From: Deltaproteobacteria bacterium
Lineage (GTDB): Bacteria; Desulfobacterota; Syntrophia; Syntrophales; UBA2185
Direction of reading: 5' to 3'
Length of the DNA: 39,722 nucleotides
NCBI GenBank assembly: GCA_026388545.1
Contig: JAPLJS010000073.1
Span: 1 to 39,722 of the forward strand
A model generated the notes under the pieces. That model was not told the origin of the DNA. It saw only the letters and a list, made by a program, of their open reading frames with translations, and ran no database searches. Both the position numbers and the translations under genes were made by a program. Below, one piece after another: positions 1-39,722 of this stretch. Every line of letters begins with the position of its first letter. Positions within the stretch are counted from its first letter, which is position 1.

Positions 1-103
1 TCCATAAACATGCCTCTCCCTTGGTCATCTCTTTGCGAAGCTTATTGGCAAAAGGTTGTAAGCGTTTGTTGTAGCTGCATAAATTATTTTTATCAGCTTC
101 CAT
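1..103 (-). CDS. DUF559-type nuclease, N-terminal fragment cut by window edge
   Basis: The reverse strand from 103 reads without a stop to the window edge, giving about 34 residues that start MEADKNNLCSYNKRL and continue NKLRKEMTKGEACLW. The pattern YNxxLxxxAxxLRxxMTxxExxLW is the usual start of DUF559 proteins, small endonucleases related to Vsr (PD-(D/E)XK-like fold). The catalytic part would lie outside the window. The only good ribosome-binding sequence (AGGGGGAGG, just before the ATG) comes from the adjoining C/G palindrome. The family call rests on this short N-terminus alone, so it is likely but not certain. Confidence 0.6.
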   Translation of the reverse strand, partial: MEADKNNLCSYNKRLQPFANKLRKEMTKGEACLW

Positions 104-240
104 ACCTCCCCCTGCACCCCCTCCAGAGGGGGACAACCAAATGTCCAAACTCCAGTCCCCCCTTTTCTAAAGGGGGGTAGGGGGGATTAGATAATCACGT
201 GGAAAATCCCCCTGTATCCCCCTTTTGCAAAGGGGGACCT
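104..240. repeat. Cluster of three C/G palindromes
   Basis: Three successive inverted repeats made of a C5-6 run, a short AT-rich loop and a G5-6 run, at about 104-132, 154-187 and 204-237. The clearest reads CCCCCTTTTGCAAAGGGGG. The same family occurs at 9611-9738, 11753-11790, 15814-15853, 27331-27387 and 33161-33184. Each unit could form a strong hairpin in RNA. Confidence 0.85.
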
Positions 241-250
241 GAGTGACATG

Positions 251-277
251 TTTTTGACTTTTTACGAATTCATCAAA
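251..277. repeat. Partial copy of MITE-like terminal repeat
   Basis: The 17 bases TTTTTGACTTTTTACGA at 251-267 are identical to the reverse complement of 38451-38467, the left end of the MITE-like element at 38441-38604. The next bases (ATTCATCAAA) also resemble the terminus. This appears to be a solitary or degraded end of the same element. Confidence 0.6.
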
Positions 278-377
278 CCTCAGTTTCCAACAGCATCAGG
301 GATTAAGGTTTACTACATTTGATGATTTGATTATATTTCAAGTTGTTTTGACTGATAAAAATGAATTTAGAACGAAC

Positions 378-395
378 CTGTCGGAATACTTTACA
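378..395 (-). promoter_or_regulatory. CCGACA-type motif, isolated copy
   Basis: On the minus strand this reads TGTAAAGTATTCCGACAG. It matches the copies at 1361-1378 and 1448-1465 in both halves (TGTAAA, then CCGACA six bases later). It lies 3' of the PEP-CTERM gene and in the opposite orientation to those copies. It may serve a gene beyond the left edge or be a relic. Its role as a regulator site is inferred. Confidence 0.45.
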
Positions 396-475
396 ACTTT
401 TTTTGTGCTCAGGTAATCTCTTCTTACCCTTCTCAATTTTTATGCTTTCCTGTTGAGTTTTAGCCAGTCAGGCAT

Positions 476-507
476 TAAAAAGGCAGGACCATTTTCGACC
501 CTGCCTT
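476..507 (-). terminator. Rho-independent terminator of the PEP-CTERM gene
   Basis: Stem AAGGCAGG (480-487) pairs exactly with CCTGCCTT (500-507). On the minus strand the hairpin is followed by a run of T residues. It lies 26 bases after the PEP-CTERM stop codon. Confidence 0.75.
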
Positions 508-532
508 CCTCTCTTAACACTATGATGCAAAT

Positions 533-1210
533 TTACTTTTTTAATTTTCTGCTAATCCCTGCAACCCCAATCATCCCGAGGCCAAGGAGCAGCAAGGTGG
601 TGGGTTCGGGCACTTGCGGAGTCTGCAAGGTAATGTCTTCCGACAAAAGTGCACCCTTTTTCCTGCCATCGTTATCAACATAACGGGCTTTGATGCTGGA
701 ATCCCCCTCGCCAGTGAACAGCGTACCGTTGTCCACTGTTATATCAAAAACAAACGAATAAACGGTCCCTCCTCCATTACCGGTTGTGATAGCGACACCT
801 TTTCCACCATTGTAAGTGGACTCAGCGTAAGTGCAAACAAAGCCACTTCCACCATTAGAACATCCGCTGTTGTTAAGTCCGACTAACTCCAAATTCCAAT
901 TTGATTTCCCACCTGGAGCTGCATACAGAAAGACATTATCAATCGAGTCACTGACCTTAATCGCTACATCAGCAAGGTATGTGCCGCCACCAGTGTAGGT
1001 GCTTGTATCAATGTCGAGCGTGATACGATAAGTTTCGTGCAAGAGGTCCGAATCTGAAAGCGCGCTACCACTATAACTTAGCGTATACATTGCACCTTCG
1101 CAACTATTACCTGTACAAGGATAAGATCCCCCTATAGGATCTGCATAACTGACTCCTGAATAGAGCAAAAATGCTAACCCTACTAAAAGTGCCCATTTCT
1201 TTGTTATCAT
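533..1210 (-). CDS. PEP-CTERM sorting-domain secreted protein
   Basis: 225 residues. A Sec signal peptide covers roughly 1-23 (MITKKWALLVGLAFLLYSG, cleavage likely after SYA). The middle is rich in Gly, Ser, Thr and Asn, with no recognised enzyme domain; two Cys pairs (near 32/38 and 117/125) could form disulfides. The C-terminus carries the PEP-CTERM signal: VPEPTT, a hydrophobic stretch, then the basic tail SRKLKK. Such proteins are exported, then cleaved and sorted by an exosortase, and often accompany exopolysaccharide production. No exosortase or EPS gene is in the window, so it must act from elsewhere. The start is supported by GGGAG seven bases upstream. A sigma-54-like promoter lies about 70 bases before the start, and a terminator follows the gene. 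Confidence 0.88.
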   Translation of the reverse strand: MITKKWALLVGLAFLLYSGVSYADPIGGSYPCTGNSCEGAMYTLSYSGSALSDSDLLHETYRITLDIDTSTYTGGGTYLADVAIKVSDSIDNVFLYAAPGGKSNWNLELVGLNNSGCSNGGSGFVCTYAESTYNGGKGVAITTGNGGGTVYSFVFDITVDNGTLFTGEGDSSIKARYVDNDGRKKGALLSEDITLQTPQVPEPTTLLLLGLGMIGVAGISRKLKK

Positions 1211-1280
1211 AGGTTATCTCCCTTAACCAGATTATCAATGTTGTTTCAGCTAAAGATACTCATACTCACTTCATTATATA

Positions 1281-1296
1281 AGCAAATTATATACCA
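1281..1296 (-). promoter_or_regulatory. Candidate sigma-54 (-24/-12) promoter
   Basis: The minus strand reads TGGTATATAATTTGCT. The near-invariant GG and GC dinucleotides are separated by exactly ten bases, and TTGCT matches the -12 element. The -24 element is weaker (TGGTAT against TGGCAC). Transcription would start near 1270, leaving a leader of about 60 bases before the PEP-CTERM start at 1210. PEP-CTERM genes are known in some species to be controlled by the PrsK/PrsR sigma-54 system; its use here is inferred. Confidence 0.5.
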
Positions 1297-1360
1297 TAAT
1301 GATAAGTATATGATTATATAGTACTTTTACTTACACGGATGTTTAAATATAATTCAAAAT

Positions 1361-1485
1361 TGTAAAGAAGTCCGACAGTTAAAAGTAAAATAATCTGATA
1401 TCTTAGCTATCTATTTGAAATACTTGATAATAAATATTTTATTAAACTGTAAATAATTCCGACACTCAGTTAGAGAATCCGACAT
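1361..1485. promoter_or_regulatory. Repeated TGTAAA-N6-CCGACA motifs upstream of PEP-CTERM gene
   Basis: Plus-strand copies are TGTAAAGAAGTCCGACAG (1361-1378) and TGTAAATAATTCCGACAC (1448-1465), 87 bases apart. A weaker copy, AGTTAGAGAATCCGACAT, is at 1468-1485. They lie 65-190 bases upstream of the candidate -24 element, which suits enhancer-binding activator sites. A fourth copy is at 378-395. The rest of 1211-1734 is AT-rich and shows no gene. A fragment at 1615-1648 resembles a dispersed palindromic repeat ending CTCGCAATGAC. Confidence 0.5.
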
Positions 1486-1690
1486 ATAAAATAATAGTGA
1501 CTTTTATCAGAATTGAAAGCAATAAAATCACATGCTCCATATCGAGGTAATTTATCGAAAATACTTATGTATTGTCATAGCAATGCCCAATAGACTGTGG
1601 CGATTTTTACCCTCATAAGATTGTTTCGTTTCACTCGCAATGACCATCCATATTTATTGGAGTCGAAGTAAAAAACTGGATATGCACCGT

Positions 1691-1725
1691 AAAAATAAAA
1701 AGGTTAGCACCAATGGGGCTAACCT
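1691..1725 (-). terminator. Terminator after initiator tRNA
   Basis: Perfect 8-bp stem AGGTTAGC (1701-1708) with GCTAACCT (1718-1725). On the minus strand it is followed by TTTTTATTTTT. It lies ten bases past the tRNA 3' end. Confidence 0.88.
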
Positions 1726-1734
1726 CTCATTTTT

Positions 1735-1811
<77 letters not shown>

Positions 1812-1874
1812 TCATATTGATTCTCAAAGAGGGTAGCTTTGTAAACCAACACCCCTCCTTTGTCAAGGTATTTT

Positions 1875-4097
1875 TCACTTCTTTCCCTGTTTACACGGAA
1901 GCTCTATCGAAAAGACAGAACCTTTACCCTCTTCGCTTTCCACATGAATACTTCCGCCGTGTCTTTTGACAATCTCGTGGGATATATAAAGACCCAATCC
2001 CGTTCCTTTACCAACCGGCTTGGTTGTAAAAAAGGGCTTGAATATGTTTTGCATCTGGTTATCGGGAATCCCCTTCCCTGTGTCCCTGCATTCTATGAAA
2101 ATACTGCCCGTGTCTTCCCTATGCCTCGTTACCAGGGTAATCTTTCCCTGCCCTTCATGGAGTGACTCAACGGCATTTTTAATCACATTGATAAACACCT
2201 GACCCAGATTGGCAAAATTGCCCTCCATGAGCGGCAAATCGTCATCGTACCTTTTCTCAACCTCAATCTGAAGATGTTTATACTGGTTGTGCAAAACCCT
2301 CAAAGCATCATCAATGGCGACGTTAATATCAACGGGCTCAACATACACCTGGGTCTGACGGGAAAGATCAAGCAAGCTTTTCACTATATCGCCCGCCCTC
2401 TTCAATTCTTTTAATGAAAATATCAAATCGTCAAGAACCTCATCCCTGTTCCCATCTCCAACCTGCCATTCACCGACAGATTCCATACTTGTCTGAATGA
2501 GACTTGATGCACTTGCCAGGGGATTATTCAGCTCATGTGCCGTACCGGCAACCAGCTGACCGATCGCGGCAAGGCTTTCCGATTGAATAAGCTGCTGCTG
2601 TGTCCTCTCCTTCTCTTCCAGAGCCTGACGCAGATCTGCCGTCCTCTCTTCCACCTTCTTCTCCAGATCGCGGTTCAGCTTTTCGATCTCCTCGTAGGAT
2701 TTAGCATTTTCCAGAGCGGTAACACTCTGATTTGCAACGGTTGTTAATAGTTCCAGATCCTCATGAACGAACAATTCCCCTGATTTCTTCTGCCCGAGCG
2801 CGATCATGCCAATTAACTTAGTTTTAGAAATCATAGGTATTATCAGCGATGCACGTACTCCATCGAATATGGAAAATATCTGATCTTTTTCATCCGGGTA
2901 AGTAGTCTTTATTTCAACAATGTATTTGTTCAATGGTCTTCCTGTTTTTTCAAGAAACGCAACGATAGGATGTCTCTGGTTAAATACATTTTTATCTGCC
3001 CCAGTTAAACAATCCCTGTCGTTTGCGCTAAGCCGAAAATATCCCGTATTATCATCATAAACGATCAGATCAACATGAGTAACCTGCAAGGCATTTGAAA
3101 TCGACTTAAGCAGAAGATCCTTTATCTGATTAAACTTTAAAAGAGAGGCCATCGCTCCGCTTATCTCTCTCAGAAGCTTTTGATAATTATACTTGCCCCT
3201 GAAAAAAAGAGTATCAATCAAAGTCTGTACCTTCGCCCGGAGCGGATTGAACAAAAGGACTATCAGCACTGCCAAAACCAGCGGCAAGAGCAGGTATTCG
3301 TCAAAGCCGGACGTTATAAAAAGGGTATTAAAGAGGTAAATGATCGATATGTAGAAAGCGGTAAGAATACCTGTCAGAATAAAGTATATTGTCCCCTTTC
3401 TGATCAGGGCGCCCATATCGAGGAGATCATATTTCAGGACTCCATAAGCCAGAAAGATTGCCGGAGCAAAGCTGAGATTTCCCATGGGATATAGGTTAAG
3501 ACCGCATATTGTGAGTATATTCGATGCAATGAGCAATGCGGCAAGACCTACGCCGCCGAAGATATACTTTATCCTGTTTTTCTGCTGATTATCGTGAGCC
3601 TTCTTCATACCCGCAAACAACGAAAAGAGACTATAAAATACCATTAAACCGGCAACCAATGAAAAGGCATAGTAGGCCGGGCCTGCTTTGGCGATGGCCC
3701 CAAAATCATGGTATTGAACACCACTGATAAAAAGATCTGAAGGGACAAAGCAGGCAAAAATTAGGCTAATCAGAAGGGCTGCAAACACAAGCCATTTTCG
3801 ACCCAAAATTCCGAGGAATGAATGAATAAACTGGATATAAACAGGCAACGTGAAGACAAAGAAAAAATGGAGTACCCTGTCAACGGTAAGAGCCAGGGTT
3901 TTATCCGGAATTGCAGCTACCAGGACAACATCGGCGTTAATTAATGCACCGATAAGACAGATTATCGCAAATAAAATGTTTGTGGGGTTTTTCCTGCCTC
4001 TGAGAAGAGAAATCAAGGCGAGAAAGATGAGGATAAAAAAACCGAGAATGGGCGGAATTACATAGCCATATGAATTATGCAGGTAGTCAAGCAACAT
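1875..4097 (-). CDS. Membrane sensor histidine kinase (multi-TM, GAF, HisKA, HATPase)
   Basis: 740 residues. About eight or nine hydrophobic segments fill residues 10-290 and resemble the N-terminal membrane sensor of HisKA_7TM-type kinases. A GAF-like domain spans about 310-465, followed by a coiled coil at about 466-510. The phosphoacceptor is His521 in AHELNNP. The ATPase domain has the N-box around Asn637-Asn641, the G1 box DTGKGIPD (672-679), the FKPFFTTK segment and the G2 box GKGTGLGL (697-704). No receiver domain is attached and no response regulator gene is adjacent, so the partner lies elsewhere. The architecture and the nearby PEP-CTERM gene with a sigma-54-like promoter make a PrsK-like role possible, but unproven. 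It is transcribed towards the initiator tRNA. Confidence 0.9.
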   Translation of the reverse strand: MLLDYLHNSYGYVIPPILGFFILIFLALISLLRGRKNPTNILFAIICLIGALINADVVLVAAIPDKTLALTVDRVLHFFFVFTLPVYIQFIHSFLGILGRKWLVFAALLISLIFACFVPSDLFISGVQYHDFGAIAKAGPAYYAFSLVAGLMVFYSLFSLFAGMKKAHDNQQKNRIKYIFGGVGLAALLIASNILTICGLNLYPMGNLSFAPAIFLAYGVLKYDLLDMGALIRKGTIYFILTGILTAFYISIIYLFNTLFITSGFDEYLLLPLVLAVLIVLLFNPLRAKVQTLIDTLFFRGKYNYQKLLREISGAMASLLKFNQIKDLLLKSISNALQVTHVDLIVYDDNTGYFRLSANDRDCLTGADKNVFNQRHPIVAFLEKTGRPLNKYIVEIKTTYPDEKDQIFSIFDGVRASLIIPMISKTKLIGMIALGQKKSGELFVHEDLELLTTVANQSVTALENAKSYEEIEKLNRDLEKKVEERTADLRQALEEKERTQQQLIQSESLAAIGQLVAGTAHELNNPLASASSLIQTSMESVGEWQVGDGNRDEVLDDLIFSLKELKRAGDIVKSLLDLSRQTQVYVEPVDINVAIDDALRVLHNQYKHLQIEVEKRYDDDLPLMEGNFANLGQVFINVIKNAVESLHEGQGKITLVTRHREDTGSIFIECRDTGKGIPDNQMQNIFKPFFTTKPVGKGTGLGLYISHEIVKRHGGSIHVESEEGKGSVFSIELPCKQGKK

Positions 4098-4137
4098 ATC
4101 CTCACTTCCTGTGTTTTTTTATTCACCTCGAAATAAG

Positions 4138-4187
4138 TCGGGCGAGACGCCCAACCTACTAACAGGTGGGACAGACGTCCCGCCTGT
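4138..4187. repeat. GC-rich hairpin repeat between speB and the kinase gene
   Basis: Two hairpins occur in tandem. GGGCGAGACGCCC is at about 4140-4152. A longer one spans 4162-4187: an 11-bp stem (ACAGGTGGGAC with GTCCCGCCTGT, one G-T pair) closed by an AGAC loop. Neither is followed by a T run on the minus strand, so this resembles a REP-type palindrome more than a terminator. It could still stabilise the 3' end of the upstream transcript. Confidence 0.6.
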
Positions 4188-4241
4188 CCTAATACTGTGC
4201 GCCTGTACCCGCAAAGGCACCGAAATGAAATGAAATTGGCG

Positions 4242-5111
4242 CTACACTTTCCCCGCCGACTTTGCTTCGGTTAAATAACCCATTATTCGATAAACTAACT
4301 TCGCAGAAAGGAAGTCAGGGGCAACCATTCCAGGAATGGGTGAAAGCTCAACAACATCAAAGCCCCGTACCCTGCATCGCTTTGACACCTGCCTTACAAG
4401 ACGGAGAAGATCCTTCCAGTAAATGCCGCCCGGCTCAGGGGTACCGGTTGCAGGCATAATAGAAGGATCAAGAACATCAAGGTCAATCGTGATATAGACA
4501 TCACCGCTTAGTTTTTCGCAAATTGTTTGCCACCAATTATGTTCTTCAAGGATATAATCCGCTGAAAATGTCTTTACCTTGCCTTCATTCATAAAAACGG
4601 CTTCTTCCGCACTCATGCTCCTGATACCCGCCTGAACGAGAGGACATAACTCAGATATGCGACGGCCGACTGATGCATGGCTATAAGGACTGCATTGATA
4701 ATAATCCCTCAGATCTGCATGGGCATCAAGTTGAAGCACCGATATATCAGGATATTTCTCTTTCATCGCCTGAACGACACCAAATGATACACTATGCTCC
4801 CCGCCGAGAATAACCGGAATTTTATCGAACGAAAGGACTTCAGCGATTGCATTATGTATAACATTCGCCATCTCACCCGGCCCCCGCGCATCAGAATCGA
4901 GGAAAGGCAGCGTATAGATGCCGGCAAGATACGTCTCTTTGCAGAGCTCTTCATCGTAAAGCTCCATATGACTGGAGGCATCAAGTATGGCGTGCGGCCC
5001 CCTCCTTGACCCGGACTGATACGTTGACGTCAGGTCATAAGGAATGGGCACAACGACGAATGTCGCCTCTTCATACGTTGGAAATGCAGGATCAACTCCC
5101 CCGAAATTCAT
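4242..5111 (-). CDS. speB: Agmatinase-family ureohydrolase
   Basis: 289 residues, normal for the arginase/agmatinase family. All metal-binding motifs are present: GGEHS with His106, DAHADLRD with Asp129, His131 and Asp133, SHAS with His145, and DLDVLDPS with Asp210 and Asp212. The family hydrolyses guanidino compounds to urea using two Mn ions; agmatinase makes putrescine from agmatine. The start MNFGGVDP and overall length fit bacterial SpeB better than arginase, but the substrate cannot be fixed from sequence. No arginine decarboxylase or spermidine synthase gene is next to it. The upstream gap to lpxH holds inverted CCTTGAACC-type repeats. Confidence 0.85.
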   Translation of the reverse strand: MNFGGVDPAFPTYEEATFVVVPIPYDLTSTYQSGSRRGPHAILDASSHMELYDEELCKETYLAGIYTLPFLDSDARGPGEMANVIHNAIAEVLSFDKIPVILGGEHSVSFGVVQAMKEKYPDISVLQLDAHADLRDYYQCSPYSHASVGRRISELCPLVQAGIRSMSAEEAVFMNEGKVKTFSADYILEEHNWWQTICEKLSGDVYITIDLDVLDPSIMPATGTPEPGGIYWKDLLRLVRQVSKRCRVRGFDVVELSPIPGMVAPDFLSAKLVYRIMGYLTEAKSAGKV

Positions 5112-5140
5112 GAAGACTCCTCTGAAAATTTGTTCATTTT

Positions 5141-5256
5141 TGCCTTTTCAACCTTGAACCTTGTTCCTTGAACCTTTATATCTTGTTATCATATATGCTT
5201 TATTTCGTCACCCGTATTCTGAAATACTTCAATTAAAGGTTCAAGGGGCAAGGAAC
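5141..5256. repeat. Heptamer-type repeats (CAAGGTT/AACCTTG), inverted pair
   Basis: The left arm around 5149-5177 contains CCTTGAACC twice. The right arm at 5236-5253 reads AAGGTTCAAGGGGCAAGG. The arms are inverted relative to each other and could pair over about 60 bases. The right-arm 18-mer recurs exactly at 7038-7055 and, reverse-complemented, at 15974-15991. It lies about a dozen bases past the lpxH stop codon. Confidence 0.7.
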
Positions 5257-5264
5257 AGCAGCGC

Positions 5265-5987
5265 TCAATGGTCGTAATAGGATAATGTAAAGCGGCCGTC
5301 TTCATAATAAATATAAGAATGGTGCTTTCTCCAGTCGCCAAGCGTCGCAAAAGTTTTTCTCCGCCCGTCAATTACATATTCCTTCAACAATGGTTTATGG
5401 CAGTGCCCGAGAATGACGGCATCGTAACCGTCCTGGAACTTTTCCATGGAAAACGACTCCATTATTTTCGCTAAATAATCTCCGGAATCAGGCGATAGCT
5501 CCTTGCTCACAGTGGAACTTAGCCGGGCAATTTCCCAGAGAATAAATGGGGGAATCCACCCTTGGAGCTTGTAAAATAGTCTGCTCCTTAAGAGCTTTCT
5601 TAAAAAAAGGTATCTCGTGTTTGTCCTGTCTACAGTATCCCCGTGGGAGATGAGGATGTTCTGACCATCAAGAGTGATATTAGTCCATTCGGTAATAACC
5701 GACATACCGTGAGTTTTCGTAAAATAATCTCCAAGAAAAAAATCATGGTTCCCCTCACAGATGTGGATACGAATTCCCCTCTGCTTAAGATCCGCAAGCT
5801 TTTCAATCACAGCCTTAAACTCCGGATAGATATGACTTTCACGGCAGAACCAGAAATCAAAAAAATCCCCCAGGATGAATAAATCATCAACATGATCCTT
5901 GGGAAAATCTAAAAATCGCACCATATAACGATAGCTATCATCATCCTCATTTTTCAAATGGGCATCGGAAAGGAACACCGCCTTCAT
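5265..5987 (-). CDS. lpxH: UDP-2,3-diacylglucosamine pyrophosphatase LpxH
   Basis: 240 residues from the chosen ATG. A TTG 24 bases further upstream is in frame, but the ATG puts the first beta strand MKAVFLSDAH at the N-terminus, as in the family, and has GGTGA eight bases before it. Calcineurin-like phosphoesterase motifs are complete: Asp8 and His10 in SDAH, Asp41 in GDFFDFW, EGNHD (78-82), SHGD with His115, and GHCHKP with His195 and His197. LpxH hydrolyses UDP-2,3-diacylglucosamine to lipid X in lipid A synthesis at the inner membrane. This indicates a lipopolysaccharide-bearing outer membrane and fits with kdsD further along. The neighbours are not lipid A genes. Confidence 0.9.
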   Translation of the reverse strand: MKAVFLSDAHLKNEDDDSYRYMVRFLDFPKDHVDDLFILGDFFDFWFCRESHIYPEFKAVIEKLADLKQRGIRIHICEGNHDFFLGDYFTKTHGMSVITEWTNITLDGQNILISHGDTVDRTNTRYLFLRKLLRSRLFYKLQGWIPPFILWEIARLSSTVSKELSPDSGDYLAKIMESFSMEKFQDGYDAVILGHCHKPLLKEYVIDGRRKTFATLGDWRKHHSYIYYEDGRFTLSYYDH

Positions 5988-6189
5988 TACTTTGTCACCA
6001 TTTTTTCCCAAGAAAATAATTTCTGAACCGCATTTCCATTAGCATAAATGGCGAGGTATCAAAAGCCAAATTTTTACCGGGGCTTTTGTTAATATCGCGA
6101 TAGAATAAAATATTTGGTTGTGAGTCATCTCAAAAACGTGTAAAAAGGCAATAACTTTTCAACATTACGAGAAATAATGGAGGTGTACG

Positions 6190-6993
6190 ATGGAGTTTAA
6201 AGAAATCCTGTTTCAGATTGATAAAGGTATCGCCACAATGACCCTTAACCGGCCGGATATTCGCAATGCCATTACTCATCGAGAGATTATTGAAGAGATC
6301 AAATCTGTATGCACGCAGGTCAATGAGGACCTGGATGTTAAGGCGCTCATTGTCACCGCTGTCGACCCTGCCTATTCTTCCGGCGGGAACGTAAAAGACA
6401 TGAAGGATAGAAAAGGAATGTTCCAGGGAACCCCCGCCCAGATTATGGAAAAATACCGAAGTAATCTTCAGGACGTTCTCCTTTCGGTTTATAATGTAGA
6501 GATCCCTACCATTGCCGCCGTCAATGGCTCCGCCGTCGGCGCAGGATGCGGTCTTGCCCTCATGTGTGACATAAGGGTCGCTTCCCGGAAGGCTACGTTT
6601 GGCGAAACCTTTCTCAATGTGGGACTCGTCACCGGCGACGGCAGCGCTTTTACCCTGCCCCGGACGGTAGGTATGGCTAAAGCGTGTGAACTTATTTTCA
6701 CGGGTGCTACCATTGATGCGGATACCGCCCTGAGTGTAGGGCTTATAAATTACGTTGTTGAGCATGAACAACTATCGGCAAAAGCCAACGAGATAGCCGC
6801 AAACATCGCATCCAAACCTCCCCAGGCCCTGCGAATGACGAAACGGCTCATACGCACAGGTCAACATTCAACGCTTGTTCAAATCATGGAGGAAGCGGCT
6901 GCGTTTCAGTCTCTATGCCACTACACCGAGGATCATATGGAGGCGCTGTCGGCGATGTTTGAAAAGCGGCAACCAAAATATACGGGCAGGTAG
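6190..6993 (+). CDS. Enoyl-CoA hydratase/isomerase family protein, atypical active site
   Basis: 267 residues, the usual size of a crotonase-fold protein. The CoA and oxyanion-hole segments are clear: SSGGNVKDM (63-71) and VNGSAVGAGCGLALMCDIR (111-129). Both glutamates of classical enoyl-CoA hydratase are missing: the GCELA position is Gly121 and the second is near Phe141. An acidic residue, Asp150, sits in the motif GLVTGDGS. Other crotonase members use an Asp in this region for isomerase, hydrolase or related chemistry. It should therefore not be assumed to be a plain hydratase; substrate unknown. A strong GGAGGTG site precedes the ATG. The gene is divergent from lpxH and followed by heptamer repeats. 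Confidence 0.85.
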   Translation: MEFKEILFQIDKGIATMTLNRPDIRNAITHREIIEEIKSVCTQVNEDLDVKALIVTAVDPAYSSGGNVKDMKDRKGMFQGTPAQIMEKYRSNLQDVLLSVYNVEIPTIAAVNGSAVGAGCGLALMCDIRVASRKATFGETFLNVGLVTGDGSAFTLPRTVGMAKACELIFTGATIDADTALSVGLINYVVEHEQLSAKANEIAANIASKPPQALRMTKRLIRTGQHSTLVQIMEEAAAFQSLCHYTEDHMEALSAMFEKRQPKYTGR

Positions 6994-7007
6994 GAAAGTG
7001 ACAAGGT

Positions 7008-7073
7008 TCAAGGGTCAAGGGACAAGGTTCAAGGGATAAGGTTCAAGGGGCAAGGGTCAAGGGTCAAGGGAGG
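7008..7073 (+). repeat. Heptamer tandem repeat after the crotonase gene
   Basis: About nine tandem seven-base units of the form CAAGGGT or CAAGGTT begin 14 bases after the stop codon at 6993. The 18-mer AAGGTTCAAGGGGCAAGG at 7038-7055 is identical to copies at 5236-5253 and 15974-15991 (reverse strand). The remaining gap up to 7213 shows no gene. Confidence 0.8.
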
Positions 7074-7213
7074 ACGTTTCTTCACTACTCTCGAATCCTG
7101 GAATCCTCGTCCCCTCGAATCCTTGCATCGCAAAAGATCGATCTGAAGTCTTCGCTTCAAGGTGAGGGTTTTTCTCCCAATCCCCGAGTGGGACAAATTT
7201 TTGGAGTTCATTA

Positions 7214-7885
7214 TTGACCGGAACACTTGCTAATACAGGGGCCATTCTCGCAGGAAGTCTCATTGGAATGTCTGCCGGGAAATTCCTTCCCGAAAGGCTC
7301 AAGACGATAGTCATGCAGGCTCTGGGCCTTTCCGTATTACTCATAGGCCTCAAAATGGCACTTTCCGGTAATGAGCCAATCGTCACGATCGGATGTGTAT
7401 TGCTTGGCGCGATTACCGGGGAATTAATAAAAATCGAACAGGGCATTGGATACGTAGGAGAATGGCTCAAGGTGCATGCCCGATCCAACTCATCAACATT
7501 TGTGAAGGGCTTTGTATCGGCCTCAATTCTTTATCTCACCGGCGCCATGATGATCGTCGGCTCTATCCAGGATGGTACGGTCGGAGATCCAAATACCCTC
7601 TATATCAAATCCTTGCTTGACGGGGTAGCTTCTGTCGCCCTTTCTTCCACTCTCGGTGTCGGCGTGGCATTTTCGGCATTATCCGTGCTTCTTGTCCAAG
7701 GCTCCATCACCATCCTGGCTTCAAAACTTCTCTTTATGCAAAATCCCGCCCTCCTTGATGCAGTTACTGCTTCTGGGGGCATACTCATCATCGGCATCGG
7801 GACCAACCTGCTGGAACTCACAAAAATCAGGATTGGAAATTTTCTTCCCGCACTCCTCTATGCTATTTTATGGGCGGTATTTTAG
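7214..7885 (+). CDS. DUF554 (YqgA-type) integral membrane protein
   Basis: 223 residues, nearly all hydrophobic, with about six membrane segments. The start MTGTLANTGAILAGSLIGM, the segment GLSVLLIGLKMAL, and the conserved SILYLTGAMMIVGSIQDG and IKSLLDGVASVALSSTLGVGV stretches identify DUF554 (YqgA/YdfK family). The function of this family is not established, though it is often called a putative transporter. The start codon is TTG, supported by GGAG seven bases upstream; no earlier in-frame ATG fits better. Its stop codon overlaps the stop of the convergent ABC permease gene by four bases, so little room is left for a terminator. Confidence 0.88.
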   Translation: MTGTLANTGAILAGSLIGMSAGKFLPERLKTIVMQALGLSVLLIGLKMALSGNEPIVTIGCVLLGAITGELIKIEQGIGYVGEWLKVHARSNSSTFVKGFVSASILYLTGAMMIVGSIQDGTVGDPNTLYIKSLLDGVASVALSSTLGVGVAFSALSVLLVQGSITILASKLLFMQNPALLDAVTASGGILIIGIGTNLLELTKIRIGNFLPALLYAILWAVF

Positions 7886-9576
7886 GTCATGCTCAGGCGC
7901 CGTTCACCCCAGCGCATGGGCAGGATGACCGCAAGGATGCAAAGCAGAAGAACCAGAGAAAATGAACCGGCAAGCCAAATCCACTGAAGTGCGGTAAGGC
8001 TTACTCCGCGAAAGCCGGCCATAAAGACCGAATAGACGGGCCCTGCTTCAAGAACAATAACCGTCGCTATGAAACCGGCGCACAGGATCATAAAGAGGAG
8101 ACCCCCGAAGCTTGTCACGGACTGCGCCGGATTTTCAGATCGGAAATCGGGGTAAGCCGCCCCAAAACCGACCCCCATGGAGACAATCCCCGGGACCATG
8201 AAAAAGACCGTCGTGACGGAGAGAACCATCATAAATGGCGTGACATAGAGAAGTATGTTAGAGACAACGATAAGGATCTCCGCAAGGATAAGGAGCGGTA
8301 TATAGTACACAAAGAATTTGATCCAGAGAAATGTCCGGATCCGAATGGGCGATGATCTGACGATCCAGAAGGCCTCCCCCTCGATACTTACGGCAGGATA
8401 GACAAAGCGCGCCGCAACGGCAGTCAGGACAAACGTGGCCAGGCCCATATTTAAAAAAGAGAAGATATTCTGAAGGTATATGGTCTTTATGGGAGTCTTG
8501 TCCAGGGGTAAGACAGAAAAGTTATAAAGATATACGACAATCAGGGCAACAATGAGGAATATTTGAGGCCACTGTGTCTGATCCCTGAAAAATGTCTTTA
8601 TCTCCTTAACAGTATAGGCCCTCGCAGGACCGGACATGAAATTCAGGAAATACGACCATCCTCTGCTTCTCTTACCGCGTGTCGGAAACAGGCGCTCAGG
8701 CGTGGTCTGTGCCTTTGAAAAGCCCGTAAAATAGGCTGACCCTGAAACCCAGGTTATTATAAAGATCAATGTTGCGGTAAAACTCCAGGTAAGAGTCAAA
8801 TCGAAGACGGTGCTGCTCGTTAACCCTGTCAGGGCGGCGTGTATGCTATCGAAAATCCACGTCGTGGGAAGAAGAGGCGACCCTGGTGTCTCAAGCGATT
8901 TGAAATAGAGAATGAGAGACGCAAATGTATCGGGGTTGACCAGCCGCTCCGGTCTCATCAAACGAAATGCCAAAATCAGAATCAAAAACAGGGCGAAACC
9001 GAGGAAAACAAACACTGTCCTGAGACGGCCCGCCGGCAGAAAAAAAGCAATGAGGACTACAGCAAGTGCGCTTATGCCCGACGCAATAAAACAGAGCGGC
9101 AGAATTGCCAAGACCACTGTAGTATAAAAGAACAATCCTGCTTTATATACAATGCCGTAGGATAAAAACACCGGCAGGCTGTATACTATTACCATCCATG
9201 AACTATCGATCGTGCTCTCAAACCACCGTGCAAGAAATATCTTTGCCGTGGATACCGGCATGGAGTGAACAAGAATCAGATCTTTGCTGAGATACAGCTT
9301 TGTGAGAGATGTGATTATACTGCTGAAGATGAGCAGCGAGAACAGGGTTAAAATTACCATGGACATGAGCTTACGTGCAAGAATATCGCCGAAACCTTCA
9401 ACACCCTGGAAGTAGACCAGAACACGATAAAAGATAACAAAGATACCCGCCCAGAATATCAGACCGACCGCACCAAAAAGTAATCCCTTTATCGTGCGGT
9501 TCTCCGCATCTTTTGAAGAATTTCCGTTCTTAAAAGACCAGAAGCGGGGTTTTAACAGGGTGAGAATATCTTTCAT
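7882..9576 (-). CDS. ABC-2-type exporter permease
   Basis: 564 residues with about twelve hydrophobic segments. The N-terminus MKDILTLLKPRFWSFKNG is a cytoplasmic lead before the first helix near 35-55. A second half begins near residue 310 with RAYTVKEIKTFFRDQTQWPQ, a conserved soluble segment of this permease class. It resembles the large ABC_tran_2-type exporters, with two six-helix halves in one chain. The likely partner is the ATPase at 10973-11707 on the same strand, from which it is separated by the MntA-HepT pair. Cargo is unknown. The ATPase and the transglutaminase-like gene upstream suggest one ancestral envelope-related operon (inference). Confidence 0.82.
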   Translation of the reverse strand: MKDILTLLKPRFWSFKNGNSSKDAENRTIKGLLFGAVGLIFWAGIFVIFYRVLVYFQGVEGFGDILARKLMSMVILTLFSLLIFSSIITSLTKLYLSKDLILVHSMPVSTAKIFLARWFESTIDSSWMVIVYSLPVFLSYGIVYKAGLFFYTTVVLAILPLCFIASGISALAVVLIAFFLPAGRLRTVFVFLGFALFLILILAFRLMRPERLVNPDTFASLILYFKSLETPGSPLLPTTWIFDSIHAALTGLTSSTVFDLTLTWSFTATLIFIITWVSGSAYFTGFSKAQTTPERLFPTRGKRSRGWSYFLNFMSGPARAYTVKEIKTFFRDQTQWPQIFLIVALIVVYLYNFSVLPLDKTPIKTIYLQNIFSFLNMGLATFVLTAVAARFVYPAVSIEGEAFWIVRSSPIRIRTFLWIKFFVYYIPLLILAEILIVVSNILLYVTPFMMVLSVTTVFFMVPGIVSMGVGFGAAYPDFRSENPAQSVTSFGGLLFMILCAGFIATVIVLEAGPVYSVFMAGFRGVSLTALQWIWLAGSFSLVLLLCILAVILPMRWGERRLSMT

Positions 9577-9610
9577 GGAATTTAGACTGAAAATAGATTT
9601 ATCTCTTACT

Positions 9611-9738
9611 CACCCCCTTTAAAAAGGGGGTCGGGGGAATTTGTTCCGATCTGTAAAATCCCCCTTAATCCCCCTTTTTCAAAGGGGGAAACCATCATGC
9701 TCCTCCCTTTTGTAAAGGGAGGTTGGGAGGGATTTTAA
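9611..9738. repeat. Three C/G palindromes in the gap 9577-10035
   Basis: Units at about 9611-9638 (CCCCCTTTAAAAAGGGGG core), 9655-9690 and 9700-9738 (TCCCTTTTGTAAAGGGA core). They belong to the same family as 104-240. They lie just upstream of the ABC permease start, between it and the inserted toxin-antitoxin pair. The rest of the gap (9739-10035) is AT-rich and shows no convincing gene. Confidence 0.82.
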
Positions 9739-10035
9739 AATCGCCAAAGTTATACAAATCCTTTAAAATACTTTCTATCTTTTTCGCGTATGAATATCAA
9801 GTGCAAAGGTTTGCAAGAAACCCCTTCCGCAGCACCGTCGGAAATCTTTACATTTCTTAACTGAACGGTTGTTATCATCTAGCACCCTATTAATATTACA
9901 TACTCGCAATGACATGAATGCAACTTAGTATCAGAACCCGTCCGGCAAGACGATATGTTCCGTATTGTTCCCGCTGGACAGCCGTAGAATATGATGCTAA
10001 TAATATAAAGAAAATTTATTTTATCGGAGAATAGG

Positions 10036-10488
10036 ATGCTCAAATTCAGCCAAAAACCGATAGAACCGGAAAAATATCTTCCGGCTTTTATTGAATTTTG
10101 CAAGAGGCAGGATGATATTATTGGCCTGTATATTTTTGGTTCAAGGGCGTCCGGGACACATGGACCTTTGAGCGATATTGATATTGCCGTCTTGTTACCG
10201 CAAGGATTGGGAAGGGACGTGTACAATAAAAAAGAGCTTTTTTATCTAGGCAAGGCGAATGAACTCCTTCATACGGATGACGTAAGTTTTGTTGTGCTGA
10301 ACAAGGCCCCCTTAACCATTCAGTATGGGGTCATTACAGACTCAAAGGTTCTTTATGCGAAAGATGAAGAGGCACGATTGTCCTACGAAGAGACGGTTAT
10401 TGACAGGTATATGGATTTCAAACCTGTGTTGGATGAATATGATAGGGAATTTGTAAGACAGATAAAAGAAGGAACGGCATTTGGTTAA
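10036..10488 (+). CDS. mntA: MntA-type nucleotidyltransferase antitoxin
   Basis: 150 residues. The minimal nucleotidyltransferase motif GSX10DXD is exact: Gly35-Ser36, then Asp47 and Asp49 in LSDIDIAVLL. A third acidic residue is likely Asp82 in DDVSFVVLN. In characterised HepT/MntA pairs, MntA adds AMP units to a tyrosine of the HEPN toxin and neutralises it. The downstream HEPN gene overlaps by eight bases, so the two are translationally coupled. A GGAG-type site precedes the ATG. The pair is on the opposite strand to the flanking ABC exporter genes, which suggests an insertion. Confidence 0.88.
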   Translation: MLKFSQKPIEPEKYLPAFIEFCKRQDDIIGLYIFGSRASGTHGPLSDIDIAVLLPQGLGRDVYNKKELFYLGKANELLHTDDVSFVVLNKAPLTIQYGVITDSKVLYAKDEEARLSYEETVIDRYMDFKPVLDEYDREFVRQIKEGTAFG

Positions 10489-10915
10489 CAGAGAACTCGT
10501 TCTTGATAGATTGTCGAGAGTACGTGAATATGTAAAACACCTCAAGGAGTTAGTTAAACTGTCTCCGAAGGAATTTGTTTCGGATTTTAAAGCGGTCAGC
10601 AGCGCAGAGAGGCTTCTTCAAATATCCATCGAGGCGTGTCTTGATGTAGGAAATCACATTATTTCACGATGCGGGCTGGAACGGCCCAGAGAATACAAGG
10701 ATATTTTTATTATTCTTGGAAAAGAAGGCGTCCTTCCGTATGTTTTTGCCGAGAAATTGATTCCTATGGTCAAGTTTAGAAACAGACTTGTTCATCTATA
10801 CTTTGAGATCAACAAGGAAGAACTCTACAACATTATCCAGACCAACTTACACGATATTGAGGAATTCGTTCAATACATTGTAAATTATATTGAAGAAAAA
10901 AAGGGCAGCTTATAA
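10481..10915 (+). CDS. hepT: HepT-type HEPN RNase toxin
   Basis: 144 residues, all-helical in appearance (HEPN, DUF86). The RNase motif RX4HXY is intact: Arg100, His105 and Tyr107 in FRNRLVHLYF. In known pairs the Tyr is the residue AMPylated by MntA and the Arg/His form the RNase site. The start codon is TTG inside the mntA end, with AAGGA seven bases upstream. The toxin gene is complete, so the module looks functional. The antitoxin-first order with overlap is common for the family. The target RNA cannot be read from sequence. Confidence 0.88.
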   Translation: MVNRELVLDRLSRVREYVKHLKELVKLSPKEFVSDFKAVSSAERLLQISIEACLDVGNHIISRCGLERPREYKDIFIILGKEGVLPYVFAEKLIPMVKFRNRLVHLYFEINKEELYNIIQTNLHDIEEFVQYIVNYIEEKKGSL

Positions 10916-10972
10916 GTGGTTTGATAGCAAAAAATGTGAAAAACAGGTATGGCTCTTATTCTTCTCTGTTTT

Positions 10973-11707
10973 TTATGGGACCGTCTGTTCCTCGGTAAGT
11001 ATCAAAAAGACTTCTTCCAGATCCGCCCCCTCCCCCCCGGCATCGCGCCGCAGATCACCCACGGTGCCCGTTGCAATGAGTGATCCTCTGTGAATGATGC
11101 CGATGCGGTCACAAATATCTTCCGCAACCGCCAGGGTATGGGTTGACATGAAAAGTGTTTTCCCCCTATTCGCCAGCTCCCGAAACATATCCTTAACCAT
11201 TTTGATTGCCGCGGGATCGAGACCTACCATCGGTTCATCCACAATAATCACGGTTGGATCATGGAGGAGGGCCGCGGAAATAATGAGCCGCTGTTTCATA
11301 CCGTGGGAATATGATTCTATGAGTTCATGGGCCCAATCATAAATGGCAAACTTCTTCAAGAGCGTTGGCGTCTCTTCCAAAAATATCCGCTCATCAACAC
11401 CGTAAAGGTCTGCCGAGAATCTCATGAATTCCATACCCGTCAGCTTTTCATAGAGAAAGGGCCTGTCCGGTATGAAACCGATCCTTCTTTTAACACTTTC
11501 AGGATCATCGGCCATGTTGATCCCATCGATAATAACTGAACCTCCTGTGGGTGCGAGGACGCCGCCCATCATACGGATTGTGGTTGTTTTTCCCGCACCG
11601 TTAGGACCGATGAATCCAAATATTTCACCTTTGGATACGGAGAGATTCAGGCAGTTTACAGCCAGAGTTTTTCCATAGCGTTTTGTCAGGTTTTTTAATT
11701 CTATCAT
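10973..11707 (-). CDS. ABC transporter ATP-binding protein
   Basis: 244 residues. Walker A GPNGAGKTT (34-42), Q-loop region near RIGFIPDRPFLY, a degenerate signature SYSHGMKQR in place of LSGGQ, Walker B VIIVDEP, D-loop GLDP and the switch His in MSTH are all present. This is the class that powers ABC-2 exporters. The matching permease is at 7882-9576 on the same strand, but the MntA-HepT genes lie between the two on the other strand. The transglutaminase-like gene is 105 bases upstream on the same strand, with one C/G palindrome in that gap. The cargo is unknown. Confidence 0.92.
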   Translation of the reverse strand: MIELKNLTKRYGKTLAVNCLNLSVSKGEIFGFIGPNGAGKTTTIRMMGGVLAPTGGSVIIDGINMADDPESVKRRIGFIPDRPFLYEKLTGMEFMRFSADLYGVDERIFLEETPTLLKKFAIYDWAHELIESYSHGMKQRLIISAALLHDPTVIIVDEPMVGLDPAAIKMVKDMFRELANRGKTLFMSTHTLAVAEDICDRIGIIHRGSLIATGTVGDLRRDAGGEGADLEEVFLILTEEQTVP

Positions 11708-11752
11708 TGTACCAATTTAGTGAATGTCATTGACATAAGAAATTCATGTTGA

Positions 11753-11790
11753 AAAATCCCCCTCAATCCCCCTTTGATAAAGGGGGAGGA
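11753..11790. repeat. C/G palindrome upstream of ABC ATPase
   Basis: AAATCCCCCTCAATCCCCC followed by a TTTGATAAA loop and GGGGGA. It matches the unit at 9655-9690 in layout and sits between the transglutaminase-like gene and the ATPase gene. Confidence 0.8.
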
Positions 11791-11812
11791 TATGAAATAT
11801 TTGAGGACGTTA

Positions 11813-13309
11813 TCATCGTGTCTTCTCGAGAACCTTTAGCCGCACCTTCCCAATAACACCAATCAAATCGATCTGCTGATCCGCCTCCCCCCGAACAAAG
11901 CGAATATGGGTAACATCCGCCGGCATCTGACCCATGACCGCATCCGCCGTAACCCATGTTCCGATAAAAAGTACATTCCAGGCATGATAGTAAAATCTTC
12001 CCCTCTGGTAGACAAGGCCTGCTTCAACCTGCGCCGGAATACCCGCGGCACGAGCGAGGGCCGCCAGCAAAACCGCATGTTCATTACAATCGCCAATCAG
12101 GTTATTCATGGTTTCAAGGGCGTTGGGAACTGATAGCACAGGCCTTTTCTCCACGTTTTTATACACCCACGCTACAAGCTTTGATGCCTTAACATCGAGA
12201 GGATCATCAGGAGAAATAATTTCCTGTACCTTGCTTACGATCTTCGGGTGGTCGGATTGAATAAATGGACTCGGTTTGAGAAAGGCCTCTTTACCGGTCA
12301 TATTTATTTCCCGAAGGGGACGGGTTGGAATTGTTTCCTTCTGAACCACCAGTATATCTTTTTTAAAAGTCTGTCTGCCCCCGTTTAATCTGAGGTTATT
12401 CTTCTCCACATTTGCTATCTTCACCTTAAGCGATGCCAGTGCGCTGGGATCAGCAATGACCACATTTGACGGTACGGAGGCAATTTCCGTCAGGTCGGCA
12501 CTCCCCGTGAGGGTAAACATTCCTACCGCTTCATGTTTTGGAACCTGTTCAAGAGTGATTCCTAAAATACCCTGTTCTTTCAAAATATCGCCATCCTCTC
12601 CAACCCAGGCGTACTGTTTAGCTCCCATGAAGTCAACGGACATCTTTCGTGCTTTTCGACGTTGACCCATAATCGTAACAACATCATCATTCAGCACGGT
12701 CACTTTTACGGGTCTCTGACCCATAACTGCCGGATCAAAAACATGGAAACTCCTGCTCTCTCCCGCTTGCATTCCTGCAATGCCGGCGGACTCAAGCATA
12801 CCGTTTGCAAGATGCGGCACTTCCTTAAGTGTAAGGACGGTTTTTTTCTCGGAACCGGGCATTTCTGTATAAAGCGTAATCTGCTTACCACTGACATCCC
12901 CATGCGCCTTGAAACGAAAGAGGCTCGAACGGAGGTCAAAATTAAAAGAAGACAGGGTCATATCGGGGTTCAGATACCCGTCCGTCTTGAATGTCAGCCC
13001 CTGCACAACTCCCATGGTATTAATCTGCATAAAAACAGACTCAACAGAATGATACCCTCCTTTCTCGGTTCTGGAAAAGCGCCTGTGGGCATACCCTATT
13101 TTGCGTCCATTTTGGGAAATGTTCATCCATGTTTCTTTATCCGGAAACGTCTGAACAGTGGAAAAACCGGGAACTATTGCATCTTTTGACTGCGAGACTG
13201 AGGACTGCCCCCAATGAAAAATATCAAGCCGAAACGCAAGCAAGAGGAAGAACAGTATCGCAAAAATGCCTCCTGCAATCCAGTTTCGTTTAATCCTGAA
13301 GCCGGCCAT
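11813..13309 (-). CDS. Membrane-anchored transglutaminase-like protein
   Basis: 498 residues. One N-terminal membrane helix (about 10-28) is followed by a long beta-rich region (50-340) with no domain recognised by eye. The C-terminal transglutaminase-like domain (about 350-470) has the full triad: Cys408 in GDCNEHA, His442 in YYHAWN and Asp456 in TADAVMGQ. Such domains can act as proteases, amidases or cross-linkers. The single N-terminal anchor predicts that the domain faces the periplasm. It is the first gene of the minus-strand set that leads to the ABC ATPase and permease, so it may work with that exporter (inference). Some distant relatives accompany peptide or envelope systems. Confidence 0.82.
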   Translation of the reverse strand: MAGFRIKRNWIAGGIFAILFFLLLAFRLDIFHWGQSSVSQSKDAIVPGFSTVQTFPDKETWMNISQNGRKIGYAHRRFSRTEKGGYHSVESVFMQINTMGVVQGLTFKTDGYLNPDMTLSSFNFDLRSSLFRFKAHGDVSGKQITLYTEMPGSEKKTVLTLKEVPHLANGMLESAGIAGMQAGESRSFHVFDPAVMGQRPVKVTVLNDDVVTIMGQRRKARKMSVDFMGAKQYAWVGEDGDILKEQGILGITLEQVPKHEAVGMFTLTGSADLTEIASVPSNVVIADPSALASLKVKIANVEKNNLRLNGGRQTFKKDILVVQKETIPTRPLREINMTGKEAFLKPSPFIQSDHPKIVSKVQEIISPDDPLDVKASKLVAWVYKNVEKRPVLSVPNALETMNNLIGDCNEHAVLLAALARAAGIPAQVEAGLVYQRGRFYYHAWNVLFIGTWVTADAVMGQMPADVTHIRFVRGEADQQIDLIGVIGKVRLKVLEKTR

Positions 13310-13532
13310 TGTTAATCCTGAGGTTACCCTTTAAAAGTTGAAAGCCCTGCCCATTTATGGAAGGGCATAAAAAATATTACACCTTAATGACTATAATTAA
13401 AAGCGATTGAGGTGTCAATGAAACACATAAATGCACATAAGTATCTCATTGAAAATCGATCTTGTCATAAATTTCAATTTCTGATAGTTTTCGATAAGAT
13501 AAATTTTCAACGGTGGAGAAAGGCATCACCAA

Positions 13533-14525
13533 ATGAAAGAAAGTCAATCATTAAAGCGGGCAAAAGAGGTTCTGAAAATTGAAGCAGAGAGCATTTTGCA
13601 TCTTATCGATAAAATAGACGCCAACTTTGATAAAGCAGTTGAAATTATTTATAAATCAAAAGGGCGTGTCATTGTAACAGGCATTGGCAAATCCGGATTG
13701 ATCGGGAAAAAAATAGTGGCCACCCTCACGAGCACCGGCACACCTGCTCTTTTTCTCCACCCCGTGGAAGGTATGCACGGCGATTTAGGCATTGTTACAA
13801 AGGATGATGTCATGTTGGCTATTTCAAACAGTGGAGAAACCGATGAGCTCAACATGATCATAGGCAGCATCAGAAGAATTGGCGCACATCTTATTGCCTT
13901 TACCGGCAACCTCTCATCAACGCTTGCAAAATCAAGCGACATAGTGATCGATGTTGGTGTGGAAAAAGAGGCATGTCCTTTCGGTCTGGCCCCAACTTCC
14001 AGTACCACAGCGTGTTTAGCCATGGGAGATGCCTTGGCGGCTGTCCTTATTGAGAAAAAAAACTTCAACGAAAAAGATTTTTTCAAATTCCATCCCTCAG
14101 GGAATCTGGGGCAACGCCTGAGAGCCATGGTAAGAGATGTCATGATAACAGGTGCGAAGATACCTAAAGTTTATTCCGGCGTACCCGTTATGCAGGCAAT
14201 AGAGGAACTGGACAGAGGAAACAGGGGATTCGTTCTTATCACTGACAGAAAGAATCGCTTAATCGGCATACTGACAGACGGCGATTTGAGACGTCTTGTT
14301 CGGAAGGGTCAGGATTTCAAAGGCAAGTCTATCGATGACTTACTAACGCCGTCACCCAAGACTATTGATGAAAACGCTTCTCTTGCCCAAACTATAGAAT
14401 ACATGCAGTTGGAAGAGATCACCACCCTCGTTGTTGTAAACGGGAAAAACCATCTCAAGGGCTATATACACCTTCATGACATCCTGGGCAGGGGGGGAAC
14501 TCTCAAAATATCATTGACCCAATAA
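13533..14525 (+). CDS. kdsD: Arabinose-5-phosphate isomerase (KdsD/KpsF)
   Basis: 330 residues with the standard order: SIS sugar-isomerase domain (about 35-170) then two CBS domains (about 207-262 and 275-326). Key motifs are VTGIGKSG (48-55), HPVEGMHGDLG with His82, SNSGETDE (98-105), and LAPTSSTTACLAMGDALA. The FFKFHPSGNLGQRL linker is a hallmark of this family. It converts ribulose 5-phosphate to arabinose 5-phosphate, the first step to Kdo, the inner-core sugar of lipopolysaccharide. No kdsA, kdsB or kdsC is adjacent. It is divergent from the transglutaminase-like gene; the 223-base gap shows no clear promoter pair. Confidence 0.93.
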   Translation: MKESQSLKRAKEVLKIEAESILHLIDKIDANFDKAVEIIYKSKGRVIVTGIGKSGLIGKKIVATLTSTGTPALFLHPVEGMHGDLGIVTKDDVMLAISNSGETDELNMIIGSIRRIGAHLIAFTGNLSSTLAKSSDIVIDVGVEKEACPFGLAPTSSTTACLAMGDALAAVLIEKKNFNEKDFFKFHPSGNLGQRLRAMVRDVMITGAKIPKVYSGVPVMQAIEELDRGNRGFVLITDRKNRLIGILTDGDLRRLVRKGQDFKGKSIDDLLTPSPKTIDENASLAQTIEYMQLEEITTLVVVNGKNHLKGYIHLHDILGRGGTLKISLTQ

Positions 14526-14584
14526 AATCAATGAATCCGTATCGCTGAGGAGAGCTTTAATTGTTGCGTGCCATAATAAACGGA

Positions 14585-14618
14585 AAAAGGGGCGGGCTGC
14601 AAGACAGCCGACCCCTTA
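14585..14618 (-). terminator. Terminator after tRNA-Val
   Basis: On the minus strand, AAGGGG-TC-GGCTG pairs with CAGCC-CG-CCCCTT around a TCTTG loop, with a two-base internal mismatch, followed by TTTTCC. It begins about eight bases past the tRNA 3' end. Confidence 0.75.
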
Positions 14619-14625
14619 ATTTCAT

Positions 14626-14700
14626 TGGTAGGCGGTACAAGATTTGAACTTGTGACTTCTACCGTGTGAAGGTAGCACTCTCCCACTGAGTTAACCGCCC
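14626..14700 (-). tRNA. tRNA-Val (CAC)
   Basis: 75 bases on the minus strand including encoded CCA. The anticodon arm is CTACC-TTCACAC-GGTAG, giving anticodon CAC for codon GUG. The acceptor stem GGGCGGT pairs with ACCGCCT, with a G-U first pair, and the T-arm contains GTTCAAATC. It stands alone, between kdsD and the M28 peptidase gene. Confidence 0.93.
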
Positions 14701-14823
14701 AATGTTTGGTTCCTATATCCTAAAGGAGAGTCCTTTTCAAGAGAAAAACCACAAGCACTCATACAAATACCAATTCTTCCTTAAATAATAAATACTGTTG
14801 TGTAAGATACACTCCCTAATCAA

Positions 14824-15813
14824 ATGATGAAAAAAATGATCGGCTCTATTTTATTAATCATTATTTTACTTGCCGCATTTATTATCTACTCCGTATTGAA
14901 AATACGATATACCCCTTCTGTATCGATAACCAGAGCGGACTCGACTCTTAACGGAAATATTCATCAATTATACAAGCATGTTGAACATTTAAGCGTCCGC
15001 ATTGGTTCAAGGAGCGTATATGAATACGATAAAATAGAGGAAACAAAGAATTACATTATATCCCGTCTCGAAGATTTCGGTTATGACCCCACACTGCAAA
15101 ACTGCAATTACGGCGGAAAGGTATACAGCAACATCATCGTTTCAATAAACGGTGTAAGAAATCCGGATGAAACGGTTATTATCGGCGCTCACTATGATAC
15201 CGTTTATGGTACGCCCGGCGCTGATGACAATGCCGGCGCCGTTGCCATCCTTCTCGAAATGTGCAGGATATTGAAAGGCTTTTCACCGGAAAGGACATTA
15301 AAGTTGATTTTTTTCGTCATAGAAGAGCCCCCTGTCTTCAGGTCCGAACATATGGGGAGCGCTGTCTATGCACGGGAGGCTAAAGCTAAGAATGAAAACA
15401 TTAAAGCCATGATTTCCCTTGAAATGTTAGGATATTATACCGATAAAAAAGGCGGTCAGACGTTTCCCCTTCCCCTGATGAACCTCATGTTTTCATCCAC
15501 CCCAAATTTTATCGCCATTGTGGGCAATTTGAGTTCGAGAAACCTGGTGGAAAAGGTTAACCATTCTCTGGAGGAAAGTTGCGGTATTCCCGTTGAAACC
15601 TTGTCAACAGTCAGTTTCGTTCCCGGTGTCGACTTTTCCGATCATCGCTCATTCTGGAAAATGGGGTATCCTGCCGTTATGATCACAGATACCGCTTTTT
15701 ACCGAAATCCGAATTATCATACCGAAACGGATACCATCGACACCTTGAATTTCGATAAGATGTCCGATCTTCTGAAAGGCTTAATTCAGACCGCAAAGGA
15801 TTTGACAAACTAA
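14824..15813 (+). CDS. M28-family zinc peptidase, membrane-anchored
   Basis: 329 residues. One N-terminal hydrophobic segment (about 5-24) acts as a signal anchor or uncleaved signal. The peptidase domain has the zinc and catalytic residues of family M28: His123 and Asp125 in GAHYDT, Asp134 in GADDNAGA, the Glu pair 167-168, Glu200 in SLEMLGYY and His299 in NYHTETD. M28 enzymes are aminopeptidases or carboxypeptidases; a few act as glutaminyl cyclases. Its specificity is unknown. It is probably periplasmic. The ATG at 14824 is followed at once by another Met codon, and no strong ribosome site is seen for either. A C/G palindrome begins right at the stop codon. Confidence 0.88.
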   Translation: MMKKMIGSILLIIILLAAFIIYSVLKIRYTPSVSITRADSTLNGNIHQLYKHVEHLSVRIGSRSVYEYDKIEETKNYIISRLEDFGYDPTLQNCNYGGKVYSNIIVSINGVRNPDETVIIGAHYDTVYGTPGADDNAGAVAILLEMCRILKGFSPERTLKLIFFVIEEPPVFRSEHMGSAVYAREAKAKNENIKAMISLEMLGYYTDKKGGQTFPLPLMNLMFSSTPNFIAIVGNLSSRNLVEKVNHSLEESCGIPVETLSTVSFVPGVDFSDHRSFWKMGYPAVMITDTAFYRNPNYHTETDTIDTLNFDKMSDLLKGLIQTAKDLTN

Positions 15814-15853
15814 AATCCCCCCATCCCCCCCTTTAACAAAGGGGGGTGGAGGG
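15814..15853. repeat. C/G palindrome after the M28 peptidase
   Basis: AAATCCCCCCATCCCCCCC, loop TTTAACAAA, then GGGGGGTGGAGGGA. It starts immediately after the stop codon and may serve as a 3' hairpin for this transcript. Confidence 0.8.
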
Positions 15854-15879
15854 ACCCTGCCGGCTCAAGTCACTTTCTT

Positions 15880-15989
15880 GTACCTTGTACCTTGTACCTT
15901 GTACCTTGTACCTTGTACCTTTTACCTTGTACCTTGTACCTTTTACCTTGTACCTTTTACCTTTTACCTTGCCCCTTGCCCCTTGAACC

Positions 15990-15991
<2 letters not shown>
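15880..15991. repeat. Seven-base tandem array (TACCTTG) at the groEL 3' end
   Basis: About fifteen tandem seven-base units, mostly TACCTTG with TACCTTT variants, ending in CCTTGCCCCTTGCCCCTTG. The last 18 bases (15974-15991) are the reverse complement of AAGGTTCAAGGGGCAAGG found at 5236-5253 and 7038-7055. The array runs directly into the groEL stop codon: the final TAA shares its bases with the repeat. Confidence 0.9.
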
Positions 15992-17642
<1,651 letters not shown>

Positions 17643-17645
17643 TTA

Positions 17646-17933
17646 TTATCCAATAATGCAGAATATTTCATCTTCTTTCATAATAACATGATCGACGCCG
17701 TCGATCTTGATCTCCGTACCGGCATATTTCCCGAACATTAACCGGTCCCCTTTCTTTACCTCCGTTGCAATCCGGTTGCCGTCACGATCCCTCCTTCCGG
17801 GGCCTACAGCTACCACTTTTCCTTCCTGCGGTTTCTCCTTGACCGTATCGGGAATAATAATCCCCCCGGATGTCTTTTCTTCCGCCTTAACATGTGAAAC
17901 CAGCACGTAATCATTCGATGGCTTGAATTTCAT
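17646..17933 (-). CDS. groES: Co-chaperonin GroES (10 kDa)
   Basis: 95 residues, the usual size. Family segments include KPSNDYVLV near the start, the mobile loop [39 protein letters not shown] and the ending [10 protein letters not shown]. GroES caps the GroEL ring. A GAGGAGG sequence lies ten bases before the ATG. No CIRCE inverted repeat (TTAGCACTC-N9-GAGTGCTAA) is seen upstream, so HrcA control of the usual kind is not supported. A sigma-70-like promoter candidate lies about 120 bases upstream. Confidence 0.97.
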
Positions 17934-18053
17934 ACCTTCTTTACCTCCTCAAAAAATTTGTGAATATTATATTGAAATTACTCCTTTTGATTTTATTAAT
18001 ATTGAAAGATACAGGGCACGACTGCCAATTGATTAAATTTCGAAAGTATACAA

Positions 18054-18081
18054 TTAATAGTCACTAAATTGTATTTGTCAA
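18054..18081 (-). promoter_or_regulatory. Sigma-70-like promoter candidate for groESL
   Basis: On the minus strand the -35 TTGACA (18076-18081) is followed after 16 bases by TATTAA (18054-18059). This would give a leader of about 115 bases before groES. The -10 is only a partial match and the spacing is one short, so the call is tentative. Confidence 0.4.
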
Positions 18082-18121
18082 GGTATGGATAACATTTGAT
18101 TTCGCAGACAGGCGGCCAGAA

Positions 18122-19294
18122 TCATTTTTTCAATTTTCCTTCGACCGGAAAAACAAACAGCCGATCACCCGGCTTAACCTGTTTTTTAGTACCAAGATGA
18201 TTCCATATGAGGAGCGCCGGCAGCGGCACGTCAAAGCGGGCGGCAATTGAAGAAAGATTCTCTCCCTTTTTGACCACATAGACGTGTTCTTTACGCTCCG
18301 CCAGCCATTTTTTTAATAGACCTTCATACCTTGCCTGAAATCCGTCGGAGGCGCCTCTGGGAACCAGCACAACATGTTTGCCTTTGGTCAAATAATATCC
18401 CCTGATCTCAGGGTTCAAATCCTTTATTACCTTGAAGTACGTCTTTGCAGCCTGAGCTATTATAGAAACAGGCGTTTCCTGATCACACACAAGTTCAATA
18501 CGATCAAATTGCAGGGGTGGATAAAGGTCTTCCTTCGCCAATTTGAATCCGTATTTTTCGGGGTTGGATAAAATCACTTTTACAGAAATTGCGCGTAAAA
18601 CATATTGCTGTGTTTCAACCGGGAGATAGAGATTATAATAGTTGTCGGTGTTCTGAACCAGCATTTCTGCTTTCAGACCTCCTTCTCCCATATTATAGGC
18701 GGCAGCCGACAGTGTCCACGATCCGAGTATCTCATAGAGCTTTTTCAGATAACCGATGGCAGCCCTAGTGGATGAAAAAAAATTTCTGCGTTCGTCAATG
18801 TCTGAATCAATCTTAAGACCATATTTTTTTCCTGTCCCTTCGATAAACTGCCAGTATCCTTTTGCACCCTTTGAAGAACTCATGTGAGATATCAGAGAAC
18901 TTTCTATGATCGCAAGGTACTTGAGGTCTTCCGGCATATTATTCTGCTTCAGCATTTCCACTATGAAAGGCATAAAACGGCCGGATCGTTTCATCCAGAG
19001 AATTACCTGGGGACGGTTCCAGAGAATGACCAGGAGTTCCTTCTCCAGTCGCTCGCGAACTTCCGGATTATCAAGTGGAACGGGTTCGCCGCAAAAATCC
19101 AGCGGCCCGGCAATAGTAATTGATGAAATTATCGACGATGAAGATGGCGGTTCAAGGATAGAGGGAAGATCACCCCGCGCAGGCGTTCCCGTCAGCAACA
19201 TCATGCAAAAAGTAAATAGAAAGATACGGGAAAATCTTTGAAAGAAGGCCGGATTTCCGGTGCTTTTTAAAATATTCCATCGCAAAGACTTCAT
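18122..19294 (-). CDS. Lytic transglycosylase with LysM domain (MltD-like)
   Basis: 390 residues. A hydrophobic N-terminal segment (about 22-40) resembles a signal peptide with ARG cleavage. The SLT domain (about 115-245) has the catalytic Glu131 in IESSLISHMSSSKGAKGYWQF and the AYNMGEGG motif (199-206). A LysM peptidoglycan-binding domain occupies about 337-383 (VYVVKKGENLSSIAARFDVP). It cleaves peptidoglycan glycan strands with 1,6-anhydro-muramic acid ends, supplying substrate that an AmpG permease could recycle; an ampG gene lies about 12 kb away. It has one LysM where E. coli MltD has two. The region 245-335 may hold a diverged second repeat. Confidence 0.88.
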   Translation of the reverse strand: MKSLRWNILKSTGNPAFFQRFSRIFLFTFCMMLLTGTPARGDLPSILEPPSSSSIISSITIAGPLDFCGEPVPLDNPEVRERLEKELLVILWNRPQVILWMKRSGRFMPFIVEMLKQNNMPEDLKYLAIIESSLISHMSSSKGAKGYWQFIEGTGKKYGLKIDSDIDERRNFFSSTRAAIGYLKKLYEILGSWTLSAAAYNMGEGGLKAEMLVQNTDNYYNLYLPVETQQYVLRAISVKVILSNPEKYGFKLAKEDLYPPLQFDRIELVCDQETPVSIIAQAAKTYFKVIKDLNPEIRGYYLTKGKHVVLVPRGASDGFQARYEGLLKKWLAERKEHVYVVKKGENLSSIAARFDVPLPALLIWNHLGTKKQVKPGDRLFVFPVEGKLKK

Positions 19295-19492
19295 AGCATA
19301 CCCCCTGCAATTTCACCCGGGCATCAGAGTAGCACAAATACACCCAGGTATGAAAGAAGCGTTTTCGGATTCGCCATTCTTTTATGAATCCTCGAAAAGA
19401 AATATATGCCTTGCCTTTAATAAAAATAAGTTGCTTTAAAATTCATTTTGAATAAAGATTTTTAGAATAAAAACCATCACAATAGTGGAAAT

Positions 19493-20317
19493 ATGGCAGT
19501 TAAACCGAAAGACGCTGCAACGCTCATCCTTCTCCGGCAGTCACCAAATTCAGACAAGGGGAGCTTTGAGGTCCTGATGGTGTTAAGACACCGGGACAGC
19601 AAATTCGTACCTGATTCCTATGTATTCCCCGGCGGCTGTCTGGATCAGGAAGATCATTCTCCGGATAGTGAAAACCTTTGCACCGGTGTTGACCTGAAAA
19701 AAGCTCAAACTATTCTCCACGATATGTCTTCACCGGAAAAGGCCCTTGGCGCATGGGTGGCGGGTATCCGGGAAACATTTGAAGAAGTCGGCCTGTTGCT
19801 GGCCTATCACAGAGATAAAACTCCGGTTTCTTTCGATTCTGAAGATATCCGGCATCTTTTTCATGCATATCGCAAGAAACTACAGACCGGAGTAATTTCT
19901 TTAAAAACTATCCTTCTGAATGAGGGACTGACGCTGGCCGCCGACCGTCTTCACTACTTTTCGCACTGGATTACTCCCCTATTGTTACCCCTCCGTTACG
20001 ATGTCAGGTTCTTTATTGCTGAAGCACCTGCAAACCAGGAGGCCATTCACGACGGAATTGAATTAACGAGACATATATGGATTACCCCTCAGGAAGCCCT
20101 CAATGGCTATTCCCGGCAGAAATTTAACATGGTTGTCCCCACGCTGGTGACAATTGAAGAACTATCACGTTTTACAACGATTGAAGAGGCGATAACATCC
20201 ACTGAGAATAAGGAAATCAATGCCATTCTCACCGTTATGATTGAGGAAGACGGGGGAATTGTCGAGTATATGCGCGATGGGCGTATTTTTAGAGATATGC
20301 CGCCTTCTGTGTTGTAA
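19493..20317 (+). CDS. Nudix hydrolase, NUDT19-like with split Nudix box
   Basis: 274 residues. The N-terminal half has VPDSYVFPGGCLD (39-51), the start of a Nudix box, but the RETFEEVGL part is at 93-101. A block of about 30 residues is therefore inserted inside the box. The same arrangement is known for the NUDT19/RP2 type of CoA diphosphatase-like hydrolases. The catalytic Glu94, Glu97 and Glu98 are present. Substrates may be CoA derivatives or other nucleoside diphosphate compounds; this is inferred from the family. It is divergent from the lytic transglycosylase and convergent with rmuC, from which it is separated by four bases. Confidence 0.82.
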   Translation: MAVKPKDAATLILLRQSPNSDKGSFEVLMVLRHRDSKFVPDSYVFPGGCLDQEDHSPDSENLCTGVDLKKAQTILHDMSSPEKALGAWVAGIRETFEEVGLLLAYHRDKTPVSFDSEDIRHLFHAYRKKLQTGVISLKTILLNEGLTLAADRLHYFSHWITPLLLPLRYDVRFFIAEAPANQEAIHDGIELTRHIWITPQEALNGYSRQKFNMVVPTLVTIEELSRFTTIEEAITSTENKEINAILTVMIEEDGGIVEYMRDGRIFRDMPPSVL

Positions 20318-20321
20318 CAGT

Positions 20322-21845
20322 CTAGGTATTGCTCTCTTCTGATCCTTCCGGATCAACGGCCATTTCAGGCGACTGTAGTGACCGCGCGGATCTGTCCACA
20401 TTTTCCAGCACATCTATATCTTCGCCTGTCGACGCTCCCAGTTCTTTAAATTTCCGCGCAGTAACGAGCACTCTCCCTTCGAGAGATCCAACGGCTTTAT
20501 TATAGAGCTCCACCGTTCGGTCCAGGTTCTTCCCCATTTCAGAAAAATGTCCGGCCAGAACCCTGATGCGATCATAGAGGGTCTTGCCTAGATTGCTTAT
20601 CTCCTGGGCATTTTCTGCAAGTTTCTCCTGGCGCCAGCCATAAGCAACCGCTTTCAACAGAGCGATCAGAGTGGTAGGCGTTGCCAGTATAACGCGCTGC
20701 TCAACCCCGAACTCAATCAATCCCGGGTCCTGCTCGAGCGCCGCGCTGAAGAATGTTTCGCCCGGCAGAAAAAGCACGACAAATTCCGGAGTAGGCTTAA
20801 ACTGATCCCAGTATTCTTTTTTCCCGAGGCTCATAAGGTGTGCCCGGATGTGCCGTGCATGTTCCTTCAATTGTGCAACACGGGTTGTTTCATCCTGAGC
20901 TTCCAATGATTCGAGGTAAGCCTGCAGTGGCGCCTTGGCATCCACTACAATGTTGTTATCGTTGGGAAGCTTTATAATCATGTCCGGACGCCGGGGACCG
21001 TCTTCAGTCGTAACAGATTCCTGCTGCAGGAAATCACAGTATTCAACCATCCCGGCAATTTCCACCACTCTCTTAAGCTGGATTTCACCCCAGCGGCCCC
21101 TCACTATCGGCGCGCGGAGCGCCCTGACAAGATTCGTCGTTTCAGACTGGAGCAGGTTCTGTGTCGTAGCAAGCGACTTTATCTGTTCCGTAAGAGAAAC
21201 GTATGCGCTCGTGCGGGCATGTTCTATTTCCCGAATCTTACCGTCAACCTTCTCCAGCGACTCCTTGAGCGGTTTGACAAGTTCATCGATGGCCGTTTGC
21301 CGAATTTGCAAATCACTTTTTGCAGATTCCTGGTACCTTTCCAGAGTTTCTCTCGCCAGCTCAAGAAATGACGCGTTACTGCTCTTGAGTGCATCCGCAG
21401 ACAGCGCCTTGAATGCATCGGACAATTTCTGACGGGCCTCGTCGAGGAGTTTGAGTTTTTCTTCTGCTGCTTTTCGCTCTTCCGCCAGTCTTGTCTCAAT
21501 CTCCGAGAGCTTTGCCTTCAAGTCCGTATTTTCTGTTTGCAGATCCGCTATTCTCTTCTCTTTCATCGAAACTGCCAATTCAAGCTCCGGTATGCGTGTA
21601 TTCTTTTCTTCCGCAGTTGAGCGTCTGTCCGACTGCACTTTAACTTCCTCACGCAGACCGGAAATCTCTTCCTTCGACGTATCAAGGGCAGACTGGAATT
21701 CCCGCAACTGTATTTCCCTGATATTGATTCTCTCGGTCAGAGCGGAACGCTCCACTTCCCCCTTCGATCTGAGGAGCAGGTAAATACCCAATCCGCCCAG
21801 GCAAACCCCAATCACGAAAATAACTATTTCGACACTGTAATTCAT
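20322..21845 (-). CDS. rmuC: DNA recombination protein RmuC
   Basis: 507 residues. One N-terminal membrane helix (about 6-26) is followed by a long coiled coil (about 30-220), then the RmuC domain (about 225-440). Typical segments are [20 protein letters not shown], the [11 protein letters not shown] block and [13 protein letters not shown], part of a restriction-endonuclease-like fold, and [11 protein letters not shown]. RmuC limits inversion at short inverted repeats in E. coli; its biochemical activity is poorly known. In a region this rich in inverted repeats that role is of interest. The C-terminal tail is acidic. An AAAGGA site precedes the ATG. The barstar gene is 22 bases upstream on the same strand. 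Confidence 0.93.
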
Positions 21846-21867
21846 ACGGTAGATCCTTTTTCGAAAT

Positions 21868-22143
21868 TTATTCGACCTCTAGGGTAAAATCCGGTTCATC
21901 TTTTGCAAAATCCTTCATAACTTTTAAAACCTTTTCGGCATCCTTCCCTATCTTCGATCGCGTTATGTTATAATTTTTCCAGATAATCCTGAGGGGCAAC
22001 TCAATGTCCCCGCTCAGGCAATCGTAGAGGGCATCAAGGTTTGCCCCGTAATAGTCCGGAAAATCGAATATGCGGGCAAGCTCACTGTGGAGCTGATCAA
22101 TACTCTCCACATGTGAAAAATCAAAAACGATTTTTCTCATCAT
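21868..22143 (-). CDS. Barstar-family ribonuclease inhibitor
   Basis: 91 residues, about the size of Bacillus barstar. The core [18 protein letters not shown] (28-45) is the diagnostic loop and helix that plugs the barnase active site. Asp37 and Asp41 correspond to Asp35 and Asp39 of barstar, and Asp78 takes the place of Glu76. It would bind and block the barnase-like enzyme encoded directly upstream. Its ATG overlaps the stop codon of that gene (ATGA), so the two are translationally coupled and the inhibitor is made with the enzyme. It has no signal peptide and therefore protects the cytoplasm. Confidence 0.92.
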
Positions 22144-22553
22144 TGTATCCTCGTAAATGTTCTGTAGTGATCCTCCGTCTTGTAAATAAGGCCATCGCTG
22201 GAATATATGATCCGGTCTTTCCCCCGTTTGCCGCCTTTGTAATTAATGTCCGCCTCATACCAGCTTCGCCCTCTCTTTACCGGAAGCTTTTTTTCCCTGT
22301 TGTGAAATACATCACCGCCGATATGCTTGCCCGGCGCAACATCCCATAGATTTCCCCTGGCCGGGTTCCAGCCCAGTTTTTTCGCTTCGTTTTTCGTGAT
22401 AAAGTTATCCGGCAGACGGTTATACTTTTTGATATGATCCGACACCCCGTGAAATGAGGTCGGAGATACTTTTTGAATCTCCAGGCAATGGCCCATGAAC
22501 GGCACAAAGAAAAAGAGTACCAATAGAATGGAAGATACTTTGATACGGTTCAT
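22140..22553 (-). CDS. Secreted barnase-like guanyl-preferring ribonuclease
   Basis: 137 residues: a signal peptide (about 1-23, cleavage near GHC) and a mature domain of about 110 residues that aligns closely with Bacillus barnase without gaps through much of its length. The catalytic set is intact: Lys54, Glu100 (general base), Arg110, Arg114, His129 (general acid) and Tyr130, matching barnase Lys27, Glu73, Arg83, Arg87, His102 and Tyr103. Barnase cleaves RNA after guanosine. With the coupled barstar gene this forms an export-and-immunity pair, possibly for nutrient RNA breakdown or for attack on competitors. The domain is alone, not fused to a toxin-delivery module. Confidence 0.92.
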   Translation of the reverse strand: MNRIKVSSILLVLFFFVPFMGHCLEIQKVSPTSFHGVSDHIKKYNRLPDNFITKNEAKKLGWNPARGNLWDVAPGKHIGGDVFHNREKKLPVKRGRSWYEADINYKGGKRGKDRIIYSSDGLIYKTEDHYRTFTRIQ

Positions 22554-22655
22554 TGTTTAAACCTCTCGTTCAAATGGTGAGAGCTTTGAAATCCTTCTCC
22601 TTTGTCATTTTGACCAGAGGAAGAAATCCTTGTCCCGACCAAAGGAAGGGATCTA

Positions 22656-23459
22656 TCAGATAAACCCTTTTGCGCTCAGCCGGGAAATAATCGCGGACAG
22701 GAGTCCCGGGCAGTGACGCTGAAGGAATACGGCTATTTTACCATGCTTGGTGATAATTTTTACACGCTGTCGCCTTTGAATTGCCTGTGCAATCTGGCGC
22801 GCAGCTTCTTCGGAGGATATCTGCAGCCAGGCGGGGATGCGATCCTGCATTTCAGGATGATATATACCCCATTTATCCACCTGGCGGATCTCTGTCTGCA
22901 CAAATCCGGGAACGATAAGGACAACGCCGACACTGTGGGGTTGGAACTCATACCGGAGCGACTCGGCAAGTCCGTGGATTGCAAATTTACTCATTGAGTA
23001 TGCCGAAAGACGGGGTGTTGCGATATAGCCATTAATACTGCCGATGAGCCCGAGACATCCACGAGATGCAATGAGCTGCTCCCTGGTTGCGTAAACAGTC
23101 CTCAGTACTCCGAATATGTTCGTTTCAAACTGACGCCGGAAATCCTCAACGGTCAGCTTTTCGAAGCGCCCGGCAACACCGAATCCTGCATTGGCAAAGA
23201 CATAATCGATCCGGCCAAATTCCTCTTTTGTTTTCTCTACCACCCGCTCAAGATCTCCGCTAATGTTTATATCGCAAGGAACAGCGAGGACACGCCCTCC
23301 CATCGATTCTATCTCACGCGCAAGTTTCCGCAATCGCTCCTGACGGCGTGCAACGAGTACTACGTCGCCGCCCTGGCGCGCCACCTCCAGAGCCAGAGCA
23401 GCCCCGATGCCCGATGAGGCGCCTGTAATGAACGTCACAGTCCTGGAAAATCTCTTCAT
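22656..23459 (-). CDS. Short-chain dehydrogenase/reductase (SDR)
   Basis: 267 residues from the chosen ATG. Longer in-frame starts exist (to 23534), but they add about 25 residues that precede the normal SDR first strand. The Rossmann motif is TGASSGIG (12-19), NAG is at 90-92, and the active site is Ser141, Tyr154 and Lys158 (SAYSMSKFA). ARRQERL after the second strand suggests NADPH preference. The C-terminal end (KIAVFLQRHCPGLLSAIISRL) is hydrophobic, as in membrane-associated SDRs acting on lipids or keto-acyl chains. The substrate is unknown. The neighbours give no clear pathway. Confidence 0.88.
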   Translation of the reverse strand: MKRFSRTVTFITGASSGIGAALALEVARQGGDVVLVARRQERLRKLAREIESMGGRVLAVPCDINISGDLERVVEKTKEEFGRIDYVFANAGFGVAGRFEKLTVEDFRRQFETNIFGVLRTVYATREQLIASRGCLGLIGSINGYIATPRLSAYSMSKFAIHGLAESLRYEFQPHSVGVVLIVPGFVQTEIRQVDKWGIYHPEMQDRIPAWLQISSEEAARQIAQAIQRRQRVKIITKHGKIAVFLQRHCPGLLSAIISRLSAKGFI

Positions 23460-23605
23460 TTGAAAAACCTTTACACTGGTGTATGATGACATGACTTGGT
23501 GTACCACTATACCATCTGAACGGTTTGAAAACAAAAGATTTCCCCATCTTCCGGGTACAGCAGCCGGCAGTGTAAAATCATATCTTCTTTGAAAGGAACA
23601 AAACT

Positions 23606-23852
23606 ATGCGGAAAAAAGAACTCTATCTCGTGTGCCTTGCGGTTTTTCCCTTTATGATATGCACAGGCATCGTTTATTCCATTATATCCATCTATATGGC
23701 TGAAATCGGCTTAACCAAAAGCCAGATCGGTTTTCTCTACACCTCCGGCGCCACGGCCGGCGCGATAAGTTCCCCTTTTGCAGGAACCATTGCCGACCTT
23801 CGGCCTTACCCTTGCGTTTTTTTTCGTCCCTGTAAAAACAAGGCAATTGTGA
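23606..23852 (+). pseudogene. MFS transporter remnant with internal deletion
   Basis: The first 65 residues read as the start of a major facilitator permease: an N-terminal helix, EIGLTKSQIGFLYTSGATAGAISSPFAG, then GTIAD at the loop between helices 2 and 3. There the frame loses sense (PYPCVFFRPCKNK). In the next frame from 23802, GLTLAFFFVPVKTRQL followed by TGA at 23850 looks like the last helix and tail of an MFS protein. About ten helices are missing, so the two ends seem joined by a large out-of-frame deletion. The start still has a good AAAGGA site. The original reading frame continues to 23929, but that part is unlike a protein. Confidence 0.65.
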
Positions 23853-23982
23853 GGTATTTGGTTTTATTTGTATTTATTGTATCATTGACTTACCGGTATC
23901 ATTGCTCTTATAGTTATATTAAGAAATGAAAAGAGATTTCAAAGGCAATTTTCGTGATAAGTACTTTAAGTGGCATACAGCC

Positions 23983-25224
23983 ATGATTACACGCCGTGAG
24001 TTTTTAACAACATTAGCAAGATTTGCACCGATACTTGGCGGCGCCGGCATAATTCTGTCCGATCCCTTCTGGCAGAGGTTGTTGACGGGCGATGATTCGG
24101 GTCTCGCCTTCGCCGCTTATTCTATCGACGAAATCGTTCGGTCAGCTCCCCGTGCACGTTACTGGACTTCGCCCACGTCTGCCGGCGCCAATTGTTTCGC
24201 ATGCCACAGCAACCAGGCCGGCATTCAAGGCAAGCGTTACGTTCATAAGGAAAACATTGTTAAATGCCTCCTGTGCGCCCATAATTGTGTCATCAGAGAT
24301 GGCCAGCGGGGCAGGTGCCGCACACGCATGAACGTTAAGGGAGAACTGCGCAGTCTCGTCTATGGACGTCCTGTCTCTATCCATGTCGATCCGATCGAGA
24401 AGAAACCCTTTTATCACTTTCTTCCGGGGGCAGACGCATATACCGTGGGAACCTCAGGCTGTCCGTTTCAGTGCAAGTTTTGCCAAAACTGGGAACTCTC
24501 ACAGTCCTGGCCGGAGGATTACCATGTTCCGTTTACACCACCCGACAAACTCGTCAAATCTGTAGTATCCCGCAGGGCCCGTGTCATCGCCTTCAGCTAC
24601 AATGAACCGACGGTCTATACGGAATACCTGACCGATATTGCCCGGGATGCGAAAAAGCAGGGACTTCGTTCAGTTTTGATAAGCTGCGGATTCATGAATG
24701 AGGTGCCGTTAGCCGAAATGTGCAAGGTGCTGGATGCCATCAAGATTGACCTTAAGGGGTATAGTGACAATTTTTATCGTACAGTAAGCAACGCGGAACT
24801 GCGACCTGTGCTCAGAAGTATAAAACAGATAGCCAAGAGCCGCACCCATCTCGAAATCGTGAACTTAGTGGTTCCCACTTTGAACGATTCCGATAAGCTG
24901 TTGCGGGGATTAATAAGCTGGATTCTGGGAGAAGTCGGTCCCGATGTCCCCGTTCACTTCAGCCGTTTTCATCCGGACTACCAAATGCTCAATCTCCCTC
25001 CCACGCCTATTGCCACGCTGGAACGCGCGCGTGACATGGCCCTCAGTAGAGGAATTCATTATCCATATGTGGGCAATGTACCAAGTCATCCGGGCAATCA
25101 CACCTACTGCCCGAACTGTAAAAAAGTAGTGATACAACGGCATGGTTTTTTTATCACGGAGATGAACATAAAGGGTGGACGCTGTAAATTCTGCAAACGG
25201 AAAATCGCCGGTGTATGGACTTAG
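23983..25224 (+). CDS. amrS: AmmeMemoRadiSam system radical SAM protein AmrS, Tat-type N-terminus
   Basis: 413 residues from the ATG chosen so that the Tat motif lies at the N-terminus; an earlier ATG at 23926 is possible. Positions here count from 23983. The N-terminus MITRREFLTTLARFAPILGG has the twin-arginine motif and a hydrophobic stretch. Next come CFACH (71-75), KCLLCAHNC, and the family core YGRPVSIHVDPIEKKPFYHFLPG. The radical SAM cluster motif is Cys160-Cys164-Cys167 in GCPFQCKFCQNW. The C-terminus has two CxxC pairs (YCPNC and CKFC), like a zinc ribbon. The reaction of the AmrS/AmrB/AmrA trio is not known to me. The gene is followed after 16 bases by the AmrB-AmrA fusion. Confidence 0.88.
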   Translation: MITRREFLTTLARFAPILGGAGIILSDPFWQRLLTGDDSGLAFAAYSIDEIVRSAPRARYWTSPTSAGANCFACHSNQAGIQGKRYVHKENIVKCLLCAHNCVIRDGQRGRCRTRMNVKGELRSLVYGRPVSIHVDPIEKKPFYHFLPGADAYTVGTSGCPFQCKFCQNWELSQSWPEDYHVPFTPPDKLVKSVVSRRARVIAFSYNEPTVYTEYLTDIARDAKKQGLRSVLISCGFMNEVPLAEMCKVLDAIKIDLKGYSDNFYRTVSNAELRPVLRSIKQIAKSRTHLEIVNLVVPTLNDSDKLLRGLISWILGEVGPDVPVHFSRFHPDYQMLNLPPTPIATLERARDMALSRGIHYPYVGNVPSHPGNHTYCPNCKKVVIQRHGFFITEMNIKGGRCKFCKRKIAGVWT

Positions 25225-25240
25225 AAAGAGGTGCCTAAAA

Positions 25241-26776
25241 ATGAAAATACTACGATTGTTTCTTATAGTGATTGTCATCGGTCTTGGATTTGCCGTAGCG
25301 TGTCAGGCGACAAAAGCGCCTGACGCCGATATCCGCGAACCGGCAGTCGCAGGAAAGTTCTATACTGACTCCGCACCCAGACTGAAACTTGCTATCGAGA
25401 AATTCCTTCAGGATGCAGTCCCGGTCAAAGTTAAAAATCCCATCGCTATTATCGTTCCCCATGCCGGCTACATCTTCTCCGGCCAGATTTGCGCCGACGG
25501 GTTCAGGCAGGTCAGCAATCAGCAGTTTGATGTGGTCGTCATCCTGGGAACGAACCATACAAGTCCGAGTTTTGATAAAATTTCACTTTATCCCGGAGGG
25601 GGATTCCGCACCCCTCTTGGAACGGCGATGATTGACAGAGACGTTGTCTCCTCACTTGTAAAAGCAGATCCCGATTGCACACTGGATAAATCGCCGCATG
25701 AGTATGAGCATTCCGTTGAAGTCATTGTGCCGTTCGTACAGGTTCTCTTTCCCAAGGCAAAAATTGTCCCAGCGGTTGTTGGCTCGCCGGATGTGCAAAT
25801 GTGCGCCCGTTTCGGCCAAACCCTTGCAAAGGTTTTGAAAAACAGGCGGGCTCTTATCGTCGCCAGTTCCGACCTCTCCCACTACCCTGAAGCAGAAGCT
25901 GCATCAGCCGTGGATAAGGAAACTCTTGAAGCCGTTACAAAATTAGAGCCGGCCGTTCTTCACTCAACCATACAGTCCCAAATGGATCGGCGCATTCCTC
26001 AACTCTCCACCAGTGCCTGTGGAGAAGCCCCCATCATGGCTGCAATGGCGGCCGCCAGGTCTTTGGGGGCCACCCGTGGGGTAGTTGTCAGCTATGCCAA
26101 TTCGGGAGATGTGTCTATCGGTGAGCGTTCTCGGGTTGTCGGATATGGCGCTGTCGTACTGACTGCGGAAGAGGACGGGAAAGGCACAGGCGGAACAAAT
26201 GAACCATCATCGACTCCGGCATCCAACTCGCTTCGGTCTACCGACAAAAAGGCATTACTTGCCTTTGCCAGGGAAACCATATCCCGAATCCTTTCGACCG
26301 ATACGGTTCCTCTTGCCAGGGGTTTCGATCCGAATCTGCAACAGCATCGAGGGGTTTTTGTCACCCTCAAAAAAAAGGGTGAGCTCCGCGGCTGCATCGG
26401 CCGGATCATCGGAGACGAACCTCTCTGCAAGCTCGTCGGGACCATGGCGATTCAGGCAGCGCTGAATGATAGACGGTTCAGCCCTCTATCTGCCGATGAA
26501 CTCAATGATATCGACATTGAAATATCCGTACTGACGCCCATGAAACAGGTCTCCGGCGTCGCGGATATTGTTGTCGGGCGGGATGGCGTTTTACTCAGTA
26601 AAGAGGGACGTTCGGCGGTTTTCCTTCCCCAAGTGGCCACAGAACAGGGGTGGACCCGTGAAGAAATGCTTGATAACCTCTGCCGCAAGGCAGGGTTGAA
26701 TACGGGATGCTGGAAAAAGGGATCTCAATTTTCAACCTTTCAGGCCGTTGCATTCAGCGAAGCTGACTTTAAATAA
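25241..26776 (+). CDS. AmrB (MEMO)-AmrA (AMMECR1) fusion, lipoprotein-like
   Basis: 511 residues from the ATG at 25241, chosen because GAGGTG lies seven bases upstream and a signal peptide follows. The N-terminus MKILRLFLIVIVIGLGFAVAC ends at a Cys (21) that could be lipidated. The MEMO-like domain (about 30-310) has the metal or active-site set VPHAGYIFSG (His74), GTNHT, EHSVEVIVPF and a Cys in STSACGEAP. A linker rich in Gly and Ser leads to the AMMECR1 domain (about 330-511) with the signature LRGCIG and FSPLSADEL. Separate amrA and amrB genes are the more usual layout. The signal peptide suggests the fusion lies outside the cytoplasm, as does the Tat-type AmrS next to it. Confidence 0.88.
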   Translation: MKILRLFLIVIVIGLGFAVACQATKAPDADIREPAVAGKFYTDSAPRLKLAIEKFLQDAVPVKVKNPIAIIVPHAGYIFSGQICADGFRQVSNQQFDVVVILGTNHTSPSFDKISLYPGGGFRTPLGTAMIDRDVVSSLVKADPDCTLDKSPHEYEHSVEVIVPFVQVLFPKAKIVPAVVGSPDVQMCARFGQTLAKVLKNRRALIVASSDLSHYPEAEAASAVDKETLEAVTKLEPAVLHSTIQSQMDRRIPQLSTSACGEAPIMAAMAAARSLGATRGVVVSYANSGDVSIGERSRVVGYGAVVLTAEEDGKGTGGTNEPSSTPASNSLRSTDKKALLAFARETISRILSTDTVPLARGFDPNLQQHRGVFVTLKKKGELRGCIGRIIGDEPLCKLVGTMAIQAALNDRRFSPLSADELNDIDIEISVLTPMKQVSGVADIVVGRDGVLLSKEGRSAVFLPQVATEQGWTREEMLDNLCRKAGLNTGCWKKGSQFSTFQAVAFSEADFK

Positions 26777-26781
26777 CGCTC

Positions 26782-29010
26782 ATGATCATCTCACTCCTTT
26801 CCATCGGGCTGATTTCAATTCTGGGGCAGGTTGTACTGCTTCGGGAATTGAACGTTTCCTTCTATGGGATTGAGCTGATTTACCTCTTTGCCCTCGGCAT
26901 CTGGCTATTCTGGACAGCCTTGGGCGCACTTGTCGGCCGCCGGAATCATTTTCCGTCATACAACCACATTGCCTTACTTTTTATCATCTTCGGAATCACC
27001 CTTCCGCTTGACGTTATGTTCATTCGCGCCAGCCGCCTCCTCTTCGGCGGTGTACCCGGTGCATACCTTTCCTTTCTTCAGCAATTAACGGTTACCGTCA
27101 TTTCCCTTCTCCCTGCGGGGTTGTTGTCCGGTCTTTTATTCCAGTGGGCTGCAAAGATATATGTGGCAAACGGCCGGACACTGGCTATTGCCTACGCCAT
27201 CGAAAGTGCAGGTGGATTAGTGGGGGGGTTGTTTGCAACCCTCTTCCTCACATGGGGAATTCAGAATTGCGCCATTGCATTTCTGTGCGGCATTATTTCA
27301 GTCATCACACCCTTAAACATCATTAGAAAACACCCCTACCCCTCCCTCCCCCATCAAGGGGGAGGAGGGATACGGGGAGGGGGCTATTTTCGCAGTCATG
27401 GCAGGTTTCTTTTGCGCTGGACCGCACTATTTCTGGTTCTTATTTTTCTGGTGTTTCTCTGGCAGGCATCGCCGATTGACCGGCGAATGACCTCCTGGAA
27501 TCATCCGAACCTCCTTGAAAGCAAAGATTCTCCGTACGGCAGAATTACCGTGACCCGGCTTTATAATCAAATCTCGGTTTTTGAAAATGACGCCCTGGCA
27601 TTTGAGACTGAAGGAACCGAAGCGGAATACTTCTGCCATCTGTCAGCCCTCCAGCATCCGAATCCACAGCATATCCTGATCTTGGGCGGAGGAATTGAAG
27701 GGATTGTCCGGGAAATGGCAAAGCATAAACCGGCAAGAATCGACTATGTCGAACTCAACCCGACCATGCTGGATCTGGTTACGCGGCATTTATCCGATGA
27801 CATTCAGAAATCACTCAGGGATCCCAATGTCCACCTCACGCTTACAGACCCCCGACGGTTTCTTAAGGACAGCGCCACATACGACCTCATCCTGGTCGGC
27901 ATGCCGGAACCGGTATCGGGACAGGCAAACCGTTTCTACACGCGGGAATTCTTCGAACAGTGCGCGGCAAAACTTAATCCCGGAGGCATTCTCGGCTTCA
28001 GGCTCCGCTCCGCCGAAAATCTCTGGACACCGCCGTTGACCCGCCGCACCGTGAGTATCTACCGCGCTTTGGAATCGGTTTTTCCTTATGTCATGTTTCT
28101 CCCGGGAACAACAAACATTGTCACCGCTTCCCGTGAGCCTCTCCCTAGCAAACCGGAAATCATGTCCTATAGGTTTCAGGACAAGAAAATTGCAGCACAA
28201 TTGATCTCACCGAATTTCATCAGATACCTCTTTACCAACGACCGGTTTGTCGAGATCAGAAATTTACTGAAGCATGAAACAGCGCCGCCCAACACCGATG
28301 TCAGACCGGTTTGTTACCAGTATGCCTTCATGATCTGGCTATCGAAGTTCTTCCCCCACATTGCTCTCATCGATTTTTCTTCGCTCATTGATAAAGGCGA
28401 AACGAAACCGCCATTACCATTGCTATTATGGATCACCCTCCCTCTCATTTTTCTGCTCTCCCGCTTCCTTCCAGCCTGCCGCCGTGTTTTGCTCGTTGCC
28501 GTCGCGGGATTTCTGGGGATGGTTCTGGAAACGATCCTCATTCTTTATTACCAGGTCAAACATGGAGTACTCTATCAGGATATAGGGCTGTTGCTCACGA
28601 GCTTCATGGCAGGGCTTGCTCTGGGCGCAATGATCATTAGTACAATGATGGCCCGGTTTGCCGATAAGCATAGACTGGTGAGATGGTACGGCGTTGGCCT
28701 GCTTGCCGGATTTTGCCTCTTATGCGCCGTAATAACAACAAAAGTGACAATCAGCACCCCCACCGGTCTCGCACAGATTTCCTGGCTCCTCGCGGCGGCG
28801 GGCTTTTTAGTCGCCGGCATTTTCACGTACGCCAGCCTTTTTGAAATACAAGACCAAAAAGATGTAATTTCACCACTCTACTCGGCGGACCTTTTCGGAG
28901 GCTGTCTGGGTTCACTGCTTGGCAGCCTGATCTTGATACCCCTCTTAGGCATGGATGTCACAACGAAGGCGATGCTCCTCCTTTCTGTTTTTTCTCTTCT
29001 GCTGGTATAG
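26782..29010 (+). CDS. Polytopic membrane protein with spermidine-synthase-like domain
   Basis: 742 residues. Six or seven helices (1-180, with another at 211-227) are followed by a soluble methyltransferase-fold domain of the spermidine synthase type (about 245-410) and a second membrane block (about 540-742). The nucleotide site is GGGIEGIV (302-309), not GGGDG, followed by IDYVELNP. The catalytic Asp region reads VGMPEP where spermidine synthases have DSSDP, so ordinary aminopropyl transfer is doubtful. It starts five bases after the AmrB-AmrA stop and is probably in the same operon. The loop at 184-203 is encoded by a C/G palindrome. The role is unknown; it could bind or modify a polyamine-like ligand at the membrane. 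Confidence 0.82.
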   Translation: MIISLLSIGLISILGQVVLLRELNVSFYGIELIYLFALGIWLFWTALGALVGRRNHFPSYNHIALLFIIFGITLPLDVMFIRASRLLFGGVPGAYLSFLQQLTVTVISLLPAGLLSGLLFQWAAKIYVANGRTLAIAYAIESAGGLVGGLFATLFLTWGIQNCAIAFLCGIISVITPLNIIRKHPYPSLPHQGGGGIRGGGYFRSHGRFLLRWTALFLVLIFLVFLWQASPIDRRMTSWNHPNLLESKDSPYGRITVTRLYNQISVFENDALAFETEGTEAEYFCHLSALQHPNPQHILILGGGIEGIVREMAKHKPARIDYVELNPTMLDLVTRHLSDDIQKSLRDPNVHLTLTDPRRFLKDSATYDLILVGMPEPVSGQANRFYTREFFEQCAAKLNPGGILGFRLRSAENLWTPPLTRRTVSIYRALESVFPYVMFLPGTTNIVTASREPLPSKPEIMSYRFQDKKIAAQLISPNFIRYLFTNDRFVEIRNLLKHETAPPNTDVRPVCYQYAFMIWLSKFFPHIALIDFSSLIDKGETKPPLPLLLWITLPLIFLLSRFLPACRRVLLVAVAGFLGMVLETILILYYQVKHGVLYQDIGLLLTSFMAGLALGAMIISTMMARFADKHRLVRWYGVGLLAGFCLLCAVITTKVTISTPTGLAQISWLLAAAGFLVAGIFTYASLFEIQDQKDVISPLYSADLFGGCLGSLLGSLILIPLLGMDVTTKAMLLLSVFSLLLV
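27331..27387. repeat. C/G palindrome inside a coding sequence
   Basis: CCCCTACCCCTCCCTCCCCC, loop ATCAA, then GGGGGAGGAGGGATACGGGG and more G. It belongs to the intergenic palindrome family seen at five other places in the window. It adds about 19 residues (HPYPSLPHQGGGGIRGGGY) without a frameshift, between two hydrophobic segments. Confidence 0.82.
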
Positions 29011-29034
29011 CACCGGCTCCGATTGTTTTTGTTA

Positions 29035-29112
29035 TGTCATTTCGACTGCAGGGAGAAATCTTTTTCACTGTTATTAAAGATTTCTCCCTCACTTCGTGCC
29101 TTCAAAATGACA
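29035..29112. repeat. Long imperfect palindrome (TGTCATTTCGA type)
   Basis: Outer arms TGTCATTT and AAAATGACA and inner arms GGGAGAAATCTTT and AAAGATTTCTCCC surround a loop of about a dozen bases. It begins 25 bases after the spermidine-synthase-like gene. A half copy seems present at about 22597-22625 (TTTGTCATTTTGACC and GAAGAAATCC). Confidence 0.75.
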
Positions 29113-29145
29113 CTTAATTGGATAAGTTGGTAATACGGTAATCGT

Positions 29146-29174
29146 TTGACACTCAGAAACTCTTATCTTATACT
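29146..29174 (+). promoter_or_regulatory. Sigma-70 promoter for the ThDP enzyme gene
   Basis: TTGACA (29146-29151), a 17-base spacer and TATACT (29169-29174). The -35 is perfect and the -10 matches in five of six. Transcription would start near 29181, leaving a leader of about 35 bases with an AGGAGG site. Confidence 0.75.
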
Positions 29175-29215
29175 AACGATACAAAGGTGTTTCTATCGGA
29201 AGGAGGTACAGCACG

Positions 29216-30862
29216 ATGGCACAGATTACGGGCGGGCAACTGGTGGCAAGGACTTTGAAGCAGGCGGGTGTAACAACCATTTTTACCCTTTCCGGCGTCC
29301 ACATTATCGATATCTATAATGGCTGCATGGATGAGGGGATTCGGATCATCGACGTGAGACATGAACAGACGGCTGCCCACGCCGCCGAAGCCTGGAGCAG
29401 GCTTACCGGCATTCCCGGTGTTGCTGTTGTTACTGCCGGCCCCGGTGTAACTGATGCGGTAACGGGCGTAGCAAACGCCTTCCGCAACCAGACACCCATG
29501 CTCCTCATCGGCGGCCAAGCGCCACGAAGCCAGCTCCTGAAAGGTGGATTGCAGGAACTCGACCATGTTTCTCTTATGAAACCTATCACCAAGCTTTCAA
29601 CTTCCTGCTCAGACACGGAGAGAATCCCCGAATTCATCACTTCCGCTCTCAGAGAGGCATTTAATGGCCGTCCGGGGCCTTCCTTTCTCGAAATTCCCAT
29701 GGACGTGCTGGATGCTGCCGTGGATCTAAATAACGTCACATTCCCTGCATACTGCCGTTCACAGGGACGTCTGCATGGCGACCCTGCACTGATCAAACAG
29801 GCCGCATCGTTGCTGGAACGCGCGGAGCGTCCGGCCATTATCGCCGGCACACAGATCTGGCATTGCCGTGCTGATAGTGAACTCACGTCTTTTGTCGAAA
29901 AGACCAGCATTCCCACCTATCTCAATGGCGCCGCAAGGGGTTGCCTTTCCGGAGATTGCCCCACGTTTATGACCCGCTCACGCAGGTATGCCCTTTCCCG
30001 GGCCGATGTAGTCATGGTTATCGGCACCCCCTTTGATTTCCGACTGGCATACGGCAAACGCATCTCGAAGGACGCAAAAGTAATTCAGATCGATCTGGAC
30101 TACGGCGAACTGGGCCACAACAGGGACATCGATATCGGTATCCAGGGCGATGTGAAGGCGGTGCTCGCACAACTAACCGCCGCCATAGTACGTCCTGCGC
30201 ATAGCGACATGTGGTTCGAAGAATTATGCCGGATTGAAGAGGATCTCCAGGAAAAGGACAAGACCTTTCTTGACTCCGATGCGGTACCCATCCACCCCCT
30301 GCGCCTTGCCCGGGAGATTAAGGACTTTATGACAGAAGATGCTATCTTTATCGCCGATGGCGGGGATGTGGTAACAATGTCCGCCGGCGTCGTCACACCG
30401 TGTGTACCCGGGCGCTGGCTTGATCCGGGTCCTCTCGGCACCCTTGGTGTCGGAACGCCGTTTGCCATAGCGGCCAAGGCGGCCATGCCTCACACAGAGG
30501 TCATTGTCCTTTTCGGCGACGGCGCCTTCGGACTGACCGGCTTTGATTACGATACCCTTATTCGATTCAATATGCCGGTAATCGGTGTGGTTGCAAACAA
30601 CGCCGCGTGGAACCAGGTTCGCTACGGACAAATGGAAAGATATGGCCGCATACGGGGTGAAGTTGCAAATACCTTAAGCCCGCTGCGTTATGATCGCATA
30701 GTGGAGGCCATGGGGGGGCACGGCGAGCATGTCACCGAACCTTCCCAGATCCGCCCTGCCCTCGAACGGGCCCGCAGTTCCGGGAAGCCGTCCCTGATAA
30801 ATGTCATGGTAGATCCGAATGTATTCAGTTCCGGTACGATGAAGGCATCTATGTTTAAATAA
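29216..30862 (+). CDS. Thiamine diphosphate-dependent enzyme (acetolactate synthase / 2-hydroxyacyl-CoA lyase-like)
   Basis: 548 residues with the three-domain plan of the family. The N-terminal PYR domain has the catalytic Glu50 in DVRHEQTAAHAAEA and the AGPGVTDAV segment; the central domain spans about 190-320. The PP domain has the diphosphate motif GDGAFG (434-439) ending in NN (461-462). The stretch GPLGTLGVGTPFAIAAKAA resembles oxalyl-CoA decarboxylase and 2-hydroxyacyl-CoA lyase more than classical IlvB. There is no regulatory small subunit gene next to it, also against a biosynthetic acetolactate synthase. The exact substrate is open. A good promoter and AAGGAGG site precede the ATG. 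It converges with ampG. Confidence 0.85.
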   Translation: MAQITGGQLVARTLKQAGVTTIFTLSGVHIIDIYNGCMDEGIRIIDVRHEQTAAHAAEAWSRLTGIPGVAVVTAGPGVTDAVTGVANAFRNQTPMLLIGGQAPRSQLLKGGLQELDHVSLMKPITKLSTSCSDTERIPEFITSALREAFNGRPGPSFLEIPMDVLDAAVDLNNVTFPAYCRSQGRLHGDPALIKQAASLLERAERPAIIAGTQIWHCRADSELTSFVEKTSIPTYLNGAARGCLSGDCPTFMTRSRRYALSRADVVMVIGTPFDFRLAYGKRISKDAKVIQIDLDYGELGHNRDIDIGIQGDVKAVLAQLTAAIVRPAHSDMWFEELCRIEEDLQEKDKTFLDSDAVPIHPLRLAREIKDFMTEDAIFIADGGDVVTMSAGVVTPCVPGRWLDPGPLGTLGVGTPFAIAAKAAMPHTEVIVLFGDGAFGLTGFDYDTLIRFNMPVIGVVANNAAWNQVRYGQMERYGRIRGEVANTLSPLRYDRIVEAMGGHGEHVTEPSQIRPALERARSSGKPSLINVMVDPNVFSSGTMKASMFK

Positions 30863-30885
30863 AATAGGGACATTTTGTCCTTATT
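30863..30885. terminator. Bidirectional terminator-like hairpin
   Basis: AATA-G-GGACA, loop TTT, TGTCC-T-TATT: the stem is flanked by A/T runs on both sides, in the 32-base gap between two convergent genes. It can serve either strand but is short. Confidence 0.5.
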
Positions 30886-30894
30886 TCCCATAAT

Positions 30895-32157
30895 CTAATT
30901 CTGTATTTCAACCGCCCATTTGTTGTATCTCAGAAGAAGCAGCAATCCGGGCAGCGCCAAAGCGGTGCAGATGACAAAAAACATCACCCACCCCACGGCA
31001 TCGGCAAGGTATCCTGTCGGCGCCCCCGTCACAAAACGGCCCACGGCCATGAGACTGCTTAAGAGGGCGTACTGGGTTGCCGTAAACTTTTTGTTGCAAA
31101 GACCCATGAGAAGGGCCGTATAAGCAGATGTCCCCATACCTCCGCAGAAATTCTCCGTCCCGATAACGACGGCAAGAGCCCATATCTGGCGGCCCGTAAA
31201 CTCAAGCATGATGAAAACAAGGGTTGAAACCCCCTGCAGCACTCCGAACACCATGAGAGACCTTTTCAGGCTCCACTTCGACATGATGGCGCCACCCAAG
31301 AGGGCGCCTGCAATCGTCGCCGCCATACCGAAACCCTTGTAAATAGCCCCTAACTCGGTTCGTGAAAAACCGATATATTTCAATATATACGGTGTCGTCA
31401 TCTGTGCCGCTGTAATATCTCCAATCTTGTAAAGAATGACAAAGAAAAGAATTTCAATCGCCCCCGGCCTCTTGAAGAATTCCACAAAGGGAAAAACAAC
31501 TGCCTCGATCAGACTTTTGGGAGGTTCGATCCTTTCGCTCGCAGGATTAAATTTCAATGGCTCAGGGGCCAGCAGTGTGGCAATGCAGCCAATGGCCATC
31601 ATTATGCCCATAACGAAATAGACCATTTTCCAGGACACGTAATCGGACAGAATGAGAGCAAGAGCGCCGCTTACGAGGAGGGCAACCCTGTATCCCATGA
31701 TCCATACCCCGGCGCCGGCTCCCCGTTCTTCGGGTTTGAGGTATTCCGTTCGGTAGGCATCAAGCACGATATCCTGGCTGGCACTGAAAAAAGCAAGAGC
31801 TACCGCCATGGTTGCTATAAGGATGGGCATCGAGGCGGGATTGAAAAAACCCATTGTGGATATGGTGAGTATCAGTAACAGTTGGGTGATGATCATCCAT
31901 CCCCGCCTTCTTCCTAAAAACGGCGGCACGAATCTATCCATCAGCGGCGACCATAGAAATTTGAACGCATAGGGCAATCCGACGAGAGAGTACAATCCTA
32001 TGGTCTTTATATCCACGCCTTCCGCCACCATCCATGCTGAAAGAGTCGAACCGGTGAGAGCCAGCGGCATTCCCGACGCGAAACCAAGGACAAGCATCAG
32101 GAGCATTTTCCCGCTGCAATAGATTTTAAATACGCTGAAAGGATTACGTACTATCAT
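30895..32157 (-). CDS. ampG: AmpG-type muropeptide permease (MFS)
   Basis: 420 residues with about twelve membrane helices. The N-terminal LGFASGMPLALTGSTLSAWMV is the conserved AmpG first-helix segment; SLVGLPYAFKFLWSPLMDR and FFSASQDIVLDAYRTEYL are equally typical. AmpG imports anhydromuropeptides released from peptidoglycan. The only companion here is a C26 amidohydrolase gene 29 bases upstream on the same strand; no nagZ, amiD or ldcA is adjacent. The lytic transglycosylase at 18122-19294 could supply its substrate. Some AmpG relatives transport other cargo, so muropeptide specificity is likely but not proven. Confidence 0.88.
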   Translation of the reverse strand: MIVRNPFSVFKIYCSGKMLLMLVLGFASGMPLALTGSTLSAWMVAEGVDIKTIGLYSLVGLPYAFKFLWSPLMDRFVPPFLGRRRGWMIITQLLLILTISTMGFFNPASMPILIATMAVALAFFSASQDIVLDAYRTEYLKPEERGAGAGVWIMGYRVALLVSGALALILSDYVSWKMVYFVMGIMMAIGCIATLLAPEPLKFNPASERIEPPKSLIEAVVFPFVEFFKRPGAIEILFFVILYKIGDITAAQMTTPYILKYIGFSRTELGAIYKGFGMAATIAGALLGGAIMSKWSLKRSLMVFGVLQGVSTLVFIMLEFTGRQIWALAVVIGTENFCGGMGTSAYTALLMGLCNKKFTATQYALLSSLMAVGRFVTGAPTGYLADAVGWVMFFVICTALALPGLLLLLRYNKWAVEIQN

Positions 32158-32186
32158 TCACAGATCAATATTTTTTACAGAAGGCT

Positions 32187-32975
32187 TCACTTCTTTTGAG
32201 CCGCTTCAACCAGTGCCCGGAAGATATTTCGGTGCGGATCCTCATCCTGCATCTGCTCCGGATGCCACTGAACGCCCAACACGAATCTGCAGGAAAGGGC
32301 CCACGATGAATCAGCCGATGGTTCTATCGCTTCAATAACACCGTCCGGTGACCAGGCAGAGGCCCGCAGATATCGGCCTGTCCTGAGGGGATGTACGGAC
32401 TGATGATGTGTCGAATTTGTCATGAGCAGAGCTCCCGGCGGAATTTGCACTACTCGTGCGATAAGGCTATCCACCTCCAGGCGTACCGGATGACGGAAGT
32501 CTCTCTCCTTTTCATCATTTCGTTCTTTCCTGGCGTGCGGCAAGGGGGTAGAGTCCGCGGGGAAATCCCATTCTGTTTTGATATCCTGTACTAATGAACC
32601 ACCCTGAACAATGCTGATGAGTTGATGGCCGCCGCAAATGCCGAGGACAGGCAGCGCTGTATCCTGCAATACCATTTTCGCCAGATCCAGGTCAAAACCG
32701 TCACGCCGCTCCGGCATCAGTTCATCCTCGGGCTGCGGGCGCCCGCCGTAGTGTTCAGGCCGGTAATCGTCTCCACCGATAAAGACAATGCCGTCCAGGG
32801 GTGGAAGCATTTCTTTTGCTATTGTTGTATCGGAGCACGGCGGCAGGCAGAGCGGTATTCCCCCGGCGCCGGCTATGGAATCAACGTAACCGAGTGGTAC
32901 CAGCAGGCCGAACTTTTCATATTTATCAACCATGTCCATAGACATATTAAGCCCGATGATTGGACGCCTGGTCAT
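32187..32975 (-). CDS. Class I glutamine amidotransferase-like hydrolase (peptidase C26, PuuD-like)
   Basis: 262 residues from the ATG at 32975. A longer frame reaches 33053, but the first 26 residues lie before the usual PIIGLN start, and AAGGA precedes this ATG. The nucleophile is Cys114 in LGICGGHQL, the His/Glu pair is in GVQWHPEQM, and the oxyanion loop is IGGDD. C26 enzymes cleave gamma-glutamyl amide bonds, as PuuD does with gamma-glutamyl-GABA. No other putrescine-utilisation gene is near. Its likely co-transcription with ampG raises the idea that it acts on the gamma-D-glutamyl bond of imported murein peptides; this is inference. Confidence 0.85.
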   Translation of the reverse strand: MTRRPIIGLNMSMDMVDKYEKFGLLVPLGYVDSIAGAGGIPLCLPPCSDTTIAKEMLPPLDGIVFIGGDDYRPEHYGGRPQPEDELMPERRDGFDLDLAKMVLQDTALPVLGICGGHQLISIVQGGSLVQDIKTEWDFPADSTPLPHARKERNDEKERDFRHPVRLEVDSLIARVVQIPPGALLMTNSTHHQSVHPLRTGRYLRASAWSPDGVIEAIEPSADSSWALSCRFVLGVQWHPEQMQDEDPHRNIFRALVEAAQKK

Positions 32976-33160
32976 AGGATGTAATTCCTTTCCTTTCCAT
33001 AGATTTTTCAATAGATGTGGCGCCACTATAGGGGAAATGGGTTTATGTGTCAACTACCGCTGCTTTATCTTCTCTAAAAAGGCATTTTCCTTTGACACAC
33101 AGGTATCTTTTCCGTATACTTCCTCCACAAGAATGGTATTTAATAATTATTTTACTCACA

Positions 33161-33184
33161 ACTCCCCCTTTTCCAAAGGGGGAT
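33161..33184. repeat. C/G palindrome upstream of ferredoxin gene
   Basis: ACTCCCCCTTTTCCAAAGGGGGAT, a minimal single unit of the family found at 104-240 and 9611-9738. It ends about 20 bases before the ferredoxin start codon, so it would lie in or near the leader. Confidence 0.78.
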
Positions 33185-33204
33185 CAAAAATAAGGGAGCA
33201 TGCT

Positions 33205-33393
33205 ATGAAAGTAAGTATTGACAAGGAACTCTGTGCCGGTTGTGGATTATGCGTAGATATTGTCCCGGAAGTATTTGAATTTGTAGACGAAATGGCTATT
33301 GTAAAAATGAAGACCGTAAAAGACACGTTGACTGTTCAGGTGAGAGAAGCGGCGGACGAGTGTCCTGTCGAAGCAATCATAATAGAAGGGTAA
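33205..33393 (+). CDS. Small [4Fe-4S] ferredoxin
   Basis: 62 residues, typical for monocluster ferredoxins of anaerobes. Cys10, Cys13 and Cys16 in CAGCGLC and Cys53 in ECPVEAI hold one [4Fe-4S] cluster. All four ligands are Cys, unlike ferredoxins that have Asp at the second place. The start is the ATG at 33205, with AAGGGAG six bases upstream; longer frames are not needed. It is a soluble low-potential electron carrier, partner unknown. The aldolase gene begins six bases after the stop, so the two are likely co-transcribed, an odd pairing. Confidence 0.93.
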   Translation: MKVSIDKELCAGCGLCVDIVPEVFEFVDEMAIVKMKTVKDTLTVQVREAADECPVEAIIIEG

Positions 33394-33399
33394 GAGCCT

Positions 33400-34371
33400 A
33401 TGATACACTATAAAGAATTGGGGTTGGTAAACACCCGGGAACTTTTTAAAAAAGCGATGCAAGGCGGTTATGCCATACCTGCATTTAATTTTAACAATTT
33501 GGAGCAATTACAAGCTATCATTGCCGCCTCTGTTGAAACAAAATCACCGGTCATTTTACAGGTCTCAAAAGGCGCCCGCCAGTATGCAAACCAGATTCTC
33601 TTGCAATACATGGCGCAAGGGGCTGTGGAAGTTGCAACACAAATGGGATGCGCCATTCCTATCGTCCTGCATCTCGACCATGGTGATTCGTTTGATTTAG
33701 TGAAATCCTGTATTGATACCGGCTTTTCCTCGGTAATGATTGACGGTTCGCATTTGCCGTATGAAGAAAATATAAAGCTTACCCGATGGGTTGTTGATTT
33801 TTCCCACCGGTACGATGTGAGCGTCGAAGGCGAGTTGGGCGTTCTTGCAGGGGTTGAAGATGAAGTTTCATCTCTCCATAGCCATTACACCAAGCCCGAA
33901 GAAGTAGAAGATTTTGTCAAACGCACCGGTGTTGATTCATTGGCAATCTCAATTGGTACATCCCTTGGAGCGTATAAATTCAAGGTTAAACCCGGTGAAT
34001 CCCCCCCCCCGCTAAGGTTTGATATCCTGGATGAAGTGGAAAGACGGATATCCGGGTTCCCGATAGTTTTGCACGGCGCATCTTCCATACCGCAGAAAAT
34101 TGTGGATGAAATTAACAAATACGGTGGGAAGCTTGAAGATACTGCAGGTGTTTCTGAAGATCAGCTCCGCAGGGCGGCAAAGTCGGCGGTTTGCAAAATA
34201 AATATCGACTCTGATGGAAGATTGGCGGTAACAGGGGCGATAAGAAAAGTCTTCTATGAAAAACCTGATGAGTTCGATCCGAGAAAATATTTAGGTCCGG
34301 CCCGTGATGCATTGATAGAACTCTACAAGCACAAAATCATCAATGTTTTAGGAAGTAACGGCAAGGCCTGA
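33400..34371 (+). CDS. Class II fructose-bisphosphate aldolase family protein, one zinc His replaced
   Basis: 323 residues, of the common bacterial class II type. The catalytic Asp93 and zinc ligand His94 are in LHLDHGDS, Glu145 is in VEGELG, and the second zinc His (225) is in VLHGASS. The remaining zinc ligand, expected as GTSHGAYKF, is Leu189 here (GTSLGAYKF), coded CTT where CAT would give His. A run of ten C residues (34001-34010), encoding part of GESPPPLRF, follows within 40 bases. The protein is otherwise intact in frame. It could be a sequencing error, a real loss of aldolase function, or a variant. The usual reaction splits fructose 1,6-bisphosphate into two trioses. It follows ferredoxin by six bases. 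Confidence 0.87.
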   Translation: MIHYKELGLVNTRELFKKAMQGGYAIPAFNFNNLEQLQAIIAASVETKSPVILQVSKGARQYANQILLQYMAQGAVEVATQMGCAIPIVLHLDHGDSFDLVKSCIDTGFSSVMIDGSHLPYEENIKLTRWVVDFSHRYDVSVEGELGVLAGVEDEVSSLHSHYTKPEEVEDFVKRTGVDSLAISIGTSLGAYKFKVKPGESPPPLRFDILDEVERRISGFPIVLHGASSIPQKIVDEINKYGGKLEDTAGVSEDQLRRAAKSAVCKINIDSDGRLAVTGAIRKVFYEKPDEFDPRKYLGPARDALIELYKHKIINVLGSNGKA

Positions 34372-34387
34372 ATATAAAAGTAAACAT

Positions 34388-34449
34388 CTTCCCGGACAGG
34401 CAGTAATGTGCTCCCTCAATCGTTAAATGCCTGTACCGTCGCAGGGAAG
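34388..34449 (+). other. Nested inverted repeats in leader of HDOD operon
   Basis: CTTCCC (34388-34393) pairs with GGGAAG (34444-34449), and inside it ACAGGCA (34396-34402) pairs with TGCCTGT (34428-34434). The 25-base loop and a nine-base bulge leave room for further structure. It begins 16 bases after the aldolase stop and ends 49 bases before the next ATG. It does not match any riboswitch I can recognise. It may be a structured leader or simply a weak terminator, although no T run follows. Confidence 0.4.
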
Positions 34450-34498
34450 CCCAGCTCCATGAGCAGGGACTTTCACAATACGTAAATGGAGATCAGGG

Positions 34499-34798
34499 AT
34501 GATAAAAATTCAGGCGGACAAGCTTCTGCCGGGAATGCGGCTTGCCAAACCGGTAATGAACAAAACCGGCATGGTACTTCTCGGTGAGGGCATTGAACTC
34601 ACTGAGACTTGGATCAGAAGAATCCAGGACATGGAGTTGGGTGGAGCAGTATGCGTCGAAGGGAAAATTGAAATGGAAGTTCCTCTGGATGAGATGATCG
34701 CTGCTTTGGAAAAACGCTTCCGCACTTCTCATGGAAACCTAAAGATGGAAATGATAAAAAGAGCGACGGAAAGGCACATCAGAAAACTATATGAATAA
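34499..34798 (+). CDS. Small HD-GYP/HDOD-associated N-terminal-type protein
   Basis: 99 residues. The part up to about 55 (LLPGMRLAKPVMNKTGMVLL, then EGIELTETWIRRIQDM) resembles the small domain often found before HDOD or HD-GYP domains, with the pattern LxPGMxLAxxV then GxxLTxxxIxRLxxM. Here it stands as its own short gene. The rest is helical and charged. Its stop overlaps the start of the HDOD gene by eight bases, so the two are translationally coupled and the products probably act together. Exact role unknown. Confidence 0.78.
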   Translation: MIKIQADKLLPGMRLAKPVMNKTGMVLLGEGIELTETWIRRIQDMELGGAVCVEGKIEMEVPLDEMIAALEKRFRTSHGNLKMEMIKRATERHIRKLYE

Positions 34799-35630
34799 GG
34801 TCATAGAATCGAAAATCCTGCGCCACCGAGTTGAAAATATTGGTCGTCTTCCCACGGTGCCTGAGACGCTCAGAAAGCTTTCAGTCATCATGGAGAAACC
34901 AAATGTTTCCTTGACCGAAATCTCAAATTTCGTGCAGTCGGACCCTGCTCTTACTTTCCGAGTCCTTAAGATGGTGAACTCTGCCATATATGGTTTTCCA
35001 GGACGAATCTCATCAGTATCCCATGCGATCATGCTTCTTGGCCTCAATGTCGTTAAGGGACTTCTTCTCGGCATTTCGGTCTTCGAACTTATGCAGAAGG
35101 CGATGACCGGTCTCTATGAACATTCAATGGGATGCGCCGCCGCCGCAAAGATCATTGCCCAGAAAAAGGGGCTGAGGGAACCCGAAGAGGTGTATGTTGC
35201 GGGTCTTCTCCACGACATCGGAAAAGTGGTCATGGCCCTCGAGTTCAGCACGGCATACGAGGTTGCCCTCGCCTGCGCCGTGGCCGAAGATATCTCAATT
35301 GCAGAGGCAGAAAAACGATGTTTTGCAGATAACCATACTGCACTCGGCGGTGTTATTTCCGAGAAGTGGCGTTTTCCAAAAAAACTGACCGAAGCGATCC
35401 TCTACCACCACATGCCGCAAGGTGCTAAATTCGCACCTGTAGAAACAGCAATTGTCCACCTTGCGGACATTCTTATAAAGGCAAGAGGGCTCGGCTTTTC
35501 AGGAGACCATATAGTACCCATAGTCAATGAAACGGCCTTTGACAGCCTCCAGCTTACGGAACAGGATATCCTCGATGTGTTGCAGGAACTGGAGGGGTCA
35601 TTTGAAGCAACGGAGGAGATTCTGCTTTAA
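34791..35630 (+). CDS. HDOD-domain signalling protein
   Basis: 279 residues, mostly one HDOD domain (about 15-215). Typical segments are LPTVPETLRKLSVIM, DPALTFRVLKMVNSAIYGF and AIMLLGLNVVKGLLLG. An HD pair is kept (His141-Asp142 in AGLLHDIGK), with His111 and the later LYHHMPQ motif, so some HD-type metal binding is possible, although HDOD proteins are usually not enzymes. HDOD proteins act in signalling, often near c-di-GMP genes. The gene sits between a small coupled protein and a GGDEF protein two bases downstream; the three form one operon. Confidence 0.92.
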   Translation: MNKVIESKILRHRVENIGRLPTVPETLRKLSVIMEKPNVSLTEISNFVQSDPALTFRVLKMVNSAIYGFPGRISSVSHAIMLLGLNVVKGLLLGISVFELMQKAMTGLYEHSMGCAAAAKIIAQKKGLREPEEVYVAGLLHDIGKVVMALEFSTAYEVALACAVAEDISIAEAEKRCFADNHTALGGVISEKWRFPKKLTEAILYHHMPQGAKFAPVETAIVHLADILIKARGLGFSGDHIVPIVNETAFDSLQLTEQDILDVLQELEGSFEATEEILL

Positions 35631-35632
35631 CC

Positions 35633-36565
35633 ATGGAAGCGGTAACGATTATCGGCAGAGACGCGGGGTTTTGCAAGTTGGCGAGCCGGATACTCAAGGA
35701 TCGCTACCGCACAGCAGCGTTCAGCAATATCCAATCTGCGCTCGATTACATTTATAACGACATACCCGACCTCGTAGTTATTGAGATTGACCGCGGTGAT
35801 GAAAAAACCATCTCCTTCCTCAACCTCCTCAAGGAAGACCCCATTTTCAGCTGCCTGCCCGTCCTCGCTGTTTTTGATGGTGATATAGACGCAACGGAAT
35901 GGGAGAATATTCTCTTCGAGGATTATCTCCGGAAAGCAGACGTGAAAAACGATATTCTCTCAAGGGTTGCGTTTGGTATCATGCGCCTTGACAGAGTCGT
36001 AGAAATCAATCCGCTCACGCGGCTGCCGGGAAATCTCTCCATAGCTCGTCAGATCCAGCGAAGGCTCGACAAAAACGAGATTTTTGCCCTCGCCTATGCC
36101 GACCTCGATAATTTCAAGCCCTTTAACGACCGCTACGGATTCGGCCGCGGGGACGAGCTCATCCGTGTGACGGGGCGGATCATCTTCAGTATCGTGAAGG
36201 CCACACAGCCTAAGAGATGTTTCGTTGGACACATCGGGGGTGATGATTTCGTTATCATTATGAAATATGATTTGATCGAAGGCGCGGCACGGATCATCAT
36301 TGAACAGTTCGACAGGGTAATAGCGGGGTTTTACGACCCGGAGGATTGGGATGCCGGTTACATTCCGGCCACAGACCGGCATGGCAACAGGACTAATTTT
36401 CCGATTACGAGTATCTCCATAGGAATATCAGATACGGAGAAAAGGACATTTAAGCATCATGGTGAACTGATGGAAGCCGCTTCGGAGATGAAGAGTTATG
36501 CAAAGCAGTTCACCGGAAGCTGTCTCAAGATGGATCAGCGGGAGAAAAATGCGGATCGGAAGTGA
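35633..36565 (+). CDS. Receiver-like/GGDEF diguanylate cyclase-type protein
   Basis: 310 residues. The first 120 have the receiver-domain pattern, but the phosphoacceptor Asp position is Glu51 (PDLVVIEIDRGD), so phosphorylation is unlikely. The GGDEF domain (about 120-295) has DLDNFKPFNDRYGFGRGDELI and the A-site GGDDF (202-206), one conservative change from GGDEF. The RxxD inhibitory site is absent. It may still make c-di-GMP. A PilZ protein gene lies 2 kb downstream, which supports a local c-di-GMP theme. It begins two bases after the HDOD stop. The C-terminal tail is short and basic. Confidence 0.9.
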   Translation: MEAVTIIGRDAGFCKLASRILKDRYRTAAFSNIQSALDYIYNDIPDLVVIEIDRGDEKTISFLNLLKEDPIFSCLPVLAVFDGDIDATEWENILFEDYLRKADVKNDILSRVAFGIMRLDRVVEINPLTRLPGNLSIARQIQRRLDKNEIFALAYADLDNFKPFNDRYGFGRGDELIRVTGRIIFSIVKATQPKRCFVGHIGGDDFVIIMKYDLIEGAARIIIEQFDRVIAGFYDPEDWDAGYIPATDRHGNRTNFPITSISIGISDTEKRTFKHHGELMEAASEMKSYAKQFTGSCLKMDQREKNADRK

Positions 36566-36583
36566 TCCTGGGATGGTGAGTTT

Positions 36584-36964
36584 ATGCCTGGAGTTTTTGA
36601 AATTTGTGTAGAGACCCACTTTTCCGCCGCCCATTCACTGATTGGTTATCAGGGTAATTGCGCCCAGATACACGGGCATAACTGGATAGTTGAAGTTTTT
36701 GTAAGGTGCCGGGAATTAAACGATATCGGAATCGGCATTGATTTTAGAGACGTCAGGCAGGCTATCAAAGATCTTATCAAGGATCTTGACCATTCCTATC
36801 TGAATGAATATCCCGAATTCAAAAACACAAATCCCTCATCTGAAAACATTGCCAAATTTTTATACAGAGAGTTGGGGGGTAAAATTAATTCGGACAATGT
36901 GAAGATTTCGAAGGTAAAGGTGTCTGAGACACGGGGTGCGGGAGCTTATTACTGGGAGGAATAA
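36584..36964 (+). CDS. queD: 6-carboxytetrahydropterin synthase QueD
   Basis: 126 residues. Zinc ligands His17, His30 and His32 (QIHGHNW), catalytic Cys26 in GNCAQIHGHN, the Asp/His pair in LDHSYLN, and Glu115 in SETRGAGAYYWEE are all present. The Cys and the lack of a sepiapterin-type extension fit QueD rather than eukaryotic PTPS. QueD makes 6-carboxytetrahydropterin from dihydroneopterin triphosphate in queuosine/7-deazaguanine synthesis. It is followed immediately by queE, then queC; the GTP cyclohydrolase needed is not in the window. Confidence 0.94.
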   Translation: MPGVFEICVETHFSAAHSLIGYQGNCAQIHGHNWIVEVFVRCRELNDIGIGIDFRDVRQAIKDLIKDLDHSYLNEYPEFKNTNPSSENIAKFLYRELGGKINSDNVKISKVKVSETRGAGAYYWEE

Positions 36965-37609
36965 TTGTTAAGAGTAAACGAGCTTTTCTACAGCATCCAG
37001 GGAGAATCTTCCCATGCCGGACGGCCCTGTGTATTTGTAAGATTGACCGGATGCAACCTCCGGTGCTCATACTGTGACACCCGTTATGCGTACGACGAGG
37101 GGCAAAACCTTGAAATAGACGAGATTATCGACAGGGTAACATCGTACCGATGCCGATTAATCGAAATTACGGGTGGAGAACCCCTCATCCAGAAAGAAAC
37201 TCCGGAATTGATCCATCAATTGCTTGAAAGAGGCTTTGAGGTTCTCCTGGAAACCAATGGCAGCCTCGATATCAGCAACATTGATGACCGTTGCGTGAAA
37301 ATAGTGGATATCAAGTGCCCCTCAAGCGGTGAGACAAAAAATAACGACCTCAAAAATCTCAAAAGACTCTCAGATAAAGACGAAATCAAATTTGTCATCG
37401 GAAGCGAGGAAGACTATGTGTATGCGAAAAAGATCATGTCTTTGATTGGGAAACGCAATCTGAAAATCAAGCCACCCATCTTCTCTCCGGTTCATAAACA
37501 AATGGAACCGAAACTCTTGGCAGAATGGATATTGGCGGATCATATCGATGTGAGAATGCAGATTCAGCTCCATAAAATTATCTGGGGATCTGAAATGAGA
37601 GGGGTATAA
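36965..37609 (+). CDS. queE: 7-carboxy-7-deazaguanine synthase QueE
   Basis: 214 residues. The radical SAM Cys motif is CX3CX2C (Cys30, Cys34, Cys37 in [11 protein letters not shown]), with the substrate segment [19 protein letters not shown] before it and ITGGEPL after it. QueE rearranges 6-carboxytetrahydropterin to 7-carboxy-7-deazaguanine. The start codon is TTG, five bases after GGAGGA, directly after the queD stop; this start keeps the canonical N-terminus ([13 protein letters not shown]). An ATG start would lose it. Confidence 0.94.
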
Positions 37610-37623
37610 AGGAAGGCAACTTC

Positions 37624-38319
37624 ATGAGTCATCATAAAAAGGCGATCGTGCTTTCAAGCGGCGGGATCGATTCCACGACCGTGATGGCCATCGCAAAATC
37701 GGAAGGTTACGAAATCTTCAGTCTGAGTTTCCGTTACGGCCAGCGCCATTTCGTGGAGATGGATGCGGCACAAAGGGTTGCCCTGTACCTCGGCGCCATA
37801 AAGCATCTGATCATCGATATTGACTTAAGAACAATAGGAGGATCGGCACTGACCGATGATAGAGAAGTACCGAAAAGCCGCAATGAAAGCGAAATGCAGC
37901 AAAGCATACCCATAACCTATGTTCCGGCTCGAAATACCATCTTCCTTTCGTATGCATTGGCATGGGCGGAGGTTCTGGGTGTCTCGGATATCTTTATCGG
38001 TGTGAATGCTGTTGATTACAGCGGTTATCCTGATTGCCGTCCGGAATATATCGCGGCGTTCGAAAACATGGCAAACCTTGCGACTAAAGCCGGTGTCGAG
38101 GGAAAAACCCTCATCAAAATAAGAACGCCTCTTATCCATATGTCCAAAGCCGACATTATCAGGCAGGGGATTGAACTGGGCATCGACTATAGTATTACCC
38201 ATAGCTGTTATGACCCTTTATCGGATGGAAAAGCCTGTGGGCAGTGCGACAGCTGCCTTTTAAGGAAAAAAGGATTCAGAGAGGCGGGGATTCAAGACCC
38301 GGCAAAGTATAGTGACTAA
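37624..38319 (+). CDS. queC: 7-cyano-7-deazaguanine synthase QueC
   Basis: 231 residues. The PP-loop motif SSGGIDST (11-18) binds ATP. The zinc site is Cys195, Cys205, Cys208 and Cys211 ([18 protein letters not shown]). Other conserved parts are FRYGQRH and [18 protein letters not shown]. QueC converts 7-carboxy-7-deazaguanine to preQ0. With queD and queE the operon covers three steps. QueF and the tRNA transglycosylase are not seen, so the final product (queuosine or another deazaguanine) is not decided here. A repeat element begins about 120 bases after the stop. Confidence 0.95.
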
Positions 38320-38440
38320 AATACCTCCCCACACCCCTGACGATCATGACGTCGTTTATCGGGGAAACAGCGCGTTGTCCGAACAATCGGATAATTCAAA
38401 AGAAGATTTTTTGAAGGCGAGGCTTCCGGAACAATCCAAT

Positions 38441-38604
38441 CTTGACGGTCTCGTAAAAAGTCAAAAATCCTGTCACTCCCGCGGAGGCGCGAGTCCAGAC
38501 ACCGTCCTCGCGAAAGCGGGGAACCACGAAATTATTACCGGATTCCCGCTTTCGCGGGAATGACAAATAGGGATGAAATTAGACTTATTACGAAACCATC
38601 AAAT
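38441..38604. mobile_element. MITE-like element with imperfect terminal inverted repeats
   Basis: About 164 bases. The left end (38442-38468, reverse complement) reads ATTTTTGACTTTTTACGAGACC then GTCAA. The right end (38576-38603) reads AAATTAGACTTATTACGAAACC then ATCAAA. They share GACTTnTTACGAnACCnTCAA in opposite orientations. Inside lie GC-rich palindromes of the type ATTCCCGCTTTCGCGGGAAT. It encodes no transposase, as in a miniature inverted-repeat element moved in trans. A matching partial end is at 251-277. The remainder of the gap 38320-38636 shows no convincing gene. Confidence 0.65.
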
Positions 38605-38636
38605 ATGACAGAGATTCGATATATGAATTTGATACC

Positions 38637-38987
38637 ATGAACAACAAGAGAAAATTTGAAAGATTCAATATCGACGTTCCTGCCATGATTGAGATTCCAT
38701 CTCAAGATGGACGAGCAGAAAGACTTGAACTTGAAACCAGTAATATGTCGGCAGGAGGAATATTACTTAAATTTGCAAGAGCTCTGCCGGAAGGTTCACA
38801 GGTCAAAATTGAGGTAGTCCTTCATTTTGAAGAACCGAGGTCTCCGGCAGATCCTGAGGGCACTCTGATCTTAACAGCTACCGGCCATGTTCTGAGATCC
38901 GGACCCGAAGGAATGGCGATCCGTTTCGATGAGAATTACGAAATTACTACTCGTTTGGATGACATGCGGAAGGAAAATAGTGAATAA
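38637..38987 (+). CDS. PilZ-domain c-di-GMP-binding protein
   Basis: 116 residues, a single PilZ domain. The c-di-GMP binding motifs are present: RxxxR in RKFER (5-9) and N/DxSxxG in NMSAGG (36-41). The rest is a beta-barrel-like stretch (SQVKIEVVLHFEE, LILTATGHVLRSGPEGMAIRF). It would act as a small c-di-GMP effector; its partner is unknown. The GGDEF-type gene 2 kb upstream may be one source of the signal, but they are separated by the que operon. The ribosome site is weak. Confidence 0.88.
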   Translation: MNNKRKFERFNIDVPAMIEIPSQDGRAERLELETSNMSAGGILLKFARALPEGSQVKIEVVLHFEEPRSPADPEGTLILTATGHVLRSGPEGMAIRFDENYEITTRLDDMRKENSE

Positions 38988-39401
38988 CCTCAAATCAGAA
39001 AGAGATAAACGAAAGCGCTCGTTGCTTCCTGTAACAGAGCGTCCAGGAATTTTCACAGACATGCATTCTTTCGAATGAAAATCAACAAGTATAGACGTTG
39101 AACAATATCCTCACATTGTAGGTGTTGTGCGTAACAAAAGGGGCGTCCTGAGATCGTTCGTTTTAAATTCTGCCTGTCCAACCGCCATAACAAAATGATC
39201 ACAAACAAAAGCCCCCCGTAGAATTTTACTTCTTGCGAGAGGCTAAATGAGATCCACCTATGCCGTCTTGTCTTTTAACTGGAGTCCATCATTTGAATAC
39301 TTAGTATTCCCCATTTAACTTGAAGGGAATAATAACGGTTTAAGGCTACGAATAAAGAAGAGAACTGCAATGCTTTTTATCTATAAGCTGTAGTCAGCTT
39401 A

Positions 39402-39494
39402 TTAAAATAACCGCTCTTTAAGCAGTTCATTATCACCACTAATACCTTGCGATGCTTTTTTGCTTACCTCCCAGTGAAATGATGTAACTTTCAT
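39402..39494 (-). CDS. Possible 30-residue ORF behind a strong promoter
   Basis: The minus strand encodes MKVTSFHWEVSKKASQGISG and ten more residues ending NELLKERLF. A GGGA lies close before the ATG, a weak ribosome site. The ATG is about 47 bases past the predicted transcription start of a near-perfect sigma-70 promoter. The peptide is charged and helical-looking and has no known motif. It may be a real small protein, or the transcript may be a noncoding RNA. Confidence 0.3.
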   Translation of the reverse strand: MKVTSFHWEVSKKASQGISGDNELLKERLF

Positions 39495-39547
39495 TCATAT
39501 CCCAGAGACATAATTAAAGCCGTGCATTGCAGCATCCCAACGACTTT

Positions 39548-39576
39548 AATATACGGCTGCTCATGATTAATGTCAA
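39548..39576 (-). promoter_or_regulatory. Near-consensus sigma-70 promoter
   Basis: On the minus strand, TTGACA (39571-39576), a 17-base spacer, and TATATT (39548-39553, five of six). This is among the best promoter matches in the window, yet no ordinary gene follows it. Confidence 0.72.
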
Positions 39577-39722
39577 GAGATGAATCAAACAATAAATTAT
39601 CCTTCTGTAACTGGTAGGAGTTGTCAAGCCGTAACCCCAGCCACCGCACAGTTTAGTCGTTCAGTATTTCTGTCGATTATCTTCAGTTACTCAAACCACC
39701 CCATGCCGTTTGTTTGTAGGTG

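Follow-up and report, generated by a model that had tools for sequence, protein, structure and literature searches.

The closest described relative of the locus analysed here is the AmmeMemoRadiSam system (TIGR04335, TIGR04336 and TIGR04337). Radical SAM enzymes need SAM together with low-potential electrons and are normally intracellular, where the cofactor is made. We know of no reaction assigned to AmmeMemoRadiSam, nor to its human parts MEMO1 and AMMECR1; to our knowledge, human MEMO1 is intracellular, carries no AmrA fusion and is not accompanied by a radical SAM partner gene in the human genome. Our literature search turned up no work on radical SAM enzymes that are exported and, by title, none on AmmeMemoRadiSam function; no description of an exported variant of the system was found, though the PCAD-Memo superfamily analysis of 2019 (J. 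Biol. Chem.) may contain an earlier mention.

The window, which is the whole stretch of 39,722 nucleotides that was analysed (contig JAPLJS010000073.1 of a Deltaproteobacteria bacterium), contains three same-strand neighbours: AmrS, an AmrB-AmrA fusion and a polytopic membrane protein, here named M. Coordinates and family matches bear out this arrangement as given in the preliminary description, and the intergenic spacing is exactly the 16 and 5 bases reported there; the N-termini MITRREFL and MKILRLFLIVIVIGLGFAVAC also read as earlier described. The features of the locus are the following:

23983..25224, + strand: amrS (exported type), radical SAM protein of 413 aa; TIGR04337 at residues 89-412, 349.9 bits (cut-off 220)
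23983..24114, + strand: Tat-type signal region of AmrS, residues 1-44 approximately; TRREFL, 13 uncharged residues (FAPILGGAGIILS) and AFA at 42-44
24193..24207, + strand: CFACH, a CxxCH haem-c-like motif between the signal and the AmrS core, residues 71-75; motif match
25241..26776, + strand: amrB-amrA fusion (MEMO1-like plus AMMECR1-like), 511 aa; TIGR04336 and TIGR04335
25241..25303, + strand: signal peptide of AmrB-AmrA with lipobox AVA-C (FAVA-C, Cys21); by inspection
26782..29010, + strand: M, predicted 7 + 7 TM MFS-fold protein of 742 aa with a central spermidine-synthase-fold domain
27466..28392, + strand: spermidine-synthase-fold domain of M, residues 229-537, predicted periplasmic; structure match and positive-inside rule

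The fusion protein matches TIGR04336 at residues 32-306 (258.6 bits, cut-off 26) and TIGR04335 at residues 338-505 (179.2 bits, cut-off 99). By its domains the trio is an AmmeMemoRadiSam system: the three defining proteins, AmrS, AmrB and AmrA, lie above the curated cut-offs, and the radical SAM motif and the MEMO ligands are kept. Differently from that system, the trio has a Tat-signal extension on AmrS, a signal peptide on the fused AmrB-AmrA and a constant partner with MFS and spermidine-synthase folds, and its genome has an ordinary cytosolic set as well. The MFS fold of M, the predicted periplasmic side of its domain, the CxxCH motif of AmrS and the cytosolic paralogues of the same genome go beyond what the preliminary description contained.

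Co-occurrence of the three genes had been set beforehand as the computational test on which the idea of a working trio could fail; outside the window, the three genes stand next to one another in 20 of the loci fetched, which span several phyla, and within the class they do so in 34 genomes. The 20 loci carry the taxon labels Syntrophaceae, Smithella, Desulfobacterales, Calditrichota, Latescibacterota and Acidobacteriota, although many of the genomes are metagenome bins whose labels may be wrong, as for the divergent relative L050. Of the 155 class genomes, 51 have high-scoring AmrS, 55 have M and 60 have AmrB-AmrA; 46 have the complete set, and in the 34 mentioned above its genes are adjacent within 3 kb. 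The AmrS-M table is 48/3/7/97 (both, AmrS only, M only, neither), with a Fisher p of 1e-28 that is overstated since the genomes are related, genome counts not being counts of independent events. In five genomes (L022, L024, L026, L028 and L064) exported AmrS has no adjacent M, and in all five M is encoded elsewhere; three others (G134-G136) have AmrB-AmrA and M with no strong match to exported AmrS, and seven class genomes contain only the fusion at high score. Several of the exceptions to co-occurrence are incomplete genomes or contig ends. All 15 genomes with matches to the type 2 form of M have one no more than about 1.3 kb away from an AmrS on the same contig; in the seven of them that were fetched, AmrS has RR.

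A chance neighbourhood is ruled out by this co-occurrence, together with the lack of any other neighbour conserved beyond close relatives. In type 1 loci, to which the window belongs, no conserved fourth gene that could hint at the substrate was found beyond close relatives. The other types show a further radical SAM gene with a Tat signal, and DUF362, nearby, each confined to single clades.

Residues 1-88 of AmrS lie outside the TIGR04337 match; the protein starts with MITRREFL, and residues 14-26 are uncharged. The twin-arginine signal first noticed here is kept among the homologues: RR is present in 27 of the 28 AmrS relatives sharing the N-terminal extension, KR in the remaining one, and 26 of the 28 pass our own Tat-like consensus rule. 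As in Tat substrates, a motif resembling S/T-R-R-x-F-L-K stands ahead of uncharged residues and is conserved in homologues. In 42 distinct AmrS sequences taken from other genomes of the class, RR is always present (42/42). As a background, the rule is passed by 56/594 open reading frames of at least 250 aa from 79 fetched loci, and most of these 56 are radical SAM proteins of the same kind. The core contains the radical SAM motif CxxxCxxC at residues 160-167, intact in 106/106 AmrS cores, and YNEPT at residues 206-210. The model of AmrS (pLDDT 81.5) has its closest solved fold in pyruvate formate-lyase activating enzyme (best PDB match 3cb8, Z 21.2, rmsd 2.4 over 224 residues, 21% identity); however, that enzyme is cytosolic, and the alignment covers neither the extension at the N-terminus of AmrS nor the CxxC pairs at its C-terminus.

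The CxxCH located between the signal and the core could, judging from the motif, carry haem c. It is found in 19/28 relatives and in 18/42 class sequences, and it is lost in a Smithella-side clade. One reading of the module starts from this motif and proposes a periplasmic redox or c-haem chemistry, where the haem of AmrS would feed electrons to its cluster and the module would mature or repair a cytochrome or a metal site; in agreement with it, the cytochrome c maturation family PF01578 is present in 28/28 genomes. However, these include the genomes whose AmrS is without CxxCH, so the presence of the maturation gene does not discriminate and was set aside as a haem link: a whole clade has the same trio without the motif, though PF01578 is there. 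Moreover, the CxxCH stretch is modelled with low confidence, and haem c on a folded, Tat-exported protein is generally unusual. We consider this reading highly improbable.

The AmrB part of the fusion is the same domain as human MEMO1; its invariant residues H74, H106 and C260 align with H49, H81 and C244, the iron ligands of the human protein (PMC11081632). The signal peptide and the possible lipobox cysteine initially assigned to the fusion are there, Cys21 being in place, and the export signal is conserved while its type varies: by inspection, 12 of 19 aligned AmrB-AmrA homologues have a lipobox Cys, and the other 7 a site of the signal-peptidase-I type. What these N-termini indicate as conserved is export, rather than one sequence, and a signal that changes in type while export stays constant is stronger evidence than one conserved stretch.

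The N-termini of AmrS and AmrB-AmrA may also be uncleaved anchors, which would keep both enzymes at the inner face of the membrane, where SAM and electrons are available, and would sidestep their supply outside; indeed, in L050 a plain N-terminal hydrophobic segment takes the place of RR in AmrS. Conversely, RR followed by Ala-x-Ala-like sites and the switch of AmrB-AmrA between lipobox and signal-peptidase-I types are features of export, the M domain is predicted to lie outside, and CxxCH, if haem-bearing, requires the periplasm; this makes inner-face anchoring improbable.

The genome of the window also encodes two signal-less AmrS-family proteins, on C18 and C70; C114 carries an AmrB-AmrA pair with no evident signal peptide, and C23 an AmrB-like protein. 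Cytosolic AmrS proteins, both from this genome (the signal-less paralogue in L137) and from others, start shortly before the core and fail the Tat-like rule. In a quick tree, RR-bearing AmrS sequences cluster together and apart from the cytosolic AmrS of the same genome, whose clade has a support of 99. This separation, together with the recurrence of the trio, indicates a distinct subtype, not a one-off fusion. TatC is encoded in the same genome (C55:12494-13129, E 3.1e-75) and was found in 15/18 genomes searched; in 3/18 it was not found, possibly through incompleteness.

The third protein had been described as a polytopic membrane protein with a spermidine-synthase-like domain, and this agrees with a PF01564 match (79.6 bits, residues 280-405) placed between two hydrophobic halves and with the fold of the domain, which resembles 3anx (Z 29.4, rmsd 2.4 over 273 residues) and is that of an aminopropyltransferase. 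The AlphaFold2 model of M (pLDDT 84, pTM 0.83) has 7 helices, the soluble domain at residues 229-537 and 7 further helices. Over the whole chain, it matches the MFS proteins SV2A (Z 26.7), FLVCR2 (Z 24.8) and PepTSo (Z 22.3), with 336-352 residues aligned at rmsd 3.6-4.0, but aminopropyltransferases make up most of the structure-match list, which leaves room for another membrane fold; by sequence, no Pfam MFS match to M was found. The membrane part is thus predicted to be an MFS fold with two extra helices, TM7 and TM8. Since the likeness to MFS is one of common fold, a transport role for M can be proposed from it, not read off.

The loops of M differ strongly in charge, K + R counts being 10-25 in even and 3-7 in odd loops in 32/32 homologues; by the positive-inside rule, the N-terminus is predicted inside and the soluble domain outside, with the number of TM helices backed by the model. 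MFS proteins have a cytoplasmic N-terminus, which leads to the same orientation. In effect, TM7 and TM8 of the model would bring the domain across to the periplasmic face. The polar residues that type 1 M proteins share without exception, most of which are kept in other types too, are located in TM1, 2, 3, 4, 5, 9 and 13 and include Q16, R21, E22, E31, W41, R82, Y138, E141, Y590, Q591, Y700 and D703, while TM7 and TM8 have none; this distribution is suggestive of a transporter over a plain anchor.

In the soluble domain, alignment to solved aminopropyltransferases shows that E324 and D356 of the adenosine site are kept in M, as they mostly are across M proteins, although the ribose-site Glu is missing in some (L212, L213); in spermidine synthases, the equivalent residues (Glu in VEL[N/D], Asp in D[P/G]R) are adenosine contacts. 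The site of the catalytic Asp, the first of DxxDP, is variable: it is Gly in the window's M, whose loop is GMPEP, and in nearly all type 1 members, with Ala as the alternative there; the other types mostly have Asp or Asn, and many of them keep DLPDP. Adenosine positions mostly kept and a varied catalytic Asp argue for an adenosyl-binding role and against ordinary spermidine synthesis.

Two described families resemble M. It shares with the fused MFS/spermidine synthase NF037959 an MFS-fold bundle and a spermidine-synthase-fold domain, and type 2 M proteins exceed the cut-off of 40 (55.0, 49.6 and 42.1 bits); the window's M, however, stays below it with 20.5 bits, has GMPEP and not DxxDP, and is genetically linked to an exported AmrS. 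The membrane-bound polyamine aminopropyltransferase NF002956 (PRK03612) also has helices ahead of an aminopropyltransferase domain and gives 98.4 bits; here M is far under the cut-off of 472, has a second seven-helix bundle behind the domain and has lost the catalytic Asp. These comparisons bear on the alternative that the module is extracytoplasmic, but M is an enzyme: its domain would transfer an aminopropyl, aminocarboxypropyl or methyl group to the same substrate, with the MFS bundle anchoring it or moving the substrate. The aminopropyltransferase fold and the DLPDP loop of many other-type M proteins favour M as an enzyme; the Gly or Ala in place of the first Asp in type 1, window included, against the Asp or Asn found elsewhere, and the scores of the window's M, which stay below the NCBIfam cut-offs for spermidine synthase, speak against it, and we judge it unlikely.

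The Tat-like signal of AmrS, the two signal types of AmrB-AmrA and the outside position of the M domain make all three products point outward. The earlier suggestion that the trio acts outside the cytoplasm is therefore supported, the conserved export signals, the predicted periplasmic domain of M and TatC in the genome all being in line with it. On these sequence and model features, an extracytoplasmic location is the reading that unites all signals, and it is very probably correct. That the trio is an extracytoplasmic AmmeMemoRadiSam module with an MFS-fold partner, in which M would supply or return an adenosyl compound, is somewhat favoured.

Computation gave the set of genes and how it recurs, the signals for export, and the fold and predicted orientation of M. 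We infer from them the following order of steps, including export itself, transport by M and its cargo, and the nature of the substrate. AmrS would be loaded with its [4Fe-4S] cluster and folded in the cytoplasm, and then exported by Tat; AmrB-AmrA would follow the Sec route, as a lipoprotein here and in soluble form in some relatives. M, in the inner membrane, would present its adenosine-binding spermidine-synthase-fold domain on the periplasmic side and, as the most likely division of labour, would either move SAM out to AmrS or return a by-product, e.g. 5'-deoxyadenosine. AmrS and the MEMO-like metal site of AmrB would then modify a substrate in the periplasm or in the outer leaflet. The supply of SAM by M to the exported AmrS, suggested by a transporter fold with an adenosine-binding domain on its outer face, is a tentative proposal; the complete series, in which the MFS part exports SAM, the periplasmic domain captures it and hands it to Tat-exported AmrS, and AmrB-AmrA helps to modify an envelope substrate, is somewhat doubtful.

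It counts against the proposed module that we know of no established periplasmic SAM pool, nor of an established extracytoplasmic donor of low-potential electrons. The proposed location raises the question of how SAM and strongly reducing electrons reach an enzyme outside the cytoplasm, and of whether bacteria have SAM exporters. A version of AmmeMemoRadiSam that acts outside the cytoplasm would limit the search for its substrate to molecules of the envelope or the periplasm, and would add a constant third partner to the system; if this is true, radical SAM chemistry would be extended to the extracytoplasmic space.

Immediately 5' of the exported AmrS gene, a radical SAM protein with a Tat-type signal, the window carries a gene fragment, probably the remnant of a decayed gene, and farther away an agmatinase-like gene, whose sequence suggests a possible role in polyamine metabolism.

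23606-23929, 107-aa N-terminal piece of an MFS transporter, covering positions 1-58 of 347 of Pfam MFS_1
4242-5111, minus strand, agmatinase-like protein

Within the gene of the MFS-fold membrane protein (M) lies an in-frame near-palindromic element, CCTCCCCCATCAAGGGGGAGG (27345-27365), placed in a predicted cytosolic loop, a low-confidence part of the model. The genome itself holds 9 copies or variants of it, versus 0 for the reversed control; a related stretch is present in the M orthologue of L010, a relative's locus, and the other M orthologues are without the element.

In other loci, additional genes with Tat-like N-termini flank the exported AmrS.

L035 6427-7560, minus strand, further radical SAM protein adjoining AmrS and bearing a Tat-like signal of its own
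L047 6655-7815, plus strand, DUF362 protein with a Tat-like N-terminus, just upstream of AmrS

The former has counterparts in L036, L038 and L040-L046; these genes lie mostly on the strand opposite to the neighbouring AmrS, and their products score far under the AmrS cut-off. Genes related to the latter, also with Tat-like N-termini, occupy the same position in L049, L051 and L052, and all four DUF362-AmrS loci are Myxococcota-type.

Further loci depart from the standard trio.

L050 7845-16352, AmrS, AmrB-AmrA and M nearby, in a small genome labelled Nealsonbacteria
L210 4577-8343 (genome G135), adjacent AmrB-AmrA and M
L211 3808-7529 (genome G136), adjacent AmrB-AmrA and M

In L050, both AmrS, which lacks the twin-arginine, and AmrB-AmrA start with a plain hydrophobic segment, which would be another way of reaching the membrane. 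Genome G134 shares the arrangement of G135 and G136, and a high-scoring exported AmrS was not found in any of the three. Their M proteins have divergent nucleotide-site motifs, a pattern that looks as if the AmrS partner had been lost.
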